Positions 1 through 64,000 of a stretch of 64,000 nucleotides of DNA are shown piece after piece. The notes under the pieces are model-generated. The model made no database searches, was not told where the DNA came from, and saw only the letters and a list, made by a program, of their open reading frames with translations. The position numbers and the translations under genes were made by a program. Position 1 is the first letter of the stretch; each line of letters opens with the position of its first letter. The stretch spans positions 1,999,501-2,063,500 of the forward strand of contig NZ_CP118166.1 of assembly GCF_028748065.1 (NCBI RefSeq). The letters are read 5' to 3'. Source of the DNA: Hyphococcus flavus (GTDB lineage Bacteria > Pseudomonadota > Alphaproteobacteria > Caulobacterales > Parvularculaceae).

Positions 1-2
1 AT

Positions 3-389
3 GCACCTGCTTTTATATTACAACATGCAAATGGCGTTGAACGGTATGCAAATAATGCTGGCGGCTGTGCGGTTAAGGCTGCAGACCTACTACGCTGCCA
101 TGCAGAAATCACCATTGCTGAAATTTGCAGAAACTTGAATATTTCGCACGGGCATTTGGCGCGAGCTTTTAAACGCTTTTTCGGCGCTTCGCCGGCGGAG
201 TTCAGAGGCGAACTCAGATTTCGCAGAGCATTAAGCTCGATATTGTCCCAAGCGGCGCTGACTGATGCCGCGCATGTGTCAGGTTATGCTGATCAAGCGC
301 ATATGACGCGCGACTTTAAACGTCGCACTGGCGTATCGCCTGGCGCGTTACGGCGTGATGTCAGATTTGTTCAAGCGTCGACAGGCTAG
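3..389 (+). CDS. AraC-family transcriptional regulator, C-terminal part (5' end outside window)
   Basis: The reading frame is open from the left edge (first full codon at base 3) to the stop at 387-389, so only the C-terminal 128 residues are visible. A two-HTH AraC DNA-binding domain fills the end. The first helix-turn-helix reads ITIAEICRNLNISHGHLARA, followed by FKRFFGASPAEFR. The second is DAAHVSGYADQAHMTRDFKR, ending RTGVSPGALRR, the usual AraC signature with a GYADQAHM in place of GFxDQSHF. The N-terminal ligand-binding domain is missing, so the inducer and target cannot be guessed. A shorter reading from an internal TTG at 135 would cut into the first helix and is unlikely to be the real start. 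Confidence 0.85.
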   Translation, partial: APAFILQHANGVERYANNAGGCAVKAADLLRCHAEITIAEICRNLNISHGHLARAFKRFFGASPAEFRGELRFRRALSSILSQAALTDAAHVSGYADQAHMTRDFKRRTGVSPGALRRDVRFVQASTG

Positions 390-429
390 CACATTTATCA
401 TACCCGCGTGTCATAAAGCTGAGGGCGGC

Positions 430-1569
430 ATGCGTAGACTGGCGATCATTTTCTTTTTTCTGGTTACGGCCTGTTCGCATGGGCCCTATCAAACACAGGC
501 CGGAATACCGGTGACCGAATGGGCGGTTAAACCCGCACCGGGTCTTGATGCAGTGCTGCTCATCGGCGCTATGTCTGGCGACAAATTGCAGAGCAGTCAC
601 TATCCAGATGAAATCGCGAAATACAAAGCCACGCTAAGTGAAGAAGCCGGCGCCGCGCTGGATCGCATTGGTGTTGCTTTCTCTGCGCCTGGCCAAGGGC
701 TTGCCGGTCCAAGCTTCGCCTTTCCGCTAGGGGCGGTGTCCGATCTTTCCGTAGACGGTGTTTACGCTGTGCTTGCTGATCCCAAACCATTTTTTCAGGG
801 TTTGAATAGAGAGTTGAGTGATGAACGCTTGAGGCAACTTGGTGATCTGCGAACAGTTTATGATGAGTTGCGACAGGCAGGTTTTGCAGCGGACTGGGAA
901 AATGAAGTCAAGCCGGTAGCAGAAGAGCGCGCTTCTTTATTTCGTAATTATCTTGCCGGTTACGATATCATCCCGGAACAGGAGCGGTATTTAGGCCGCT
1001 CACTTGAAAAGCGAATTGAAGTCTTGTTGCTACACTATAATCGCCCTTATGGCATTCGTGTACACGGTCAGCGCTTTGCGACCTATCACGGCTGGGATGA
1101 AGCGGATACGTTGCGTGTCGCCGTGCATGAGATGTTTCACCCGCCTTTCGACGGAAATAATGCGACGCTCAGACAAGCTGGCGCGCGTATCGCTGTTGAT
1201 CCGCTTATAAACAATATTATCGACACCGCCGATCCAGCATGGGGTTATTCCAGCTTGGGCCGATTGGTTGATGAAGATTCTACGCAAGCTCTCGATATGA
1301 TCGTGAGCCTTCGATTAGGTCTTGATCGCGACCCGGGAGAATATTGGCGAGAGCAGGACAACGGCATGCATTTGCTGGCTGCAGCGATGTATGACGCAAT
1401 GGTCGAAACTGGTTTTGCTGAAACCGGCGGCGTTTATGAAGAATGGCTCATCGAGGCCTTAAGCAGCGAAATACTCTCGCCCGCAGCGGTCGAGCGCAGG
1501 GCTCGCAAGGTTGTCGGGGATGCGGCTGTCGATAAATGGTTGCCTGATAATTCAAAAAGCGGATCATAA
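430..1569 (+). CDS. Putative zinc-metallopeptidase lipoprotein with HExxH motif
   Basis: A 379-residue protein. The start at ATG 430 was chosen because it gives a clean lipoprotein signal: charged MRR, a hydrophobic core IIFFFLV and a lipobox LVTAC with the lipidated Cys at residue 15. A start 75 nt upstream at 355 would bury this signal and overlap the AraC gene. Residues 233-237 are HEMFH, a match to the gluzincin/metzincin HExxH zinc motif in a helix-like context (LRVAVHEMFHPPF). A later acidic stretch (LVDEDSTQALD) could hold a third ligand. I do not recognise the family. Protease activity on a periplasmic or outer-membrane substrate is inference from the motif alone. Confidence 0.75.
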   Translation: MRRLAIIFFFLVTACSHGPYQTQAGIPVTEWAVKPAPGLDAVLLIGAMSGDKLQSSHYPDEIAKYKATLSEEAGAALDRIGVAFSAPGQGLAGPSFAFPLGAVSDLSVDGVYAVLADPKPFFQGLNRELSDERLRQLGDLRTVYDELRQAGFAADWENEVKPVAEERASLFRNYLAGYDIIPEQERYLGRSLEKRIEVLLLHYNRPYGIRVHGQRFATYHGWDEADTLRVAVHEMFHPPFDGNNATLRQAGARIAVDPLINNIIDTADPAWGYSSLGRLVDEDSTQALDMIVSLRLGLDRDPGEYWREQDNGMHLLAAAMYDAMVETGFAETGGVYEEWLIEALSSEILSPAAVERRARKVVGDAAVDKWLPDNSKSGS

Positions 1570-1686
1570 TTCCAAAATATGCCTTTGCAAGAAATTGTGT
1601 GGATTGCGGATCCATTTCCATAATCACAAACTATGAGCGCCAATTAAGCTATTGCAAGCATAAGACGAAAATGATCATTTCGCTTT

Positions 1687-2412
1687 ATGCGTCTTGATCA
1701 ATATCTTGTTCAACACCGGCTGTCTCTAAGCCGGACGCGTGCGCAGGAATCGATTGCAGCGGGCCTGGTTCACGTGAATGGCGTACCTGCAACGAAACCA
1801 GCGCACAAAGTAGGCGAAGCTGATGAAGTTGTTTTAACTGGTGCGACGCATCCATTCGTGTCGCGCGGCGGCGTGAAACTCGAAGCCGCGTTGTGTGCGT
1901 TTGACGTTGACCCCGCTGGCAAGGTTTGTCTTGACCTAGGCGCGTCTACGGGCGGTTTTACGGATGTGCTTCTCAGAAACGCCGCTGAAAAAGTCTATGC
2001 CGTGGATGTGGGAACCGGACAGCTCCATGAACACATTTCGAGCGATACGCGAGTGATAAATCTGGAACGCACCCACGCCAAAGACTTGTCGTCTTCGTTC
2101 ATTACCGATCCGGTTGATCTGATCGTCTGCGACGTCAGTTTTATCTCACTCAAGAAAGCGTTGCCGCCGGCGTTGGCGCTTGCCGCGCCGCAGGCGAAGC
2201 TTGTGGCTTTGATCAAGCCTCAATTTGAAGTCGGCCCGAGCGGCATCGGCAAGGGTGGCTTAGTGAAAGATGGATTAGCTGAGCCTGCTGCGCGCAACAT
2301 TGTTGAATGGATCGCCCGGCAAGACTGGATAGTGACCGGCGTGATTGACAGTCCGATCAAGGGTGGTGACGGAAACGCGGAATTTCTCGTCAGCGCCGTA
2401 AACCGGCAGTGA
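1687..2412 (+). CDS. tlyA: TlyA-family rRNA 2'-O-methyltransferase (hemolysin A family)
   Basis: A 241-residue protein with the two-domain TlyA architecture. An N-terminal S4 RNA-binding domain (about 1-62, MRLDQYLVQHRLSLSRTRAQ) precedes an FtsJ/RrmJ-type Rossmann methyltransferase domain. The SAM-binding motif is LDLGASTGGFTDVLL (about 80-94), followed by the acidic AVDVGTGQL and a later IKPQFEVG strand carrying the catalytic Lys. Family members methylate ribose 2'-OH groups in 16S and/or 23S rRNA; the haemolysin name is historical. Length is normal. In many alphaproteobacteria the gene sits beside isoprenoid genes; here it stands alone after a 117-nt spacer. Confidence 0.93.
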   Translation: MRLDQYLVQHRLSLSRTRAQESIAAGLVHVNGVPATKPAHKVGEADEVVLTGATHPFVSRGGVKLEAALCAFDVDPAGKVCLDLGASTGGFTDVLLRNAAEKVYAVDVGTGQLHEHISSDTRVINLERTHAKDLSSSFITDPVDLIVCDVSFISLKKALPPALALAAPQAKLVALIKPQFEVGPSGIGKGGLVKDGLAEPAARNIVEWIARQDWIVTGVIDSPIKGGDGNAEFLVSAVNRQ

Positions 2413-2500
2413 GAGGGCCGCGTCTTGTCACAGTTACGCCATTGAAACGCTCCGGTATGCTGCCATATCGAAAGTACGGACTGTCAAGAAAGGGCTCGCC

Positions 2501-3574
2501 ATGGCGCCGTTAAGCACTGTCATCGCCAATGGCGCAAAGCGTGGGGCTTATGGAGCGACTCAAGCCGCGCGCATTCTCTGGTTCACCGGACATTACGCTT
2601 ACGGCCGCCGCAAGATGGGGCCGCTGACGGAACCGGGCGCCGCGCCTTATGCGGAAGAGTTTGCGCCGCTCGACCGGGAGCGGTTGAAGAATGCATTTCG
2701 CGAGCTTTTTCAGCGAGATTGGAAAAACATCGAGACGGGCCAATATAAAATGCCTGTGGATCTGCGCCAGCGGCCGTCTTTTGCAAAACTCTGGAAACAA
2801 AGCCGGGATTATCTAAGCGATGCCGATAAGGTCGCTCGGCGAAAAGCCGCCAAAGGCCATTCAGAGGTTTACTCGCTCGCGTATAAGGAAAAATTTCCGC
2901 GTTACTATCTGCAGAATTTTCATTACCAGACAGATGGATGGATGAGCGAAAGCTCTGCCGACCGCTATGATATGCAGGTTGAGACGTTGTTCACTGGAGC
3001 TGCTGGTCCCATGCGTCGGCAGGCGCTTCCATTCATAAAAAAAGCGCTTGAAGGAAAAGACGCCAGTACAGCGCACTTGCTGGATCTTGGCTGCGGTACG
3101 GGACGGTTTTTAGGTGAAGTGAAAGACAACTGGCCACAACTGAATGTCACCGCTCTTGATCTGTCGCCGGCCTATATAGGCAAAGCGCGCGCGAACTTGG
3201 GCCGGTGGAAGGATATAGCTTTTGTTCAGGAAAATGCTGAAGCGACCGGCTTGCCCGATGCATCATGCGATATCGTCACAGCGGTTTATTTATTCCATGA
3301 ATTGCCCCCTGCTGTCAGAAAACGCGTCGCTGCTGAAATCGCGCGCGTTCTAAAGCCTGGCGGGATTTTGGTTCAGGTGGATACTATTCAATATGGCGAT
3401 GAGCCTGGCCTTGATATTCTGTTGGAAAATTTTCCACGCGGTTTTCATGAGCCTTATTATGACAGCTATTGCCGGGAAGACTTGCAATCGCTTTTTGCCG
3501 ATGCGGGTTTGGACAAGCAAGACGAAACGCTCGCCTTTTTGACAAAAGTGACTGGCTTCAAAAAGCCGGTGTAA
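2501..3574 (+). CDS. Class I SAM-dependent methyltransferase
   Basis: A 357-residue protein. The N-terminal 185 residues are not a recognisable domain. The C-terminal half is a standard class I methyltransferase: motif [16 protein letters not shown] at about residues 193-207, the acidic post-I strand [15 protein letters not shown], and motif IV/VI region [16 protein letters not shown] followed by [16 protein letters not shown]. The ATG has an AGAAAGGG-type ribosome site just upstream. The gene is convergent with aroC and the two coding ends overlap by 17 nt. The substrate is unknown; the VFHELP-type motif resembles ubiquinone/menaquinone and small-molecule methyltransferases, but that is not decisive. 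Confidence 0.88.
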
Positions 3575-4676
3575 CGCTGCCGCACTGCGCGCGGTGCGTG
3601 AGAGCGTGATCCGCAAGAACCAGCGCCATCATCGCCGCGCCCACAGGCACGCCGCGTATGCCGACGCATGGATCATGTCGGCCTTTAGTTTGTATCTCAG
3701 TTTCTTCGCCGGAAGCCGTAATCGTTTTGCGCGGCGTCAATATTGACGAGGTCGGCTTAACGGCGAACCTGACGACAATGTCCTGTCCCGAGGAGATGCC
3801 GCCGAGGATGCCTCCCGCCTTGTTCGAGAGAAAATGAGGGCGCCCGTTCCGCATACGAATTTCATCGGCATTTTCTTCGCCGCTCAGCGCCGCCGCATCC
3901 ATGCCTGCGCCAATCTCGACAGCCTTGGCGGCGTTGATTGACATCATTGCGCTCGCAAGATCGGCGTCGAGCTTGCCGTAAACCGGCGCGCCGAAACCAG
4001 CGGGGACGCCCGAGGCGACAACTTCTATAACGGCGCCCATGGATGAACCTGCCTTGCGCGCCTCATCCAGCTTTTCTTCCCACAGTTTCGCAGCGACCGG
4101 GTCCGGACACCAGAATGGATTTTTGTCAATTTCCGTCCAGTCGAAATTTTCGCGGTCGATTTTGTAAGGCCCCATCTGCACGAGGCAGGCGCGAATCCAC
4201 ACCGGATCGTCCAGCACTTCAGCCAGGGCTTTTTCCGCGATGACGCCAGCGGCGACACGTGCTGCGGTTTCGCGTGCGGATGACCTGCCACCGCCGCGAT
4301 AATCACGAAGCCCGTATTTGGCGTCATAGGTGAAGTCTGCGTGGCCGGGGCGGTATTTGTCGCGAATATCCGCATAGTCCTTGGAACGCTGATCGACATT
4401 CTCGATCATCAGGCTGATGGGTGCGCCAGTCGTGCGCGGACCGTCGGTGCGGTCATCCTCGAACACGCCGGAAAGGATTTTTACCGTATCGGGCTCTTTG
4501 CGCTGGGTGACGAATTTCGACCCGCCGGGTTTGCGCTTGTCGAGAGCCGCCTGAATATCCTCCGGCCGCACTACGATCCCGGGCGGACAACCGTCAATCA
4601 CCACGCCAAGGGCGAGCCCATGGCTTTCACCCCATGTGGTAAACCGAAAGATCCTGCCGAAGGTGTTTAAAGACAT
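3558..4676 (-). CDS. aroC: Chorismate synthase
   Basis: A 372-residue chorismate synthase, the last enzyme of the common shikimate pathway, converting 5-enolpyruvylshikimate-3-phosphate to chorismate with reduced FMN. The N-terminus [20 protein letters not shown] contains the first family signature GESHG. The second is the [14 protein letters not shown] segment with [18 protein letters not shown], and the third is the [22 protein letters not shown] flavin/substrate region. Length is normal and the sequence is intact to the C-terminus. It appears to be a monocistronic housekeeping gene, convergent with the methyltransferase gene and divergent from pdxH. Confidence 0.97.
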
Positions 4677-4780
4677 GCGCTTTTTCTATATCAGCATCAT
4701 TCCAATCGCGAGGGCTATCATGCCTCCAATCGCCGCAGGAAGGGTTAACGGGCCTCATTCAGCCCCGCTGGAGTATATTC

Positions 4781-5434
4781 ATGAAGAGTGAAAACCTCAT
4801 TCCGCCAAGTCCAAACGCCGAGGCGTATGCTGTTGATGACGATCAGGGGGATGTATTTTCCATCGGTGATCCGTTTGCGTTGTTTGCCGAATGGCTGGCG
4901 CTGGCCGGCAAGACGGAGCCGAACGATCCCAACACCATGGCGCTCGCGACTGTCGATGAGGCCGGCATGCCGGATGTCCGCATGGTCTTGTTAAAAGATT
5001 TCGACGCCTGTGGCCTGACATTCTATACGAATGTCGAGAGCGCGAAAGGGCGCCAGCTTGCCGCGAACCCGAAAGCGGCGGTTTGTTTTCACTGGAAAAC
5101 CATTCGCCGGCAGGTGCGTTTTCGCGGGGATATTGCGCCTGTAAGCGATGAAGAGGCGGACGAATATTTTGCATCGCGCGCCCGCGGCGCCCAGCTTGGC
5201 GCCCATGCCTCGGCCCAGTCTCGACCGCTTGACGACAGGGCGAAGCTCGAAGCTGCAATAGCTGCACTAGACAAGGACTATGATAGCGATGTTTCTCGCC
5301 CGAAGCACTGGTCCGGCTACAGACTAAAACCTGTTGAAATTGAGTTCTGGGTGAACCGGCCATATCGCCTGCATGATCGCCTGCAATATGTGAGTGAAAA
5401 CAATGACTGGGTGAAGCAAAAGCTTTATCCTTAA
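4781..5434 (+). CDS. pdxH: Pyridoxamine 5'-phosphate oxidase
   Basis: A 217-residue FMN enzyme that oxidises pyridoxamine or pyridoxine 5'-phosphate to pyridoxal 5'-phosphate. Family features are clear: DPNTMALATVDEAGMPDVRMVLLKDFDACGL at the start of the split-barrel, the FMN-binding FYTNVESAKGRQLAANPKAAVCFHW, and the C-terminal dimerisation signature with WSGYRLKPVEIEFW and the RLHDRL motif. Length is typical. The N-terminal extension (about 20 residues before DPF) is variable in the family. The 104-nt space back to the aroC start must hold divergent promoters, but I see no convincing boxes. Confidence 0.96.
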   Translation: MKSENLIPPSPNAEAYAVDDDQGDVFSIGDPFALFAEWLALAGKTEPNDPNTMALATVDEAGMPDVRMVLLKDFDACGLTFYTNVESAKGRQLAANPKAAVCFHWKTIRRQVRFRGDIAPVSDEEADEYFASRARGAQLGAHASAQSRPLDDRAKLEAAIAALDKDYDSDVSRPKHWSGYRLKPVEIEFWVNRPYRLHDRLQYVSENNDWVKQKLYP

Positions 5435-5493
5435 GAATAGACCTTTCAACCGGCTTCGAATAAGCTGGTCTTGGCGGTTGAGAGGGCTGACAT

Positions 5494-6012
5494 ATGCACA
5501 TTATCCTCGCCATTTTGGGCGCGCTGGCGGCGGCGTTCTGGGCATTCACCTATTTCATGCGTGCGGCGAACGAAGGCCGCGAAGCCGTAGGCGAGGTGAA
5601 GGGCGTCATCCGCAGAGGTAAATGGAACCGCCGCGTCGATAAACGTCTCATTGAAAACCTTTCCGACCCGCGCGAAGCGGCGGCGGTGCTGCTTTATCAA
5701 ATGGCCGCCTATGACGGGCATGTTACTGATCGTCAGTACAAAAAAATTGTCGCCGATATGCGCGACATATTTCAGGCTGATGAGGAAACCGCCGAGGGGC
5801 TTTATGCTTTTGGCCGTATGGCGGTGGGCGAGATCAATGATGCCGGGAACAACGTACGCAAAATTCTGCGTCCTGTTACCGAGGTGTGTACCGAGGCTGA
5901 AAAAGGTCAGCTTGTTGATCTGCTTGAACAGACAGCGGAAATTGAGGGCGAGCCAAGCGATATGCAACGGCGCTTGATTGCTGAAGCGAGAAGGGTGTTG
6001 TTGCCAGTGTAA
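5494..6012 (+). CDS. TerB-like domain protein with N-terminal membrane anchor
   Basis: A 172-residue protein. An N-terminal hydrophobic helix (IILAILGALAAAFWAFTYFM, residues 3-22) is followed by a short basic linker and an all-helical domain resembling the TerB/TerB-like superfamily. That domain contains PREAAAVLLYQMAAYDGHVTDRQYKKIVADM, the typical duplicated pattern of a small acidic D-G turn between helices. TerB proteins bind metals in tellurite-resistance and related stress systems, but single-copy TerB-like proteins in alphaproteobacteria have no settled role. No other ter genes are nearby. It lies 59 nt after pdxH and could be cotranscribed. Confidence 0.7.
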   Translation: MHIILAILGALAAAFWAFTYFMRAANEGREAVGEVKGVIRRGKWNRRVDKRLIENLSDPREAAAVLLYQMAAYDGHVTDRQYKKIVADMRDIFQADEETAEGLYAFGRMAVGEINDAGNNVRKILRPVTEVCTEAEKGQLVDLLEQTAEIEGEPSDMQRRLIAEARRVLLPV

Positions 6013-6112
6013 GGTGGCGAGTCTTCGGGTTTCTCAGGCGACTGTTGTAAATTATTACTAATCGATATATTAAGATGCAGTCGATAACCAGCCGACCTGA
6101 TGTGAGTATTTG

Positions 6113-7813
6113 ATGGAAAAATCCGCGTGTCTGAAATTGTTAGTGACGCCAATGCCGGTCGTCGCCGCCCTCGTGCTTGCAATGGGATGCGAGAGAGTAT
6201 CGCAGCCAAGTAACGGCGCCGTTGTTCAAGAGATGCCGGAACCTCAGATTGACTTGAGCGTAGACTGGTCAGAGTCGCAGCGAAGTGGCTGGTACAGTTT
6301 GATGGAAGAGCTTGAGATTCAGGAACTCGTGGCCGATCTGTCATCCCACCACCAGCCGTCTGATTATGTGGTTGAAAACGTCAACGTCATCACGATGCAG
6401 GACGATACGCCATTATTGAACCACGCGGTGGTGGTGTCCGATGGAAAAATTTTAGCAATCGGTCCTAGTGCTGATGTTGTGGTCCCTGACGGCGCCGAAG
6501 TAATTGACGGCGGCGGACGCTGGCTGGCGCCAGGCCTTACTGACATGCATGTGCATAACCTCGAGTCGCATAGCCAACACATTTTGAATGTTGTCATGGG
6601 CGTGACAACTGTGCGCGATCTCGACGGTTTTCCGTTCCTCTTGAAAATGCGCGATGCGGCGGCAGAAAATTTATTGTTTGCGCCGCGTATGTTTGTTTCA
6701 GGAACAATCTTGAACGGCAGCGATTTTGGCGGTTACGCGCGCAAGATAGATACTGTGGAAGAAGCGCGCGACGCGGTAAGAGAACAAGCCGCTTTGGGAT
6801 ATGATTTCATCAAGACGCATAATTCCCTTTCAGCAGAATTGTTTTTAGCAATTGTAGAAGAGGCGCATGCGCAGGGAATGGATGCAGTTGGCCACATTCC
6901 TGTACCTGTTCGTGTGGAAACAGCCGTCAGCTCGGGGATGCGGACCTTTGAGCATTTCAAAGGATACATTGTCGACAGTGCGTTGACGATCAGTGATGAA
7001 GATTATGTAGCCGCAACAGATGGCGCCGAAGTGTGGAATACGCCCACCTTCACTACCTATCTAAACCACCTACGCGGTGACGACGCGACACGTGTGTTGG
7101 CTAATGAAGAGATGATGCAATACGTGCCGCCCGCCATGTTGCAACGCTGGAAAAATCATGCCGCGCAGGATGTCGATCAAGTCACTGTTCTGCGGCAAAA
7201 TATTTATCCGATGTCGCGGCAAATTTTCACGGAGTTGCGTACGCTTGATGACGCAAAATTTCTGGCCGGCACGGATTCCGGTTCCTATGAATTGTTGGTT
7301 CCCGGGTTCGTTCTTCATGAGGAATTGAGAATTTTTCAGGAGCTCGGCATGACGCCGTTTGAGGCGCTTGAAACCGCTACGACGAACGCCGCGGTCGCGA
7401 TGCGACAGGATGGAGAGTTCGGCGTTATTGCACCGGGCGCCGCAGCCGACTTTGTGCTGCTGGAGCAAAACCCACTTGAAAATATTGAAAATCTGCAAGA
7501 GATCGAAGCTGTAGCAATGCGAGGCATCTGGATTGACGCCGCAGAGAGAGATCAAATTCTAGCGCAACTGAAAGATGCGATCGCTCGTTCGGAAGCTCGA
7601 ATTTCCACAGCCGGGCCCGTAACGGCTTCGGACTTTGATGATTATATGACCCGCCTCGCCGTGCTCAAAGACAATGGCTTTGTCTATCGCGACCATTATC
7701 TCGATTATGCAGCGTCAATGTATGAATATGTAGGTCGCCCGAACGATGCGGAACGCATCCATGCGATGAAAACCGATTCTGATTTCGGGTTTTCCTGGTT
7801 CCGTTTTGAGTAA
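6113..7813 (+). CDS. Amidohydrolase-family lipoprotein
   Basis: A 566-residue secreted amidohydrolase. I take ATG 6113; a TTG codon immediately before it is the alternative. The N-terminus is a lipoprotein signal (VVAALVLAMGC). The metal-dependent hydrolase fold shows GLTDMHVHN (HxH metal ligands), a VTTVRDLDGF segment, FIKTHNSLSAELF with the carbamylation-type Lys region, VGHIPVP, FEHFKGY and the late AGTDSGS aspartate. The end has GVIAPGAAADFVLLEQNPLENI, the terminal beta-sandwich signature of imidazolonepropionase-like/prolidase-like members. The real substrate, perhaps a peptide-derived cyclic amide, cannot be read from sequence. It is isolated between pdxH/TerB-like and a convergent minus-strand pair. 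Confidence 0.9.
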   Translation: MEKSACLKLLVTPMPVVAALVLAMGCERVSQPSNGAVVQEMPEPQIDLSVDWSESQRSGWYSLMEELEIQELVADLSSHHQPSDYVVENVNVITMQDDTPLLNHAVVVSDGKILAIGPSADVVVPDGAEVIDGGGRWLAPGLTDMHVHNLESHSQHILNVVMGVTTVRDLDGFPFLLKMRDAAAENLLFAPRMFVSGTILNGSDFGGYARKIDTVEEARDAVREQAALGYDFIKTHNSLSAELFLAIVEEAHAQGMDAVGHIPVPVRVETAVSSGMRTFEHFKGYIVDSALTISDEDYVAATDGAEVWNTPTFTTYLNHLRGDDATRVLANEEMMQYVPPAMLQRWKNHAAQDVDQVTVLRQNIYPMSRQIFTELRTLDDAKFLAGTDSGSYELLVPGFVLHEELRIFQELGMTPFEALETATTNAAVAMRQDGEFGVIAPGAAADFVLLEQNPLENIENLQEIEAVAMRGIWIDAAERDQILAQLKDAIARSEARISTAGPVTASDFDDYMTRLAVLKDNGFVYRDHYLDYAASMYEYVGRPNDAERIHAMKTDSDFGFSWFRFE

Positions 7814-7828
7814 AGAACGTGTTGAGCG

Positions 7829-8734
7829 TTATACCTGCACCGTATAATTTTTATCGAGGGCCGGTTCGCCGTCGCACTGAACTGCGCCGGTTCTGACCAG
7901 CCTGATCAGATGCGCAAAGACGTTCAGCGCCGCCGCCTTGTGCAGGCGCGGATCGACGTCGGCGTACATGGCGGGAACAATCTCTTTGATCGTTGTGCGG
8001 CCTTTTTTGATCTGGTCGATGATTTGCGCATCGCGCATCAGGCGATGGGTCTTCACCGCGCGCACAAACCGCCGGGGTTTTTGGATGGGCGCGCCATGGG
8101 TCGGAAAATAAATCTCGTCGTCACGAGCGAGCAGGGCGTCTAGGCTGTTCATGTAATCGCCCATGTCGCCATCCGGCGGCGCCACGACGGTTGTCGCCCA
8201 CCCCATCATGTGGTCGCCCGTAAACAAGGCTTTTTGTGAAGGCAGGGCGAAACATAAATGGTTCGATAAATGCCCCGGCGTGTGCACGGCCTCGATCCGC
8301 CAATCTGACCCTTCGACAATGGCTCCGTCGCCAATAAATTCGTCGGGGGTGAAAGAATAATCGGCGCCTTCATCCAGCGCTGGCGCATCATCATTCTTGT
8401 TACGGACGGGATGACCTGAAAACCCTAGCACCGGCGCACCTGTGGCATCTGCAAATTTACGCGCGAGTCCGCAATGGTCCGAGTGCGTATGGGTGATCAG
8501 GACATGCGTCACCCGTTCGTCTTTCAATTCACGCAACAGCGCTTTCAGGTGATCGTCGCGATCAGGGCCGGGGTCGATGACGGCCACATCGCCTTCGCCA
8601 ATGATGTAGGTTCCGCTGCCAGTATAGGTGAACGGTCCGGGATTTTCCGCGATGACGCGGCGTACGCCTGGCGCTACCACATCAGCGGCACCGTAGGTGA
8701 AGTTGATATCTTTAACAAAGGGTATGCCGGCCAA
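7829..8734 (-). CDS. Metallo-beta-lactamase-fold hydrolase
   Basis: A 301-residue MBL-fold protein. The zinc motif is THTHSDHCG (HxHxDH), followed by VHTPGHLSNH and LFTGDHMMGW, the third and fourth ligand motifs, and a C-terminal GRTTIKEIVP...HLIRL winged-helix-like tail. That tail is typical of the LACTB2/RNase Z-like and glyoxalase II-like hydrolase branch. Family members cleave thioesters, lactones or RNA, and the specific substrate here is unknown. It follows the ATP-grasp-like gene on the same strand with a 12-nt gap, so the two are probably cotranscribed. Confidence 0.92.
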   Translation of the reverse strand: MAGIPFVKDINFTYGAADVVAPGVRRVIAENPGPFTYTGSGTYIIGEGDVAVIDPGPDRDDHLKALLRELKDERVTHVLITHTHSDHCGLARKFADATGAPVLGFSGHPVRNKNDDAPALDEGADYSFTPDEFIGDGAIVEGSDWRIEAVHTPGHLSNHLCFALPSQKALFTGDHMMGWATTVVAPPDGDMGDYMNSLDALLARDDEIYFPTHGAPIQKPRRFVRAVKTHRLMRDAQIIDQIKKGRTTIKEIVPAMYADVDPRLHKAAALNVFAHLIRLVRTGAVQCDGEPALDKNYTVQV

Positions 8735-8746
8735 TGGCTTTGCGCC

Positions 8747-9682
8747 TTATTGCTTGAGCGCGTCGTCTACCATCGCGGCGAAACTGTCTGCAAGCCCGCG
8801 CATGGCGGTCAGTTTATCCTGCGCGCGCATGGCTGAAGGCGGCCCCATATCCGTTTTGTTGGCGTCGACAATATAGATGCGCCCGTCAGTGCGATCGCGC
8901 AGGACGTCAAGTCCGCCAAAGTCCAGTTGCATGCTGCGTGCAAAGGCGGAAATCTTATCCTGCTCTTCACGGGAAAGCATGGCGTCGGTTGCAGCAAGAT
9001 CGACGCGATGATTATCGTTTGTGAAACGAAGATCGCGGCTACGCCGTTTCAAAAATACGTAAGGCGTCGTCTTGCCGCCGACCACCGGCGTGCGGATGTC
9101 CACATGCTCAACGCCGTCAAAAGTGTTTTCGATATTGCGCTGATAGACATAGCCAGGTTTTGGGGCGCCTATGGGTCCGCTAACAAGGCGTCCGTCATGC
9201 TTGCCATTCGATTCTGATTTTTCAACGAGATCGCCTTGATGCGTTCTGGGGTCGACACAAAGCGCGTAGCCAAAAGTTTCTTCAAAGATGCGGCTGACGA
9301 CACTTTTGCGGATATCAAAACAGCCGACATTGAAAGCTGGCTTCTCGGAAGGCGCCACACGCGGCGCCGTTAAAAATTCCCGATCCTCGAAATAAAAGTG
9401 AAGATCGGCTTCGTCGGGGTCGTCTACGATCTTGACGTCCGCCAACTGACATACTGGCCAGATCGCGTAATAGGAGCGCGGCTTTTTCGGAAAGAACGAA
9501 ATCCGCGCGCGCGGTTCACGACCGCGAACGATGCGCGTAGCGCGAAGACCGTTGATGAGCCAGACAAAGCTGGCGATGCGCCAAGCGTCGCGTGCAAAGC
9601 CGGACGTGAGCGGTATGACCGCGCCGGTCTCGGTCGCGACCAGCTCGTTACCGTTAATTTTAAACTCGCCGAAGATCGACAT
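8747..9682 (-). CDS. ATP-grasp-like protein of unknown function
   Basis: A protein of 311 residues if started at ATG 9682, which follows a GGGAGCGG ribosome site; an upstream in-frame TTG at 9715 and ATG at 9703 are weaker alternatives. The C-terminal part looks like the nucleotide-binding end of an ATP-grasp fold: YVFLKRRSRDLRF, then MQLDFGGLDVLRD, GRIYIVDANKTDMGPP, where a metal-binding Asp and the N/D pair follow the usual ATP-grasp pattern. The middle has VGCFDIRKSVVSRIFEETFG, a likely domain start. I cannot assign a substrate. It resembles proteins annotated as hypothetical next to polysaccharide or peptide ligase genes. Confidence 0.65.
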   Translation of the reverse strand: MSIFGEFKINGNELVATETGAVIPLTSGFARDAWRIASFVWLINGLRATRIVRGREPRARISFFPKKPRSYYAIWPVCQLADVKIVDDPDEADLHFYFEDREFLTAPRVAPSEKPAFNVGCFDIRKSVVSRIFEETFGYALCVDPRTHQGDLVEKSESNGKHDGRLVSGPIGAPKPGYVYQRNIENTFDGVEHVDIRTPVVGGKTTPYVFLKRRSRDLRFTNDNHRVDLAATDAMLSREEQDKISAFARSMQLDFGGLDVLRDRTDGRIYIVDANKTDMGPPSAMRAQDKLTAMRGLADSFAAMVDDALKQ

Positions 9683-9815
9683 GCCCGCTCCCGATGCATC
9701 CATCCCCCGCCGCAATCAACATGGCTTTTTATGCGATGACAAGGAAATAAAGACTTCGCGAGCGGATAAATAGCCCGATTCAGGCGAACGGCGCGGCTTT
9801 TGCGATGAACCGGCC

Positions 9816-10157
9816 ATGTGTGCCGATCGTAAACAATTCCTGAACGTTACAACCGCCATTGCGATTGCGGCGTTAACCATTTGCGGTCCCGCCGCCGCCC
9901 AATCGGCAGGCGGGATTTCCATCGGCGATGGGGCGGGCGGCATCACCGATCGCGCCTATGTGGCGGCCCCGCCGAATTACACTTATGTGATCGAAAAAGA
10001 GCAGGGCAGCTTTTTGGACTGCGGCGCCGGACAGGAAGAGCGCGTTACTGACGAGGACGGGCGCGATGTGGCCTTTTTGCGCTGCGGGGTCACGCTGACG
10101 GAAACAATTGTTATCCCGGCGGCGGCGACAAGCGCGAAAATAACAATCCATTACTAA
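9816..10157 (+). CDS. Small secreted protein, unknown function
   Basis: A 113-residue protein with a signal peptide (hydrophobic TTAIAIAALTICGP, likely cleaved after AAAQS). The mature part is about 80 residues with two Cys (FLDCGAG and FLRCGVT) placed to form a disulfide, and is rich in beta-type residues. I recognise no family. It is convergent with the TIMP-like gene, with only 2 nt between the two stops, and divergent from the ATP-grasp-like gene. An extracytoplasmic structural or binding role is possible but unsupported. Confidence 0.6.
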   Translation: MCADRKQFLNVTTAIAIAALTICGPAAAQSAGGISIGDGAGGITDRAYVAAPPNYTYVIEKEQGSFLDCGAGQEERVTDEDGRDVAFLRCGVTLTETIVIPAAATSAKITIHY

Positions 10158-10159
10158 AA

Positions 10160-10552
10160 TTAGTCAGCGGCCTCCATCAGGCATCGGTCCGTTTCAAGAT
10201 CGCCGTCCAGCCATCGCGCCGCGACGGAATATTTTTTTCCGTAGTCAAAAGTAACGCCGCAGGTCGCATCGAGTGTTGTATGCCAGAGTCGCGTCCTGCC
10301 TTCGATCTCGCCATTGTTTGACCACTTGACGTCAAAGATGGTCGCCATCCGGTCCTCCACGGAGCGTCTGTCTGAGCCGAGCGTTACTTCTGCGTCAATC
10401 ACAAACCCGGAAAAAATGACGTCAGGACGTTCCGTTGTCGCCGGGCAAACGCATGACGGCGCGTCTATCACTTCAGGCGGCGCGTAAGGGTCATATTCCT
10501 GGGCGCTCGCAACCGTAAAGATCTGTGTAAGAACTACTGCAATCAAACTCAT
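10160..10552 (-). CDS. Secreted TIMP/netrin-like (NTR) domain protein
   Basis: A 130-residue protein with a short signal peptide (MSLIAVVLTQIFTVASAQ). The mature region begins with a CxC-like pair (APSCVCPATTERPDVIFSGFVIDAEV), continues with a long beta strand pattern, then CGVTFDYGKKYSVAA and a final DRCL. This Cys spacing and the FSG-V / C-x4-F-x2-G-x2-Y-x-V pattern match bacterial proteins annotated as TIMP-like or netrin-domain proteins. In animals the N-terminal CxC chelates the metalloprotease zinc; bacterial roles are not established. The start lies 3 nt after the stop of the sulfurtransferase-like gene, so it is cotranscribed with it. The assignment is by motif only. Confidence 0.6.
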   Translation of the reverse strand: MSLIAVVLTQIFTVASAQEYDPYAPPEVIDAPSCVCPATTERPDVIFSGFVIDAEVTLGSDRRSVEDRMATIFDVKWSNNGEIEGRTRLWHTTLDATCGVTFDYGKKYSVAARWLDGDLETDRCLMEAAD

Positions 10553-10555
10553 ATA

Positions 10556-11008
10556 CTACTCGTCGTTTTTGTTTTCCTTGCCCAATGCTTCCAGCACCGG
10601 CGCATGCGCGCTGATGTCAAACCCCGCCTGGACTGCATCAGCGACAATATCCGAAACAGCGCGGCCTTCGCTTGCTGAAAGGTAAGACAGAAGGAAGGTT
10701 GATCGCGCGCCTGACCGGCAAAAGGCGAGAGTCTTTGTTCTCTCGACACTATCCAACGCCGATTTTAAGGCCTCAATATGACCTTGGGTGATGCCCTCGG
10801 GCCCGACGGGAATATGGGCGTATTTCATGCCAACGGCAGTCGCCGCCGTTTCCAGCTCGGCGCTTTTCGGCTGGCCGATCATTTCGCCGTCCGGACGATT
10901 GTTGACGATCAGTTTGAACCCTTCATCCGCTGCGGCGGCGACTTCCGCCACGGAGAGTTGTGGCGAAACGTAAAACGCATCTGTCAGCAATTTGGATCCT
11001 GTGGTCAC
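10556..11008 (-). CDS. TIGR01244-type sulfurtransferase / DSP-like phosphatase domain protein
   Basis: A 150-residue protein when started at GTG 11008, which is preceded by AAAGGA at the right distance; an ATG 54 nt upstream is less likely. The sequence follows the beta-lactamase-hydrolase-like (Blh N-terminal) family: YVSPQLSVAEVAAAADEGFKLIVNNRPDGE, then YAHIPVGPEGIT and the Cys loop FCRSGARS, a C-x5-R phosphatase/rhodanese-like active site. In other bacteria the domain is fused to a metallo-beta-lactamase domain and linked to sulfide/persulfide handling; here it stands alone. A stand-alone MBL-fold gene is present at 7829-8734, but the two are not adjacent. Confidence 0.85.
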   Translation of the reverse strand: MTTGSKLLTDAFYVSPQLSVAEVAAAADEGFKLIVNNRPDGEMIGQPKSAELETAATAVGMKYAHIPVGPEGITQGHIEALKSALDSVERTKTLAFCRSGARSTFLLSYLSASEGRAVSDIVADAVQAGFDISAHAPVLEALGKENKNDE

Positions 11009-11143
11009 GGTTTGTCCTTTTCTGCGATCAGCATTCTTATTATTGTCGCGAGCGGTAGGCAAATCCGCCTCTTTTCAATATGCTTTCTTTTTACGCCTGT
11101 TTCCAACCCTGCATGGGTGAAAACTCCCAAGGAGACATTCACA

Positions 11144-11563
11144 ATGACGGCGCCGGTTTTTCATCTAGCTATTCCCGTCGACGATCTCGCCAAAGCTGAG
11201 GCGTTTTATGGCGACTTGTTTGGCTGTGAGCGCGGGCGGCGCTCTGAGCGCTGGATAGACTTTAATTTTTTCGGTCACCAACTGGTCGTTCATCTCGCGC
11301 CCGAAGAATGCGGGTTCACTTCCAAAAGCGAAGTCGACGGTAAAAAAGTGCCCGTCAAACATTTTGGCGTCGTTCTTGACCCGGCGGAATGGGAAAAACT
11401 GGCGAACCTCCTCAAAGATGCCGGTACGGACTTTATCATTGAGCCGGGTATTCGTTTCAAAGGCGAGGCGGGGGAACAGGGCACTTTCTTTTTGCTGGAC
11501 CCAGCCGGCAATGCGCTTGAGTTCAAGTGCTTCAAGGATATGGATCAATTGTTTGCCGCTTGA
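11144..11563 (+). CDS. VOC-family (glyoxalase/dioxygenase-like) protein
   Basis: A 139-residue vicinal-oxygen-chelate protein. The start at ATG 11144 was chosen for its strong AAGGAGA ribosome site (11129-11135) and because homology begins there; the frame is open further upstream without coding character. The two beta-alpha-beta-beta-beta modules are visible: FHLAIPVDDLAKAEAFYGDLFGCERG with the first His ligand, and VKHFGVVLD...GTFFLLDPAGNALEFKCFKD with the second His and a Glu ligand. Such proteins include bleomycin-resistance proteins, lactoylglutathione lyases and dioxygenases; the substrate cannot be told. It is divergent from the TIGR01244 gene. Confidence 0.9.
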   Translation: MTAPVFHLAIPVDDLAKAEAFYGDLFGCERGRRSERWIDFNFFGHQLVVHLAPEECGFTSKSEVDGKKVPVKHFGVVLDPAEWEKLANLLKDAGTDFIIEPGIRFKGEAGEQGTFFLLDPAGNALEFKCFKDMDQLFAA

Positions 11564-11636
11564 TTAAGGGCGCAGGTTCGCATCCCAACTCTTTCGATAA
11601 GGGAGCTGAGGGCCGGCGCCTGTCAGTTCTGTCCTG

Positions 11637-11741
11637 TTAATCGTCGTCGCCAATATCGCCGAGAGATCTGATGGCGACCCAGATGTTCCAGATAACAAAC
11701 ACTGACAGCCCGAAAAATATAAGGAACTGCCAGAAGGTCAT
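11637..11741 (-). CDS. Putative 34-residue single-span membrane protein
   Basis: A short frame beginning at ATG 11741 encodes one strongly hydrophobic helix (FWQFLIFFGLSVFVIWNIWVA) followed by a charged IRSLGDIGDDD tail. The frame continues upstream into the end of the amidohydrolase gene with no coding character, so the internal Met is the better start. It lies just downstream of that gene and could be cotranscribed. No good ribosome site is visible. The Trp-rich helix and acidic tail look protein-like, but a gene this short needs conservation evidence. Confidence 0.4.
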   Translation of the reverse strand: MTFWQFLIFFGLSVFVIWNIWVAIRSLGDIGDDD

Positions 11742-11805
11742 AACATCTAAGATATGGTGTGGCGCTGATAGGTTGGCAAGATGCTGAATGCGCCGCGCGC
11801 CGCGT

Positions 11806-13500
11806 TTAACCTTCCGCTTTGAACACGATTTCGCCATCGACGACTGTCATGACCGGTTTGGCGGAAAGAATTTCGTCCTCCGGAACGGTCATGATGTCTT
11901 TCGAGAAGACCGTGAAGTCGGCGCGTTTGCCCGGCTCGATGGCGCCGAGTTCGTTCTCCTGAAACGAGGCGTAAGCAGGCCAGAGGGTAAACATCTTTAG
12001 CGCTTCTTCGCGGCTCACCGCCTGACTGGGACGCCAGTCTTCGGTCTGCGTGCCGTCGAGGCCGCGTCGCGCGACGGCGGCGTAAAACTCGATCAGCGGA
12101 TCGCCGCGCTCCACCGGCGCATCGGACCCAGCGGCGATGACGGCGCCGGCGTCGATCAGGGAGCGCCAGGCATAGGCGCCGTCAAGGCGGTCGGGGCCGA
12201 GCCTGTCTGGTGCGAAAAAAAGATCGCCAATGGCGTGGCTTGGCTGCATTGATGGGATGACGCCAAGCTCGGCAAAGCGTGGAATATCTTCCACATGGAC
12301 GATCTGGGCGTGTTCAATCCGCCAGCGCATATCGTCTTTATCCGGATGACGTGCGAACACGTCTTCATACCAGTCGAGCACAAGCTTGTTGCCGCGATCG
12401 CCGATGGCGTGCGTGTTCACCTGAACGCCCGCCGCAATTGCCTTATCTAGCAGAGCTGTTGCCTCTTGTTCGTTCATCAACAACAGACCGCTCGTATCCG
12501 GCCGGTCGCTATAAGGTTCCGAAAGAGCGGCGCCACGAGAGCCAAGCGCGCCGTCCACGTAAAGTTTCATAGCATTGGTGATAACGTGACCATTATCGCT
12601 GGTGCTGGGACCGTTGCTAATTATTGCGTCGAGCCCTGACTGATCGATGGAGTTGTAAATGCGGACGTTGATAAGATTTTCGTCCGACATCTCCTCCATC
12701 ACAGGGACATTCGCAGGGTCAACCGACATGTTATGAAGACCGGTCCAGCCATAGGCGGCGTAAACATCTGACGCTTTTTCGAAGGCGTTGCGCTTCGTCT
12801 CCTCCGTCGGCGCGGAGACGAGACCACCGACGAGGCTCATGGCGTTGTCGATAAGAATGCCGGTTGCGCGGCCATTCTCATCGCGTTCGATCTTTCCGCC
12901 TTCGGGATCGGGCGTGGCGTCGTCGATGCCGGATGCGTCAAGCGCGGCGGAATTGGCCACCAGCGCATGACCGTCAGCGCGGCTCAGGAGTACAGGGTTA
13001 TCCGGGCTGACCGGATCGAGATCGTCGCGCGTCGGCATCCGCCCCTCGGGCCAGCCGGTTTCAATCCAGCCGCGCCCGACAATGGTTTCGCTTTCACCCG
13101 TATGCTGGACATTCGCCGCAACGATAGAGACGAGTTCCTCAACCGAACCAACACCCTCAAGATTGAGGGTCAACTCGCGCATGCCGATTCCGAAGAAGTG
13201 CGCATGGGCGTCCGTGAAGCCGGGATAAAGCGCTGCGCCGTTCAGATCGATGATGTCCGGATTGTCGCCCGCACCCTCAATCACGAGGTCGCGCGTGCCG
13301 ACTGCAAGGATAACACCGCCTGAAACAGCGACTGCTTCGGCTCGCGGGGCTTCATCCACGCCAGTATAAATTGGGCCGCCGGTGTAGACGGTGACGTTTT
13401 CGACTGGCGCCTGCTGGCTGCCGGCGTCGTCAACTTTTGCGCAAGCGGTGAGGAACAGGACCGCCGCCAGTGTGAAAAATGAACAAAAACGCTTTTTCAT
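11806..13500 (-). CDS. YtcJ-like amidohydrolase lipoprotein
   Basis: A 564-residue secreted amidohydrolase of the amidohydrolase-3 (YtcJ/LAF3-like) type. It has a lipoprotein signal FFTLAAVLFLTAC, then GFTDAHAHFFGIG (HxH ligands), GRGWIETGWPEGRMPTRDDLD typical of YtcJ, KLYVDGALGSRGAAL (the catalytic Lys region), QVNTHAIGDRGN, RIEHAQIV and AAGSDAPVERGDPLIEFYAAV. Enzymes of this branch deacylate or hydrolyse amides and carbamates; the substrate is unknown. It is the second lipoprotein amidohydrolase in the first 14 kb, but it is only distantly similar to the one at 6113-7813. Confidence 0.9.
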   Translation of the reverse strand: MKKRFCSFFTLAAVLFLTACAKVDDAGSQQAPVENVTVYTGGPIYTGVDEAPRAEAVAVSGGVILAVGTRDLVIEGAGDNPDIIDLNGAALYPGFTDAHAHFFGIGMRELTLNLEGVGSVEELVSIVAANVQHTGESETIVGRGWIETGWPEGRMPTRDDLDPVSPDNPVLLSRADGHALVANSAALDASGIDDATPDPEGGKIERDENGRATGILIDNAMSLVGGLVSAPTEETKRNAFEKASDVYAAYGWTGLHNMSVDPANVPVMEEMSDENLINVRIYNSIDQSGLDAIISNGPSTSDNGHVITNAMKLYVDGALGSRGAALSEPYSDRPDTSGLLLMNEQEATALLDKAIAAGVQVNTHAIGDRGNKLVLDWYEDVFARHPDKDDMRWRIEHAQIVHVEDIPRFAELGVIPSMQPSHAIGDLFFAPDRLGPDRLDGAYAWRSLIDAGAVIAAGSDAPVERGDPLIEFYAAVARRGLDGTQTEDWRPSQAVSREEALKMFTLWPAYASFQENELGAIEPGKRADFTVFSKDIMTVPEDEILSAKPVMTVVDGEIVFKAEG

Positions 13501-13814
13501 GAATGGGTTCTTTCGGGTGTTGATTTTAGGGGTCCATATCCCCGAAAGCGCGTCATCGCAAACGGCTGCGAATGAGTGCTCTCTGCATGGTTAATTTGCG
13601 TCATGTTTTCGCCACAATTCCCGCATGGCGCGAGGGTTTGAGCGGAAACCACTAAATTGTTGCAACGCAGCGATTTTTTTGCGTGCAGAGGCCCTAGAGG
13701 CATTGACATTGCAGTGGATATCTAGAAATTGAAATGCGTTATTAATGGTCCGTTAATAACGCGACGCTCGGCGATTCCGGGCAACAGTTTTAGTATCCGA
13801 GTGGGGGACGACTT
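13501..13814. other. Intergenic region with divergent promoters
   Basis: 314 nt between the divergent YtcJ-like gene and the CTERM protein gene. I see no credible ORF. A TTGACA-like hexamer near 13703 and a perfect inverted repeat at 13736-13762 lie toward the CTERM gene, and a purine-rich GGGGGA ribosome site precedes its ATG. No RNA gene is recognisable. Confidence 0.5.
13736..13762. promoter_or_regulatory. Perfect 10-bp inverted repeat upstream of the CTERM gene
   Basis: The arms GCGTTATTAA and TTAATAACGC are exact complements separated by 7 nt (TGGTCCG). The element sits 53-79 nt before the ATG at 13815 and downstream of a possible -35 TTGACA, so it could be an operator or a hairpin in the 5' leader. 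No T-run follows, so a terminator is unlikely. Confidence 0.55.
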
Positions 13815-14516
13815 ATGACCACCCTTCGTCTTATCGCAGCAGCAGTTGCAGCTACATTCCTCGTAGCGGCTCCGGCGAATGCGACGACATTCATCTTCAA
13901 GAGCGGCGGTGCGTTCCTCGACATGCCGACCGGCAACGTCGCCATGGATTGCGGCACCGTTGGCGCAGACCTCTGCACCGACAACGACGCGAATGGCTTT
14001 GCCTATTCCAAGGAAGGCATTGGTTTTACCGCGACCGCCTACACCTACACCGACAACACTTTCTCGTCTCGTAATGCGACGCAGTTGATCCAGGACATCT
14101 CTCCGCAGAACTCAGGTTTGGCGGCGCTGTCCGAGATGGACGACACGCAGGACCAGACGCAGCTCGATTCGCTCGAAGCTGTTGAGTTCGTTTTCGACGC
14201 AGCAGTTTACCTGACGAATATCGAGTTCAACTCCGGCGCTGACAGAGATTGCGGCGCAGCGGATCAGCCTGAAGGACCTTGCGGTTTCTTCGAACTTTAC
14301 ATCGACGGTGCGCTCGAGGGCACATTCGAAGCAGTTGACCTGCTGACGATGGTGTTCTTCGGCGAGACTTTCGAGTTCCGCGCAATCACGCCAAACGCTG
14401 GCTTCACGATCGCGCAGTTCGAAGTATCGAATGTTCCGATCCCGGGCGCGCTTCCGCTCCTGCTTTCGGGTCTTGCAGGCCTCGGCTTTGCAGCACGCCG
14501 CAAGAAGTCTGCTTAA
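13815..14516 (+). CDS. VPxxA-CTERM-type surface/secreted protein
   Basis: A 233-residue protein with a signal peptide (LIAAAVAATFLVAAPANA) and a C-terminal sorting tripartite tail: VPIPGALPLLLSGLAGLGFAARRKKSA, that is a VPLPA-like motif, a hydrophobic helix and a basic end. This is the variant of PEP-CTERM recognised by an archaeosortase/exosortase-like enzyme in exopolysaccharide-producing alphaproteobacteria. The mature domain is acidic and beta-rich, with Cys pairs (MDCGTVGADLC, RDCGAADQPEGPC) that may form disulfides. No exosortase gene is in the window. The NTP transferase and polysaccharide flippase genes downstream fit a surface-polysaccharide setting, but that link is inference. Confidence 0.85.
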   Translation: MTTLRLIAAAVAATFLVAAPANATTFIFKSGGAFLDMPTGNVAMDCGTVGADLCTDNDANGFAYSKEGIGFTATAYTYTDNTFSSRNATQLIQDISPQNSGLAALSEMDDTQDQTQLDSLEAVEFVFDAAVYLTNIEFNSGADRDCGAADQPEGPCGFFELYIDGALEGTFEAVDLLTMVFFGETFEFRAITPNAGFTIAQFEVSNVPIPGALPLLLSGLAGLGFAARRKKSA

Positions 14517-14543
14517 CGTCTAAAGCAGACCTGACTGAATACG

Positions 14544-14573
14544 AAAAGCCGGCCTTTCGGGGCCGGCTTTTTT
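14544..14573 (+). terminator. Rho-independent terminator after the CTERM gene
   Basis: A strong GC stem AGCCGGCC / GGCCGGCT with a short loop is followed by TTTTTT, 28 nt after the stop codon. It probably closes the CTERM gene transcript; the A-run before the stem may let it work in both directions. Confidence 0.9.
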
Positions 14574-14636
14574 GCACTCGAAATTCAAGGTCAGTGCGTT
14601 GTCCAAAATAGCGGCGACATAGAAAGAACCGTGGTC

Positions 14637-15455
14637 CTAAGCCGTTGCAGGTTCTGCTTCTCTGGTTTTGAGAATATCAGTGGCGAAGGCCAGCGTGCGC
14701 TCATTGTCCACGTCGATTGGGGATTCCGGAAAGGGCATGTCAACAACGCCGAGGTCAAGGCCGAACTTGTTCCCCAGTTTTGCAAAAGCGGCATCACGCT
14801 TGAACCAGGCGGCCTTGTAGGCAATGGCGTTAAACAGGCCGAATGCGCCAATCAGCTTCGCCTGCGGCGCTTTCAGAAACTGACCGCCCGTGCGGAATAC
14901 GGACGCCGCCGCGAGGGCCTTCGGGTTCATGATGCCAAAGATGTTGCAGTTGGTGAATTCGCCGTCGCGGAACTTGTGAAAGCGCTCCTGACCGCCCGGA
15001 TATTTGGAATAGAGCGTCTCCTTGCTGGCCATGCCGGCGCAGGCGTCAAACCGTTCCGCTTCCTTGCAGAAGAACCCGAAGATCTCCGGCGTGAACAAGA
15101 CGTTGTCTGCGGTGGTGATAATGGCTGGGAATGCATCGTCATTATCGAGGGCGGCGGCGACGCTGTCGAAAATGTTCTCGCCTGAACGAACGACGCGAAC
15201 GAGGCCGGAATCCATCAGGCCGCGAACATAGCCCGCCTTTTCCAGCGCGGTCTCGTCCTCGATTGAAATGGTGATCTGCCTCGCCAGCCCGCTATCGACA
15301 ATGCCGCTTAACGTCCATTCGACAAGCGGCTTGCCTTCGATCTCAACAAGGCATTTGTGGCTGACGCCGGCGGCTTCGGCGAGCGGATTGATGATGCCCA
15401 ACCGCTGCGCGGCCATGACGACGAAGTGATATTGTTTTTCTGCTTTATCGCTCAT
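14637..15455 (-). CDS. MobA-like NTP transferase family protein
   Basis: A 272-residue nucleotidyltransferase-like protein. The N-terminal nucleotide loop is a degenerate form (FVVMAAQRLGIINPLAEAAG) leading to VSHKCLVEIEGKPLVEWTL, where Lys and the EIxGKPL segment are conserved. A metal-binding Asp lies in PAIITTADNVLFTP, and DVDNERTLAFA ends the fold. This branch of GT-A-like NTP transferases in alphaproteobacteria has no firm substrate; sugar-1-phosphate and cofactor nucleotidyl transfer are both possible. It diverges from the flippase gene across 249 nt in which I find no gene. Confidence 0.85.
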   Translation of the reverse strand: MSDKAEKQYHFVVMAAQRLGIINPLAEAAGVSHKCLVEIEGKPLVEWTLSGIVDSGLARQITISIEDETALEKAGYVRGLMDSGLVRVVRSGENIFDSVAAALDNDDAFPAIITTADNVLFTPEIFGFFCKEAERFDACAGMASKETLYSKYPGGQERFHKFRDGEFTNCNIFGIMNPKALAAASVFRTGGQFLKAPQAKLIGAFGLFNAIAYKAAWFKRDAAFAKLGNKFGLDLGVVDMPFPESPIDVDNERTLAFATDILKTREAEPATA

Positions 15456-15704
15456 GGACGCAATCTCTTTCCTTGTTCGAATGATGCCTTGCCTGAATGA
15501 TTATCGAATTGTTGATGATCGCCGGTAAAGCGGCGCGATGCCCGCCGGATGGCGGCAGCGGCTCAACGCCAATCACGAGCCACGTAAAATCAATGCCGAT
15601 ATAGGTGCGAATAAATATAGCGTCAATTAACCCTTACCGCACAGGGTGTTGCGGCTTATTACGGGGACGGCAAGTTAAAAGGCCAAAGACGGTTTGCAGG
15701 CGGC

Positions 15705-17027
15705 ATGAGCGTAGACAGAAGCGAGCAGGGAAAAGCAGGGCCGGTGGGGCGCATCTTGCGCAACGCCCGCGCGCTTTTGTCGGGCAAGGCGCTTGGCGGC
15801 ATCCTAAGCCTTGCCTATCTCGCCATCGCCGCGCGCGGCCTCGGGCCGGAGGGCATGGGCGCGCTGGTGCTCGCCCATGCCTACGCTATGGTCATAGCCG
15901 GCGTTGCGCGGTTTCAGTCATGGCAGGCGGTCATTCGTTTCGGCGCGCCCATGGTGCGCGATGGCGATGACCAACGGTTCAGGGGCCTTTTGCGCTACAC
16001 GATCCGGCTTGATCTCATTAGCGGCGTGGTTTCCGTCATCGCCGCGCTCGCCATTGCGCCCTTTGCGGCGCGCGCCTTCGGTTGGTCGGAGGACATTCGC
16101 GGGCTGATCACGGCCTATTGTTTTGCAACGCCGTTCCTGATCGCCGCGACGCCCACGGGCGTCTTGCGGCTTTACGACAAGTTCAAATTGCTCGGCTGGC
16201 AATTGGCGCTGATGCCGACGGTGCGTTTTGTCGGCGCGATTATCTTGTGGCTAACCGGCGCCGGTTTATCCGCATTTCTGATCGTCTGGATCGCCAGTGT
16301 CTTCGTGCATGGCGCAAGTCTCTGGTGGCTTGGCTGGCGCGAGCTGGTCCGGCGCGAGCAACGCCCGCGCCTGTTTGGCAAGGCGGAGCGCGCCGCCGAC
16401 AAGGCGTGGCTGCCTTTTATGATCAAGACGAACCTTTCAAGCTCAATTGAGCTGATGCACAATAATGTTCCCGTACTGATTGTTGGCGCCGTTCTCGGCG
16501 GCGCGCCAGCAGGGTTTTTGAAACTCGCCTATAACCTCACCAATCTGCTGGCGCAGCCGATCACCCTGTTCAACCAGGCGACCTATCCGGAACTCTCCCG
16601 CATCGAAGCCGAAAGCGGCCCCGCCGCCATGGTGAAAGTGGCGTTACGCTCCATCGCCAGCGCGGCAGCGATCATTGCGCCGATCGTCTTGTTGTATTTC
16701 CTCTTCCGCCGTGACCTTGCCGTCGCGGTGGGGGGCGAGGCGTTCTTGCCCGCCGCGCCGCTGATTGCGCTGATGGCGGCGGCGCAGATCTTTCACATCG
16801 CGGCGCTGGGCCTGGAGTCCGCCGTTCTCGCACGCGGGCGCGCAGGCTGGGCGCTGACCGGGCAGGCGACGGGCGCGCTTGCGCATCTTGCATTCCTGAG
16901 CGTTGCACTTGCGTCACTCGGTGTCATCGCTGCGCCACCCGCCATCATGACTGGGTGGTCTGTGTTGATTGCGGTGCTGGTGGTGGCTTTGTTAACGGAG
17001 CAACGCCGTCAGATGCAAAAATATTGA
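15705..17027 (+). CDS. Oligosaccharide flippase family (Wzx-like) membrane protein
   Basis: A 440-residue integral membrane protein with about 12 hydrophobic spans. The N-terminal LLSGKALGGILSLAYLAIAARGLGPEGMGALVLA is the MATE/MVF-type polysaccharide transporter start. The mid-region LMHNNVPVLIVGAVLGGAPAGFLKLAYNLTNLLAQPITLFNQATYPELSRI is the second bundle start typical of Wzx/RfbX. Members flip undecaprenyl-linked oligosaccharide repeat units. No glycosyltransferases or Wzy are adjacent, so this is an orphan flippase here. The neighbouring NTP transferase and the CTERM protein suggest surface polysaccharide work. Confidence 0.88.
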   Translation: MSVDRSEQGKAGPVGRILRNARALLSGKALGGILSLAYLAIAARGLGPEGMGALVLAHAYAMVIAGVARFQSWQAVIRFGAPMVRDGDDQRFRGLLRYTIRLDLISGVVSVIAALAIAPFAARAFGWSEDIRGLITAYCFATPFLIAATPTGVLRLYDKFKLLGWQLALMPTVRFVGAIILWLTGAGLSAFLIVWIASVFVHGASLWWLGWRELVRREQRPRLFGKAERAADKAWLPFMIKTNLSSSIELMHNNVPVLIVGAVLGGAPAGFLKLAYNLTNLLAQPITLFNQATYPELSRIEAESGPAAMVKVALRSIASAAAIIAPIVLLYFLFRRDLAVAVGGEAFLPAAPLIALMAAAQIFHIAALGLESAVLARGRAGWALTGQATGALAHLAFLSVALASLGVIAAPPAIMTGWSVLIAVLVVALLTEQRRQMQKY

Positions 17028-17038
17028 GCGTGCGTGCG

Positions 17039-17299
17039 TTATTTTCGTTTGTTCTTTGTGGAAATAGCACGCTCAAGTTTTTTCAGGAGTTCAACTTCGA
17101 TTTTAGCTACGGCCAATTGCATTTGTTTGCGCGTGTAGTGTCCGCGCTCCACTTCTCCTGAAACGGTTATGCCAGTACGGCTATGCGTAATAGATATTTT
17201 GGTAGACGTAATTGCGGAATGGCGTGATTTTCGCGCTTTTGCACTCCCGCCGCTACTCGATGACTCGTAAATTACATTCAATTCTGATCGATCGAGCAA
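17039..17299 (-). CDS. Small basic hypothetical protein coupled to the upstream kinase-like gene
   Basis: An 86-residue, strongly basic frame. The TTG at 17299 lies 3 nt after the stop of the phosphotransferase gene, with GGGAG 8 nt upstream inside that gene's last codons, so translational coupling is plausible. The sequence has a Ser-rich start, a beta-like KISITHSRTGITVSGEV and an amphipathic helix KQMQLAVAKIEVELLKKLERAI. I recognise no family. It could be the fifth gene of the purD operon; the non-ATG start and small size keep confidence moderate. Confidence 0.5.
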   Translation of the reverse strand: MLDRSELNVIYESSSSGGSAKARKSRHSAITSTKISITHSRTGITVSGEVERGHYTRKQMQLAVAKIEVELLKKLERAISTKNKRK

Positions 17300-17302
17300 T
17301 CC

Positions 17303-18370
17303 TCAAGCTCCCGCTTTCACCGCAAAACTCCACGCCAGCGCCGCGAGGGGCTGAACCTGATCGCCCATCTTTTTTGCTTCCGGGGAGGAGGCGTTGCCCT
17401 GCAGCGAGCGGGCGTAAACGCCCTGAATGATCGAGGCGAGGCGGAACATGTTATAGGCGAGGCAGAAGTCGAGGTGACCGACCGCATCGCGGCCCGTGCG
17501 CTTTGAATAATATTCCGCAGCGGCATCAAGCGTCGGTATACCCTCAGCCCCCAGATCCAGTCCCATCAATCCGCCGCGTACGGAGCGCGGCATGTGCCAG
17601 ACCATCAGAAAGTATGTGAAGTCGGCGAGCGGGTGGCCGAGCGTCGATAATTCCCAGTCGAGAATGGCGAGCGTCTTCGGTTCGCTCGGATGCATGATGG
17701 CGTTATCAAAACGAAAGTCGCCATGAACGATGGAGGTTGCATCATCCGCCGGGATCGCCGTGGGCAGCCATTTGATGAGATTGTTCATCTCCTCGATGGC
17801 CGATGTTTCCGCCGCCTCATACTGTTTCGACCAGCGCCCGATCTGGCGTTCAAAATAATTGCCGGGCTTGCCATAATCACTGAGGCCTGTTGCCTGGTAG
17901 TCCACCATATGCAGGTCAGCGAGCGTGTCGATCAGCGCATGGTAAAGTGGCGCACGATCCTGCTTGGCGACTTCCGGCAGACCCGCATCCCAGAAGATGC
18001 GCCCCTCCACAAAATCCATGATGAAAAAGGCCGTGCCGATGACGCTGTCGTCCTCACACAGGGCATAGGTTTTCGGCACGGGGAAATTTTGCGTGCCGAG
18101 CGCCGTCATCACTTTATATTCGCGGTCGACAGCGTGGGCCGATGGTAGCAATTTGCCCGGCGGCTTGCGGCGTAAGACGTATTTTTTCGACGGCGTGTTG
18201 ATGAGGTAAGTGGGGTTCGACTGGCCGCCCTTGAACTTCTTGATGCTAACGGGGCCTTTAAAACCCTCCACATGCTCTTCCATGTAACGGCTCAGCGCCG
18301 CCTCATCGATTTTCAGGTGTTCGGGCGCGTCGGTGACGCCGGTGAAATCTTCTTTTGCTCTGTCGGCCAT
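17303..18370 (-). CDS. Phosphotransferase (APH/choline-kinase-like, ACAD10-type) family protein
   Basis: A 355-residue protein with the aminoglycoside phosphotransferase/choline kinase fold. The glycine-rich GPVSIKKFKGGQSNPTYLI, the Lys strand KYVLRRKPPGKLLPSAHAVDREY, Brenner's motif VHGDFRFDNAIMH (catalytic Asp) and the metal-binding AILDWELSTLGHPLADFTYFLM are all intact. This subgroup is found fused to or beside acyl-CoA dehydrogenases (ACAD10/11-like) and may phosphorylate hydroxyacyl-CoA substrates; antibiotic resistance is not implied. No dehydrogenase is next to it here. It lies 10 nt after the GDT1-like gene. Confidence 0.9.
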   Translation of the reverse strand: MADRAKEDFTGVTDAPEHLKIDEAALSRYMEEHVEGFKGPVSIKKFKGGQSNPTYLINTPSKKYVLRRKPPGKLLPSAHAVDREYKVMTALGTQNFPVPKTYALCEDDSVIGTAFFIMDFVEGRIFWDAGLPEVAKQDRAPLYHALIDTLADLHMVDYQATGLSDYGKPGNYFERQIGRWSKQYEAAETSAIEEMNNLIKWLPTAIPADDATSIVHGDFRFDNAIMHPSEPKTLAILDWELSTLGHPLADFTYFLMVWHMPRSVRGGLMGLDLGAEGIPTLDAAAEYYSKRTGRDAVGHLDFCLAYNMFRLASIIQGVYARSLQGNASSPEAKKMGDQVQPLAALAWSFAVKAGA

Positions 18371-18380
18371 TTGTTCCTCT

Positions 18381-18659
18381 TCAAGCGCCGCGGAAATGTT
18401 CGATGATCATGAACGCGCCGATGATAACAAATCCGGCGCCAGCAATCAGCTTTAATGGCAGCGCAGCCAGCCATCGGTCGGCGGCCGCGCCTGCGATCAC
18501 CGCAGCGCCGGTCGAGGCGATCAGCGCCAGCGCCGCCGCGAAAAACACCAGCAATTTCGATTTGCCTTCGTCGCTGGCGAACAACACGGTCGCGAGCTGC
18601 GTCTTGTCGCCAAGCTCGGCGAGGAAAACAGCGGCGAAGACGGTGAAAAACGCGGTCAT
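18381..18659 (-). CDS. Half-size TMEM165/GDT1 (UPF0016) membrane protein
   Basis: A 92-residue protein with three hydrophobic helices and one copy of the hallmark motif ELGDKTQ (residues 15-21) in the first helix. Most family members carry two copies and act as Mn2+/Ca2+:H+ exchangers. This one has a single UPF0016 unit, so it would have to work as a dimer or with an unlinked partner. The ATG overlaps the hydrolase stop (ATGA), which gives strong evidence of translational coupling. Confidence 0.88.
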   Translation of the reverse strand: MTAFFTVFAAVFLAELGDKTQLATVLFASDEGKSKLLVFFAAALALIASTGAAVIAGAAADRWLAALPLKLIAGAGFVIIGAFMIIEHFRGA

Positions 18660-19546
18660 GGTTTTACGGTTCCAAGTTTACGGTGAAAATCGAAGAAAGC
18701 ATGCGTCACACGATCCGGCGCTTCGGTGTGCGGGTAGTGGCCGATGTCCTCGAACAAGATGGCATCTGCGTTCGGGACAAGCTCCAGATAATGCTCATAC
18801 ATATGCTTGCCTGAGACCGGGTCGGCGCCGCCGTCGATCAGGCGCATCGGGATATGCGTTTCTTGCAGCGCGCCGACCCAGCGTTCGCGGTTGGCTTTGC
18901 GTTCGGGGATATACTGCATCAGCTTGTGAAAGATTTTTTTGCCGCCGCCTTCCTCGAACAGCGACCAGTGTGCATCGATTTCTTCGTCCGTTGCTTTGGT
19001 GTTTACGCCGAATATACCGTCGAACGCCTTGCGTAATTTATTACGCGACATCTGGCTGCCAAGCAGGGGGCCTAACGGCGTCAACGCGAGTTTCTGGATT
19101 GGTCGCGCACGGTGTTGTTCGGGAAAGAGTCCGCCATTTAAAAACACGATAGACTTGATGGCGAAGCTCAGACTTTTTTCATTCGCCCGCGCCAGCAGTT
19201 CCTGCGCGACGGTGTTCCCATAATCGTGCACGAACAAATGCGCTTCGCTGACCGAAAAATGTTCGAGCAGCGCTTCCTGCAAATCCGCCTGATTGAAAAT
19301 CGAATATTTTATGTTGGTTGGTTTGTCAGAAAGGCCGAAGCCAAGCATGTCGAGGGCTGCAAGGTTGAAATGCTGCGCCAGCTCTGGCCACATGCCCGAC
19401 CAGTCCCATGACGACGTGGGGAAACCATGGATGAGAAGCAGCCATGGTTTTTCGTTATTAGGATCGGCGCTTGTCCACCAGGCGATTGAGTGGCCGCTGA
19501 ATTCCATGCGGCGCGCTTCCTCGCGCCATTTGTCGACGGGAATCAA
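18656..19546 (-). CDS. Alpha/beta hydrolase
   Basis: A 296-residue alpha/beta hydrolase. The oxyanion region LLIHGFPTSSWDWSGMWPEL precedes the nucleophile elbow, which in this sequence is AHLFVHDYGNTVAQELLAR with Asp at the nucleophile position, as in haloalkane dehalogenase and epoxide hydrolase relatives. IGHYPHTEAPDRV carries the catalytic His. The TTG at 19546 overlaps the purD stop; ATG 19507 with a GAGGAA site is an alternative start that loses 13 residues. Substrate unknown; the Asp elbow makes a dehalogenase/epoxide-hydrolase-type reaction possible. Confidence 0.88.
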   Translation of the reverse strand: MIPVDKWREEARRMEFSGHSIAWWTSADPNNEKPWLLLIHGFPTSSWDWSGMWPELAQHFNLAALDMLGFGLSDKPTNIKYSIFNQADLQEALLEHFSVSEAHLFVHDYGNTVAQELLARANEKSLSFAIKSIVFLNGGLFPEQHRARPIQKLALTPLGPLLGSQMSRNKLRKAFDGIFGVNTKATDEEIDAHWSLFEEGGGKKIFHKLMQYIPERKANRERWVGALQETHIPMRLIDGGADPVSGKHMYEHYLELVPNADAILFEDIGHYPHTEAPDRVTHAFFDFHRKLGTVKP

Positions 19547-20817
19547 GACGCGCCCCCAAGCGCGCGCCAGCCGATATCCTTGCGGTAAAACCCGCCGGGC
19601 CAGTCGATAGCCTCAACGCCCGCGTAAGCGCGCGTCACCGCTTCGCGAATGTCAGCGCCTGTGGCGGTGACGTTCAACACGCGTCCGCCATTGGCGAGCA
19701 GCTTGCCGTCTTCTTCCTTCGTGCCTGCATGGAAAACAATGACGCCGGGCAGGTCTTCGGCCTTGTCGACGTTTTTGATCTCAGATCCCTTTTTATAGGC
19801 GCCGGGATAGCCGTCCGCCGCCATGACCACCAGCGCCGCCGCATCGTCACTCCAGTCAATCGCAGCGCCTTTGAGCTGGCCTGTTGCCGCGCGATAAAGC
19901 AGCGGAAGCAAATCACTCCGCATGCGGCGCATCAAAAGCTGACATTCGGGGTCGCCGAAGCGCGCGTTGAATTCAACAAGACGCGGCTGTTCGTCCTTGA
20001 TCATCAGCCCGGCGTACAAAACGCCGACATAAGGCGTGCCACGTTTTTTCATTTCCGCAACAACAGGCTCGATGAGTTGTTTCATCGTGCGTTCGTAAAC
20101 CGTGCCTGTGAAAACAGGCGCCGGGGAATAGGCGCCCATGCCGCCGGTGTTGGGGCCTTCATCTCCGTCATAGGCGCGCTTGTGATCCTGCGCGGCGATC
20201 ATGGGCACGATGTTCTCACCATCGGTGATCGCGAAGAAGCTTGCCTCTTCTCCTTCCATGAATTCCTCGATGACAACTTCAGCGCTCGCATCACCAAATT
20301 TGCCGCCAAGCATCTCGTCCACAGCGCTGTCGGCGTCTTGAAGCGTCTCGGCAATCACCACGCCTTTGCCGGCAGCGAGCCCGTCCGCCTTGATAACATA
20401 AGGGGCGGTCTGCTCGCGCAGGAACGCTTTTGCTGGTTCGGCGTCGCTAAACCGGCCATAGCTGGCGGTGGGTGCGCCTGCAGCGGCGCAGACCTCTTTC
20501 ATGAAACCCTTCGACGATTCGAGCTTCGCCGCCGCCCGGTCCGGCCCAAAGCAAGGGACGCCGCGCTCGCGCAGCGCATCGCCCAAACCAGCGGCCAGCG
20601 GCGCTTCCGGCCCCACCACAACAAGATCAAGAGCCTTTTCGGCGGCGAAATCGGCCAGCGCCTCAATGTCGCCGTCTGAAATGGACAATCTTTCGCCAAT
20701 GTGATTGAGACGGGGGCCGCCAGGCGCCAGATAGAGCTTTGACAATTCGGGGCTTTGCGCGATTTTCCAGCCGAGCGCGTCTTCCCTGCCGCCGCCGCCA
20801 ACCAACAGGACTTTCAC
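19543..20817 (-). CDS. purD: Phosphoribosylamine-glycine ligase
   Basis: A 424-residue GAR synthetase, the second step of purine synthesis. I start it at GTG 20817 (VKVLLVGGGGREDA) because AAGGAG lies just upstream and the family begins there; longer readings to 20844 or 20892 add an unrelated tail. The ATP-grasp features are clear: FMKEVCAAAGAPTASYGRF, PYVIKADGLAAGKGVVIAE, EFMEGEEASFFAITDG, GGMGAYSPAP and VEFNARFGDPECQ. Usual GGGGREHA is GGGGREDA here. It heads a minus-strand run purD, hydrolase, GDT1-like, kinase-like, small basic protein with overlaps of a few nucleotides. Confidence 0.96.
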   Translation of the reverse strand: MKVLLVGGGGREDALGWKIAQSPELSKLYLAPGGPRLNHIGERLSISDGDIEALADFAAEKALDLVVVGPEAPLAAGLGDALRERGVPCFGPDRAAAKLESSKGFMKEVCAAAGAPTASYGRFSDAEPAKAFLREQTAPYVIKADGLAAGKGVVIAETLQDADSAVDEMLGGKFGDASAEVVIEEFMEGEEASFFAITDGENIVPMIAAQDHKRAYDGDEGPNTGGMGAYSPAPVFTGTVYERTMKQLIEPVVAEMKKRGTPYVGVLYAGLMIKDEQPRLVEFNARFGDPECQLLMRRMRSDLLPLLYRAATGQLKGAAIDWSDDAAALVVMAADGYPGAYKKGSEIKNVDKAEDLPGVIVFHAGTKEEDGKLLANGGRVLNVTATGADIREAVTRAYAGVEAIDWPGGFYRKDIGWRALGGAS

Positions 20818-20930
20818 TTGGGCGATCTCCTTTTCATCTGTCATGCGTTTAGGCCCTGCGTTGCGTTTAGGCTTTGGGGCCGCGCCGATCAATGTCAGGT
20901 CGCATGACGAACGGGGAGGAATTGCCGGCT

Positions 20931-22280
20931 ATGCCGGAACGAAAACGGGAAATTCCAGACGGGCCATTGAACCGGTTAGGTCTGAAACTCGCGCCGGTGT
21001 TCCGGCCCTTGATGCGCGTTTACGCCCCGTTTGGCCGCCGCAGCGCAAAATTTCTCGATTATCTGGCTGAAGATGACGCCAGACGCGGACGCTCGGCGCT
21101 CGTGCTGGCGTTGTCGGTCAATCTTGTGGTCCTCACGCTGATGTCGACTTTCGCGCGGGTCAGGATCTGGATTCCCAACGCGCCGAGCGACACGATCCAG
21201 GTGACGCTTGTGGAAACTTTGCCGCTCGATCTGCCTCTCCGTGACCCGGAGATCGAACTTGAGCCCGAACCGGAGCCTGAGCCGGAAGAAGAAGAGCCCG
21301 AACCGGAAATCGTCGAAGAGCCTGAGCCCGAACCTGAGCCGGAACCAGAACCCGAGCCCGAAGAAGAACCGGTGCAGGAAGAAGCTGAGCCGGAGCCCGA
21401 GCCCGAGATTGTCGAGGAGCCGGAACCGGAGCTTCAACTCAATCTGGATGAAGAACCGCTGCTGGCGCCAGAGGCGCAAGAACCCGAACCGCTGATTCCC
21501 GATCCGGCGCCGGCTGAAGAAGATGATCTTTCACTTCCGGAACCGGAGCCAGTTGAAGAAGAACAAACGCCTTTAGAGGACGATGAGGAACCGCTGGTCG
21601 ACGAAGAGCCGCAATCGCCGCTGGAGAGTGGTCTTGATGATATCGTCGGTGAAGATGATTCTGCCGGTGAAGAAGAAGCGACAGACGAAGAAGACGAAAC
21701 CGAAGAGCTTGCGCAGGACGAGCCCGAAGAAATCACTGGCGATGACATGTTCGATGAGGAACCGTCTTTCACCGGGCGGCGTTACGTTCTGCCGCAAGTG
21801 CAGTTGCCGGTAGGCGAAGCAGCAATTTCGCCGGGCGACTCGGGTGTTGTTGCTATTTTCTGTCCCGAACAGTTTGACGATGACGACAAGGCGCAGGAAT
21901 GTGCAGGTCGTCGTGAAATCCGTTCGGGCTGGACACCGGGCTCGAGCGGTGAAGACTGGTCGCGAGCGACAGAATTGTTAGAGGACTCGCGCGAGCGGGG
22001 TGTTTCTGGCCCGACTGCCGGACCGGTGGCGGAGAGATTGGCGCGCGAGCGCGCCCGTCAGCTTGCTGAAGAACTGCGCAATCCAAGCGGCGGTCAGGAT
22101 GATCTCAACAACCTGCCCGATGCAGGTGACGACAATATTATGCGCGGAGTTGAGGGTAACCGGCCCGGTGTCGGACCGGCGCCGTTCGAGCCGTCATGGA
22201 GTTTGCGCGATGACACCCAGCTTTCGGAAGAAGAGATCCGCCGGATGGAAGAAGAGTTGATCGAAGACGATAACGACTAG
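20931..22280 (+). CDS. Acidic Glu-Pro repeat membrane protein (TonB-like layout)
   Basis: A 449-residue protein from ATG 20931, which follows GGGAGGAA. A cytoplasmic basic N-terminus (MPERKREIPDGPLNRLGLKL) and one transmembrane helix (ALVLALSVNLVVLTLMSTFA, about residues 58-77) are followed by roughly 170 residues dominated by Glu and Pro. The C-terminal part has a small Cys-containing domain (VVAIFCPEQFDDDDKAQECAGRREIRSGW) and a charged helical tail. The layout recalls TonB/TolA-type periplasm-spanning proteins, but I see no TonB C-terminal domain and the Pro-rich stretch is Glu- rather than Lys-paired. Divergent from purD; no partner ExbBD genes are nearby. Confidence 0.8.
   Translation: MPERKREIPDGPLNRLGLKLAPVFRPLMRVYAPFGRRSAKFLDYLAEDDARRGRSALVLALSVNLVVLTLMSTFARVRIWIPNAPSDTIQVTLVETLPLDLPLRDPEIELEPEPEPEPEEEEPEPEIVEEPEPEPEPEPEPEPEEEPVQEEAEPEPEPEIVEEPEPELQLNLDEEPLLAPEAQEPEPLIPDPAPAEEDDLSLPEPEPVEEEQTPLEDDEEPLVDEEPQSPLESGLDDIVGEDDSAGEEEATDEEDETEELAQDEPEEITGDDMFDEEPSFTGRRYVLPQVQLPVGEAAISPGDSGVVAIFCPEQFDDDDKAQECAGRREIRSGWTPGSSGEDWSRATELLEDSRERGVSGPTAGPVAERLARERARQLAEELRNPSGGQDDLNNLPDAGDDNIMRGVEGNRPGVGPAPFEPSWSLRDDTQLSEEEIRRMEEELIEDDND
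21254..21425 (+). repeat. Degenerate in-frame Glu-Pro (GAGCCx/GAACCx) repeat tract
   Basis: About 170 nt of hexanucleotide-like units (GAGCCG, GAACCG, GAGCCC, GAACCT) encode EPEPEPEP blocks twice interrupted by EEE and IVEEPE motifs. Units vary at the third codon position, so it is an old protein-level repeat rather than a recent slippage tract, though it could still expand or contract. Confidence 0.8.
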
Positions 22281-22351
22281 TTTCGCAGAAACAATTCGTG
22301 ATTTGTTTAGCTCATTTCCGTTCCCACGTAGCCTAGTTGTCGGAGGCGTTC

Positions 22352-22567
22352 ATGCTCGAAAAAATAGGCTTAGCGGCGCTTGTTATTCTGATCGCGTCAG
22401 AAACCTTCGCCGTGTCTGAGGCTGTGCTCTGGTCTACGGTTTATGCTTTCCATTGGGGCGCGGCTGCGGGTACCGCAGCCCTCGTCATTTCTATTGCATT
22501 AGGAGCGAGCGCCGGTTTTGGTATATTCCGGCTGTCGCAGATCGCGAAACAGAGCGAGCGGCCGTAA
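22352..22567 (+). CDS. Small two-span membrane protein
   Basis: A 71-residue protein starting at ATG 22352, five bases after GGAGG. Two hydrophobic stretches (IGLAALVILIASETFAVSEAVLWSTVYAF and AAAGTAALVISIALGASAGFGIF) and a short basic tail (RLSQIAKQSERP) are seen. I recognise no family. It lies 71 nt after the acidic repeat protein on the same strand and may be cotranscribed, so an accessory role to that protein is possible. Confidence 0.65.
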   Translation: MLEKIGLAALVILIASETFAVSEAVLWSTVYAFHWGAAAGTAALVISIALGASAGFGIFRLSQIAKQSERP

Positions 22568-22580
22568 CGGCTCTGCTAAG

Positions 22581-23045
22581 TTATTCGTGCCCGAATTCGC
22601 GGGTTAGGTAATCGAGAATTTCGTCTCGTGTATCGGGTGTGAGTTCCGCCATGCCCTGTTTCTTCACCATCCAGGTGAGAAGGTAGTCCCAGCCTTCGTG
22701 CGTCTGGCGTTGCTGCATGACGATTTGCAACGAATGACACGCGCCGCAATAGGCTGATACGTTTTCGACGCCATCGCTGCGCGGCAAGCCCCAGTACTCA
22801 TCCAACGGATCGAATTTGGAAGAATGCCCTTTTTCTTGTCTCTTTGCGTAGGGCGTCAAGGCGAGGTAAGCAGGCGCATAGTTGATCTCGCCTGACCAGG
22901 TTTTAGCCATCGATGTAGATGGGGATTCTTTCTGAGCAGAAGTCATTTCACCATCAGATGTAAACAGCCGCATGAATAGCATGACGACAATCACCATAGC
23001 GGCGAGTGTCAAAGCGCGCGCGAAGATGTTCCGCGCCGTTGTCAT
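22581..23045 (-). CDS. Monohaem cytochrome c subunit of sulfite dehydrogenase (SorB-like)
   Basis: A 154-residue protein with an N-terminal membrane anchor or signal (ALTLAAMVIVVMLFMRLF) and one haem c site CGACH in ENVSAYCGACHSLQIVMQQ. A distal Met (WMVKKQGMAELTP) is a candidate sixth ligand. The spacing and the YLTREFG ending resemble SorB, the electron acceptor subunit of sulfite:cytochrome c oxidoreductase. Its start overlaps the stop of the molybdopterin subunit by four nucleotides, which supports a fixed pair. Electrons would pass to the respiratory chain in the periplasm. Confidence 0.82.
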   Translation of the reverse strand: MTTARNIFARALTLAAMVIVVMLFMRLFTSDGEMTSAQKESPSTSMAKTWSGEINYAPAYLALTPYAKRQEKGHSSKFDPLDEYWGLPRSDGVENVSAYCGACHSLQIVMQQRQTHEGWDYLLTWMVKKQGMAELTPDTRDEILDYLTREFGHE

Positions 23046-24271
23046 AAGGCGAAGATCGCGATGCGGTGCTGCAGATTGTTGAGGTAGCCTCGCGGATTCC
23101 AGCCCGGTTGCGTTGCCGGTTGCATGCGGCCCGCATCATCCGTTGCACGCGCCCAGACTTCGTAATAACCGGCTTCGGGCAGAGTGAGTTCGACGCGCCA
23201 ATGCTGCCATGCATAGCGGTTGACTGGCGCGGAGAGTTCTGCGCGGGTCCATGTGGCGCCGAAGTCGATGGAAACGTCCATCGCTGCAACTTCGTTGTCA
23301 CCCGCCCATGCGTGACCTCGGACTTCGAAAACATCGCCTGCACTCACGCGTGCACCGGTCTGCGGCGCGGTGATCAGCGACTTTACCGGCATGGATTGAA
23401 TGATTTCCATATCTTCGTCGGGGACTTCGGTCCCCGGCGCGACCGGATAGCGTGGCACGCGATAGGACTGACCGGTCATTTTTGCACCGTCATGTTCGCG
23501 ATCGCGCACTTCGATGCGCGTCAGCCATTTTTGCGAACATGAACCGGGCCAGCCGGGCGCTGCCAGCCGTAAGGGATATCCATTCAGCAAGGGTATATCG
23601 CCGCCATTCATGGCGTAAGCGATGATGGTGTGCGGCTCTATCGCTTTTTCTATTGGTATGCCACGCGAAAGCGGAGATTTTTCAGGATCGCCGGATAGAT
23701 GAATGTCGGCGCCGTAATGGCCCGTGTAAACGGCGGTGGATTTTACGCCAGCGCGATCCAGCACGTCGCGCAGGCGCACGCCCGTCCAGTTCGCGCAACT
23801 GACAGCGCCGAACGTCCATTGGTTGCCGCGCGCGGCAGGCGTCATGAATTTACGGCCGTTGCCGCCGCATTCGATTTGAAGTTGTAGCTTTACTTCTTCA
23901 AAATCGTTCTTGAGATCATCGATCGAAAGGTCGAGCGTCGTTTCGACTTCGCCATCAATGACAAGCCGCCAGTCCGCGACGTCTTCAGCAGTGACCGCCG
24001 GCGTCAGGCCGTTGTTGCGCACGAACATGTGCTCGCCGGACGTTACGTTTTCATCAAGCAGATGCGGCGGCGTTTCCGCTGCAATCGGGCGATCGCTCAA
24101 AACCGAAAGCCCTGATTTGCCGGGAAGGATGTTTTCCTGCGCGAGTGCGACGGGTTGCATGCCCGCTGGCAAGAACCGCGCGAAGGGAACCGGAAAACCC
24201 AGAACAGAGAACGCTGCGCCACCGCTGATCAGCGCCCGGCGTGTAAGCCGATGCTTTGTTGTGTCCATCAT
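23042..24271 (-). CDS. Sulfite oxidase-family molybdopterin enzyme (SorA/SoxC-like)
   Basis: A 409-residue periplasmic molybdoenzyme. The N-terminus carries a Tat-like signal (LTRRALISGGAAFSVLGF). The oxidoreductase molybdopterin domain shows FVRNNGLTP, the molybdenum-ligand Cys in LQIECGGNGRKFM (about residue 135), GVRLRDVLDRAGVK and NGYPLRLAAPGWPGSCSQKWLTRIEV. A C-terminal Mo-co dimerisation domain follows (RVSAGDVFEVRGHAWAGDNEVAAMDVS, ATDDAGRMQPATQPGWNPRGY). With the adjacent cytochrome gene it forms a SorAB-type sulfite dehydrogenase that detoxifies or respires sulfite. It sits between purD and xseA in what is otherwise a housekeeping neighbourhood. Confidence 0.9.
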   Translation of the reverse strand: MMDTTKHRLTRRALISGGAAFSVLGFPVPFARFLPAGMQPVALAQENILPGKSGLSVLSDRPIAAETPPHLLDENVTSGEHMFVRNNGLTPAVTAEDVADWRLVIDGEVETTLDLSIDDLKNDFEEVKLQLQIECGGNGRKFMTPAARGNQWTFGAVSCANWTGVRLRDVLDRAGVKSTAVYTGHYGADIHLSGDPEKSPLSRGIPIEKAIEPHTIIAYAMNGGDIPLLNGYPLRLAAPGWPGSCSQKWLTRIEVRDREHDGAKMTGQSYRVPRYPVAPGTEVPDEDMEIIQSMPVKSLITAPQTGARVSAGDVFEVRGHAWAGDNEVAAMDVSIDFGATWTRAELSAPVNRYAWQHWRVELTLPEAGYYEVWARATDDAGRMQPATQPGWNPRGYLNNLQHRIAIFAL

Positions 24272-24326
24272 AAAAATCGCCCCAATCTCGGGTAGGAGTT
24301 TAGGGCGATTTTACGAGCAATGCGAA

Positions 24327-24343
24327 AGCGGCTTTACGCCGCT
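24327..24343 (-). terminator. Possible weak terminator after the TPR protein gene
   Basis: On the minus strand, six nucleotides after the TPR gene stop, AGCGGC and GCCGCT form a perfect 6-bp stem with a 5-nt loop, followed only by TTTCGC. The short T-run makes it weak; read-through into the sulfite dehydrogenase genes is possible. Confidence 0.4.
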
Positions 24344-24349
24344 CCCGGT

Positions 24350-26140
24350 TTAGAGTTGCGCAAGGGCTGGGTGGACCTTCTTGCCGCCGAGCCATGCATC
24401 CTTGAATAACCCGTTCGCGTATTTTGCGCCGTTCTTGTCGCCCTGGGCCTTGTAGGTTTCTGAAAGCCCGAAAAGCACCCAAGCGTTGTTCGGCGACTCC
24501 GTCAGAGATTCGAGGAACAACTGTTCCGCGCGTTCGACCTTGCCAGCCTGCAGCAGCATCGAGGCAAGGGTCTGTTTCGCTGGATAATACCAGTATGGGG
24601 GTTCCGTATAGGCAATGCCTTCCTGAAGAGCGACGGCGTCTTCCATGGCTTCAATCGCCGTGCTGAAGTTTCCTTCAGCGGCGGAAACCCGTGCAATGAT
24701 CGTAAGGCGCGCGATGTTGAGAATATCGAGCGCCGGTACGCCGCCTTCAGTGAGGTTGGTGAAGTCTGCTTCTGCAATCAGCGAACTTATTTCTTCGGCT
24801 TCGCCCATGGCGGAAAGAAGTTCGCCGTTTTTGACGTAAGCCTCGCCTTGCGCATAGTGCCAGGCGCCTTTGAGGAATGGCATCTCATCGCCAGGACTTT
24901 CCGTAGACAGAATATCTGCCGGATCGGCATATTGAACCATGGCGTAGTATGGCGCGGCCTTGATTGGCTGCACCCACGGCGCGGCGGCGGCCATATCAAT
25001 CGGCAGCTTCTCGTCGAGCTTCGCCGCCATGGCGAGTGCGGTTTCCGCATCTCCCGCCATCTGCGCCGACGTCATGGCGAAATGAATGTTGTGGGTAAAG
25101 TAGCCATATTCATAAAGAATGCTGGCGTCGGCCCCGGCGAGATAGGTTTCATCTGCCGCGACAGCATCAATATTATGGTCGAGCGACTCTTTAAAACGTC
25201 CAATGCGGTAATAGGTGTGCGACGGCATGTGGACCAGGTGGCCTAAGCCGGGAGTCACTGCCGCCAAATGGTCGGCATAGTCGGCCGCGCGATACGGGTC
25301 GCGAGACGCCTCCGTAATGTGGATATAAAGGTGGATCGCCGCCGGATAATCGGGGTTGCGCGCAAGCACGCCTTCAAGCAGTGAAATAGTACGCGCCGTG
25401 CGACCTTTGGGAGAGCGTCCGCCTTCGCCCCAGTAATCCCACGCTTGCGTGTCCATGTTCGCCTCGGCGGCGAGCGACGCGATCATGTCGTCATCGGGAT
25501 ATTCAATCGCCACCGCGTCCATCGCATCGGCGAAGGCGTTATCGAGTTTTGACCGATCAGCGATTGGCATTTCCTGATAGCGATAGCCAAGGGCATTAAT
25601 CAGCGCGCGTTCTTTTTCGCTGGCGTTGTCACGCAACGAAATTGCTTTGTTGATCGCGGTCCATGCCGGCGCCACGGCTTCTTCAAACATCGGCGCGTTT
25701 ATATTCGGGCCGTATGCAAAAGCCTCACCCCAATAACACATGGCGCATTTGGGATCGATTTCCTGCGCTTTTTTGAACGCTTTGACTGCGGCGGTGTGAT
25801 TAAAGCCGAACGTAAAAGCGAGGCCTTGATCAAACCAGGCTTGCGCTTCTGGTTCTGACGTCGTTATGGCGTAAGCGATATCGCCGAGGCCCGACCGCAG
25901 CATATTGTCCATGTTCTGCGGTTCTTCCGTCGCTTGCGCATAGGCTTTCGCAGCGGAAACGAAAAACGCGCGGCGCTTGGCGAGACCGTCCGGGTTTTCA
26001 CCGCACAAGGATCGCGCAATCGCCAGCGGATGCAAAAACGGCAAGGCGGCATCGTCGTCTGAAACAGATGTCGCCGTCATGGTGACGCCGCCAAGGGCGA
26101 CCGCGGCTGCCGCGGCGCCCAGGAACAGTTTGGTTTTCAT
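24350..26140 (-). CDS. Secreted tetratricopeptide-repeat protein
   Basis: A 596-residue protein with a signal peptide (LFLGAAAAAVALGGVTMTA). TPR-like helix pairs are visible: AWFDQGLAFTFGFNHTAAVKAFKKAQEIDPKCAMCYWGEAFAYGPNINAP, then GRTARTISLLEGVLARNPDYPAAIHLYIHI, and near the end NFSTAIEAMEDAVALQEG and RAEQLFLESLTESPNNAWVLFGLSETYKAQGD. The conserved HLYIHITEASRDP, HLVHMPSHTYYRIGRF and CYWGEA blocks are shared with a family of bacterial TPR proteins of unknown role, possibly metal- or haem-related because of the His and Cys residues. A 78-nt spacer separates it from the sulfite oxidase gene downstream. Confidence 0.85.
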   Translation of the reverse strand: MKTKLFLGAAAAAVALGGVTMTATSVSDDDAALPFLHPLAIARSLCGENPDGLAKRRAFFVSAAKAYAQATEEPQNMDNMLRSGLGDIAYAITTSEPEAQAWFDQGLAFTFGFNHTAAVKAFKKAQEIDPKCAMCYWGEAFAYGPNINAPMFEEAVAPAWTAINKAISLRDNASEKERALINALGYRYQEMPIADRSKLDNAFADAMDAVAIEYPDDDMIASLAAEANMDTQAWDYWGEGGRSPKGRTARTISLLEGVLARNPDYPAAIHLYIHITEASRDPYRAADYADHLAAVTPGLGHLVHMPSHTYYRIGRFKESLDHNIDAVAADETYLAGADASILYEYGYFTHNIHFAMTSAQMAGDAETALAMAAKLDEKLPIDMAAAAPWVQPIKAAPYYAMVQYADPADILSTESPGDEMPFLKGAWHYAQGEAYVKNGELLSAMGEAEEISSLIAEADFTNLTEGGVPALDILNIARLTIIARVSAAEGNFSTAIEAMEDAVALQEGIAYTEPPYWYYPAKQTLASMLLQAGKVERAEQLFLESLTESPNNAWVLFGLSETYKAQGDKNGAKYANGLFKDAWLGGKKVHPALAQL

Positions 26141-26312
26141 CGATCTTCCCCTTCTAAAGAAAATTCAAGTGCTGTTGAGGCTCCCATTAGCCGCGCCCGG
26201 CGGAAGGGCCTGTGTTCGTCATCACATGAAACTATCATCGCCGAAGGCGCTTGCCGTCTCTCTCCGGCAAAGCCAGCTTATACGCGCTCGCAAAACATGC
26301 TTTAACACGAAT

Positions 26313-27758
26313 ATGTCTGAACAACAGCCCGGCGCAGCAGTCGGAAACATCCGTGAATACTCGGTTTCAGAGCTTTCGGGCGCTGTGAAACGTACGATTG
26401 AGGACGCATTCGGGCTAGTGCGCGTCAAGGGCGAACTTGGCCGGGTCACGCGTGCGGCGTCGGGACATATGTATCTCGATCTCAAAGATGAAAAATCGGT
26501 CATCTCCGGCGTCATGTGGAAGGGGATGGCGGCGCGCCTATCCATCAACCCTGAACAGGGTATGGAAGTGGTGGCGACGGGGCGGATGAGCACCTTCCCG
26601 GGTCAATCGCGCTATCAGTTGATCATCGACACCCTCGAGCCTGCCGGCGTTGGCGCGCTGATGGCGCTGTTCGAAGAACGTAAAAAGAAGCTTGCAGCGG
26701 AAGGTTTGTTCGCGCCGGAACGGAAAAAACCGCTGCCGTTTCTGCCGGAAGTCATTGGCGTTGTAACGTCGCCGTCAGGCGCTGTTATCCGCGATATCCT
26801 GCACCGGTTGCGCGAGCGTTTTCCCCGTCATGTGATTGTCTGGCCGACGCTGGTGCAGGGCAGGGGGGCGGAAGAAAAGATCGCGGCGGCGATTGAAGGG
26901 TTTAACAAGTTAAAACCAGACGGCGATGTTCCGCGTCCGGATGTTCTGATCGTTGCGCGCGGCGGCGGTTCATTGGAAGACTTGTGGTGCTTTAATGAGG
27001 AGGTTGTTGCGCGCGCCGCAGCGGCGAGTGACATTCCGCTGGTTTCCGCCGTGGGGCATGAAACGGACACGACCCTGATCGACTATGTCGCCGACAGGCG
27101 CGCGCCGACGCCCACAGCGGCGGCTGAAATCGCCGTGCCCGTGCGTTCGGAACTTTTAAGCGAGCTGTTGAACAAGGAGCGGCGGTTTACGGGTTCTGCA
27201 GTGCGGTTAATCGAGACGCGCAAGGCGGCGCTGCAATCGGCCTCGCGCGGTTTTGGCCGGCCAGAGGATATTCTAGGCGCGGCGACCCAGCGACTAGACC
27301 GAGCGGCAGACGGGTTGCGTTCAGGGCTTCGCGCGCGGCTCGATAATGCGTTGACGTCGCTCGCGCGTGCTAGCGGGCGGCTGACGCCAAATCTGCTCGC
27401 AGCCGGGTTTGCGATGCGTGAAAACCACATAGCCGCCGCGTGGTCGCGCGTTTCAGACCGCACCGAGCGTCTGTTGACTGACCGGCAAGCAAGGCTTGCC
27501 TCAGTATCGCGGGTGTTGGCTGCAGTTTCCTATGAGAATGTCCTCGAACGCGGGTTCGCCCTCGTCCGTGACGAGGGTGGTGGCCTGATCCGCAGGTCAA
27601 GCGATGCGGCTGGTTCCCGGGGCGGGGAAATCCAGTTCGCCGACGGCGCGCGCGGGTTCCGTTTCGACGCACTCGCAGGTGAAAAACGTCCCAAAAAAGA
27701 ACCAGCAAAATCAAAGGCCAAAAAGACGCCGCCGCGCCAGCAGCGGCTTTTTGACTAA
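26313..27758 (+). CDS. xseA: Exodeoxyribonuclease VII large subunit
   Basis: A 481-residue XseA. ATG 26313 (MSEQQPGAAVGNIREYSVSELSGAVKRTIEDAFG) is chosen because the OB-fold begins here; the frame is open further upstream over the TPR gene promoter. An N-terminal OB nucleic-acid-binding domain (to about residue 105, with VRVKGELGRVTRAASGHMYLDLKDE) is followed by the catalytic domain: IGVVTSPSGAVIRDILHRLRERFP, VARGGGSLEDLWCFNEE, VVSAVGHETDTTLIDYVADRRAPTPTAAAE. A long helical region and a Lys-rich tail end it. With XseB, not in this window, it degrades single-stranded DNA. Confidence 0.96.
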   Translation: MSEQQPGAAVGNIREYSVSELSGAVKRTIEDAFGLVRVKGELGRVTRAASGHMYLDLKDEKSVISGVMWKGMAARLSINPEQGMEVVATGRMSTFPGQSRYQLIIDTLEPAGVGALMALFEERKKKLAAEGLFAPERKKPLPFLPEVIGVVTSPSGAVIRDILHRLRERFPRHVIVWPTLVQGRGAEEKIAAAIEGFNKLKPDGDVPRPDVLIVARGGGSLEDLWCFNEEVVARAAAASDIPLVSAVGHETDTTLIDYVADRRAPTPTAAAEIAVPVRSELLSELLNKERRFTGSAVRLIETRKAALQSASRGFGRPEDILGAATQRLDRAADGLRSGLRARLDNALTSLARASGRLTPNLLAAGFAMRENHIAAAWSRVSDRTERLLTDRQARLASVSRVLAAVSYENVLERGFALVRDEGGGLIRRSSDAAGSRGGEIQFADGARGFRFDALAGEKRPKKEPAKSKAKKTPPRQQRLFD

Positions 27759-27779
27759 CCGCCTTGAGGCGCGGTATTG

Positions 27780-28031
27780 ATGTTTTCCCTGTTATCTGCA
27801 GCGCTGAATTTTATGAATCCGTTCGACACCATCAGTTCCGACGACGAAGCGATCATCGAGTATGATGATGGCGATTTCCATGTGGTGAAGCCCGGCGCCT
27901 TTGTGATTTGCGCCGTCTCGGGAACGCGAATTCCGCTCAAGGCCTTGCGCTACTGGAGCGTCGACAAGCAGGAACCCTATCTCGACGCAGCGACTGCGTT
28001 GCAAGCCATGAAGGAAGCGGGATCGTCATGA
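27780..28031 (+). CDS. DUF2093 family protein
   Basis: An 83-residue protein matching DUF2093 by the block AIIEYDDGDFHVVKPGAFVICAVSGTRIPLKALRYWSVDKQEPYLDA. A second possible start is ATG 27813 (MNPFDTISS), which is closer to typical family length; 27780 has a GAGG site upstream. The family is a small alphaproteobacterial group of unknown function that sits between xseA and lipid A genes in rhizobia; the xseA link is kept here. The stop overlaps the next start (ATGA), so it is coupled to the M23 peptidase gene. Confidence 0.85.
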   Translation: MFSLLSAALNFMNPFDTISSDDEAIIEYDDGDFHVVKPGAFVICAVSGTRIPLKALRYWSVDKQEPYLDAATALQAMKEAGSS

Positions 28032-29044
28032 TGAAACAGAGTTTGTTTGTTGCAGGCCTATTGTTGGCGTTCTCGTCATTGGCGGGTGCAATTGCACAAG
28101 GCGCTGATACGGAAACGGAAGCGAAGTTGCCGGCGCCAGGCGCCAAGGTGCTGAATACTGAATCCACCGATAAAGAAAAGTCGATGCTGCGCCGCGCCGA
28201 CTTTGCTGAAGCGATGCAGCAGGTTGCTGAACGGCAAAAGGTTTTCTCCGGCGCGCCGGAAATGTTCACGCTGGAAGGCGATCTTGCGCAAGGAGGATTG
28301 GCGTTCGGCCAGACGGAACGCGGCGCCAAGGTGATACTCGACGGCAAAGACGTCATGGTCGATAACGATGGACGCTTTCTCGTGGGCTTCGGGCGCGACA
28401 GCGCATTGTCAGCGTTGCTAGTGGTTGAATTTCCCGATGGACGTGTTGAACGCCGCTCATTCGAGATTGAGGATCGCGAATTTCCGACCCAGCGCATTGA
28501 CGGTCTTGATCAGTCAAAAGTTTCTGGTTTTACAGAAGAGCAGTTAGCCAAGATCGCTGTCGATTCGGCCAAGAAAAAAGCCGCGCGCGCCGAAACACAA
28601 GAGCTGGCCGACTGGTCTTTGGGTTTTGACTGGCCCGTGGTCGGCCGGATCAGCGGCGTTTTCGGCTCGCAGCGCATTTTGAACGGCGAGCCAAAACGTC
28701 CTCACTCCGGCGTCGATGTGGCCGCACCGACCGGCACGCCGATCTATGCCCCGGCGCCGGGTGTTGTCCGCCTCGCCGAAGAGGACATGTATTTCGAGGG
28801 CGGTCTCGTACTCCTCGACCATGGCCACTGGCTGGAGAGCGCGTTCCTGCATATGTCGAGGGTTGATGTTGAACCTGGCCAGCGGGTCGAAAAGGGAGAT
28901 ATTATCGGCGCGGTCGGTGCGACGGGGCGGGTAACAGGCCCGCATCTTCACTGGAGTATGAAATGGGCAGGCGAGCTGGTGGATCCGCAGCTAATCGCCG
29001 GAATCATGCCAAAAGAAGCGCCAACCCGGACATCCGGCGATTAA
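28028..29044 (+). CDS. M23 family (LytM/peptidoglycan endopeptidase) metallopeptidase
   Basis: A 338-residue periplasmic protein with a signal peptide (LFVAGLLLAFSSLAGAIAQG). The N-terminal half has a beta-rich domain (FTLEGDLAQGGLAFGQTERGAKVILDGKDV). The catalytic M23 domain occupies about residues 210-325: GRISGVFGSQRILNGEPKRPHSGVDVAAPTGTPIYAPAPGVV with His and Asp zinc ligands, then HMSRVDVEPGQRVEKGDIIGAVGATGRVTGPHLHW with the HxH pair. All zinc residues are kept, so it should be an active cell-wall hydrolase rather than an EnvC-like activator. Its ATG overlaps the DUF2093 stop. Confidence 0.93.
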   Translation: MMKQSLFVAGLLLAFSSLAGAIAQGADTETEAKLPAPGAKVLNTESTDKEKSMLRRADFAEAMQQVAERQKVFSGAPEMFTLEGDLAQGGLAFGQTERGAKVILDGKDVMVDNDGRFLVGFGRDSALSALLVVEFPDGRVERRSFEIEDREFPTQRIDGLDQSKVSGFTEEQLAKIAVDSAKKKAARAETQELADWSLGFDWPVVGRISGVFGSQRILNGEPKRPHSGVDVAAPTGTPIYAPAPGVVRLAEEDMYFEGGLVLLDHGHWLESAFLHMSRVDVEPGQRVEKGDIIGAVGATGRVTGPHLHWSMKWAGELVDPQLIAGIMPKEAPTRTSGD

Positions 29045-29054
29045 TCATTTTGTA

Positions 29055-29077
29055 ATTGACAATCATTATTAATTGCA
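29055..29077. promoter_or_regulatory. Fur-box-like operator upstream of bfd-bfr
   Basis: The stretch TTGACAATCATTATTAATTG fits the classic Fur consensus GATAATGATAATCATTATC at most core positions (tGAcAATCATTATt). It overlaps a possible -35 TTGACA. The site lies 47-69 nt before the bfd ATG. Iron-dependent control of bfd/bfr is known in other bacteria; which regulator (Fur, Irr or other) acts here is inference. Confidence 0.6.
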
Positions 29078-29123
29078 CCATCTATTGAGGGTCGGCTTGT
29101 CCGCCGGCCAGAGAAGATGGCTT

Positions 29124-29318
29124 ATGTATATTTGTATCTGCAACGCGCTGAAGGACAGTGAACTCGCTGAAGCGAGCAACGACGCGCGCACGGTTTCAGA
29201 GGTCTTCAAGCGCTGCGGCCGCCGCCCTCAATGCGGCAAATGTTTGCCTGACGTTGCGCAACTGATCGAAGACGCGCGTTGCGTTGAAAACGGCGCGCAA
29301 ACGATCGCCGCCGAATAA
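29124..29318 (+). CDS. bfd: Bacterioferritin-associated ferredoxin
   Basis: A 64-residue protein from ATG 29124 (MYICICNALKDSELAEA); an upstream in-frame start would add an unconserved tail. The [2Fe-2S] ligands follow the Bfd pattern CxC at residues 4 and 6 and CxxC later (RPQCGKCLPDV), in the BFD-like helical fold. Bfd reduces ferric iron in the bacterioferritin core to release it. The gene is followed by bfr after 141 nt. Confidence 0.93.
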   Translation: MYICICNALKDSELAEASNDARTVSEVFKRCGRRPQCGKCLPDVAQLIEDARCVENGAQTIAAE

Positions 29319-29349
29319 ACCCTCTTACAAATTATTAGCATTCACACTG

Positions 29350-29371
29350 ATCGCGCAAAAATGTGCGCGAT
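29350..29371 (+). promoter_or_regulatory. 8-bp hairpin between bfd and bfr
   Basis: ATCGCGCA and TGCGCGAT are exact complements around a 6-nt loop, 32 nt after the bfd stop. No T-run follows, so it is more likely an RNA-stability or processing element than a terminator. It could help set unequal bfd and bfr levels. Confidence 0.4.
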
Positions 29372-29397
29372 TGATAGGCGCTTGCAAAGATAATCCT

Positions 29398-29424
29398 TTG
29401 ACAGAGCATATGATCGTTTATTTT
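29398..29424 (+). promoter_or_regulatory. Possible sigma70-type promoter of bfr
   Basis: TTGACA at 29398-29403 is a perfect -35 hexamer; TATTTT at 29419-29424 is a candidate -10 but the spacer is only 15 nt. It lies 36-62 nt before the bfr GTG. Low certainty. Confidence 0.35.
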
Positions 29425-29459
29425 GACCTTAGCGAATCGAACAGCAGGAGAGTTTATCC

Positions 29460-29939
29460 GTGAAAGGCGACCAGAAAGTCATCGATTATCTCAACAAGGC
29501 GTTGAAGCTCGAATTGACAACGGTCAATCAGTATTTCCTGCATGCGCGCATGTTAAAGGATTGGGGTTTCGAACGTCTTGCAAAAGTTGAGTACGACGAG
29601 TCTATCGATGAAATGAAACACGCCGATGAATTGATCGAGCGTATTTTGTTTCTCGAAGGCCTGCCGAACGTTCAGGATCTCGACAAGGTTTATATCGGCG
29701 AAAACGTCAAGGAAATTCTTGAGTGCGATTTACGCGCGGAAAAGCGCGCGCATCCGCTCTATATTGAAGCGATCGCGTATTTCGAAAGCGTCAAGGATTA
29801 TGTGAGCCGGGAGTTGCTGGTGCGCATTCTTGAGTCCGAGGAAGAGCATATCGATCATCTCGAAACGCAACTGAGCCTTATCGATAAGATCGGCGAGAAA
29901 AACTACATGCAGTCGCAAATGAAGAAGTGCGACGAGTGA
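29460..29939 (+). CDS. bfr: Bacterioferritin
   Basis: A 159-residue iron-storage protein, starting at GTG 29460 after AGGAG. The dinuclear ferroxidase ligands are all in register with the family: Glu18, Glu51, His54, Glu94, Glu127 and His130. Met52, the haem-binding axial Met that defines bacterioferritin as opposed to plain ferritin, is present in DEMKHADEL. Twenty-four such subunits form the storage shell. The final TGA overlaps the ATG of the Kazal-type lipoprotein by one base. Confidence 0.97.
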
Positions 29940-30262
29940 TGTTGCGCGCTGTCGCTCTTCTCCTTTTTGTCGCGGCCTGCACCACAGGAACGCCTGACAG
30001 CAGCGATCCTGAAATCGGCGAGACCGGCGGGCTTTGCGGCGGCATTGGCGGGTTTCAATGTGAGGCCCAAGGCGATTATTGCGCCTTGGCGGCTGGCGAT
30101 TGCGTGGAAATCGCCGACGCTGCGGGGATTTGCCGGGCAAAGCCGCGCTTTTGCACCAAGGACTATCGTCCGGTTTGCGGATGCGACGGGGAAACCTACT
30201 CCAACGCCTGCATGGCGGCGTCCGCAGGGGTGAACGTCGCCAGCGTAGGCATCTGTGAATAA
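29939..30262 (+). CDS. Lipoprotein with Kazal-type serine protease inhibitor domain
   Basis: A 107-residue protein with a lipoprotein signal (AVALLLFVAACTTG). The mature part has a Cys-rich segment (LCGGIGGFQCEAQGDYCALAAGDC) and a C-terminal Kazal domain: FCTKDYRPVCGCDGETYSNACMAASAGVNVASVGIC, matching the C-x6-9-VCGxDGxTYxNxC core with a Cys at the usual x position. Kazal domains inhibit serine proteases; bacterial examples may protect against host or predator enzymes, but the target here is unknown. It is coupled to bfr by a TGATG overlap. Confidence 0.9.
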   Translation: MLRAVALLLFVAACTTGTPDSSDPEIGETGGLCGGIGGFQCEAQGDYCALAAGDCVEIADAAGICRAKPRFCTKDYRPVCGCDGETYSNACMAASAGVNVASVGICE

Positions 30263-30265
30263 ACT

Positions 30266-31207
30266 TTAGTCTTTTGGCCAGCGTCGGTGGAACCATAACC
30301 ACTGTTCTGGCCGCGCATGAATATCGGTTTCGAGCGTCTGGTTGATTTTCACTGTCAGGTTATAGATGTCATCACGCATTAATCCTGTTGGTTCGAATGC
30401 CATGGGCTCGTGCACATGCATTCGAAAATGCGCACCCGTTAAACGTTCCATGTTCAGGTAGACGACTGGCGCCTTGTGCTTGATGGCGAGGCGCGCCGCC
30501 GCAGGCGCGGTCATCGCCGGTTTTCCCATAAACGGAACTGAGATGCCTGAATTCAGCTTTTGATCGACCAGCATCAGCACCGAACGCCCCTCTGACAGGG
30601 ACTGCATCAGCGTGCGTCCGCCGCGTTTGCCCTTGGGGATCTGATACCGCGACATGGTCTTCGCGCGATGTTTGATGATTAGCTCATCCGTCAGCGGATT
30701 GTTGGCGGGGCGATAGACAAAGCCATAATTTACACCGGAGTTCAGGAGTGTCGCCATAAACAACTCCCAATTGGCGAAATGCCCCGTGACGAAAATTACC
30801 GGGCGGCCCTCGGCAACGATGCGGTCGAGAATTTCCTTGCCCTCGATTTCCATGCGACCGCTTGTTGGTCCAAATTTGTCATGATGGGCGAATTCCCCCG
30901 CCACGCGGCCAAGGTTTTCCCAGATATCAGCCGTCACGGCGCGAATTTTTTCAGGGGGCCAGTCAGGATAGATATTGGCGAGGTTGCGCTCGGCCCGTTT
31001 GGATGCAGGGCGTATCAGCGGCCCGATCGTGCGGGCAAATTTGCCCGCAAAGGAAGACGCTGCATCGACGCTCATCAGCCTGAAAAAACCGATAAGCCCC
31101 CGCATCAACGCAAGCTCGATATAATGACCTGGCGTTACGGGTCTGTTTGAGCGGCGCTCCGGTAGGGCGACGCCGGCATCCGGCCGATTTATGCGTATCT
31201 CAGACAT
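30266..31207 (-). CDS. LpxL/HtrB-family lipid A biosynthesis acyltransferase
   Basis: A 313-residue membrane-associated acyltransferase. The catalytic HX4E motif is HFANWE, in VTGHFANWELFMATL. Other family blocks are GFVYRPANNPLTDELI, GKRGGRTLMQSLSEGRSVLMLVDQKLNSGISVPFMGKPAMTAPAAARLA, and a terminal PEQWLWFHRRWP, typical of LpxL/LpxM. It would add a secondary acyl chain to Kdo-lipid A or a precursor. Acyl length is not readable. It is the last gene of the minus-strand lipid A block, 9 nt after lpxK. Confidence 0.92.
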   Translation of the reverse strand: MSEIRINRPDAGVALPERRSNRPVTPGHYIELALMRGLIGFFRLMSVDAASSFAGKFARTIGPLIRPASKRAERNLANIYPDWPPEKIRAVTADIWENLGRVAGEFAHHDKFGPTSGRMEIEGKEILDRIVAEGRPVIFVTGHFANWELFMATLLNSGVNYGFVYRPANNPLTDELIIKHRAKTMSRYQIPKGKRGGRTLMQSLSEGRSVLMLVDQKLNSGISVPFMGKPAMTAPAAARLAIKHKAPVVYLNMERLTGAHFRMHVHEPMAFEPTGLMRDDIYNLTVKINQTLETDIHARPEQWLWFHRRWPKD

Positions 31208-31216
31208 TGCTGATGC

Positions 31217-32188
31217 TTATAGCGCATTTTCGTGTGCTGAAATGCAGGAAAGCAGTTTTTCTGTGAGCGCCTTCGGATTGTTAATACGCATCTCTACAGG
31301 GAAAAAAGCGATGTCTGGCTGATAGCTTTGCGACAGTCGAACGAAATCCTTCTCCGTACATATAAGTTTGGCGTTCAGGCGTTCGGCTTTTTGTTTGAGA
31401 ACATCAAGTTCAGCATCTCTAAAACGATGGTGGTCGGGGAAGGCGATGCTTTCAGCGACGTCATATCCGCAATTAACGAGAAGGCTGAAGAACTGTTCCG
31501 GGCGGCCAATGCCGGCAAACGCGATAACACGTTCAGGCGTCGGTGGCTTTGACGGCGCAAGCCATGCGGCAAACTGGCTACCTTCCGCCGAGCCTTCATC
31601 ACTGACAATGGAGACAACCATATCCGCTCGTTCCGACGCGTCTTTGACTGTCTCGCGAAACGGGCCAGCGGGAAAGGTTTTTTGGGGAGCATCACGTTCG
31701 CCGGCGCCAGCGAGCAAGATCGATAAATCTTTTTTCAATGACGGGTTTTGAAAGCCGTCATCCATGATGATGACGTTTGCGCCAGTTTTAGCTGCAAATG
31801 CTGCGCCCTCAGGCCGGTTTCGCGCGACCACAGTCGGCGCATGTCTGGCTAACAATAGCGCTTCATCGCCCACATCGCCTGCATTGTGAGACTGCGTATC
31901 AACAAGCACAGGGCCTTTCAGCGCGCCGCCATAGCCGCGTGTTAAAAATGCGGATTTTACGTCGCTCTCGACAAGCAGCTTGGCTATCAACAATGCAAAA
32001 GGCGTTTTGCCGGCGCCGCCAAGCGTTGCATTGCCGATGCAGATGACGGGCAGTGGCGCAGTCGCGGGCGTTGTCACCTTCCATCGCAGCTTGTGCCCTG
32101 CCTGATAGACGGCGGCGGCTGGCGCCAACAATAAGGTGACTGCCCTTGCTGACAATGAATCGCTACGCCAGAACCATGGCTCGCGCAT
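31217..32188 (-). CDS. lpxK: Tetraacyldisaccharide 4'-kinase
   Basis: A 323-residue LpxK, which phosphorylates the 4' position of the lipid A disaccharide. The N-terminus REPWFWRSDSLSARAV with a hydrophobic helix is followed by the P-loop GGAGKTPFA (residues 57-65), ATKGYGG-like FLTRGYGGALKGPVLVDT, DEALLLARHAPTVVARNR and the Walker B-like IIMDDGFQNPSLKKDLSIL. The late VIAFAGIGRPEQFF and CTEKDFVRL are also typical. The stop codon of waaA overlaps the start by a base, fitting a Kdo-lipid A operon. Confidence 0.95.
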   Translation of the reverse strand: MREPWFWRSDSLSARAVTLLLAPAAAVYQAGHKLRWKVTTPATAPLPVICIGNATLGGAGKTPFALLIAKLLVESDVKSAFLTRGYGGALKGPVLVDTQSHNAGDVGDEALLLARHAPTVVARNRPEGAAFAAKTGANVIIMDDGFQNPSLKKDLSILLAGAGERDAPQKTFPAGPFRETVKDASERADMVVSIVSDEGSAEGSQFAAWLAPSKPPTPERVIAFAGIGRPEQFFSLLVNCGYDVAESIAFPDHHRFRDAELDVLKQKAERLNAKLICTEKDFVRLSQSYQPDIAFFPVEMRINNPKALTEKLLSCISAHENAL

Positions 32189-33498
32189 TACGAATTCTTT
32201 TCGTGTGTAGCGAGCATGGGTGAAAGCGCGGCGCAGACATCAGCGAGTATGCGCGCGGCGTTCTCCTCAGCACAGGATTTTGCCGCGGCGGTCATGGCCT
32301 GGCGGGTTTTTTGATCGGCGAACAGGCGACGCGTCGCCGTAGCAATCTCGCGCTCGTTTCGGGTCAAGGCCGCGCCGCCGGCTTTGCGCATCTCGGCATA
32401 GGTTTCGACGAAATTAAAAACATGAGGTCCGTGCAAAATCGCAGCGCCAAGGCGTGCGGGCTCCAACGGATTATGGCCGCCCTTTTCCGTCAAGCTGCCG
32501 CCAACAAAACTGACATCGCAAAGGCGATAAAAAATTCCCAGTTCACCAAGCGTGTCAGCAATGTAGATATCGGTTTCAGAGGCGATTTTGTCGTTGTTTT
32601 CGCGTCGTGCGGTTTTCAATCCGACGCTGTTCGCCATCCCTTCTATGTCGGCGCCCCGGTCGGGATGACGTGGTGCGATGATCGTCAGCAGATCGGGAAA
32701 GGAAGACTTGAGTAGTTTCGCCGCAGACAAAAGCTGTTGTTCTTCGCCCGGGTGCGTACTGGCTGCAAGCCAGCGGCGCCGGGCGCCGATTTGGCTGGCG
32801 ATATCGGATATCAGTTTTTCATCAGCGGGAAGCGGCGGCGCGGCGTATTTGAGGTTGCCAAGGGACTTGATCGGTTGCCCTGAAAGATGGCTAAGGCGTT
32901 CAGCGTTTTGTTGATCCTGCGCGATGATAACGTCAAACGCCGACAATATGTACTTGATGGCGTTAGGCTGACGTTTCCAGTCGTCATAAGATCCCGGCGA
33001 GATACGGCCATTCACCAGCGCCATGAATGGAATGCTCGAACGTGCTTTCAAAATAAGGTTCGGCCAGAATTCAGACTCAACAAAAATCGCTGCATCCGGG
33101 CGCCAGTGTTCCAGAAAATCTGTAACGTAATGCGGATGATCGAGGGGAATGAATTGATGAAAGGCGCGCTCAGGAAGGCGCTCTTCCAACAGGCGCGCTG
33201 AACTTACCGTGCCTGTGGTGACAAGAAAGATCGCGTCCGGGCGCTCGGCTTTCAGCTGATCGACCAGCGGCAACACGGAAAGCGACTCACCGACGCTGGC
33301 GCCGTGGATCCAGATGAGAAAACCTTGCGGTCTTTCTCGTTCCGCCTTGCCTTTGCGTTCGCCGATGCGTTCCGCATCTTCCTTGCCGGCTTTCAGTCGC
33401 CGATCGAGCGTGAACGCGGCGACAGGCTCCGCAACGCGGCTGAGGGCGCGATACATTTTCAGCCCCAAAGGTTCGCGCATTTCCGTCGTCATCGGCAA
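32188..33498 (-). CDS. waaA: 3-deoxy-D-manno-octulosonic acid (Kdo) transferase
   Basis: A 436-residue GT-B glycosyltransferase that transfers Kdo from CMP-Kdo to lipid IVA. The catalytic Glu motif lies in WIHGASVGESLSVLPLV. Family blocks follow: HQFIPLDHPHYVTDFLEHWRPDAAIFVESEFWPNLIL, NGRISPGSYDDWKR, and in the C-terminal domain LAASTHPGEEQQLLSAAKLL, DTLGELGIFYRLCDVSFVGGSLTEKGGHNPLEPARLGAAILHGPHVFNF. The start could be M1 at 33498 or MTTEMREP six bases later. Sits between the DUF374 acyltransferase and lpxK. Confidence 0.95.
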   Translation of the reverse strand: MPMTTEMREPLGLKMYRALSRVAEPVAAFTLDRRLKAGKEDAERIGERKGKAERERPQGFLIWIHGASVGESLSVLPLVDQLKAERPDAIFLVTTGTVSSARLLEERLPERAFHQFIPLDHPHYVTDFLEHWRPDAAIFVESEFWPNLILKARSSIPFMALVNGRISPGSYDDWKRQPNAIKYILSAFDVIIAQDQQNAERLSHLSGQPIKSLGNLKYAAPPLPADEKLISDIASQIGARRRWLAASTHPGEEQQLLSAAKLLKSSFPDLLTIIAPRHPDRGADIEGMANSVGLKTARRENNDKIASETDIYIADTLGELGIFYRLCDVSFVGGSLTEKGGHNPLEPARLGAAILHGPHVFNFVETYAEMRKAGGAALTRNEREIATATRRLFADQKTRQAMTAAAKSCAEENAARILADVCAALSPMLATHEKNS

Positions 33499-33511
33499 GT
33501 CGGCAATCCTC

Positions 33512-34213
33512 TTAGTCGCTTCGTTTCGCGCGCTCGTCTGCTTCCCGCGTGATCTTGTCTATGGCGGTTTCAAGCTCTTTGCGCAGGCGTTCCTGAGCGT
33601 CATCATCAGCATATGCGGGCACGATTATAGACGGGCCGACAATGTAATACCCCTTGGAAAACGGTGCGGCCATCAAAAACCGGTCCCATGTGTTTAAACG
33701 CGACCCGCGACTGGCGGAATAGGCGATGGGAAGAATTGGCGCGCCGCTGAGCTGCGCAAGACGGATAACGCCGGGTTTGACCTTTTCAGCAGGGCCCGTG
33801 GGGCCATCCGGCGTCAGGCCAACCAGATTCTGCCCTGCCAGCGCAGACATCATTTCGGAGACGGCTGCAACGCCGCGTTTGCTTTTGCCGGGCTTGCTGG
33901 CGCTTGCGGCCGATCCGCGAATAAACTCGATCCCGAACTGGCTGACGGACTGGGCCATCATCTGCCCGTCCCGATGAGCTGAGACGAGCATGAAGAAACG
34001 CCGTTCAGTTCTTCGCTTCAGCATGGGAACCATCAGCAAGCGGTTGTGCCAGAATGCGACGATTACGCCTTTGTCGTGCTGTTCGGCCGCTTCGTAGTGT
34101 TCCAGCCCTTCTAGCTCCCAACGAGAGGAAAAGTAGACCAGGCGGATATAAAGGCCGATGAGGAAAGACGCGGCGTGCTGGGCGAAAGCGCTTTTGGCAA
34201 GGCGTTTGAGCAT
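33512..34213 (-). CDS. DUF374 lysophospholipid acyltransferase-like protein
   Basis: A 233-residue protein from ATG 34213 (MLKRLAKSAFAQHAASFLIGLYIRLVYFSSRW). The DUF374 blocks are clear: VIVAFWHNRLLMVPML (the HxxxxD/N-like site), FFMLVSAHRDGQMMAQSVSQFGIEFIRGSA, LVGLTPDGPTGPAEKVKPGVIRLAQLSGAPILPIAYSASRG. This group sits next to waaA in many alphaproteobacteria and is thought to acylate lipid A or a related lipid; the substrate is not proven. Genes run DUF374, waaA, lpxK, lpxL-like with short gaps. A longer reading back to 34396 lacks coding character. Confidence 0.88.
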   Translation of the reverse strand: MLKRLAKSAFAQHAASFLIGLYIRLVYFSSRWELEGLEHYEAAEQHDKGVIVAFWHNRLLMVPMLKRRTERRFFMLVSAHRDGQMMAQSVSQFGIEFIRGSAASASKPGKSKRGVAAVSEMMSALAGQNLVGLTPDGPTGPAEKVKPGVIRLAQLSGAPILPIAYSASRGSRLNTWDRFLMAAPFSKGYYIVGPSIIVPAYADDDAQERLRKELETAIDKITREADERAKRSD

Positions 34214-34373
34214 GTGCGGTCGTATTCCCGGGCTCGGTGCGGTGGTTGGCGGCTTGCCAAAAGGCGTTCCGCAATTCCGCCTCAAGGTCAATAGGTTGCG
34301 CCGAATCGCGGTGTTAGCAACAATGCAATACGAATACGAATGGAATGGTTTCTTGTCGTCTGAAAAAACCGAA

Positions 34374-36125
34374 ATGAAGGATGCTGGTCTGACCACGCGT
34401 TTACTGGGCGCGCGTTTGTGGCGGGATTACCTTGTCCGCTACTGGCCGCGTCTTGCATTGGCGCTTGGGGCCATGGCGGTTTATTCGGGCGCGAACGCCT
34501 CGATCGCATTCGGTGTTGAATGGATTTTTGGCGCGCTATCTGGCGGCGAATCGGCTGCGCCGCTGGCGCGGGTCTCATATCTCGGGCCGCTTGTCATCGT
34601 TCTGTTGGGATTGATCTACGCGGGCTCGCTTTATGCTGTCAGCCGCCTTAATGCCGGGGCTACGCTGTCCGTCCTGCGCGATATTCAAACAGACATGTTC
34701 GACCGTCTGACGACGCTCGATTTCGCACAGGTGCGCGGCGAAGTGTCCGGGCAGTTCATTTCACGGTTCACCAATGACGTGATGGTCATGCGCGAAATGC
34801 TGACGCGGCTGGCGAACGGCGTGCGCGACGCGCTGACATTTTTGGGTCTTTGTGCTGCGATGATCTGGTTCGACGCCGTGTTGTTTTTGATCATTGTGCT
34901 GGTTTACGGCGTAGTAGGGGTTGTCGTCTCACGGATCGGCAAGATCATGCGCTCGACGTCCCGCGATGCACAAGCGCAGGCAGGCGATGTGACGTCTCTC
35001 ATCAACGAAAGCGTCAGCGGCGCCCGCATGGTGCGAAGTTATCAACTGGAACCGCTTGAGCGTGCTCGCGCCGGCGCAGCTTTCGATGACCGATTGCGTC
35101 TGTTAAAAAAGCTCGCCTATACGCGCGCGCTCAATGAGCCGCTAATTTTTATCGCCGGTTCTATTGCCATCGCCATCATCATTGGCGTTGTCGCGCTTAG
35201 AATTTCATCCGGCGATATCGCGTTTTCGGAATTCACCGGCTTCATGACGGCGTTGCTGTTGCTATCGCAACCAGCGCGCGGCCTCGGCACGTTGAACGCC
35301 GTCGCGCAAGAGGGATTCGGCGCGTTTGAGCGGATGATTGGGCTTATCGACATGACGCCCGCTATCAAGTCCGCGCCTGACGCCATTGATCTGCCGCCGG
35401 GAAAGGGAGCCATCACTTTTGACAAGGTTTCGTTTTCCTATGGCGATAAAAACGCTCTGGAAGATATCTCGCTCGAGATCCCGGCTGGAAAGATGGTCGC
35501 GCTAGTCGGCGCATCAGGCGCGGGCAAATCGACGCTGATCAATCTGCTGCCGCGCCTTTACGACTGCACGTCGGGTCGCATTCTGCTCGATGGCGAGGAT
35601 ATCCGCAAGGTTTCCTTGCGGTCATTACGTGCGCGTATGGCGCTGGTCAGTCAGGAAGCGATCTTATTCAACATGTCTGCGCTCGAAAACATTGCGTTCG
35701 GCCGTCCGGAGGCGGGCAGGGCTGATATTATCCGTGCGGCGGAAAGTGCGGCAGCGAACGAATTCATCAGTACAATGTTAAATGGTTATGACACGGTACT
35801 GGGCGAGGGCGGCGCCAACCTTTCCGGCGGTCAGCGCCAGCGTATTGCACTCGCACGTGCGTTTTTAAAAGATGCGCCGATCCTGCTGCTGGATGAGGCG
35901 ACGTCGGCGCTCGATGCGGAATCGGAAACGAAAATTCAGGAAGCGCTAGTGCGTCTTACCAAAGGGCGCACGACGCTGGTCATCGCGCACAGGTTGTCTA
36001 CAGTGAAAGACGCGGACATGATTGTTGTCATGGACAAGGGGCGCATTATTGAAACCGGAACCCATGACGAGCTTGTCGCTGTAGACGGAGCCTACGCCAA
36101 ACAAGCAGCATTGCAGCTAGTCTGA
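34374..36125 (+). CDS. MsbA-like ABC transporter, fused permease-ATPase
   Basis: A 583-residue half-transporter from ATG 34374 (MKDAGLTTRLLGARLW); ATG 34323 would add 17 unconserved residues. Six transmembrane helices fill about residues 25-285. The nucleotide-binding domain has Walker A LVGASGAGKSTLINLLP, Q-loop ALVSQEAILF, signature LSGGQRQRIALARAF, Walker B ILLLDEATSALD and the H-loop VIAHRLST. It would flip lipid A-core or another lipid across the inner membrane as a dimer. It diverges from the DUF374/waaA/lpxK/lpxL operon, whose products make lipid A, so MsbA function is likely but not proven. Confidence 0.9.
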   Translation: MKDAGLTTRLLGARLWRDYLVRYWPRLALALGAMAVYSGANASIAFGVEWIFGALSGGESAAPLARVSYLGPLVIVLLGLIYAGSLYAVSRLNAGATLSVLRDIQTDMFDRLTTLDFAQVRGEVSGQFISRFTNDVMVMREMLTRLANGVRDALTFLGLCAAMIWFDAVLFLIIVLVYGVVGVVVSRIGKIMRSTSRDAQAQAGDVTSLINESVSGARMVRSYQLEPLERARAGAAFDDRLRLLKKLAYTRALNEPLIFIAGSIAIAIIIGVVALRISSGDIAFSEFTGFMTALLLLSQPARGLGTLNAVAQEGFGAFERMIGLIDMTPAIKSAPDAIDLPPGKGAITFDKVSFSYGDKNALEDISLEIPAGKMVALVGASGAGKSTLINLLPRLYDCTSGRILLDGEDIRKVSLRSLRARMALVSQEAILFNMSALENIAFGRPEAGRADIIRAAESAAANEFISTMLNGYDTVLGEGGANLSGGQRQRIALARAFLKDAPILLLDEATSALDAESETKIQEALVRLTKGRTTLVIAHRLSTVKDADMIVVMDKGRIIETGTHDELVAVDGAYAKQAALQLV

Positions 36126-36824
36126 TCACTCCCGCCGCAGCAACACATCCATCCAGATGCTGGCGAGTGGTTTCGGTTTGAACTCGCGCTTTAACGCCGC
36201 TGGATCATAAGCATCTGAAGCCGCCCAACCGATCAGCGCGTCAGTATCATTGAGCGGAATGTTGTTCGCGCGTGCGTGCTGAATGTACCGCTCAAAAGCG
36301 AGATCGATGACGCCGGTCTTCGCGGATTTCACGTGACCGTACTTGAAAGTGAGCTGGTCAAGCGCTTCGTCCAGCGGTTTCTTCTCGTGAAAAAAAAGAT
36401 ACAGCGCCGACATCAGGCCCGCCCGATCCGCGCCGGATTTGCAGTGCATAATGGCGGGGTACTCGACCGCCTCAAACAAGTCGCGTGCGTTGCGCAATAC
36501 TTCGACAGATGGCGCTTCGCGCGAAAACACCCGGAAGTTGACGAGCGTCAGCCCCAGTTTTTCGCATGCGTCTTCTTCGAGCAGCAAAGCCCCGCTCGGT
36601 TTTTCACCGCGCAAGTTGATGACGGTTTTTACGCCGCGTTCTTTCCATTGTTTCAGCTTTGCGGGAGAGGGCTGATAGGTGCGCCACATCTTGCCCGGCG
36701 CAATTTCGAACGTGTTGTCGTAGACTTTGCGCAAGAACCCGTGATCGCCAAGCATCAGCGCGCGCCAGGCGCGCCGCCGCCCTTCTGGCGTTGCAAATTC
36801 TTCACGGGTAAAGGCGTCGCCCAT
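36126..36824 (-). CDS. Dual-specificity/tyrosine phosphatase-family protein
   Basis: A 232-residue protein with a C-x5-R phosphatase loop HCKSGADRAG in YPAIMHCKSGADRAGLMSALYLFF. Upstream features are typical of DSP-like enzymes: WRTYQPSPAKLKQWKERGVKTVINLRGE and the general acid region. The rest is a helical C-terminus (YGHVKSAKTGVIDLAFERYIQ). Related proteins in alphaproteobacteria sit in lipid A loci and may act on lipids or on sugar phosphates rather than on protein; that is inference from place. Its stop is directly adjacent to the convergent transporter stop, and DUF4170 precedes it by 9 nt. Confidence 0.85.
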   Translation of the reverse strand: MGDAFTREEFATPEGRRRAWRALMLGDHGFLRKVYDNTFEIAPGKMWRTYQPSPAKLKQWKERGVKTVINLRGEKPSGALLLEEDACEKLGLTLVNFRVFSREAPSVEVLRNARDLFEAVEYPAIMHCKSGADRAGLMSALYLFFHEKKPLDEALDQLTFKYGHVKSAKTGVIDLAFERYIQHARANNIPLNDTDALIGWAASDAYDPAALKREFKPKPLASIWMDVLLRRE

Positions 36825-36833
36825 TATTGAAGC

Positions 36834-37067
36834 TTAAAACTTTCCATCCCCATCGGGATCAAGAAGCTTATGCATGTGCACAATGAAGTAACGCATATGC
36901 GCGTTATCAACGGTTTGCTGTGCTTTCGAACGCCATGCTTTTTCAGCTTCGGCGTAGTTTGGAAAGACCCCGACAATATCGAGCTTGCTCAAATCACGGA
37001 AATTGACTTCCTCAAGATTATCAAGCTCGCCGCCGAATACTAAATGAAGCAGTTGCTTGTCGGACAT
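36834..37067 (-). CDS. DUF4170 family protein
   Basis: A 77-residue protein: LLHLVFGGELDNLEEVNFRDLSKLDIVGVFPNYAEAEKAWRSKAQQTVDNAHMRYFIVHMHKLLDPD is the complete DUF4170 unit. The family is a conserved alphaproteobacterial companion of waaA and pmbA genes with unknown function. It lies between pmbA (21-nt gap) and the DSP phosphatase (9-nt gap) on the same strand, forming a probable three-gene operon. Confidence 0.9.
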   Translation of the reverse strand: MSDKQLLHLVFGGELDNLEEVNFRDLSKLDIVGVFPNYAEAEKAWRSKAQQTVDNAHMRYFIVHMHKLLDPDGDGKF

Positions 37068-37088
37068 GCATATCTCTCCGTTAGAGTT

Positions 37089-38432
37089 TTAGTTGCCTGC
37101 GATGGTCATCGCCGGGATCAAGACGCTTGGTGCGTTGGTTGCACCGCGAATATCGAGGTCGTTGGCCGGAACAAGCCCGGCGAACATTTCAAGAATGTTG
37201 CCGGCGATGGTGATCTCGCTTACCGGGTCAGCGACGGTGCCGTTTTCAAACCAGAAACCGGAGCAGCCAACGGAATAATCGCCCGTATTGGGGTTCACCT
37301 GTGGCCCAAACATATCGGTAACGAGGAGGCCCTCTTTCGCGTCGTTTAAAAGTTCATCGAAAGTTTTTTTACCTGGCTCCAGTGTCAGGTTTGTTGAGCC
37401 TGAGCCTGGCGCGCCGCCGGTTCCGCGTGCGGCGCGGGCGTTAGTTTCCAGCCCAAGCTGCATCGCTTGTGACGCATTCATCAACCATGCGGTCAGAACG
37501 CCATTTTTGATCAGGTCGATGCGAGCATTAACGACACCTTCGCCATCGAACGGGCGCGAGCCCGCACCTTGAAGAACATGTGGATCATCGATGATATTGA
37601 TGTTTTCGGCAAAAATTTTCTCGCCGAGCTTGTCTTTCAAAAAGCTGACGCCGCGCGCAATGGCGCCGCCGTTCACAGCGCCTGAAAGGTGCGACAGAAG
37701 CGAACGCGATAGGCGATTGTCGAATACAACCGGCGCGGTGCGGCTTTTCAGTTTCTGCGGTGACAGTCTTTTGACAGCGCGCTCCCCGGCGTTCTTGCCG
37801 ATAGCGACCGGGTCGCCAAGGTTCGAAAGGTGCGTTTTCGAATCGTAATCGTAATCGCGCTCCATGCCGTTATCGTCCTGCGCGAGAACACTCACGGAAA
37901 CGGAATGATTGGAGCCGCCGGATTGGCCGAAGAAACCGTGGCTGGTCATCAGCCACTTCTGGCCTTCGCCATAGCTGGCGCCGGCGCCTGATGAATTGAC
38001 GACGCCTTTTATGGCAAGCGCCGCCTCTTCGCATGCAGCGGCGCGTTCCTGCAGCGCTTCAGTCGATGGCTCTGCATAATCGCCCAGGTCGAGATCTCTG
38101 AACGGGGCTTTCGCCAGCCGGTCGACGGGGGCGAGCCCGCAATAGGGGTCTTCGGGCGCGGACTTCGCCATGGCGGCGCAGCGTTCCGCAAGCTCTTTCA
38201 GGCCTGATCGGGAATGGTCAGTTGTTGAAACGCTTGCCTGACGCTTGCCAATCAGGACGCGCAGACCGAGGTCTGCGGCTTCAGACCTTTCCACGTCCTC
38301 AAGCTTGCCCATCCGCCAGGAAACGCCGCTGGAAACGGAGTGAAAAAACACCGCGTCCGCGGCCTCGGCCCCGGCGGCTTTGGCGTCGGCGAGGACGGCC
38401 GACAGGATCGATTCTGCTTCTTTGCTCTGCAT
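37089..38432 (-). CDS. pmbA: TldD/PmbA family metalloprotease-like protein (PmbA/TldE)
   Basis: A 447-residue PmbA/TldE-type protein, from ATG 38432 (MQSKEAESILSAVLADAKAAG). Typical blocks are LGLRVLIGKRQASVSTTDHS, MAKSAPEDPYCGLAP, NHSVSVSVLAQDDNGMERDYDYDSKTHLSNL, GERAVKRLSPQKLKSRTAPVVFDNRLSRSLLSHLSGAVNGGAIARG, and the C-terminal FEELLND-like and VGCSGFWFENGTVADPVSEITIAGN. TldE lacks the HExxxH zinc site and works with TldD in a complex that processes peptide natural products and CcdA antitoxin in E. coli. TldD is not in this window. Confidence 0.92.
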   Translation of the reverse strand: MQSKEAESILSAVLADAKAAGAEAADAVFFHSVSSGVSWRMGKLEDVERSEAADLGLRVLIGKRQASVSTTDHSRSGLKELAERCAAMAKSAPEDPYCGLAPVDRLAKAPFRDLDLGDYAEPSTEALQERAAACEEAALAIKGVVNSSGAGASYGEGQKWLMTSHGFFGQSGGSNHSVSVSVLAQDDNGMERDYDYDSKTHLSNLGDPVAIGKNAGERAVKRLSPQKLKSRTAPVVFDNRLSRSLLSHLSGAVNGGAIARGVSFLKDKLGEKIFAENINIIDDPHVLQGAGSRPFDGEGVVNARIDLIKNGVLTAWLMNASQAMQLGLETNARAARGTGGAPGSGSTNLTLEPGKKTFDELLNDAKEGLLVTDMFGPQVNPNTGDYSVGCSGFWFENGTVADPVSEITIAGNILEMFAGLVPANDLDIRGATNAPSVLIPAMTIAGN

Positions 38433-38481
38433 GGGCCGGGGGATAGAGGCTCCCGCCGTTCCGCGCAAGTTGGCCTGAGGT

Positions 38482-39120
38482 TTAGGCGGAAATTTCCTTT
38501 CTCGCACCGTCGCCCCATGCCTTCATGGCGGGCAGGGCGAACATCATGTCGCGCCAGGCCGATGCTTCCGGCGAGAGCGCCACGGGGCCATAAGTGACAA
38601 AGCGCGAGACCACAGGCGCATACATGGCGTCGGCGATGGAGAACTTGCCGAACAGAAAATCACCGCCGTTTCCATATTCTTTCCGGCATTTCGTCCAGAG
38701 ATCATTGATACGGTTGACGTCGCGCTGAACGCCGCCGGCGTTAAGGTGACGCATCCCCTCGCGTGTGAACATCATCGGCCAGACCGTGCGCAGCGCCGCG
38801 AACCCTGAATGCATTTCCGCCGAAACAGATCGCGCAATGGCGCGCGCCTTTGGATCTTCGGGCCAGAGCTGTTTTTCCGGAAACAGCTCGTTCAAATATT
38901 CCATAATCGCGAGAGAATCCCAGATTTTGACGTCGCCATGCGTAAGGAATGGCACAAGCCCGGAAGGAGATTTCTCGGATAGAATGCCGCGCGTCTCTGG
39001 ACGGTCGAGCCTGATATTATCTTCCGTAAACGGAATGCCTGCTTGCGTCAGGAGTAACCACGGCCGCAACGACCAGGAAGAAAGGTTTTTGTCGCCAATC
39101 GTCAAAATCAGGTCGTCCAC
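38482..39120 (-). CDS. Glutathione S-transferase family protein
   Basis: A 212-residue GST. The thioredoxin-like N-terminal domain reads LILTIGDKNLSSWSLRPWLLLTQAGIPFTEDNIRLDRPETR with a Ser in the catalytic position, then the glutathione-binding SPSGLVPFLTHGDVKIWDSLAIMEYLNELFP. The all-helical C-terminal domain has FLFGKFSIADAMYAPVVSRF, the conserved N-cap/hydrophobic staple region. The substrate is unknown. It lies 3 nt after the amidotransferase gene's coding end, so the two are cotranscribed. Confidence 0.92.
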   Translation of the reverse strand: MDDLILTIGDKNLSSWSLRPWLLLTQAGIPFTEDNIRLDRPETRGILSEKSPSGLVPFLTHGDVKIWDSLAIMEYLNELFPEKQLWPEDPKARAIARSVSAEMHSGFAALRTVWPMMFTREGMRHLNAGGVQRDVNRINDLWTKCRKEYGNGGDFLFGKFSIADAMYAPVVSRFVTYGPVALSPEASAWRDMMFALPAMKAWGDGARKEISA

Positions 39121-39123
39121 GTT

Positions 39124-39837
39124 TCACCTCGCATGGTTCAAAAAGAAGTTCGCAATCCAGCGGCCCATGAGTTCTCGGTCGCTGCGGTTCTTGTAGCTTG
39201 AAAGGCCTGTTTCAACCCTGTCCTTTGGCGTGCGTTCGGCGCGCAGGCGCAAAAGCGCGGCGCCAAAGTCGTGGGCGAATTCGGGATGCGGCTGAAACGA
39301 AATCGCCGGGCCTTGCGCATATTCGATGACGCCGTTGGGACAGAAGTCCGATCCGCCAAGAACGCGCGCGCCGGGCGGCGGCGTGACGACTTGATCCTGA
39401 TGCGAAACGGCGCAGGCGATGCGCCGCGCCGGCGGCGTCATCCATGGCGCGCTGCCGTTCAGTTCATATTTATGCACGCCGACGCCCCAGCCTCTGTCCG
39501 ATTTAGTAACCTCGCCGCCGAACGCCTGAGCCATCAACTGGTGGCCGAAACAGACGCCCACTTGCGGTTTTCCTGCTTTGGCTGTCAGCCGGGCAAGCTT
39601 TTCAGCATTAGTGATCCAACTGTCGCCGTCATATACGCCTGACGGAGAACCAGTGATCAGAAGACCGTCAAATTCGCTGGGGCCTGGCGCCGCTTCGCCT
39701 TTGAAAATGGCGGAAGTGGAGAATGAGAACCTAGACGACAGGGGCGCCAGCATCCGTTCGAACATGGCGGGATAAGCGCCATATTCCCGGTTCAGAGGCG
39801 CGGGCGGTTCGCCGGTTTCGAGAATGCGGATATGCAT
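39124..39837 (-). CDS. Class I glutamine amidotransferase (GMP synthase-like GATase)
   Basis: A 237-residue GATase domain protein. The nucleophile Cys is in PQVGVCFGHQLMAQAFGG; ISFQPHPEFAHDFG holds the catalytic His and Glu. The N-terminus MHIRILETGEPPAPLNREYGAYPAMF matches the stand-alone GMP synthase-like amidotransferases, some of which hydrolyse gamma-glutamyl bonds. No synthetase partner is adjacent. It is the first gene of the pair with the GST, an association that might point to glutathione-derived substrates. Confidence 0.88.
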   Translation of the reverse strand: MHIRILETGEPPAPLNREYGAYPAMFERMLAPLSSRFSFSTSAIFKGEAAPGPSEFDGLLITGSPSGVYDGDSWITNAEKLARLTAKAGKPQVGVCFGHQLMAQAFGGEVTKSDRGWGVGVHKYELNGSAPWMTPPARRIACAVSHQDQVVTPPPGARVLGGSDFCPNGVIEYAQGPAISFQPHPEFAHDFGAALLRLRAERTPKDRVETGLSSYKNRSDRELMGRWIANFFLNHAR

Positions 39838-39922
39838 GAGTGATCCTCAACTGCGTCCCGTTCTTGATCCCGCGCGGTGCTTCGCGTCAAGTCGCAAAAA
39901 TTGCGAATAAAGCGAGTGTGAT

Positions 39923-40702
39923 ATGAGCGACTATATTTCCCAAACCTGCGACGGCGCCGTTTTGCGGCTTTGCTTCAACCGGCCGGACAAGAAAAACGCC
40001 ATTACAACGCAAATGTATGCAGCGCTCGCTGATGGTTTGGCGCAAGCGCAGGAAGACAAATCCGTGCGCGCTGTCTTGTTCGAGGGGCGGGGCGATTTTT
40101 TCACCTCCGGCAATGACATCGGCGATTTCATGTCCGGCGCGGCGCTTGCTGATGACGCTCATGGCAGCCGCCCGGTGGTGCGGTTTCTGGAAGCGATCGC
40201 CACGGCGGAAAAGCCGTTGATCGCAGCCGTCAACGGCCCGGCGGTGGGCGTTGGCGTCACCATGCTGTTTCATTGCGATCTCGTTTATGCGTCTGAGGCT
40301 GCGGCGTTCCATACGCCGTTCACCGATCTTGCGGTGGTGCCAGAGGCCGCATCCAGTTTGCTGTTGCCGCGCATTGCGGGTCATCAGCGCGCAGCCGAGA
40401 TGTTTATTCTTGCCAGCAAGATCGATCCGCACCGGGCGCGCGAGTTTGGCTTCGTCAATGAAGTCGTTGCGGCGGACGCGCTTGAGGAAGCAGCGCTTGG
40501 CGCGGCGCGCTCTATCGCTGAAAAGGCCCCTGAAGCGGTGCGCCTCACGAAACAATTGATGAAGGGTGGCCGCGAAGAGGTCCTTGAACGGATGAAAGAG
40601 GAAGGCGAGCATTTCGCCGCGCAGCTTCAGTCCGCTGAATTTCGCGAGGCCGGCGCTGCATTTTTGCAAAAGCGCAAGCCGGATTTCTCAAATATCGGCT
40701 AA
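39923..40702 (+). CDS. Enoyl-CoA hydratase/isomerase family protein
   Basis: A 259-residue crotonase-fold protein. FTSGNDIGDFM is the first oxyanion region, KPLIAAVNGPAVGVGVTMLFHCDLVYASEAAAFHTPFTDLAVVPEAASSLLLPRIAGHQRAAEMF contains the second, with the Glu pair in PEAASS as the catalytic candidates. The C-terminal helices are ordinary. Such enzymes hydrate or isomerise enoyl-CoA; the exact chain length is unknown. It is convergent with the cytochrome b gene, overlapping by four nucleotides at the stops. Confidence 0.9.
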   Translation: MSDYISQTCDGAVLRLCFNRPDKKNAITTQMYAALADGLAQAQEDKSVRAVLFEGRGDFFTSGNDIGDFMSGAALADDAHGSRPVVRFLEAIATAEKPLIAAVNGPAVGVGVTMLFHCDLVYASEAAAFHTPFTDLAVVPEAASSLLLPRIAGHQRAAEMFILASKIDPHRAREFGFVNEVVAADALEEAALGAARSIAEKAPEAVRLTKQLMKGGREEVLERMKEEGEHFAAQLQSAEFREAGAAFLQKRKPDFSNIG

Positions 40703-41355
40703 AGCTGCGTCAGCGCCACAGCCGCTCCGGCGATGATGACGCCAATAACGGCGCGGCCAATGGGAAAAGGCCCAATGCCGGACGCGGTCGCGCCTTTGCG
40801 CTTGCCGGTCACCATGGGGCCGATCAAATTCGCCCGCAGTGCGATATGATAAAAAAGGACCGCGGCGACGTGGAGCCCGATTAGGCCAACGAGCAAATTG
40901 AAATTGGCGTCGTGAAGATCCGACGCCGTGCGGGCCATGTCGAAAGAGACGAGATGCGCCAGCGGACCCGATTCAATGCCGTCCACATCAATCGCGAAGA
41001 GCCCAAAGCCGATTTGCGCCGCGAGCGCGGCAAGAAGCGCCAAGACGCTTAAGGCGCCAAGGGCGTTGTGCCCTATTCGCGGCGTATAGGGCCGTTTCAA
41101 CTTGCGCATATAGGCGAGGATCGCGCCAGGACCTTTGACGAAATCAGAAAAGCGCGCCGTACGCGTTCCGGCAAAGCCCCAATAGATGCGGAAAATCAGA
41201 AGCGCCATCAGCGCAAGTCCGAAGCGGCGGTGCCAGTTCATGACGTCGTTCTCGCCAGACCACCACAGAAGCGCGACCAGCGCCACGGTGCTCCAGTGAA
41301 AGACGCGCACGCTCCAATCCCAGACGATTGCGTCTTTTTGAGATGCTTCCGTCAT
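40699..41355 (-). CDS. Cytochrome b561-type membrane protein
   Basis: A 218-residue protein with four hydrophobic helices and His residues placed as haem b ligands: RVFHWSTVALVALLWWSGE, MNWHRRFGLALMALLIFRIYWG, IGHNALGALSVLALLAALAAQIG and LIGLHVAAVLFYHIALRANLIGPMVTGKR. This is the nickel-hydrogenase-like/cytochrome b561 family. It would exchange electrons between quinol and a periplasmic cytochrome. The neighbouring upstream gene on the same strand encodes just such a cytochrome c, 15 nt away, so the two form a probable redox module. Confidence 0.9.
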   Translation of the reverse strand: MTEASQKDAIVWDWSVRVFHWSTVALVALLWWSGENDVMNWHRRFGLALMALLIFRIYWGFAGTRTARFSDFVKGPGAILAYMRKLKRPYTPRIGHNALGALSVLALLAALAAQIGFGLFAIDVDGIESGPLAHLVSFDMARTASDLHDANFNLLVGLIGLHVAAVLFYHIALRANLIGPMVTGKRKGATASGIGPFPIGRAVIGVIIAGAAVALTQL

Positions 41356-41370
41356 TGCGCTGCGGGCGCC

Positions 41371-41883
41371 TTAGTCATCGACGCGGAAGCTGTCGTGGCA
41401 ATTCTTGCAGGCGCCGCCGATGCCCTGAACCGCTGAGGCAAGCGAGTCGGCGTCGCCGCTTTGTGCGGCTGTGTTCAATGCGGCGGCGGCCGTTTCAAAC
41501 CGCTCGACGGCGCTGGCGAATTCTTCCGGTTGTTCCCAGATGGTTGCGAGAGCTTCGGTATCGACGCCAAGCACGGGCGATGTCTCAGGCGGGAACCAGT
41601 CGCCGACTTGCGTCGATTGTTCTTCGATGAAGGCGGCAGCCGTTCTAACTGCATCCATATCAGGCGATCCGGCATTCATCTGATCACGGATGGTTTTGAA
41701 GGCGCCGCCGATGTCTTCCATGGCTTCGTGGCGTGTATCGGCAATCTCTTGCGCTGCTGCATCGACCGGGCCGCCGGTCTGCTCATTCGATGCGCTGTCG
41801 CCGCTTCCGCCGCAGGAGGCGATGAGAACAAGCGCCGCACCGGCGCCAAGTGATTTCAAGATGGCGGATGAAGTCGAAGACAT
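41371..41883 (-). CDS. Cytochrome c'/c556-type lipoprotein
   Basis: A 170-residue protein from ATG 41883 (MSSTSSAILKSLGAGAALVLIASC); the longer reading to 41982 has no coding character. The lipobox LIASC suggests membrane anchoring. The haem motif is at the C-terminus, ACKNCHDSFRVDD, CKNCH, as in cytochromes c' and c556 with a four-helix bundle. The N-terminal helices are consistent (DTRHEAMEDIGGAFKTIRDQMNAG). It pairs with the cytochrome b561-type gene just downstream. Confidence 0.9.
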   Translation of the reverse strand: MSSTSSAILKSLGAGAALVLIASCGGSGDSASNEQTGGPVDAAAQEIADTRHEAMEDIGGAFKTIRDQMNAGSPDMDAVRTAAAFIEEQSTQVGDWFPPETSPVLGVDTEALATIWEQPEEFASAVERFETAAAALNTAAQSGDADSLASAVQGIGGACKNCHDSFRVDD

Positions 41884-42017
41884 AGATTCTCCTTTTGCGG
41901 CGGGTTTCCGTGCAATGGGCGCACCATGACAGAAACGCGTGTGATAACGAATCGAACACGTGTGAGAGTAGAAAGGTCCCAATGCGCCGTCAAATCCGCA
42001 AAGAGCCGGCGAGACGT

Positions 42018-42335
42018 CTATTCCGCCGGCGTCAGCGGGTGCGTCTTGTCGATGGTCTTTTTGATCACCGGGGGCATGCGGTCGCGCCAGCGGCGGAGCT
42101 GCGCGTCAAGGTTGGGCCATTTGGTGCGCATGGTCCGGATCAGCCGCTGCACCGCCGGGATGTAAGGCGCGAGCAGCGCAAAACCGAGCGTCAGCATGAT
42201 CAGGCCGAGAGGAATAGGCAGGGGCAGGACAATCAGCCCTGCGATAACCAGCGTTGTTCCGGTAATCTGATGAACCAACGGCAACATGCCGAACAAAAAC
42301 TCCCCAGCGGCGACCGCCACGACGAAACTGTGCAC
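42018..42335 (-). CDS. Small membrane protein, possibly PGPGW-family-like
   Basis: A 105-residue protein with two or three hydrophobic spans (SFVVAVAAGEFLFGMLPLVHQI, GTTLVIAGLIVLPLPIPLGLIMLTLGFALLAP) and a basic tail (RLIRTMRTKWPNLDAQLRRWRDRMPP). The LPLPIPLG turn resembles the PGPG-type motif of a family of transmembrane proteins of unknown function, but not exactly. It lies alone between the cytochrome gene and ubiD. Function unknown. Confidence 0.6.
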   Translation of the reverse strand: MHSFVVAVAAGEFLFGMLPLVHQITGTTLVIAGLIVLPLPIPLGLIMLTLGFALLAPYIPAVQRLIRTMRTKWPNLDAQLRRWRDRMPPVIKKTIDKTHPLTPAE

Positions 42336-42529
42336 TGCAACGATGCAAATGGAAGCTGCTGCAACGCAACTTACTGCCCGACTAACGTAGGCTTCGGTCC
42401 CCCTACCGTAAAGTGCGCGGGCGAAAAATAGGTTAAATGGCGCTTCACATTTTATACAGGTTTGCCCGCGCGCCCCTTTGCGGTCACAAGACGCATGGGG
42501 CGGGCCGCATTTCCGCCATAAGGTAAGCC
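42336..42529. other. Intergenic region upstream of ubiD
   Basis: 194 nt between the membrane protein gene and the ubiD start. I see a TATACA-like motif near 42453 and a purine-rich segment (ATAAGGTAAGCC) before the ATG, but no gene, RNA or clear repeat. Confidence 0.4.
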
Positions 42530-44071
42530 ATGTCCTATCAATCCCTTCGCGACTTTATCGGCAAACTCGAATCGGCTGGCGAACTGATCCGCGTATCTGA
42601 ACCCGTGGCGGTGAAGCTCGAGATGACGGAGATCCAGACGCGATTGCTGGCGGCGGGCGGCCCGGCGGTGTTGTTCGAACAGCCGGTGATGGATGACGGA
42701 TCGATCAGCCCCATGCCGGTGCTGGTTAACCTTTTCGGCACGGTTAAGCGCGTCGCCATGGGGGTGACCCTTGAGGGCAAGGAACGAACGACCGCCGGAG
42801 AGCTGCGCGAGGTAGGCGAGCTGCTGGCGTTCCTGCGCCAGCCCGAACCGCCGGGCGGATTGAAAGACGCGCTTGAAATGCTGCCGCTCGCCAAAACCGT
42901 CATGGCGATGAAACCGGCGTCACGGGATTGGGGCGCGCCGTGCCAGGAAGTGGTGAAGACCGGCGACGACATCAATCTCGACGAACTGCCGATCCAGACC
43001 TGCTGGCCAGGGGAGCCGGCGCCGTTGATCACCTGGCCACTGGTGGTGACCAAAGGGCCGGGGACGCGGCGCGAAGACGATTACAATCTCGGCATCTACC
43101 GCATGCAAAAACTCGGGCGCGACAAAACCATCATGCGCTGGCTGAAACATCGCGGCGGCGCGCAGCATCACCAGCGGTGGGGCAAGGAAAAATCTGAACC
43201 CCTACCGGCGGCGGCGGTCATCGGCGCCGACCCGGGAACCATTCTCGCCGCTGTGACGCCGGTGCCCGATACGCTGTCGGAATACCACTTCGCTGGGCTG
43301 ATGCGCGGGAAGAAAGTCGATCTCGTCGATTGCAAGACGCAACCGCTCAAAGTTCCGGCGGAGGCGGAGATCGTGCTCGAAGGGTACGTCTCACTGGATG
43401 ATTACGCCGATGAAGGTCCGTATGGGGATCATACGGGGTATTATAATTCGGTCGAACGGTTCCCGGTGTTTACCATTACTGCGATCACGCACCGGAAAAA
43501 CCCCATTTATCTGTCGACGTTCACGGGCCGCCCGCCGGATGAGCCGAGCGTCCTGGGCGAGGCGCTGAACGAGGTGTTCATCCCCCTCCTGCAACAGCAG
43601 TTTCCTGAAATTACCGATTTCTGGCTACCGCCCGAGGGGTGCAGCTATCGCATCGCGGTCATCAGTATGAAGAAAGCCTATCCCGGTCACGCCAAGCGGG
43701 TGATGATGGGCGCGTGGTCGTATCTGCGCCAGTTCATGTATACGAAATGGGTGATCGTCGTTGATGACGACATCAATGCGCGTGATTGGAAAGACGTGAT
43801 GTGGGCGGTGTCCACAAAGATGGACCCGGCCCGCGACATCACGGTTATTGAAAACACGCCCATAGATTATCTCGACTTCGCCTCGCCCGAGAGCGGCCTC
43901 GGCTCCAAAATCGGCCTCGATGCGACCGACAAACTCCCGCCCGAAACAAACCGCGAATGGGGCGCGGAAATTAGAATGGACGACGACGTGATCAAGCGCG
44001 TCGATGAAATGTGGGAGCGACTGGGCCTGCCGGGAAGCGGCAAAGGGGGTTTGGGAAAAATCATAACTTAG
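42530..44071 (+). CDS. ubiD: UbiD family decarboxylase
   Basis: A 513-residue prenylated-FMN-dependent decarboxylase; the best known member removes the carboxyl of 3-octaprenyl-4-hydroxybenzoate in ubiquinone synthesis. The N-terminus [35 protein letters not shown] leads to the split-barrel core with the metal/prFMN region: [105 protein letters not shown]. The E-x-P and GDHTGYY motifs are intact. Full length. The prFMN synthase ubiX is not in the window. Confidence 0.96.
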
Positions 44072-44097
44072 AACTAAAAAATTGAGAACACACGTGT

Positions 44098-44769
44098 ATG
44101 CATGAATCACTAAGAGAAATTCCAGGACGTATTTTGGAAACTGGATTGGCTGCTCTTGCGCAAGCAAATATGCATGCTGTTTTTTGTGATCCGGGAAATG
44201 AGCATTGGGAGCGTATTTCAGTATTAAATGCAGCTTTGGCAGGAGAACTAGTATTAAAAGCGATTATTGCAAGGGAGCATCCGTTATTGATATTTCGTGA
44301 CTTGTTTGGTTTGGATGACACTACATCTGACGATCTTGATATAAATTTGCTTATTAAAAAAGGGAGAACGTATAATTTTGAACGGCTACCTAATTTATTA
44401 TGGGTGGCTGTAGGAGAAAGAATTCCAGATAGTAAACTTTACGAAGAAATTCAGAAAGTACGAAATTCAATTCAGCATTTCTGCGTTCCTGAGCACCCAG
44501 ATTTGCGAATGTTATCGTTAGAGTTCATTTATAAAAATATAGACCCGCTTTTAGAAAAGCATTTTGATATGTGTGCGATTGATTTTCATGAAGATCATAT
44601 GATTGGATATGATTATATTGTAGATTGTTTAATTTCGCGCGAAATACTTTTCAATATTCCAAAAGAGTTTGAAGTTCATAAGATCAATTTGGAAGATCGG
44701 TTTTCTTCATGCACTTCTGTATACCGGAGTGAGATGCAAAAGCGCATTCAGAATAAGGCTGATAACTAG
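44098..44769 (+). CDS. Orphan HEPN-like protein, AT-rich
   Basis: A 223-residue protein in a stretch clearly richer in A and T than its neighbours, a sign of horizontal acquisition. Helices predominate. A charged N-terminal helix pair contains ALAGELVLKAIIAREHP, and the C-terminal side of the core has EIQKVRNSIQHFC, an R-x4-H signature (R122 and H127) of the kind that forms the RNase centre in HEPN domains. The later half (YIVDCLISREILFNIPKEFEVHKINLEDRFSSC) is unassigned. HEPN proteins are often toxins or defence effectors, and no obvious nucleotidyltransferase antitoxin is next to it. The function is inference. Confidence 0.65.
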   Translation: MHESLREIPGRILETGLAALAQANMHAVFCDPGNEHWERISVLNAALAGELVLKAIIAREHPLLIFRDLFGLDDTTSDDLDINLLIKKGRTYNFERLPNLLWVAVGERIPDSKLYEEIQKVRNSIQHFCVPEHPDLRMLSLEFIYKNIDPLLEKHFDMCAIDFHEDHMIGYDYIVDCLISREILFNIPKEFEVHKINLEDRFSSCTSVYRSEMQKRIQNKADN

Positions 44770-44857
44770 CAATCAATCTTTTTCCGCAAGTTTCTCCACT
44801 TCCTTACGCTCCCCTTTGGGAAGGGTTCAGTCACCATATAGCGCACCTACCGTTCTC

Positions 44858-44961
44858 CCCGCTCACCCCGGCGAAAGCCGGGGCCCAGCTAAACATGATA
44901 ATGCCGGGCGGAGCCCGTCTTTCCGTTTGACTGGATCCCGGCTTTCGCCGGGATGAGCGGA
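44858..44961. repeat. REP/MITE-like long inverted repeat
   Basis: Two ~30-bp arms, about 45 nt apart, are near-perfect complements: left CCGCTCACCCCGGCGAAAG... and right ...CTTTCGCCGGGATGAGCGG. The second arm encodes (in one frame) IPAKAGIQ, a known family of intergenic palindromic elements in alphaproteobacteria. Such elements are usually repeated many times in one genome, and this is the only copy in the window. Confidence 0.8.
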
Positions 44962-45066
44962 TGGTTTTTCTCACAAGTGATTGCTCTGTTCGTAAACGGA
45001 GGAGGAGAAAGACGTTTATATCGCCAGAACAGGCGGGAGCCGTTCATGATACCACGGAAAAATAGT

Positions 45067-45086
45067 TGGTGGACGGCCGTCCACCA
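45067..45086. promoter_or_regulatory. Perfect 20-bp palindrome followed by a T-run
   Basis: TGGTGGACGG/CCGTCCACCA is an exact palindrome followed by CTTTTTTA. It might act as a terminator (20-bp palindromic DNA makes a hairpin only with a tiny loop) or as a binding site for a dimeric regulator. It stands alone in the non-coding region. Confidence 0.5.
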
Positions 45087-45205
45087 CTTTTTTAGCGGTC
45101 CTATACTCGCGGCCGTGATGAGATCAACTGACACAGTTCCATCGGCTTTTGCGTCTGCCGTGCTTACGCGTGAACAGTCCGTGTGCGCCGAAAAGGCGAG
45201 CAAAA

Positions 45206-45241
45206 TGTTGCACAACAAATTTTTTAAAGTTGTACAACTTT
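45206..45241. promoter_or_regulatory. Paired GTTGNACAAC palindromes
   Basis: TGTTGCACAACA (45206-45217) and AAAGTTGTACAACTTT (45226-45241) are perfect palindromes sharing the GTTG[CT]ACAAC core, with a third partial copy TGTACAACA near 45292. Tandem copies of a palindromic core on one DNA face suggest an operator array of an unknown regulator. Confidence 0.45.
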
Positions 45242-45330
45242 CCCCGCAACGCCTTGCCCCAGGCCAAACAGAAGAGACGGGAGAGGGGCCGCTGTACAAC
45301 ATTATCGTGCGGCGAACGCGCGCTGAGGTT

Positions 45331-46197
45331 TCAGCTTCGCGCTTTCACCGCGTCATCGACGAGGGCCAGAAACGCTTCCGGGTCTTGCGCCTTTTCAAGC
45401 GCGCGGGCGGAAATGGTGACGCCCCAGTTATCGGCGATGGCTTTATAGCGGGGGAAGCGCCAGTCGATCAGGCGGGCGAACCCCCAGCGAATGAACGCAT
45501 CGGGGTCGACGTCAGCTTCGGCGAGGCCGGTTTCCTTTCGGTAATCGGCCCAGACGCCGCGCAGAAAGTCCTCATTATAATACATGGGCTTCGGCGCTTT
45601 ATCGAAACGGGCTTTCAGCGCATCGGCATGCGCAGCGTCGCCCTCGATATAAACGATCAGGCAGCAGCCGGAGAGGGCGGTGAGCACCGGGTCGCTCGGG
45701 TCTTCGGCGTCGACCACTTCGCAGATCGACCCGCTCGTGTCGGCGATGAAATGTTCATAGCCGTAAATCGCGCGGGCTTTTTCGATGAAGGCGCCCGTAT
45801 CGTTCATGGCGCGGGTTTCAGCCTCGCGGTGCTGACGCTGGCGGCGAACATAATCGTCAAACGCGATGCCGCCTTTCGTCGGGTCGCCGGGCTTGCCGAG
45901 ATAGGTTGAAAGGGGATCGAGATTGTCGAAGGTAATGTTGGAGGAAATATAGATCGAGTCAGACAACAGAAGGTCGCGCAGCAGTGGCGTCTTCATCGCC
46001 TCGCGTTTGAAATTATCGACTATCGCCTCGTCCATGTAACGGGTGCCAATGCGGTAATCGACGGAGTAATGAAACCAGCGGGCTTCCCGCCGCAAGAGTG
46101 AGGCGATGCGCGTTTTGCCGACGCCGGACATGCCAAGCACGGCGATCGGATCGCCCCGCTTGTATGTTGCTAACGCTTTTTTCGCCTGTTCAAACAT
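45331..46197 (-). CDS. P-loop ATPase of unknown function
   Basis: A 288-residue protein with a Walker A motif IAVLGMSGVGKTRIASLL (residues about 18-35), and a possible Walker B further on (GYEHFIADTSGSICEV). The rest is rich in charged helices (DDYVRRQRQHREAETRAMNDTGAFIEKARAIYGYEHF) without a further recognisable domain. Homologous sequences are annotated ATPase in alphaproteobacteria. It could be a kinase-like nucleotide-binding protein. It lies beside the tRNA-Lys gene, convergent with no neighbour. Confidence 0.75.
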   Translation of the reverse strand: MFEQAKKALATYKRGDPIAVLGMSGVGKTRIASLLRREARWFHYSVDYRIGTRYMDEAIVDNFKREAMKTPLLRDLLLSDSIYISSNITFDNLDPLSTYLGKPGDPTKGGIAFDDYVRRQRQHREAETRAMNDTGAFIEKARAIYGYEHFIADTSGSICEVVDAEDPSDPVLTALSGCCLIVYIEGDAAHADALKARFDKAPKPMYYNEDFLRGVWADYRKETGLAEADVDPDAFIRWGFARLIDWRFPRYKAIADNWGVTISARALEKAQDPEAFLALVDDAVKARS

Positions 46198-46286
46198 CGC
46201 TGTCTCTTGCGTTCAAGGGATAGCATAAGAGCGCGAAAATCCTAGGCAGGCGTTAATGGCTGGAAGCTGCGCGTTTCGGGGAAAAG

Positions 46287-46362
46287 TGGTGAGCCCTGAT
46301 GGATTCGAACCATCGACCTACTGATTAAAAGTCAGTTGCTCTACCAACTGAGCTAAGGGCCC
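46287..46362 (-). tRNA. tRNA-Lys (anticodon TTT)
   Basis: A full cloverleaf on the minus strand: acceptor GGGCCCT pairs with AGGGCTC, the D arm is AGCTCAGTTGGTAGAGC, the anticodon loop is CTTTTAA within ACTGACTTTTAATCAGT, then variable loop and T arm GATGGTTCGAATCCATC, ending A plus encoded CCA. The TTT anticodon reads AAA/AAG lysine codons. 73 nt without CCA. Confidence 0.97.
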
Positions 46363-46410
46363 ACTTCAGCCCCCGAACGCGACGTCTATAAAGACTTTTC
46401 CGGCAAACAA

Positions 46411-46442
46411 AAGCCGCTCACGCGACAAACCGTGGAGCGGCG
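46411..46442 (-). terminator. Probable terminator downstream of tgt
   Basis: On the minus strand GCCGCTC and GAGCGGC, with a few extra CACG/CGTG pairs, form a hairpin followed by TTTTGTTTG, about 80 nt after the tgt stop. A modest T-run, so a likely but not certain terminator for the queA-tgt transcript. Confidence 0.6.
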
Positions 46443-46521
46443 ATACGCCTCGGAAGGCGCGGAACATAGGAGCGGGAACCGGCGCGGTCAACCGATTCGG
46501 CCGCGCAAAACGCCGCTGATT

Positions 46522-47649
46522 TCAAACAAGCGTTTCGCCGGTTTCGGATTTGAAGTTTTCGATATAGGCGGCGAGGCGCGCCGAGGCGATGGCTTCTCGC
46601 AGCCCAGACATAAGGTCCTGATAATATTGCAGATTGTGCCAGGTCAGCAGCATCGGCCCCAGATATTCGCCAGCCTTGAACAGGTGGTGAAGGTAGGCTT
46701 TGGAATAATCCCGGCTCGCCGGGCAGTCGCTTTCGGGATCGAGCGGTTCGGGATCTTCAGCGAAAATCGCGTTCTTGATGTTGATCGCGCCGGTTTTTGT
46801 CCACGCCTGTCCGTGCCGCCCTGACCGGGTCGGCGCGACACAGTCGAACATGTCAACGCCGCGTGCGACGGCGCCGACAATGTCCGCCGGTTTGCCGACG
46901 CCCATGAGGTAACGCGGTTTGTCAGCAGGCATGTGCGGGCAGGTGAAATCGAGAACGCGGAACATTTCCTCGCGGCCTTCGCCAACCGCAAGCCCGCCGA
47001 TGGAATATCCGGGGAAATCGATTTCAATCAGCTTGTCGAGGCTTTCGCGGCGCAGGTCTTCGTAGTTGGCGCCTTGCACGATGCCGAACAGCGCCTGGCC
47101 GGGCTTGGACAGTTCTTCGAAGGCGCGTTTTGAGCGTTCCGCCCAGCGCGCCGACAGCAACATGGATTCTCGCGCCTTGTCGTGTTCGATGGGGATGGCC
47201 GGGCATTCGTCGAGCTGCATTTGAATGTCAGAACCGAGAAGACATTGAATTTCGATAGACCGTTCCGGCGTCAGCATGTGACGCGAACCGTCAATATGAG
47301 ATTGAAAGGAAACCCCATCTTCCGTCAGTTTACGGAGTTTTGAAAGCGACATGACCTGAAATCCGCCAGAATCCGTGAGGATCGGACGAGACCAGTTCAT
47401 GAATTGATGCAGACCGCCAAGTTTCGCCACACGCTCAGCCGTCGGGCGCAGCATCAGGTGATACGTATTGCCCAGAACAATATCAGCGCCGGTCGCGCGA
47501 ACATGCTCGGGCAACATCGCCTTTACTGTTCCCGCCGTACCGACTGGCATGAAAGCAGGCGTTCTGATCTCGCCGCGCGGTGTTTTGATAACACCGGTTC
47601 GCGCGGCGCCGTCAGTGGCGTTTACAGAAAGAGAGAAAGGTTCAGTCAT
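46522..47649 (-). CDS. tgt: Queuine tRNA-ribosyltransferase (tRNA-guanine transglycosylase)
   Basis: A 375-residue Tgt that swaps guanine-34 of GUN-anticodon tRNAs for preQ1 or queuine. Catalytic features are present: [33 protein letters not shown] (Asp base), [10 protein letters not shown], and the nucleophile region [18 protein letters not shown]. Odd point: the usual zinc site CxCxxC...H is changed. The equivalent region reads [17 protein letters not shown], so only one of three Cys remains, with Ser at the other two positions. It may be a lineage variant or a zinc-poor enzyme. Its start overlaps the queA stop. Confidence 0.95.
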
Positions 47650-48694
47650 GGTTCAATTCTAAAAGACAAGCGTCGCCATAGGAGTAAAATCGGTACTGTT
47701 GGTCGATAGCATGAGCGTAAGCGGATTTCATTGTTTCAGTTCCCGCGAATGCGCAGACAAGCATAAACAACGTCGAACGCGGCAGGTGGAAATTCGTCAT
47801 CAGCATATCGGCGCTTTTAATGCGATAGCCCGGCGTGATGAAAATATCGGTTTCGTTCGCGAACGGGCGAACAATGCCGTTTTCATCGACGGCGCTTTCC
47901 ATCAGGCGCAGCGAGGTTGTTCCGACAGCGATAATGCGTCCTCCTTTGGCGCGCGTTGTATTGATAAGTTCCGACTGCTCTTGGGTGATTTCACCCCACT
48001 CGGCATGCATTTTGTGATTAGTGGTGTCTTCGACTGATACAGGCAGAAATGTTCCGGCTCCGACATGCAGGGTTATAGAAACATGCTGAATGTCATTTGC
48101 TTCAAGGTGATCGAGCAGTTGCGGCGTGAAGTGCAGGCCGGCGGTAGGGGCCGCGACGGAACCAGCCTCGTCTGCAAACATTGTCTGATAGTTTTTCCGG
48201 TCCGTTTCATTCGCCGGGCGTTTGCGGGCAATGTATGGCGGCAGCGGCATTACGCCAGCTTGTTCGAGAGCAGTCTGGAATTTTTCGGGTGCAACATTGA
48301 ACGCTAATTCCGCTTCGGCGCCGTCGCGCTTTTTTACAGTGGCGGATAGCGCGTCGGAAAAAATGATGACGTCTTCGTCTTTCAACCGCTTCGCTGGTCG
48401 AACGAATGCGCGCCAGGAACCGCCGCCAAGGTCTTTATGCAAGGTCGCTTCAATAGAAACAGGTTTTCCACCGCAGCGCGCGGCACGCTTTCCAAAAAGC
48501 TGCGCCGGGATGACTTTCGTGTCGTTAGTCACGAGGAGGTCGCCGCGTTTAAGGATTGAAGGCAATTCGCGAACAACACGGTCATCAAGCCCGTTCTGAC
48601 GTACATGCAGCAGGCGCGCGGAATCGCGTGGCGAGGCCGGTGTCAACGCAATGCGCTCCGGCGGCAACTCAAAATCGAAAAGGTCTACGCGCAT
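47642..48694 (-). CDS. queA: S-adenosylmethionine:tRNA ribosyltransferase-isomerase
   Basis: A 350-residue QueA, which moves the ribosyl group of SAM onto preQ1-tRNA to give epoxyqueuosine. The N-terminus [27 protein letters not shown] and blocks [105 protein letters not shown] and [18 protein letters not shown] are all family features. Full length. Overlaps tgt by 8 nt; with queF nearby this gives three enzymes of queuosine synthesis. Confidence 0.96.
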
Positions 48695-48736
48695 GCTTGT
48701 CTTTCAACAGTGAAAGGCTCGTTTAGCGCGGATGGC

Positions 48737-49570
48737 CTAGATCGAATAGGTGTCGTAGTAAAAGTTTTGGTCCATCGTTTCCGACGGGCTTTGTTCTGCA
48801 CACGCGCCCACAGGCTTTGCAGGTACGCCAGCGACTGTGCAGTGAGGTTCGACCGCTTTTAAAACAACGCTGCCGGCCGCGACCTTGGCGCCTTCGCCCA
48901 CCTCGATGTTGCCCAATACTTTCGCGCCCACGCTGATGAGCGCGCCGCGGCGGATTTTCGGATGACGGTCGCCTTCATCCTTGCCTGTGCCGCCAAGCGT
49001 CACATTTTGAAGGATTGAAACATCGTCTTCTACAACCGCGGTTTCGCCAATGACGACGCCAGTTGCGTGATCGATGAATACGCCTTTGCCGATTTTCGTA
49101 GCCGGGTGAATATCGACGGCGAAAAGCTCTGACATGCGGCTTTGCAAATAAAGCGCCAGAGGCTTGCGGTCGTGACGCCATAGCCAGTTAGCGGTTTTTT
49201 GCGCCTGCAGAGCCTGATAGCCTTTGTAATAAAGAAAAGGCTGCATGTAATCGTGACATGCGGGATCGCGATTGAACGCGGCACGCAAATCGAAAAGCGC
49301 CGCTTCGACAATCTGCGGCTCGCGTTCATAAGCTTCCGCGCACACTTCTCGCCAGAGCATGGCGTTCATCTCAAGGTCGGAAAGTTTCTGCGCCAGACGA
49401 TAGGAGAGGGCGGCTTTGAACGTCTCATGATTCAAGATTGTCGCGTGGAGAAAGCTGGCGAGCACAGGTTCTGACGCCGCTGCCGTTGCAGCCTCAACCC
49501 GCATGCGCGACCAGGTTTGCTCACTTGTAAGTGCGACCACGTTTGAAGAATTCGCTGAAGGCTCTGACAT
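48737..49570 (-). CDS. cysE: Serine O-acetyltransferase
   Basis: A 277-residue CysE, making O-acetylserine for cysteine synthesis. The N-terminal helical domain (about 1-140, with EVCAEAYEREPQIVEAALFDLRAAFNRDPACHDYMQPFLYYKGYQALQAQKTANWLWRH) is followed by the left-handed beta-helix: FAVDIHPATKIGKGVFIDHATGVVIGETAVVEDDVSILQNVTLGGTGKDEGDRHPKI, with the catalytic Asp/His pair. Hexapeptide repeats continue to VGAKVLGNIEVGEGAKVAAGSVVL. Normal length. It stands between queA and the NUDIX gene with gaps of 42 and 18 nt. Confidence 0.95.
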   Translation of the reverse strand: MSEPSANSSNVVALTSEQTWSRMRVEAATAAASEPVLASFLHATILNHETFKAALSYRLAQKLSDLEMNAMLWREVCAEAYEREPQIVEAALFDLRAAFNRDPACHDYMQPFLYYKGYQALQAQKTANWLWRHDRKPLALYLQSRMSELFAVDIHPATKIGKGVFIDHATGVVIGETAVVEDDVSILQNVTLGGTGKDEGDRHPKIRRGALISVGAKVLGNIEVGEGAKVAAGSVVLKAVEPHCTVAGVPAKPVGACAEQSPSETMDQNFYYDTYSI

Positions 49571-49588
49571 GAGCTTATTCTCCTATGT

Positions 49589-50188
49589 TCAGGCGCGTCC
49601 CGCAAGCAGATGCCCGGAAATAGGGGCTGGCGTCTCGCCTCGCAAGGCTTTGACGTGTGCGCTGAGCGTCATCACGATCGTGAGACTGTCGGTTATCTCG
49701 CCCGTCATCACCATTTCTAACAAGTCTTTATAGAAAACCCATTTTATGGTTAACGCTTCGGAAGCTTCTGGCTTGGCTTCGCCTTGTGTTAAATCCCATG
49801 CGAGAAAGCAAACTGCCCGTTCGTCAGTAACTGAGTTTGATACATCGAACGTGCTAAGTTGCTCCCATGATGCGGCAGTCAGGCCGGTTTCTTCAGTAAG
49901 TTCGCGCTTCGCTGATGCTTGAGCGGTGATATTGAGCGGACCGCCTCCTTCGGGCAGTTCCCAGCTATACCGATCAAGCGGAAAGCGGTGCTGACCGACC
50001 AGCGGAACCTTGCCGTCAGCATTAATCGGCATAACGCCAATCGCAAGGTTCTTAAACCGAACGACGCCATATTCCCCGGGAGAGCCGTCGGGATGCGTAA
50101 TGCTGTGATCAACAATACTGATCCACGGGTTGTCAAAAACCGTTGATTTTGACTTTACACGCCAAGGTCCAACTTTGTCTGAGGTCAC
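49589..50188 (-). CDS. NUDIX hydrolase
   Basis: A 199-residue NUDIX enzyme, ADP-ribose pyrophosphatase-like. The Nudix box is recognisable as ELPEGGGPLNITAQASAKRELTEETGLTAAS, with the REx2EExG signature represented as RELTEETG. Surrounding blocks VVRFKNLAIGVMPINADGKVPLVGQHRFPLDRYSWELPEGG are typical of the ADPR/nudix groups. The exact substrate is uncertain. The start overlaps the cyclophilin gene stop by 4 nt, so it is the second of the pair. Confidence 0.9.
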   Translation of the reverse strand: MTSDKVGPWRVKSKSTVFDNPWISIVDHSITHPDGSPGEYGVVRFKNLAIGVMPINADGKVPLVGQHRFPLDRYSWELPEGGGPLNITAQASAKRELTEETGLTAASWEQLSTFDVSNSVTDERAVCFLAWDLTQGEAKPEASEALTIKWVFYKDLLEMVMTGEITDSLTIVMTLSAHVKALRGETPAPISGHLLAGRA

Positions 50189-51102
50189 TCGCTTCCACTT
50201 CCTTGTGGCGCCTCACGAACAGGAATTGGAAGCTGGCAAATATCAATGTGTTTCGGCCTGTAGTAGAAGAATTCTTCCGGACGGTTCGCTCGCGCTTCGA
50301 CAAAAGCTGCGAAACTATTGGAGTCGGATTTGAGCAGTTGAAGATGTTTTTGTTCTCCTGCGGTCAGGTCCGATCCGAGCCGCATTGAGATAATTGTGTC
50401 GCCCACATCTTCGTCTTTGCTCGCTGGCGGTACGTTACGGCGAAGCCGCTGAATATGCTCCATGCCGTCGATTACTCGTCCAAATACTGTGAGATTCCGG
50501 TCAAGGTAGCGTTGCGGCTGCAATGCGATGTAAAATTCTGTACTCGCTGAGTCGCGTTCGTTATTTCGGCCAAAAGCAAAAGCGCCAGTGCAGTGCAGAT
50601 GCCATACGGTCTGCGTAGTCTGATCGAGTCCGACGGGCAGGGCGTTTGCGAACCCCACGCCGTCAGCGTAGCCGTCATCGAACGGCGATACACTGAACGA
50701 TTTCGTCCGCTCGCGAAACGCTGAATAGGATTCTTCAAACTCCGCCGCGAGGCTTTCCTTGGCGTCGCCAACGCTGCGTTCTTCGAAGGGATCGCCCCCT
50801 TGCGCCACAAACCCATCAATAACCCGGTAAAAAGAAAGCCCGTCATAAAAGCCCTGGCGAGCCAGCGTTTTGATCTGAGCCACATGATTTTGCGCGAGCG
50901 TATCGGATAGTGCGACAATGGCGCGCCCCGACGCTACTTCGATATAGAGAAGGTTATCCTGTTCGAGCGTTAGCCAGTCTTTGTCCGGCGCCTCCGCAAG
51001 AATTTCAGCGGACGATTTTTTTCCTTCAAGGGCGTCAGCAAAAGCCTGCGGTTGGAAAACAGCAAGCGCTAAGAGCCCCGTTACAATTAATTTCCATGAC
51101 AC
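50185..51102 (-). CDS. Divergent cyclophilin-type peptidyl-prolyl isomerase, secreted
   Basis: A 305-residue periplasmic protein from GTG 51102, which follows GAAGAGGA; the frame upstream is not coding. The signal peptide reads LIVTGLLALAVFQPQAFA. The cyclophilin core starts at NLLYIEVASGRAIVALSDTLAQNHVAQIKTLARQGFYDGLSFYRVIDGFVAQGGDP, in which the usual FHRVI is FYRVI, and continues with NNERDSASTEFYIALQPQRYLDRNLTVFGRVIDGMEHIQ. The active-site Arg is kept but the His-like position and several others differ, so activity may be reduced. It overlaps the NUDIX gene by 4 nt. Confidence 0.85.
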   Translation of the reverse strand: MSWKLIVTGLLALAVFQPQAFADALEGKKSSAEILAEAPDKDWLTLEQDNLLYIEVASGRAIVALSDTLAQNHVAQIKTLARQGFYDGLSFYRVIDGFVAQGGDPFEERSVGDAKESLAAEFEESYSAFRERTKSFSVSPFDDGYADGVGFANALPVGLDQTTQTVWHLHCTGAFAFGRNNERDSASTEFYIALQPQRYLDRNLTVFGRVIDGMEHIQRLRRNVPPASKDEDVGDTIISMRLGSDLTAGEQKHLQLLKSDSNSFAAFVEARANRPEEFFYYRPKHIDICQLPIPVREAPQGSGSE

Positions 51103-51106
51103 TGCG

Positions 51107-51607
51107 CTATCCTCTTCCCCGGTATGGCGGAACGCCTGTTTCCGGAACCCATAATCCCCTGGGCGGCTCACCTGTTTGATAAAAAACGTCAATAGGCATC
51201 CCGCCACGCGGATACCAATACCCGCCGATGCGCAACCATTTTGGTTTGACAGCGTCGATGACCTTCTTCGCAACCAACAGCGTGCAGTCTTCGTGAAAGG
51301 CGCCGTGATTGCGGAACGAGGTCAGAAATAGTTTTAGCGACTTTGATTCGACAATTAGTTTTGATGGTACATAGTCGATCACCAGATGGGCGAAGTCGGG
51401 CTGTCCCGTGACCGGGCAAAGGCTTGTGAACTCAGGGGCGGTGAACCGCACAAGGTAGGCTGACCCGGCGTGAGGGTTGGGCGCCGTTTCCAGCAAAGCC
51501 TCATCCGGCGAGGCCGCCGGTTTCGCCGCCGTCCCAAGCATGGTCATCTTGCGCGTTGCTGGCTTCTTAGCGATTGATTTCTTTTTGGTGCTGGATGCGG
51601 CTGGCAT
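51107..51607 (-). CDS. queF: NADPH-dependent 7-cyano-7-deazaguanine reductase
   Basis: A 166-residue type I QueF, reducing preQ0 to preQ1 for queuosine synthesis. The catalytic Cys is C64 in [13 protein letters not shown] with Asp71; [26 protein letters not shown] contains the conserved Glu and substrate loop. The N-terminal 45 residues are a basic, Ala-rich extension not normally conserved, so the true start may be [10 protein letters not shown] (residue 21). It lies just upstream of the cyclophilin and near tgt/queA. Confidence 0.93.
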
Positions 51608-51794
51608 AATGAACCTGATGTTTTGACTTCAATAATCCAGGTGAGCGCCATCTGCAAAGTGGACGGTTTTTCCCCCTTCGCCCCATGGACAAGGCCCGGT
51701 TTTCTGGCCTATAAGCCGCGCTCCTCTTCGGACAAAACGTCTGCAGGGGGCAAGAGCGAGGCCGAACCCGGGCCCGTCTAAATCGCCTCAAAGG

Positions 51795-51870
<76 letters not shown>

Positions 51871-51972
51871 TTCTCAAAATTTTCAACATCCAAAAACGTC
51901 CAATAACCAAATAAAAACAGTGTATTATTGCGGTTCAGCGTCCAAGGGCGTCCGACAAGGTCTCTTATAATT

Positions 51973-52032
51973 GGGGGTATTTGGGGGTATATTCGGGGGT
52001 ATCGACGATTCAGGTGAGGAGGCGATACCCCC
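51973..52032 (+). promoter_or_regulatory. Left arm-type sites (GGGGGTAT x3 and inverted ATACCCCC)
   Basis: GGGGGTAT at 51973-51980, 51983-51990 and 51995-52002 and the complement ATACCCCC at 52025-52032 lie directly before the integrase start. The same octamer recurs at 63357-63364 and 63369-63376. Regular copies at both ends are the layout of integrase/excisionase arm-binding sites; the last copy overlaps the integrase ribosome-site area, so autoregulation is possible. Confidence 0.7.
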
Positions 52033-52035
52033 AAA

Positions 52036-53229
52036 ATGCTTACAGCGCTCGCAATCAAGAACGCCGCCCCGCAGCCCAAGGCCTACAAGCTCTTCGATGG
52101 CGGCGGACTGCACCTCATTATCAATCCAAACGGCTCGAAACTCTGGCGGCTCAAGTACCGGCATCTCGGAAAGGAAAAGCTGATTTCATTCGGGCCGTAT
52201 CCCGATGTCAGTCTCGTCAAAGCGCGGAAGGCGCGCGAGGAAGCGCGGGAACTGATCGCCGAAGGGTTGGACCCGGCCGAACAACGCCGCGAAGCGCGCG
52301 AAAGAGAGTTGCAGACTCGAGAGAGGACCTTTCAACGGCTGGTCGATGATTTCCTTCAAAAACAGGAGCGGGAAGGTCGGGCGGAATCGACCCTCAAGAA
52401 GAACCGATGGTTGCTTGGCATGGCTTGCGATGAATTCGGCGAAATGCCCGTAGTCGAGATTAAGGCGCCGGTGATCTTAAAGGCGCTACGGAAAATTGAA
52501 GCGCGTGGGACGTATGAAACCGCGCGACGCATGAAAATCATCGTCGGTTCAGTTCTGCGCTACGGGATTTCGTGCGGCTGGATTGATGCGGACCCGACGC
52601 CAGCATTGAACGGCGCTCTGACGCAGCCACCGCAAAAGCCCCGCGCTGCAATTACTGACCCGGAAAAGCTCGGTGGATTATTGCGTGCGATCGATGCGTA
52701 TGAAGGGCAAGCGTCTACACGGATAGGGTTGCAGCTACTTGCTCTACTATATCCGCGCCCCGGAGAACTAAGACAGGCGCGGTGGAACGAATTCGATTTC
52801 AGTAAAGCCGTTTGGACAATCCCGGCCGAACGGGCGAAAACGCGGCGCCCTCACCGCGTGCCGCTTCCGAAAGCCGCGGTGGCGAAGCTCAAAGAATTAA
52901 ATGCGCTGACGGGCTCTGGCGATTTAATTCTTCCGTCGCTGCGCTCAGTAAAAAGGCCGGTGAGCGACGCTACTTTTACGGCTGCCTTGCGGCGCATGGG
53001 TTTCGCAAAGGAAGAAATGACGGCGCACGGGTTTCGCGCGACCTTTTCCACTTTGGCAAACGAATCTGGCCTTTGGAATCCCGACGCAATCGAACGCGCG
53101 CTTGCTCATGTGGAGGGTAATGCTGTCCGCGCCGCCTATGCCCGCAGCGAATTCTGGGATGAGCGGGTTACGATGGCGGAATGGTGGGCTGAAAAACTAA
53201 TGAATCTGTGCAATTCCGGCCAAAGGTGA
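52036..53229 (+). CDS. P4-type tyrosine integrase (DUF4102 domain)
   Basis: A 397-residue site-specific integrase. The N-terminal DUF4102-type arm-binding domain reads LTALAIKNAAPQPKAYKLFDGGGLHLIINPNGSKLWRLKYRHLGKEKLISFGPYPDVSLVKARKAREEARELIAEG. The core-binding SAM-like domain is at about 95-185. Catalytic residues are in PRPGELRQARW (Arg), MTAHGFRATFSTLANE (HxxR) and ALAHVEGNAVRAAYARSEFWDER with the Tyr nucleophile. It is placed next to tRNA-Phe and points into the island, as in P4-like elements. It should catalyse integration and excision. Confidence 0.95.
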   Translation: MLTALAIKNAAPQPKAYKLFDGGGLHLIINPNGSKLWRLKYRHLGKEKLISFGPYPDVSLVKARKAREEARELIAEGLDPAEQRREARERELQTRERTFQRLVDDFLQKQEREGRAESTLKKNRWLLGMACDEFGEMPVVEIKAPVILKALRKIEARGTYETARRMKIIVGSVLRYGISCGWIDADPTPALNGALTQPPQKPRAAITDPEKLGGLLRAIDAYEGQASTRIGLQLLALLYPRPGELRQARWNEFDFSKAVWTIPAERAKTRRPHRVPLPKAAVAKLKELNALTGSGDLILPSLRSVKRPVSDATFTAALRRMGFAKEEMTAHGFRATFSTLANESGLWNPDAIERALAHVEGNAVRAAYARSEFWDERVTMAEWWAEKLMNLCNSGQR

Positions 53230-53396
53230 GCGCAACGCCGAACTTGAATTTTTTGACTGGTTTTCCCCAACGCTCGGCGAATCATCCGTTTTGGCGCTAT
53301 TTTATCCGTAATTGTACGGCTAGGGGCAAAGCGTTCCGGTAGTGGTCCGAAGCGAAGGGAGGTGGCGGTCGTACGCAACGAAGCGGACTTGCGACG

Positions 53397-54254
53397 ATGA
53401 CGACCAAAAATGCTTTTTCTGAATTCGTAAACGACGATGCGCCAGAGCCAGCGCCTTCCCCTTGGCTTAACAACACTGACAATCAGTTTTTAACTCGTAA
53501 AAGCGCCTTGCATTGGGCACGGCACGATTACTGGCGGCTTTGGGAAGCCATGTTGCTCATTCTTGGCCTTAGCCCAGAATACTATTCCCGATACGATTCT
53601 CATTACAATAAGAAACAGTCCACTTCATCGTTAAACACCGGCCTCGGTAGCCTTTTGCAACTAAGCAAACTGGATATGGCTTTAGAGCGATATTGCGCTC
53701 TTTCTTCGAGCGATAAGCTTAACGATTGGCTGTATCTCTACGACATCCTTCAAAGGTCGGATCAGTTCAAGGAAGAGCAAATTAGACCAACTGAATTTAT
53801 CGCGTGGGCGAAACTCAAGCATCTCGAGGTCAATAATCTAATCGAAGAAGCGGTCACCACAATTTGCGGACCGTTGCCCATTTGGGGTTATGAAAAAATT
53901 GGCTTTCTGGATGAGGCAGGCAATTTGGAAGAGGGCCTTGACGGACCGAAATGGCTGCGCGGCGTAGCGCGGCTGGAAAAGCCCGACAATGACGATAAAC
54001 CGAAATCGCCAGAGAATGCTAAGGCGAAGCCGCCTGCAGATTTGCAAGGTGAATTAAAACCAAAAGAACGGGACAGCCTGCTCAAGCTCGTGATCGGCAT
54101 GGCGGTTGAGCAATATGGATATACTCCCGATTCTTCCCGTAACGCAGCCACTAAACACATAGAAACGGATTTGCGCGCGCATGGTGTTCCCCTCGACCGT
54201 AACACGATTTTGAAATGGCTGCGGGAAGGGGCGGAATTACTGCCCAAAGCTTGA
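53397..54254 (+). CDS. Conserved island protein of unknown function
   Basis: A 285-residue protein. The N-terminal half is aromatic and helical (LHWARHDYWRLWEAMLLILGLSPEYYSRYD). The C-terminal segment KERDSLLKLVIGMAVEQYGYTPDSSRNAATKHIETDLRAHGVPLDRNTILKWLREGAELLP is a module seen in many mobile-element proteins beside AlpA-type regulators, probably DNA-associated. Between integrase and AlpA, with 167 nt before it. It may take part in island regulation or maintenance; a precise role is not known. Confidence 0.75.
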   Translation: MTTKNAFSEFVNDDAPEPAPSPWLNNTDNQFLTRKSALHWARHDYWRLWEAMLLILGLSPEYYSRYDSHYNKKQSTSSLNTGLGSLLQLSKLDMALERYCALSSSDKLNDWLYLYDILQRSDQFKEEQIRPTEFIAWAKLKHLEVNNLIEEAVTTICGPLPIWGYEKIGFLDEAGNLEEGLDGPKWLRGVARLEKPDNDDKPKSPENAKAKPPADLQGELKPKERDSLLKLVIGMAVEQYGYTPDSSRNAATKHIETDLRAHGVPLDRNTILKWLREGAELLPKA

Positions 54255-54338
54255 GAGTTATCGGAATTACGATAACCACCGTTGAATTCATGCAGTCTGT
54301 AGCGGAATTCGCCCCCAAACATTCACGGACATATTAGA

Positions 54339-54362
54339 CCGTCTCCGTTTTCAAATAGACGG
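54339..54362. promoter_or_regulatory. Inverted repeat before the AlpA-like gene
   Basis: CCGTCT and AGACGG flank 12 nt just before the AlpA-like GTG start (54372), overlapping its ribosome site region (GGAG at 54361). A second small repeat, TTATCG...CGATAA, lies at about 54258-54275. Either could be an operator; low certainty. Confidence 0.35.
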
Positions 54363-54371
54363 AGTTATAAC

Positions 54372-54578
54372 GTGTCGAATACAATCAACTTCCCCGAAAC
54401 AGGATTTGTCCGGCTTAATCAAATCCTGGCGCCGCGCGGACCTATTCCGGTCTCTAAGTCCACCTGGTGGGCAGGCGTCAAGGAGGGCCGGTTTCCTCAG
54501 CCGCAAAAGCTCGGGCCGCGCACGACGGTCTGGCGCGCCGAGGACATCCGGGCACTTTACGAAACCGGGGCGTCTTAA
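54372..54578 (+). CDS. AlpA-family helix-turn-helix regulator
   Basis: A 68-residue MerR-like/AlpA protein from GTG 54372 with GGAG seven bases upstream. GFVRLNQILAPRGPIPVSKSTWWAGVKEGRFPQPQKLGPRTTVWRAEDIRALYE is the complete domain. AlpA-type proteins activate the excision of P4-like elements and act as excisionase-like factors, so it may control mobility of this island. It is followed three bases later by the next gene. Confidence 0.9.
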   Translation: MSNTINFPETGFVRLNQILAPRGPIPVSKSTWWAGVKEGRFPQPQKLGPRTTVWRAEDIRALYETGAS

Positions 54579-54581
54579 TCG

Positions 54582-55019
54582 ATGGTGCGCCGCATCAAAT
54601 GGCGGTCCGTTCATGCGCATCTCAACTACGAAGTGGCTGAGCTGGCGAAAGCGGTCGGCGTATGCCGTTCAACAGTACGAAACTGGATTCGAGACGGCCT
54701 GCTGCCGGTCATCGAAGATCAACGACCACAGCTAATCGTCGGTGAAGATTTCAAGCGGTGGTATCAGCAACGGCTCAATTCGCGAAAACGGTCTTGCTGC
54801 CCTGGCGAAATGTTCTGCATGAAATGCCGTCGCCCGCGGGCGCCTGCGCTCGGCATGGTTGACTACGTTTTCAATAGCAAAGCGGCCGGATCACTCACCG
54901 CGCTTTGCAGCGTTTGCGAAAGTCCCATGTTTCGCGCCTGCGGATTGGACCGTATCGGACAAACCATGCCCAGCATTCACGTATCAATTTGCGATAGAGG
55001 CGCCGACACTAAGCGGTAG
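54582..55019 (+). CDS. HTH and zinc-ribbon protein
   Basis: A 145-residue protein. The N-terminal HTH (EVAELAKAVGVCRSTVRNWIRDGLLPVIEDQRPQLIVGEDFKRWYQQR) is MerR/excisionase-like and follows AlpA by 3 nt. The C-terminal half has Cys pairs CCPGEMFCMKCRRPRAP and LTALCSVCESPMFRACG, giving a possible zinc ribbon. A partner in element regulation is likely; no family name can be given with certainty. Confidence 0.75.
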   Translation: MVRRIKWRSVHAHLNYEVAELAKAVGVCRSTVRNWIRDGLLPVIEDQRPQLIVGEDFKRWYQQRLNSRKRSCCPGEMFCMKCRRPRAPALGMVDYVFNSKAAGSLTALCSVCESPMFRACGLDRIGQTMPSIHVSICDRGADTKR

Positions 55020-55065
55020 CGCACAACGCCTCTTATTTTGATACTTTAACTAGGACTAATTCATC

Positions 55066-56151
55066 ATGCCAAAACGCAATCCCGAAAACGAACGCATCAA
55101 GCGCCGCTACATCCAGCATCTACAGCGCGCAAGAGGATACAGCGAAGCAACCATTTTGACAGCCGCGGCCTCGATTGACCGCTTCATTGCCATGAATGGG
55201 CACAAGTCGCTGAAGAAATTCCATATTCAGCAGGCGGTGGCGTTTCGGGAGCGATTCGAAGAAGAAACAAACCCGAAGACCGGAAAGCTCCTGAGCAAAT
55301 CGACGATCTCGACAACGCTGAAGGCGCTGCGCGATTTCTTCACATGGCTCGCCGAGCAGCCGGGATATAAATCCCGAATCAAATTCAGCGACGCTGCGTA
55401 TTTCACGCCGAGCCTGCATGATGAGCGGATTGCACGTTCAACCCGGCGCCAGTTCATCCCCACCCTCGCGCAAATTCACAAGGTCATCCATGGCATGCCG
55501 ACCTCGACGATTGTCGAGCGTCGCAATCGTGCGCTGATCGCCCTGACGATCCTGGTGTCGCCGCGAGACGGCGCCGCCGCGTCGCTGCGGCTCAAACATA
55601 TCGATATGGAAAAGCGCGTGGTTTTTCAGGACGGCGCCGAGGTCAACACGAAGTTTCGTAAAACCATCAAGGCGGGGTTCTATCCCATTGGCGGGGATGC
55701 AGAGCAGTTTGTCGCCGAATGGGTTGCGGAGCTGCGCGATGATCTCGGTTTTGGCCCTGACGATCCGCTTTTTCCCAAGACCAAGCGCTCGCTCGATAGG
55801 GACGGCAGATTCGAGTATGTGGCGCTGGACCGCGCGCCCTGGCGCAATACCGCATCAATTCGGAAGGTATTTCGCAAAGCTTTCGAATCAGTCGGACTTC
55901 CCTACGCCAGCCCGCACAGCTTCCGCCATACGCTCGGGCGGCTCGCTTTTGAGAAAAACCTCACCATCGCCCAGCTGAAAGCCTGGAGCCAAAATCTCGG
56001 TCATGAGGAAATCATGACCACCGCCACCAATTACGCGAAAATGAGCGAAGACGAGCAGTTGCAGGTACTCGCGAGCATTGGCGAAGGGGATCGACGGGGC
56101 GATGATCAAGACGTTATCAAGGAACTCAAGAAGCTGGCCGCTCGCTATTGA
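55066..56151 (+). CDS. Second tyrosine recombinase (XerC/D-like)
   Basis: A 361-residue tyrosine recombinase, distinct from the P4-type integrase. The SAM-like N-terminal domain (ENERIKRRYIQHLQRARGYSEATILTAAASIDRFI) is followed by the catalytic domain: LTILVSPRDGAAASLRLKHID (first Arg, as PRDGA), SPHSFRHTLGRLA (HxxR), LGHEEIMTTATNYAKM (His and Tyr). It sits just upstream of hsdM on the same strand with a 70-nt gap. Recombinases of this kind occur next to defence operons in many genomic islands and might rearrange hsdS, but only one hsdS is present here. Confidence 0.9.
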   Translation: MPKRNPENERIKRRYIQHLQRARGYSEATILTAAASIDRFIAMNGHKSLKKFHIQQAVAFRERFEEETNPKTGKLLSKSTISTTLKALRDFFTWLAEQPGYKSRIKFSDAAYFTPSLHDERIARSTRRQFIPTLAQIHKVIHGMPTSTIVERRNRALIALTILVSPRDGAAASLRLKHIDMEKRVVFQDGAEVNTKFRKTIKAGFYPIGGDAEQFVAEWVAELRDDLGFGPDDPLFPKTKRSLDRDGRFEYVALDRAPWRNTASIRKVFRKAFESVGLPYASPHSFRHTLGRLAFEKNLTIAQLKAWSQNLGHEEIMTTATNYAKMSEDEQLQVLASIGEGDRRGDDQDVIKELKKLAARY

Positions 56152-56221
56152 ACCGCGTGCGTCGTGCTGCGGATCGCGCTAAACAGTTCGAATCGCATAC
56201 CGAGAGCAGACTAGGGGCGAA

Positions 56222-57796
56222 ATGACCGAAGAACAAAAGCGAAAGCTGGAATCGTACCTGTGGAATATCGCCGACGCCTTGCGCGGCAAGATGCACGCCG
56301 ACGAGTTCCGCGACTACATTCTCGGCTTCATCTTCTACAAATACCTCTCCGAAAAGCTGTATCTCTATGCGAACGCGATCCTCTCTGAGGACGGAGTCGA
56401 TTTCCTTTCTATCGATGAGAAAAGCGACGAAGGCAACGAGTATCTAGAGGCGATCAAGGAAGACGCCGTTCTCCAGCTAGGATATTTCCTGAAGCCGTCC
56501 GAGCTATTCAGCGAAGTCGCAAAACGCGGCGCAGCGAAGGAAGAAGAAGGCGCATCGAATTTCATACTCGACGACCTGACGCGCATCCTTAATAATATTG
56601 AACGCTCGACGATGGGCACGGAAAGTGAAGACGATTTCATCGCGCTTTTTGAAGACCTCGATCTCACCTCGACAAAGCTCGGCCGCACAGAAAAAGCGAA
56701 GAACGAGCTAATCGTCAAAATTTTGGTCGAGTTGAACAAGATCGATTTCGAACTCGATAAAGTCGATTCCGACGTTCTCGGCGACGCTTATGAATATCTG
56801 ATCGGCAAATTCGCCGCTGGCGCCGGAAAGAAGGCGGGCGAATTTTACACGCCGCAATCGGTCTCAACCATTCTTGCGAAGCTCGTCACCACCGGCAAGA
56901 CGAAGCTGAAATCGGTTTATGATCCGACCTGCGGTTCCGGTTCGCTGCTCTTGCGCGTTTCGAAGGAAGTGAAGGAAGTCTCCGCCTATTACGGGCAGGA
57001 GATGAACCGCACGACCTACAACCTCGCGCGGATGAACATGATTTTGCATGACGTGCACTACCGCAAGTTTGATTTGCGTCAGGAAGACACGCTCGAACAC
57101 CCGCAACACCTGGAAGAGCGATTTGAAGCGGTGGTCGCTAATCCGCCCTTTTCGGCGAAGTGGAGCGCCAACAAGATATTCGAAAGCGACGACCGCTTTT
57201 CCCAATATGGCCGCCTCGCGCCGTCATCAAAGGCGGATTTCGCCTTTGTCCAGCACATGCTTTACCATCTCGACGATAACGGCCAGATGGCGGTGGTGTT
57301 GCCGCATGGCGTCCTTTTTCGCGGCGGGGCGGAAGGGCATATCAGGCGCTTTCTGATCGAAGATCGCAACTGGCTCGACGCGGTCATCGGGCTGCCCGCA
57401 AACATTTTCTACGGTACATCGATCCCAACCTGCGTTCTCGTCTTCAAGAAATGCCGCGAGCATCCAGACGATATTCTGTTCATCGATGCCAGCGCGCATT
57501 TTGAAAAGCAGAAAAACCAGAATCATCTCCGCAAGAAAGATATTAAGAGCATCATCGACACATATCGTGTGCGTGAGCCAAAGGAAAAACTCTCTTATGT
57601 GGCGCCGCTTTCGGAAATCGAAGAAAACGATTTCAACCTCAATATCCCGCGATATGTAGATACGTTTGAGGAAGAAGAACCGGTCGATCTTCAAGCCGTT
57701 GTTCGGGAGCTGAAAGATCTCGAAGAGAACATGGCGGAAGCCGACGAGGCGATCCGCAAATTTTGCCAGGAACTCGGCATCGAGGCGCCGGTCTAA
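56222..57796 (+). CDS. hsdM: Type I restriction-modification M subunit
   Basis: A 524-residue HsdM. The N-terminal helical domain (LESYLWNIADALRGKMHADEFRDYILGFIFYKYLSEK) is followed by the N6-adenine methyltransferase domain: SAM motif I DPTCGSGSLLL (residues 234-244) and motif IV NPPF (307-310). Complete C-terminus. It protects host DNA with HsdS and is needed for restriction by HsdR. Its stop overlaps the hsdS ATG by one base (TAATG). Confidence 0.96.
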   Translation: MTEEQKRKLESYLWNIADALRGKMHADEFRDYILGFIFYKYLSEKLYLYANAILSEDGVDFLSIDEKSDEGNEYLEAIKEDAVLQLGYFLKPSELFSEVAKRGAAKEEEGASNFILDDLTRILNNIERSTMGTESEDDFIALFEDLDLTSTKLGRTEKAKNELIVKILVELNKIDFELDKVDSDVLGDAYEYLIGKFAAGAGKKAGEFYTPQSVSTILAKLVTTGKTKLKSVYDPTCGSGSLLLRVSKEVKEVSAYYGQEMNRTTYNLARMNMILHDVHYRKFDLRQEDTLEHPQHLEERFEAVVANPPFSAKWSANKIFESDDRFSQYGRLAPSSKADFAFVQHMLYHLDDNGQMAVVLPHGVLFRGGAEGHIRRFLIEDRNWLDAVIGLPANIFYGTSIPTCVLVFKKCREHPDDILFIDASAHFEKQKNQNHLRKKDIKSIIDTYRVREPKEKLSYVAPLSEIEENDFNLNIPRYVDTFEEEEPVDLQAVVRELKDLEENMAEADEAIRKFCQELGIEAPV

Positions 57797-58974
57797 TGGC
57801 GGCCAAGGCGATAGAAAAGCGCATTCCGAAACTCCGGTTTCCAGAGTTTGATGAAGAGTGGAGTGCGCGACCTCTCAAGTCGTTTGGCGAGCTAAAAAAC
57901 GGCCACAACGCGGAAAAAGGTGATTATGGTACGGGTACGCCTTTTATCAATTTGATGGATATTTTTGGGATTGAATTTTTAGACACTGTGAGCAATCTCG
58001 GGCTCGTTAAAACTTCCTCAAAAGATTTGCATACATACAATATCGAATACGGCGATGTGCTGTTTGTGCGTAGTAGCGTAAAAAGAAAGGGCGTTGGACA
58101 GGCCTGCGTGGTAATGACTGACAAAAGCGGTATTGTGTTCAGTGGATTCATCATAAGGTACCGACCAAAGCCTGCCACTTTGGATGCAAAGTTTAGCGGC
58201 TATGTGTTCAATTCAGAAACCGTTCGTAAAAAAATCCTTAGTCTCGCCACATCAAGCGCAAACACAAATATCAACCAAGAGTCACTCGGAGAGTTGGCAC
58301 CCTTTGTGCCGGAGCTTCCTGAACAAAAGAAAATTGCGTCTTTCTTGGGGGCGGTGGATGACAAGTTGCGAGCCTTGCGCAAAAAGCGCGACCTCCTCGC
58401 CGACTACAAGCGCGGCGTTATGCAACAAATATTCTCTCAAGAAATCCGTTTCACGCGCGACGACGGCTCTTCGTTCCCGGATTGGGAGGAGAAGAAGTTA
58501 GCAAACCTACTCACTGTCCAGTATGGAAAAGACCATAAGGAATTACCGAAAGGAGACATTCCAGTTCTGGGCACGGGTGGAATAATCCGCCATGTTAACC
58601 AATCGCTTCATGACGGTCCATCAGTACTGATTGGAAGAAAAGGAACTATTGACCAGCCACGTTTCGTGACTTCGCCTTTCTGGACGGTGGATACACTTTT
58701 TTATTCAAATATTTCCCGAGGGTACGTACCATATTTCGTGTACCTTGTTGTCAAGGCAGTAAATTGGCTCAGATTCAATGAGGCAACTGGAGTGCCGAGC
58801 TTGAGCGCATCAGCCATTCATGGCGTCAACGTTCTCGTCCCACCCAGCAATGATGAACAACAAAAAATCGCTGATTTCCTCTCCACCATCGACGCCAAAA
58901 TCGAGGCCGTCGCAGACCAAATCGCCGCCATGGAATCCTTCAAAAAAGGCCTGTTGCAGCAGATGTTTGTTTAG
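57796..58974 (+). CDS. hsdS: Type I restriction-modification S subunit
   Basis: A 392-residue specificity subunit from ATG 57796 (MAAKAIEKRIPKLRFPEF). Two target-recognition domains, about residues 10-175 and 225-350, each begin with a conserved FPEF/FPDWEEKKL-type segment and alternate with the conserved coiled-coil helices EQKKIASFLGAVDDKLRALRKKRDLLADYKRGVMQQIFSQ and EQQKIADFLSTIDAKIEAVADQIAAMESFKKGLLQQMF. The recognition domains are more AT-rich than the flanking coding DNA, which is common for hsdS. The specificity cannot be read. The next gene starts 12 nt on. Confidence 0.94.
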   Translation: MAAKAIEKRIPKLRFPEFDEEWSARPLKSFGELKNGHNAEKGDYGTGTPFINLMDIFGIEFLDTVSNLGLVKTSSKDLHTYNIEYGDVLFVRSSVKRKGVGQACVVMTDKSGIVFSGFIIRYRPKPATLDAKFSGYVFNSETVRKKILSLATSSANTNINQESLGELAPFVPELPEQKKIASFLGAVDDKLRALRKKRDLLADYKRGVMQQIFSQEIRFTRDDGSSFPDWEEKKLANLLTVQYGKDHKELPKGDIPVLGTGGIIRHVNQSLHDGPSVLIGRKGTIDQPRFVTSPFWTVDTLFYSNISRGYVPYFVYLVVKAVNWLRFNEATGVPSLSASAIHGVNVLVPPSNDEQQKIADFLSTIDAKIEAVADQIAAMESFKKGLLQQMFV

Positions 58975-58986
58975 AATGACGGTATC

Positions 58987-59652
58987 ATGCAAAGTATTAA
59001 AGATTTGATAGACGATTATGCGGATGAATATCCTCACCTCGCATACTACCACAAGCTTATTGAAACCGCTGAAGAAAACTTGCGTGAGCACCCAGACATT
59101 ACGATAGAAACCTGCAAAAGCCTTATTGAAGGCGTATGCAAGACAATTTTAAAATCGCTTGATAATGCGTTCGACGAGAAAGTCGTCGAAGGTATGAAAC
59201 CTAAGCAATTAGTCGAACGAACGTTTGACGACTTATCACGTTACGACGAGTCGGTTGAAATCGGTTTTACGTCACAATTTGCAAGCCTAGTTCAAGAAAT
59301 GAACCTGATAAGAAATCGCCGCGGAGATATTTCCCATGGAAGATCTGCTCCCAAAACCGATGTAAGTAGCTCGGGCTTTTCAGAGTTTATCCTTCGCATG
59401 ACTGAAAACTCGGTCTTCTATATGCTGAATATTTTTTGCAATATTGATCTTTCGGAGCAAAAACCAATCGAATACGAAGAGCAGAAAAACTTCAACGCCT
59501 ATCTGGACGACGAAATTTCAATTGCGCTCGGAGAGCACGCAGAGGGTTTGGATATTTGCTATAGCCGCGCTCTGTATGATCAAGAGCCAGTCACTTACGA
59601 AGAGCGACTTCGGAATTACAAGTCAGAGATAGAAGAATCAGACGAAGAATGA
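58987..59652 (+). CDS. Abi_C/HEPN-type protein nested in the hsd operon
   Basis: A 221-residue protein fitting the abortive-infection C-terminus (Abi_C) family: a helical core with TCKSLIEGVCKTILKSLD and the characteristic end segment LVQEMNLIRNRRGDISHGRSAP. RNRRGDISHG (residues 109-118) carries the R-x5-H pair of the HEPN RNase active centre. The C-terminal half is acidic and unassigned. It starts 12 nt after hsdS and its stop overlaps hsdR's start (ATGA), so it is made with the restriction genes. A back-up RNase toxin triggered by phage, or a control of restriction, is inference. Confidence 0.85.
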   Translation: MQSIKDLIDDYADEYPHLAYYHKLIETAEENLREHPDITIETCKSLIEGVCKTILKSLDNAFDEKVVEGMKPKQLVERTFDDLSRYDESVEIGFTSQFASLVQEMNLIRNRRGDISHGRSAPKTDVSSSGFSEFILRMTENSVFYMLNIFCNIDLSEQKPIEYEEQKNFNAYLDDEISIALGEHAEGLDICYSRALYDQEPVTYEERLRNYKSEIEESDEE

Positions 59653-62534
59653 CCACACAACCTGAACAGGTTCTTGAAGACAATCTCGTCGAGCAACTGG
59701 AAACGCTCGGCTATGATCGGGTAACGATTCGCGACGAGAATGACTTGATCGCCAATCTCAAAACCCAGATCGAAAAACACAACAAGGTCACGCTCTCCGA
59801 TACGGAATTCGAGCGTGTCCTCAATTATCTCGACAAGGGTAACGTTTTTAAGCGCGCAAAAACCTTGCGGGACAAGTTTCACCTGAACCGCGATGACGGC
59901 TCCAGCCTTTACCTTGAATTTCTCAATATGGAGCACTGGTGCCGTAATGAGTATCAGGTAACGCAGCAGATCAGCGTCGAGGGCGCCTACAAGAATCGTT
60001 ATGACGTAACATTGCTCGTCAACGGCCTGCCGCTCGTCCAAATCGAATTAAAGCGGCGCGGGCTGGAGCTGAAGGAAGCATTCAATCAGGTCAATCGCTA
60101 TCAGCGGCACTCCTATTGGGCGGGGAATGCACTTTTCAACTATGTCCAGATTTTTGTTATTTCAAACGGCGTCAATACGAAATACTACGCCAACAACCGG
60201 CGTCAAACGTTCAAACAGACATTCTTTTGGGCGGATCGCGACAATAACCTGATCACGCAGCTCCATGAATTCGCCGAGGCGTTTCTGGAGAAGTGTCACC
60301 TCTCCAAGATGATCTGCAAATACACCGTGCTGCATGAATCCGATAAGGTGCTGATGGTGTTGCGGCCGTATCAGTACTACGCAGTGGAAGCGCTGATCGA
60401 CCGCGTCAAGAACACCGAAAAGAACGGCTATATCTGGCACACGACCGGCTCCGGCAAGACGCTGACGAGTTTTAAGGCGGCGCAAATTCTCGATGATCTG
60501 CCGAGTGTCGAGAAGGTTGTTTTCTGCGTTGATCGCGCCGACCTCGATTACCAGACAACGCGCGAGTTCAACTACTTTTCTGAAGGCAGCGTTGACGGTA
60601 CAGACAATACGAAAAAGCTCGTTGACCAACTCACAGACGAAACCAAACTAATCGTCACGACAATCCAGAAACTCAATACTGCAATCCACAACAGGCGCTA
60701 CCAGGACCGAATGGTGCCGCTCGCTGACAAGCGCGTGATTTTCATTTTCGATGAATGTCACCGCTCGCAATTCGGCGAGACGCACAAGCGTATCAAGAAC
60801 TTTTTCAATCGCGCGCAGATGTTCGGGTTTACCGGCACGCCGATTTTTGCGGACAACGCCGTGCGGAATATTCATGGCAAACGAACGACGAAAGACCTAT
60901 TCGACGACTGCCTTCATAAATACGTCATTACGAACGCGATCAGCGATGAAAATGTCCTGAAATTTTCGGTTGAATATTGGGGCAAGCTGAAACGCCGCAA
61001 TGGCAAGCTGATCGATGAGGAAGTCGCCGGGATCGACACCAAAGAGTTTTTCGAAAGCGACGACCGGATTGAAGGCGTTGTCGATTGGATCATCGCCAAC
61101 CATGACCGCAAAACGCACAGCCGGGATTTCACGGCGATGTTCTGCGTCGGCAGCGTCGATGGGCTGATCAAATATTACGAGACATTCAAAGCCAAGAAAG
61201 AAACAGGCAAACACAATTTACGCGTGGTGACGATTTTCACCTACGCCGCCAATGAAGACGACGCCGATGCGGATGGGAACATCGCCGAACCGGATTTCGA
61301 CATCCGCACGGATGAGCTGGTCAATAAGCATTCACGTGACAAGCTCAACGACTTCATCGAAGACTATAACGCCATGTACGGCGTCAGGCATTCGGCGAAA
61401 GATTCAAAGGCGTTTTATACCTATTACAAAGACATCGCGAAGCGCATCAAGGAGCGGGAAAAAGACGGGTTCAACGATAAAGACCGCGTCGATATTCTCC
61501 TCGTCGTCAACATGTATTTGACGGGCTTTGACGCCAAGAAGGTCAACACGCTTTATGTTGATAAGAACCTCAAATATCATGGGCTGATTCAGGCGTTTTC
61601 GCGAACGAACCGGACGCTGGGCGAATTAAAATCGCACGGGAATATCGTCTGTTTCCGAAACCTGAAGGACAAGACCGATCAAGCGATTGCGCTCTTTTCA
61701 AATCCGGAAGCGCGCGAAATCATTCTGATGGAGCCCTATGGCGATTATGTCGATCAGTTCAACGAAGCGTTGACGCTTTTGCTCTCGATTGCGCCGACCG
61801 TGGATAGCGTCAACGAGCTACCGAGTGAAAAAGAAGAACTCGCCTTTGTTAAGGCTTTTCGGAATCTGATCAGGCTGAAGAATATTCTTGGCGGATTTTC
61901 AGACTTCACCTTTGACGATCTCGACATCGATGAGCAGGCGTTCGAAGACTACAAGAGCAAGTATCTCGATATATACGACAAGACGCGTCAGGGTGAGGAG
62001 GGCGAAAAATCCTCGATCATCAACGACATTGATTTTGAGCTGGAGCTGATCCAACGCGACGAAATCAACGTCGCCTACATTCTGGAGCTGCTGGCTGATT
62101 TGCACGCCACAAGCCAGAAAAAAGACACCAAAGGCAAATCGGACGCGGAGGAGAAGCGCAAAGCGATCAGCGATCTTTTAGGCTCCGAAGCGCAGCTGCG
62201 CAGCAAGAAAGAATTGATCGAGCGGTTCATCGCTGAATTCATGCCGAAAGTGAAGCCGGGCGAGGATGTTCGGCAAGCCTTCAAGGACTATTGGTCAACG
62301 GAACGGATGGATTCTCTTGAGGCGCTTTGCGCTGAAGAAGGGCTTCACCGCGACAAGCTCGAAGACATTATCGAGGCCTATCACTTTACCAACAGAGAGC
62401 CGTTACGCGATACGGTCGTCGAAGCGCTTGTCGAAAAACCGAAGGTCTTGCAACGCAAAAAAATTGTCGAGCGTGTGACCGAGAAAATTCTCGCACTGGT
62501 GCGGAAATTCGACGACGACATGGGGGATGTGTGA
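59649..62534 (+). CDS. hsdR: Type I restriction endonuclease R subunit
   Basis: A 961-residue HsdR. The N-terminal PD-(D/E)xK nuclease site is YDVTLLVNGLPLVQIELKRRG (Asp119, Glu133, Lys135). The helicase motor has Walker A TGSGKT (266-271), DECH (368-371, FIFDECHRSQFG), and motifs such as FTGTPIF and FSRTNRTLG. A long C-terminal helical domain binds HsdM/S. All motifs are intact. ATP-dependent translocation and cleavage of unmodified DNA is the known role. Its start overlaps the HEPN gene stop; its stop overlaps the next ATG by one base. Confidence 0.95.
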   Translation: MTTQPEQVLEDNLVEQLETLGYDRVTIRDENDLIANLKTQIEKHNKVTLSDTEFERVLNYLDKGNVFKRAKTLRDKFHLNRDDGSSLYLEFLNMEHWCRNEYQVTQQISVEGAYKNRYDVTLLVNGLPLVQIELKRRGLELKEAFNQVNRYQRHSYWAGNALFNYVQIFVISNGVNTKYYANNRRQTFKQTFFWADRDNNLITQLHEFAEAFLEKCHLSKMICKYTVLHESDKVLMVLRPYQYYAVEALIDRVKNTEKNGYIWHTTGSGKTLTSFKAAQILDDLPSVEKVVFCVDRADLDYQTTREFNYFSEGSVDGTDNTKKLVDQLTDETKLIVTTIQKLNTAIHNRRYQDRMVPLADKRVIFIFDECHRSQFGETHKRIKNFFNRAQMFGFTGTPIFADNAVRNIHGKRTTKDLFDDCLHKYVITNAISDENVLKFSVEYWGKLKRRNGKLIDEEVAGIDTKEFFESDDRIEGVVDWIIANHDRKTHSRDFTAMFCVGSVDGLIKYYETFKAKKETGKHNLRVVTIFTYAANEDDADADGNIAEPDFDIRTDELVNKHSRDKLNDFIEDYNAMYGVRHSAKDSKAFYTYYKDIAKRIKEREKDGFNDKDRVDILLVVNMYLTGFDAKKVNTLYVDKNLKYHGLIQAFSRTNRTLGELKSHGNIVCFRNLKDKTDQAIALFSNPEAREIILMEPYGDYVDQFNEALTLLLSIAPTVDSVNELPSEKEELAFVKAFRNLIRLKNILGGFSDFTFDDLDIDEQAFEDYKSKYLDIYDKTRQGEEGEKSSIINDIDFELELIQRDEINVAYILELLADLHATSQKKDTKGKSDAEEKRKAISDLLGSEAQLRSKKELIERFIAEFMPKVKPGEDVRQAFKDYWSTERMDSLEALCAEEGLHRDKLEDIIEAYHFTNREPLRDTVVEALVEKPKVLQRKKIVERVTEKILALVRKFDDDMGDV

Positions 62535-63304
62535 TGTTTGAATGGGTACGGACCGCATTAAAGTGTATTCCGAAAATTGCAAAGAAGGTACAAAGATTTT
62601 TCTTTCGAAAAGACGATTATTCAGGATTGATTCCTCTAACTGAGAGAGAGTACGAAGAACGATTTCAAAAATTGTCGGACGAACAGCGGTTGCGTGCGTT
62701 TGAGATGGTACTCGATACGCGAAAATTTGAAATTGAAATGTATTGGAAGCGTGCAACCTATTTTTGGGCATTTATTGCGAGTGCATTTGCGGGGTATATA
62801 TTCTTGGTTCGCGCCGGGGCAGAAAATCAATTTTTTGGACTCGTAGTAATTTGTATCGGCTTAGTGCTTTCCTTTGCGTGGCTCTTCACAAATTTGGGAA
62901 GCAAAACTTGGCAAAGGCATTGGGAAAAACATCTCGATCTACTGGAAGATCAGTTTGTTGGCCCTCTTTACAAGACAGTGAATTCACGAAAAACTTTCTC
63001 AGTTTCAAAAATCAATGGGATCGTAAGCGGCGTCTTTTGCGCGGCATGGGTATTGATGGGTATCGATCACCTGCAGAAAAATGGAAGTTTATATCTAAGC
63101 TTTGATATTGGAGATGCTGATTTTCTTATTTGGATTGCACTGCTTGGGGCGTTTGCAGCGATATTTGCTATGGTTTTTGGTTATGGGAGGGGTAGGTTCG
63201 GACTGCAGCAAACGCAGATGTTCAAGCGGATCGTGAAATATCAGGAAGTTGATGAGGTTTTAAAACTAAAGATGAAATTTGAAGAGCACGATAAATCGAA
63301 GTAA
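62534..63304 (+). CDS. Predicted multi-TM protein at the end of the hsd operon
   Basis: A 256-residue protein from ATG 62534 (TGATG overlap with hsdR). A soluble, basic N-terminus (about 70 residues, YEERFQKLSDEQRLRAFEMVLDTRKFEIEMYWKRA) leads to two close hydrophobic spans (TYFWAFIASAFAGYIFLVR, FFGLVVICIGLVLSFAWLFTN), a soluble loop, then two more (NGIVSGVFCAAWVLMGI, FLIWIALLGAFAAIFAMVFGYG). The sequence is more AT-rich than hsdR. I do not recognise the family. Position at the operon end and TM content fit a membrane effector of a defence system; this is inference. Confidence 0.8.
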   Translation: MFEWVRTALKCIPKIAKKVQRFFFRKDDYSGLIPLTEREYEERFQKLSDEQRLRAFEMVLDTRKFEIEMYWKRATYFWAFIASAFAGYIFLVRAGAENQFFGLVVICIGLVLSFAWLFTNLGSKTWQRHWEKHLDLLEDQFVGPLYKTVNSRKTFSVSKINGIVSGVFCAAWVLMGIDHLQKNGSLYLSFDIGDADFLIWIALLGAFAAIFAMVFGYGRGRFGLQQTQMFKRIVKYQEVDEVLKLKMKFEEHDKSK

Positions 63305-63356
63305 TATAAAATTCTTACTCAGCTGGTGTTTCAATCAAGCATAGCGGTTTGTGAGT

Positions 63357-63376
63357 GGGGGTATGATTGGGGGTAT
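63357..63376 (+). promoter_or_regulatory. Right arm-type sites (GGGGGTAT x2)
   Basis: GGGGGTAT at 63357-63364 and 63369-63376, in the same orientation as the three left copies. They sit between the end of the last island gene and attR. Matching octamers at both ends support integrase arm-binding sites. Confidence 0.65.
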
Positions 63377-63435
63377 CAATATTTTTTGAATTGGAAAATA
63401 ATGATTAAATCAATTAGATAGTACTGTTTTCCCAT

Positions 63436-63460
63436 TCCGCCCCTGGCACCATTCTCAAAA
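63436..63460 (+). repeat. attR: right direct repeat of the tRNA-Phe island
   Basis: A 25-nt copy of the attL sequence beginning TCCGCCCCTGGCACC and ending CATTCTCAAAA, lacking one G of the GGG in the tRNA copy. It ends 18 bp before the stop of the next host gene. Confidence 0.9.
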
Positions 63461-63478
63461 AGGCGGCCATCAGCCAAC

Positions 63479-64000
63479 TTACCTACTAGAAATGTTTACT
63501 CTTCCAGGTTTATTGCTCGTCGTCGATGTAATGAGCGCAACAGCAAGCCCTGCCAGTATCCCTGGCATGCCTTCGTAGACGTCATTGTGAAGGTCAAAAT
63601 AACGCCAGGTGAGGGCGGTCGCGATACCAACGGCAAGCGCCATGATGGCGCCATTCTCGGATATTCGGCGCCGCATGGCGTATATAATGAGCAGTGGCGC
63701 AAAGGCTGAAGCAAGCGTAGACCAAGCGAGGATGACAAGATTGAACACGCTGCGCGTTTCGGTGATCGCGATCACAAGTGCCAGCGCCGTCACAAAGGCT
63801 GTCGCCAGTTTCAGTTTCCAGGTTTTCTCCTGACGCTCTGGCATCAAGTCGTGTGTGATCGCTGCAGAGCAACTGAGAACTAGCGAATCTGCGGTAGACA
63901 TGGTTGCGGCGAAAATGCCGGCGAGAATCATGCCGACGAAGACACTAGGCAGCAATTCACGCGCCATAGTAGGCAAAGCAAGCTCAGGGTCGAGATCGCC
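63479..64000 (-). CDS. Sodium:solute symporter (PutP-like) C-terminal part, cut by window edge
   Basis: The C-terminal ~174 residues of an SSS-family transporter. The visible start (GDLDPELALPTMARELLPSVFVGMILAGIFAATMSTADSLVLSCSAAITHDL) is the conserved PutP segment, and helices follow to the stop at 63479. The N-terminal part lies beyond base 64000. The stop lies 18 bp outside attR, so the gene is next to the tRNA-Phe site in an empty chromosome. Confidence 0.92.
   Translation of the reverse strand, partial: GDLDPELALPTMARELLPSVFVGMILAGIFAATMSTADSLVLSCSAAITHDLMPERQEKTWKLKLATAFVTALALVIAITETRSVFNLVILAWSTLASAFAPLLIIYAMRRRISENGAIMALAVGIATALTWRYFDLHNDVYEGMPGILAGLAVALITSTTSNKPGRVNISSR

Follow-up and report, generated by a model that had tools for sequence, protein, structure and literature searches.

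The locus

The window, the whole stretch of DNA analysed here, comprises 64,000 nt of Hyphococcus flavus (assembly GCF_028748065.1, contig NZ_CP118166.1, positions 1,999,501–2,063,500, forward strand). All coordinates are positions in the window unless a locus is named. The features around the gene under study are as follows.

42530..44071, + strand: ubiD, flanking gene (Pfam UbiD, UbiD_C and UbiD_N); its stop lies 26 nt ahead of the HEPN gene start
44098..44769, + strand: coding sequence of a protein with a predicted HEPN fold, 223 aa, ATG start (ORF list, family alignment, AlphaFold2 model and HEPN matches)
within 44098..44769, + strand: predicted HEPN core, residues 1–158 approximately, and short C-terminal extension, residues 160–223 approximately
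44245..44259, + strand: E-x3-K codons (E50...K54), in predicted helix 2
44461..44478, + strand: RNSIQH codons (R122...H127), predicted catalytic R-x4-H
44859..44960, no strand: REP-type doublet, two inverted units with 36-nt arms and a 30-nt spacer, a dispersed genome repeat
45067..45086, no strand: perfect palindrome TGGTGGACGGCCGTCCACCA, flanked by a T-run on either side and matched on both strands in a terminator scan
45331..46197, − strand: flanking P-loop/AAA gene (AAA_18 match weak, under the cut-off), which bounds a variable slot of the genus

The 223-aa ORF on the + strand lies exactly where the original prediction had placed it. Its G+C content is 0.359 against 0.60 for ubiD, and its GC3 is 0.28 against 0.74; the sharp contrast in base composition that had been described is thus real. 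The codon-usage analysis that had been suggested gave GC3 values of 0.53–0.74 across 11 other measured genes of the window. Across 634 segments (672 nt each) taken at steps along the 64 kb, the background G+C content is 0.552 on average (s.d. 0.044), and just three segments are at or below the value of the HEPN gene plus 0.02.

The two flanking genes are ubiD and the P-loop/AAA gene on the opposite strand, and, as had been claimed, no antitoxin-like gene was found between ubiD, the HEPN gene and the P-loop gene according to the ORF list and the Pfam analysis of the flanks. A simple sigma-70 scan, which is weak evidence, showed no + strand promoter for the HEPN gene. No Pfam or NCBIfam family matches the 223-aa protein at the cut-off. 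Ten neighbouring genes in the window were tested against PADLOC, and no match was obtained except for a weak one to PDC-S07 in a NUDIX-like ORF (49589–50185).

Region downstream of the HEPN gene

The 561 nt after the gene (44770–45330) had been described as containing a long inverted repeat and palindromes but no gene. The 36-nt repeat and the palindromes were found, and none of the overlapping ORFs of at least 80 aa in this interval has evidence of being a gene. The arms of the repeat, 44859–44894 and 44925–44960, are 86% complementary. The unit CCCGGCTTTCGCCGGGATGA has 36 matches with up to two mismatches in the 3.47-Mb genome, against none for the reversed control, and matches of about 100 nt to the doublet occur at many genome loci, as expected of a dispersed inverted pair. 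The RNA fold of the doublet has an energy of −72.3 kcal/mol (z −6.9). Rfam gave no match at the doublet, tRNA being the only match. The REP-type element named in the original prediction is therefore present, but it belongs to the genome as a whole and is not tied to the HEPN gene; a specific link between the two is ruled out because the doublet is dispersed genome-wide. We regard it as a likely passenger that lies outside the HEPN system, and it possibly serves as a transcription end.

The perfect palindrome lies within a second, low-copy repeat, of which a further copy is present elsewhere (82% over 68 nt). Judging from its sequence, it may act as a bidirectional terminator between the convergent ubiD–HEPN and P-loop transcripts. 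By eye, a number of TTGTACAAC-like boxes were seen at 45210–45310, one of them the perfect palindrome AAAGTTGTACAACTTT; they are possible operator remnants.

A likely genomic island elsewhere in the window

A likely genomic island extends over 51795–63304, starting at tRNA-Phe (51795–51870). The following genes are found in it; we assigned the names integrase, recombinase and hsdM by reading the sequence.

52036–53229: integrase-like ORF
55066–56151: second recombinase-like ORF
56222–57796: hsdM-like gene
57763–58974: hsdS (Methylase_S)
59649–62534: hsdR (HSDR_N, EcoR124_C)
62531–63304: membrane protein of the 8xMP family

Between hsdS and hsdR, an ORF of 221 aa (58987–59652) has no Pfam match at E ≤ 0.001. 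It carries RNRRGDISHG, which to our reading resembles another HEPN-type motif. No significant similarity to the protein encoded at 44098 was detected, and the ORF is a candidate of the 'guilt by embedding' kind.

Predicted fold and active-site residues

Metal-independent RNase activity as a dimer is one of the features ascribed to the HEPN superfamily. AlphaFold2, supplied with 14 sequences, predicts an all-helical structure for the window protein with a mean pLDDT of 90.4 and a pTM of 0.88, and the long helices of the model are residues 8–28, 37–60, 112–126 and 136–156. The VIA-align list is headed by 1ufb (Z 11.3, rmsd 2.7, 117 aa) and 4nqf, a 'HEPN domain protein' (Z 11.3, rmsd 3.1, 126 aa), followed by 1o3u, HEPN (Z 10.3), and several HEPN-MNT/HepT toxins (Z 9–10). 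The entries 1ufb, 1ylm, 1wty and those of MntA-HepT are presumed to be HEPN-like where the entry title is silent. Clearly unrelated structures begin further down, with a designed protein at Z 7.2 and an rmsd of 7.5. According to the warning of the tool, Z values of 10–11 are in a range that helical bundles can reach, and the fold call therefore rests on VIA-align together with the sequence signatures. Foldseek by itself found nothing at E ≤ 0.001 in either PDB or BFVD, and sequence searches of the PDB gave no meaningful relative of the window protein.

In section 6 of PMC3710099, the HEPN signatures are given as Rx4-6H, a polar residue (mostly N, D or H) next to the R, and an upstream Ex3[KR]. 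The original prediction had pointed to an R-x4-H pair in VRNSIQHF. This stretch corresponds to residues 121–128, at the end of helix 112–126, and R122, N123, I125, Q126, H127 and F128 are invariant in the 14 aligned rows. Thus, all 14 rows contain both the Rx4-6H pair (R122...H127) and the polar residue right after the R (N123). The acidic Ex3[KR] element of helix 2 is found as E50 and K54, both invariant in 14/14 rows and located inside helix 37–60. The confident model also shows the expected four helices, with the R-x4-H motif at the end of the third, in agreement with the VIA-align list led by HEPN structures.

The proposed structure check was thus carried out and yielded a HEPN-like model instead of the non-HEPN fold that would have spoken against the idea. 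According to the model and the aligned residues, the window protein likely adopts a HEPN fold with a HEPN active-site signature. The earlier term 'RNase-like' agrees with the predicted fold and motif, and RNase function remains a prediction from these.

Family and distribution

A tblastn search detected homologues on eight plasmid records; identity is 36–51%, and 88% or more of the query is covered in every case. The hosts are Agrobacterium, Roseovarius, Yoonia, Rhizobium, Paracoccus and Pantoea, and seven of the eight records are typed as conjugative. The phage record PV036456.1 also carries a homologue (38% identity). A search with the alignment as query added 14 loci on genome contigs (34–60%) and one viral contig (35%); viral contigs gave no match in the single-protein scan. 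The sources of the added loci include Hoeflea, Novosphingobium, Methylosinus, Thioclava, Rhizobium, Spirabiliibacterium and the cyanobacterium Microcoleus. Among the 14 genome-contig copies, that of locus L017 is frameshifted and that of L023 ends at a contig edge.

A profile search of 385 genomes of the class, the own genome included, gave matches in six: the own genome, two with full-length homologues (L087 and L088), and three with weak core matches in longer proteins, one of which, on examination, is a DUF3644/HEC-08-type protein. Members of the family are sparse and occur on conjugative plasmids, in phages and on the chromosomes of distantly related bacteria. The gene had been called an orphan; since its family is present on plasmids, phages and chromosomes, this description is wrong.

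The dN/dS ratio is 0.06–0.12 in five of ten homologue pairs with unsaturated dS, and the dS of the window gene itself is saturated. A chance ORF or an artefact is ruled out by these five pairs and by homologues of 34–60% identity in which most or all of the query is covered.

Horizontal acquisition

A search of 99 other relatives of the host, of which 27 belong to the same genus, did not find the HEPN gene, nor did a single-sequence search of 288 genomes of the class. Together with the few profile matches among the 385 genomes, these results rule out vertical inheritance. In the tree, the window row groups with a Hoeflea row and with a genome from a different family of the class, with modest support (89/87); the highest identity in the tree is 58%, and the best overall is 57–60%. 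The G+C content of the HEPN gene is lower than that of the surrounding locus in all 23 rows, in a few of them by just 1–2 points.

The P-loop gene is present in 18 of the 28 genomes of the genus, the own genome included. The interval between ubiD and the P-loop gene was read in nine congeners (L075–L083), a set that excludes congeners with the two genes on separate contigs and G012, in which they are about 72 kb apart. The nine intervals are 1.0–13.5 kb long, and none of them contains the HEPN gene. Four contain a gene that, from reading the sequence and not from a family search, we take to be sulfotransferase-like, and the other five contain unrelated cargo. The interval (44072–45330 in the window) is therefore a variable slot in the genus. 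No simple empty site was seen among the nine, and the exact ends of the insertion are not definable because the slot is variable.

The comparison with relatives that had been proposed thus shows absence from the 99 genomes and the nine intervals, and no vertical inheritance. Foreign composition, sporadic distribution and absence in relatives support horizontal acquisition of the window gene. The word 'recently' in the original prediction is supported by composition and absence in relatives, but neither a clean empty site nor a close donor was found. Apart from the orphan label, the original interpretation is essentially borne out.

Genes adjoining the relatives

Selected neighbours of chosen loci, in three partly overlapping sets of ten, were tested against PADLOC, and as no control set was included the matches are not to be read as a rate. 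The matched neighbours are MkoA of Mokosh (L002), Dsr1 (L003), AbiD (L004), PDC-M58A/Mrr_cat (L005), PDC-S49 (L007), PD-Lambda-5_A (L010) and SoFic (L012). PDC-S19, a DUF3644 protein, directly adjoins the HEPN gene in L017 and L087, in differing arrangements; by our own reading, the L087 neighbour also carries an R-x4-H, RHEIEH. RnlA/RnlB are annotated beside the Paracoccus plasmid copy, and the Roseovarius copy is adjoined by a BglII-type enzyme together with a methyltransferase. As a separate observation, L004, L009, L018 and L023 share a constant cassette after the HEPN gene, composed of an unknown 354-aa protein, a PIN protein, a BglII-type endonuclease and an MT-A70 methyltransferase.

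The HEPN homologue of Spirabiliibacterium (L021, 10001–10672) has a G+C content of 28% and a 4-nt overlap with the next gene. Its surroundings are read by us as a his operon; the names rsmB, guaA and his that we use for genes of L015, L017 and L021 all come from reading the sequence.

A GHKL ATPase of about 660–690 aa adjoins the HEPN gene in six of the 23 loci. In three of them (L002, L011 and L012) the ATPase gene lies downstream and is convergent with the HEPN gene; in the other three (L006, L019 and L020) it lies upstream and has the same direction. Five of the six ATPases are mutually 61–94% identical, and the sixth shows about 24% identity. PADLOC recognized neither the ATPases nor several other neighbours. 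The gene could encode one half of a two-gene defence system, the effector, with the GHKL ATPase as sensor, the window copy having lost its partner or responding to another trigger. The adjacency in two arrangements favours this, as do the fusions of HEPN (Ymh) with GHKL paraMORC ATPases in restriction–modification neighbourhoods reported in PMC3710099. However, no GHKL ATPase is present within the examined stretch in the other 17 loci, and the host genome has no real homologue of it (best E 0.0865). Such an ATPase is encoded on 44 plasmid records; among the best 40 of them, which do not include the Agrobacterium record of L002, the Paracoccus record is the only known HEPN locus. In addition, two of 289 class genomes have distant ATPase homologues, and no HEPN gene was found there in a stretch reaching up to about 1.5 kb past the match. 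We consider the two-gene system improbable for the window gene; the recurring ATPase offers a concrete hypothesis for the switching of some HEPN effectors.

No neighbour family occurs in more than six of the 23 loci, and the HEPN gene is therefore mostly stand-alone. The protein might alternatively be the toxin of a toxin–antitoxin pair, such as a HEPN-MNT toxin, with the antitoxin missing or encoded elsewhere. The nearest solved folds include HEPN-MNT toxins, and plasmids, which carry homologues in the eight records, are a usual home of toxin–antitoxin pairs. On the other hand, the most frequent neighbour is the GHKL ATPase, and no MNT-like neighbour recurs in the 23 loci; the window copy is intact without a small neighbour gene, between ubiD and the AAA/P-loop gene; and relatives stand alone behind unrelated genes, for example what we take to be guaA, or within the presumed his operon. 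A toxin is, in our estimate, slightly less probable again than the two-gene system.

Proposed function

We propose that the gene was acquired horizontally and encodes a single-gene HEPN ribonuclease whose role is most probably that of an anti-phage effector of the abortive-infection type, and assign a probability of about 0.68 to this reading. It builds on the intact, compositionally foreign ORF, the scattered occurrence of the family, the predicted HEPN-like fold with its invariant active-site residues, and the defence genes adjoining several relatives. An alternative as improbable as the toxin is a non-defensive HEPN protein, involved in RNA processing or regulation or a catalytically idle nucleic-acid binder, carried as neutral cargo: according to PMC3710099 some HEPN domains lie outside defence and those that lost the charged and polar residues are regarded as inactive binders, and the window copy is in a housekeeping context with nearly no PADLOC matches among the nearest tested genes, but the catalytic signature is strictly conserved, defence genes adjoin several relatives, and close relatives lack the gene, which would not be expected of a housekeeping RNA enzyme.

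For the proposed abortive-infection-type effector, the following mechanism can be envisaged. As the last gene behind ubiD, the HEPN gene could be transcribed at a low level, and the protein would stay inactive. Read-through from ubiD perhaps supplies the transcript, as suggested by the 26-nt gap and the lack of a + strand promoter match. The protein would form a dimer in which two R-x4-H motifs line an RNA-cutting cleft. A signal made by the phage, perhaps sensed by the C-terminal extension (160–223), would switch the protein on; the activated protein would cut RNA non-specifically, and phage production would therefore be stopped along with the cell, as has been reported for the HEPN protein Tha. 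The RNase activity, the trigger and the phage protection of the window protein are inferred, and R122 and H127 are clear targets for point mutation.

More tentatively, the proteins may represent a distinct, unnamed family of minimal HEPN RNases, in which a 223-aa chain combines a phage sensor (the C-terminal extension) and an RNase and moves as a single gene among plasmids, phages and host transcription units, a GHKL ATPase switch having been recruited in some lineages in an echo of the HEPN-paraMORC fusions. This wider proposal is possible but rather doubtful. The broad type, a stand-alone HEPN RNase-like defence candidate, is already known and the gene adds to it; the kind of finding is expected rather than surprising. 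A family outside Pfam and NCBIfam coverage, with a confident model, joins the stand-alone HEPN defence candidates.

Comparison with known systems

The HEPN-MNT and MntA-HepT toxins have the fold in common with the predicted structure (Z 9–10), and their MNT partner gene was not found at the window locus. HepS of Gifsy-1 (Z 6.8) and AbiV (Z 5.9) are among the structural matches with weak similarity. HepS was identified by the title of its structure, for which no paper was found in the literature searched. According to PMC3710099, AbiV typically lacks the H of R-x4-H, whereas H127 is present in the window protein.

DUF3644 is counted among the HEPN families in PMC3710099. The PADLOC DUF3644 model matches four of the 14 family members. 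With Pfam DUF3644 (PF12358), the window protein shows no match at E ≤ 0.01, and only one of the 14 members reaches this cut-off (E 0.0014). All 14 aligned members match PADLOC PDC-S64 (model PDLC05059) at E ≤ 0.001. The window protein matches it with E 2.3e-9 over residues 33–132, which cover only model positions 28–119 (92 of 339), and with 223 aa it is much shorter than the model. Such PDCs are described in PMC12988326 as putative single-gene candidates from 'guilt by embedding', mostly unvalidated. In the literature searched, no paper naming PDC-S64 was found, nor one for HEC-08 with PADLOC.

Tha, a HEPN protein of Staphylococcus aureus prophages, is activated by tail proteins and causes non-specific RNA decay; Tha-1 is a non-specific RNase with the motif R265NSIMH270, and protection is lost in H270A (PMC11087260). 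Tha and the window protein are both single HEPN effectors, the latter by prediction, with almost the same motif, RNSIMH in the former and RNSIQH in the latter, and both families are carried by phages. Tha is a 301-aa protein whose HEPN domain (184–296) is C-terminal and preceded by about 180 N-terminal residues, whereas the window protein has 223 aa with the predicted HEPN core at about residues 1–158 and a short extension behind it; the comparison is one of motif and layout. Because the layouts differ, the likeness would be one of working and not of membership. By analogy, Tha is the best analogue found for the proposed mechanism.
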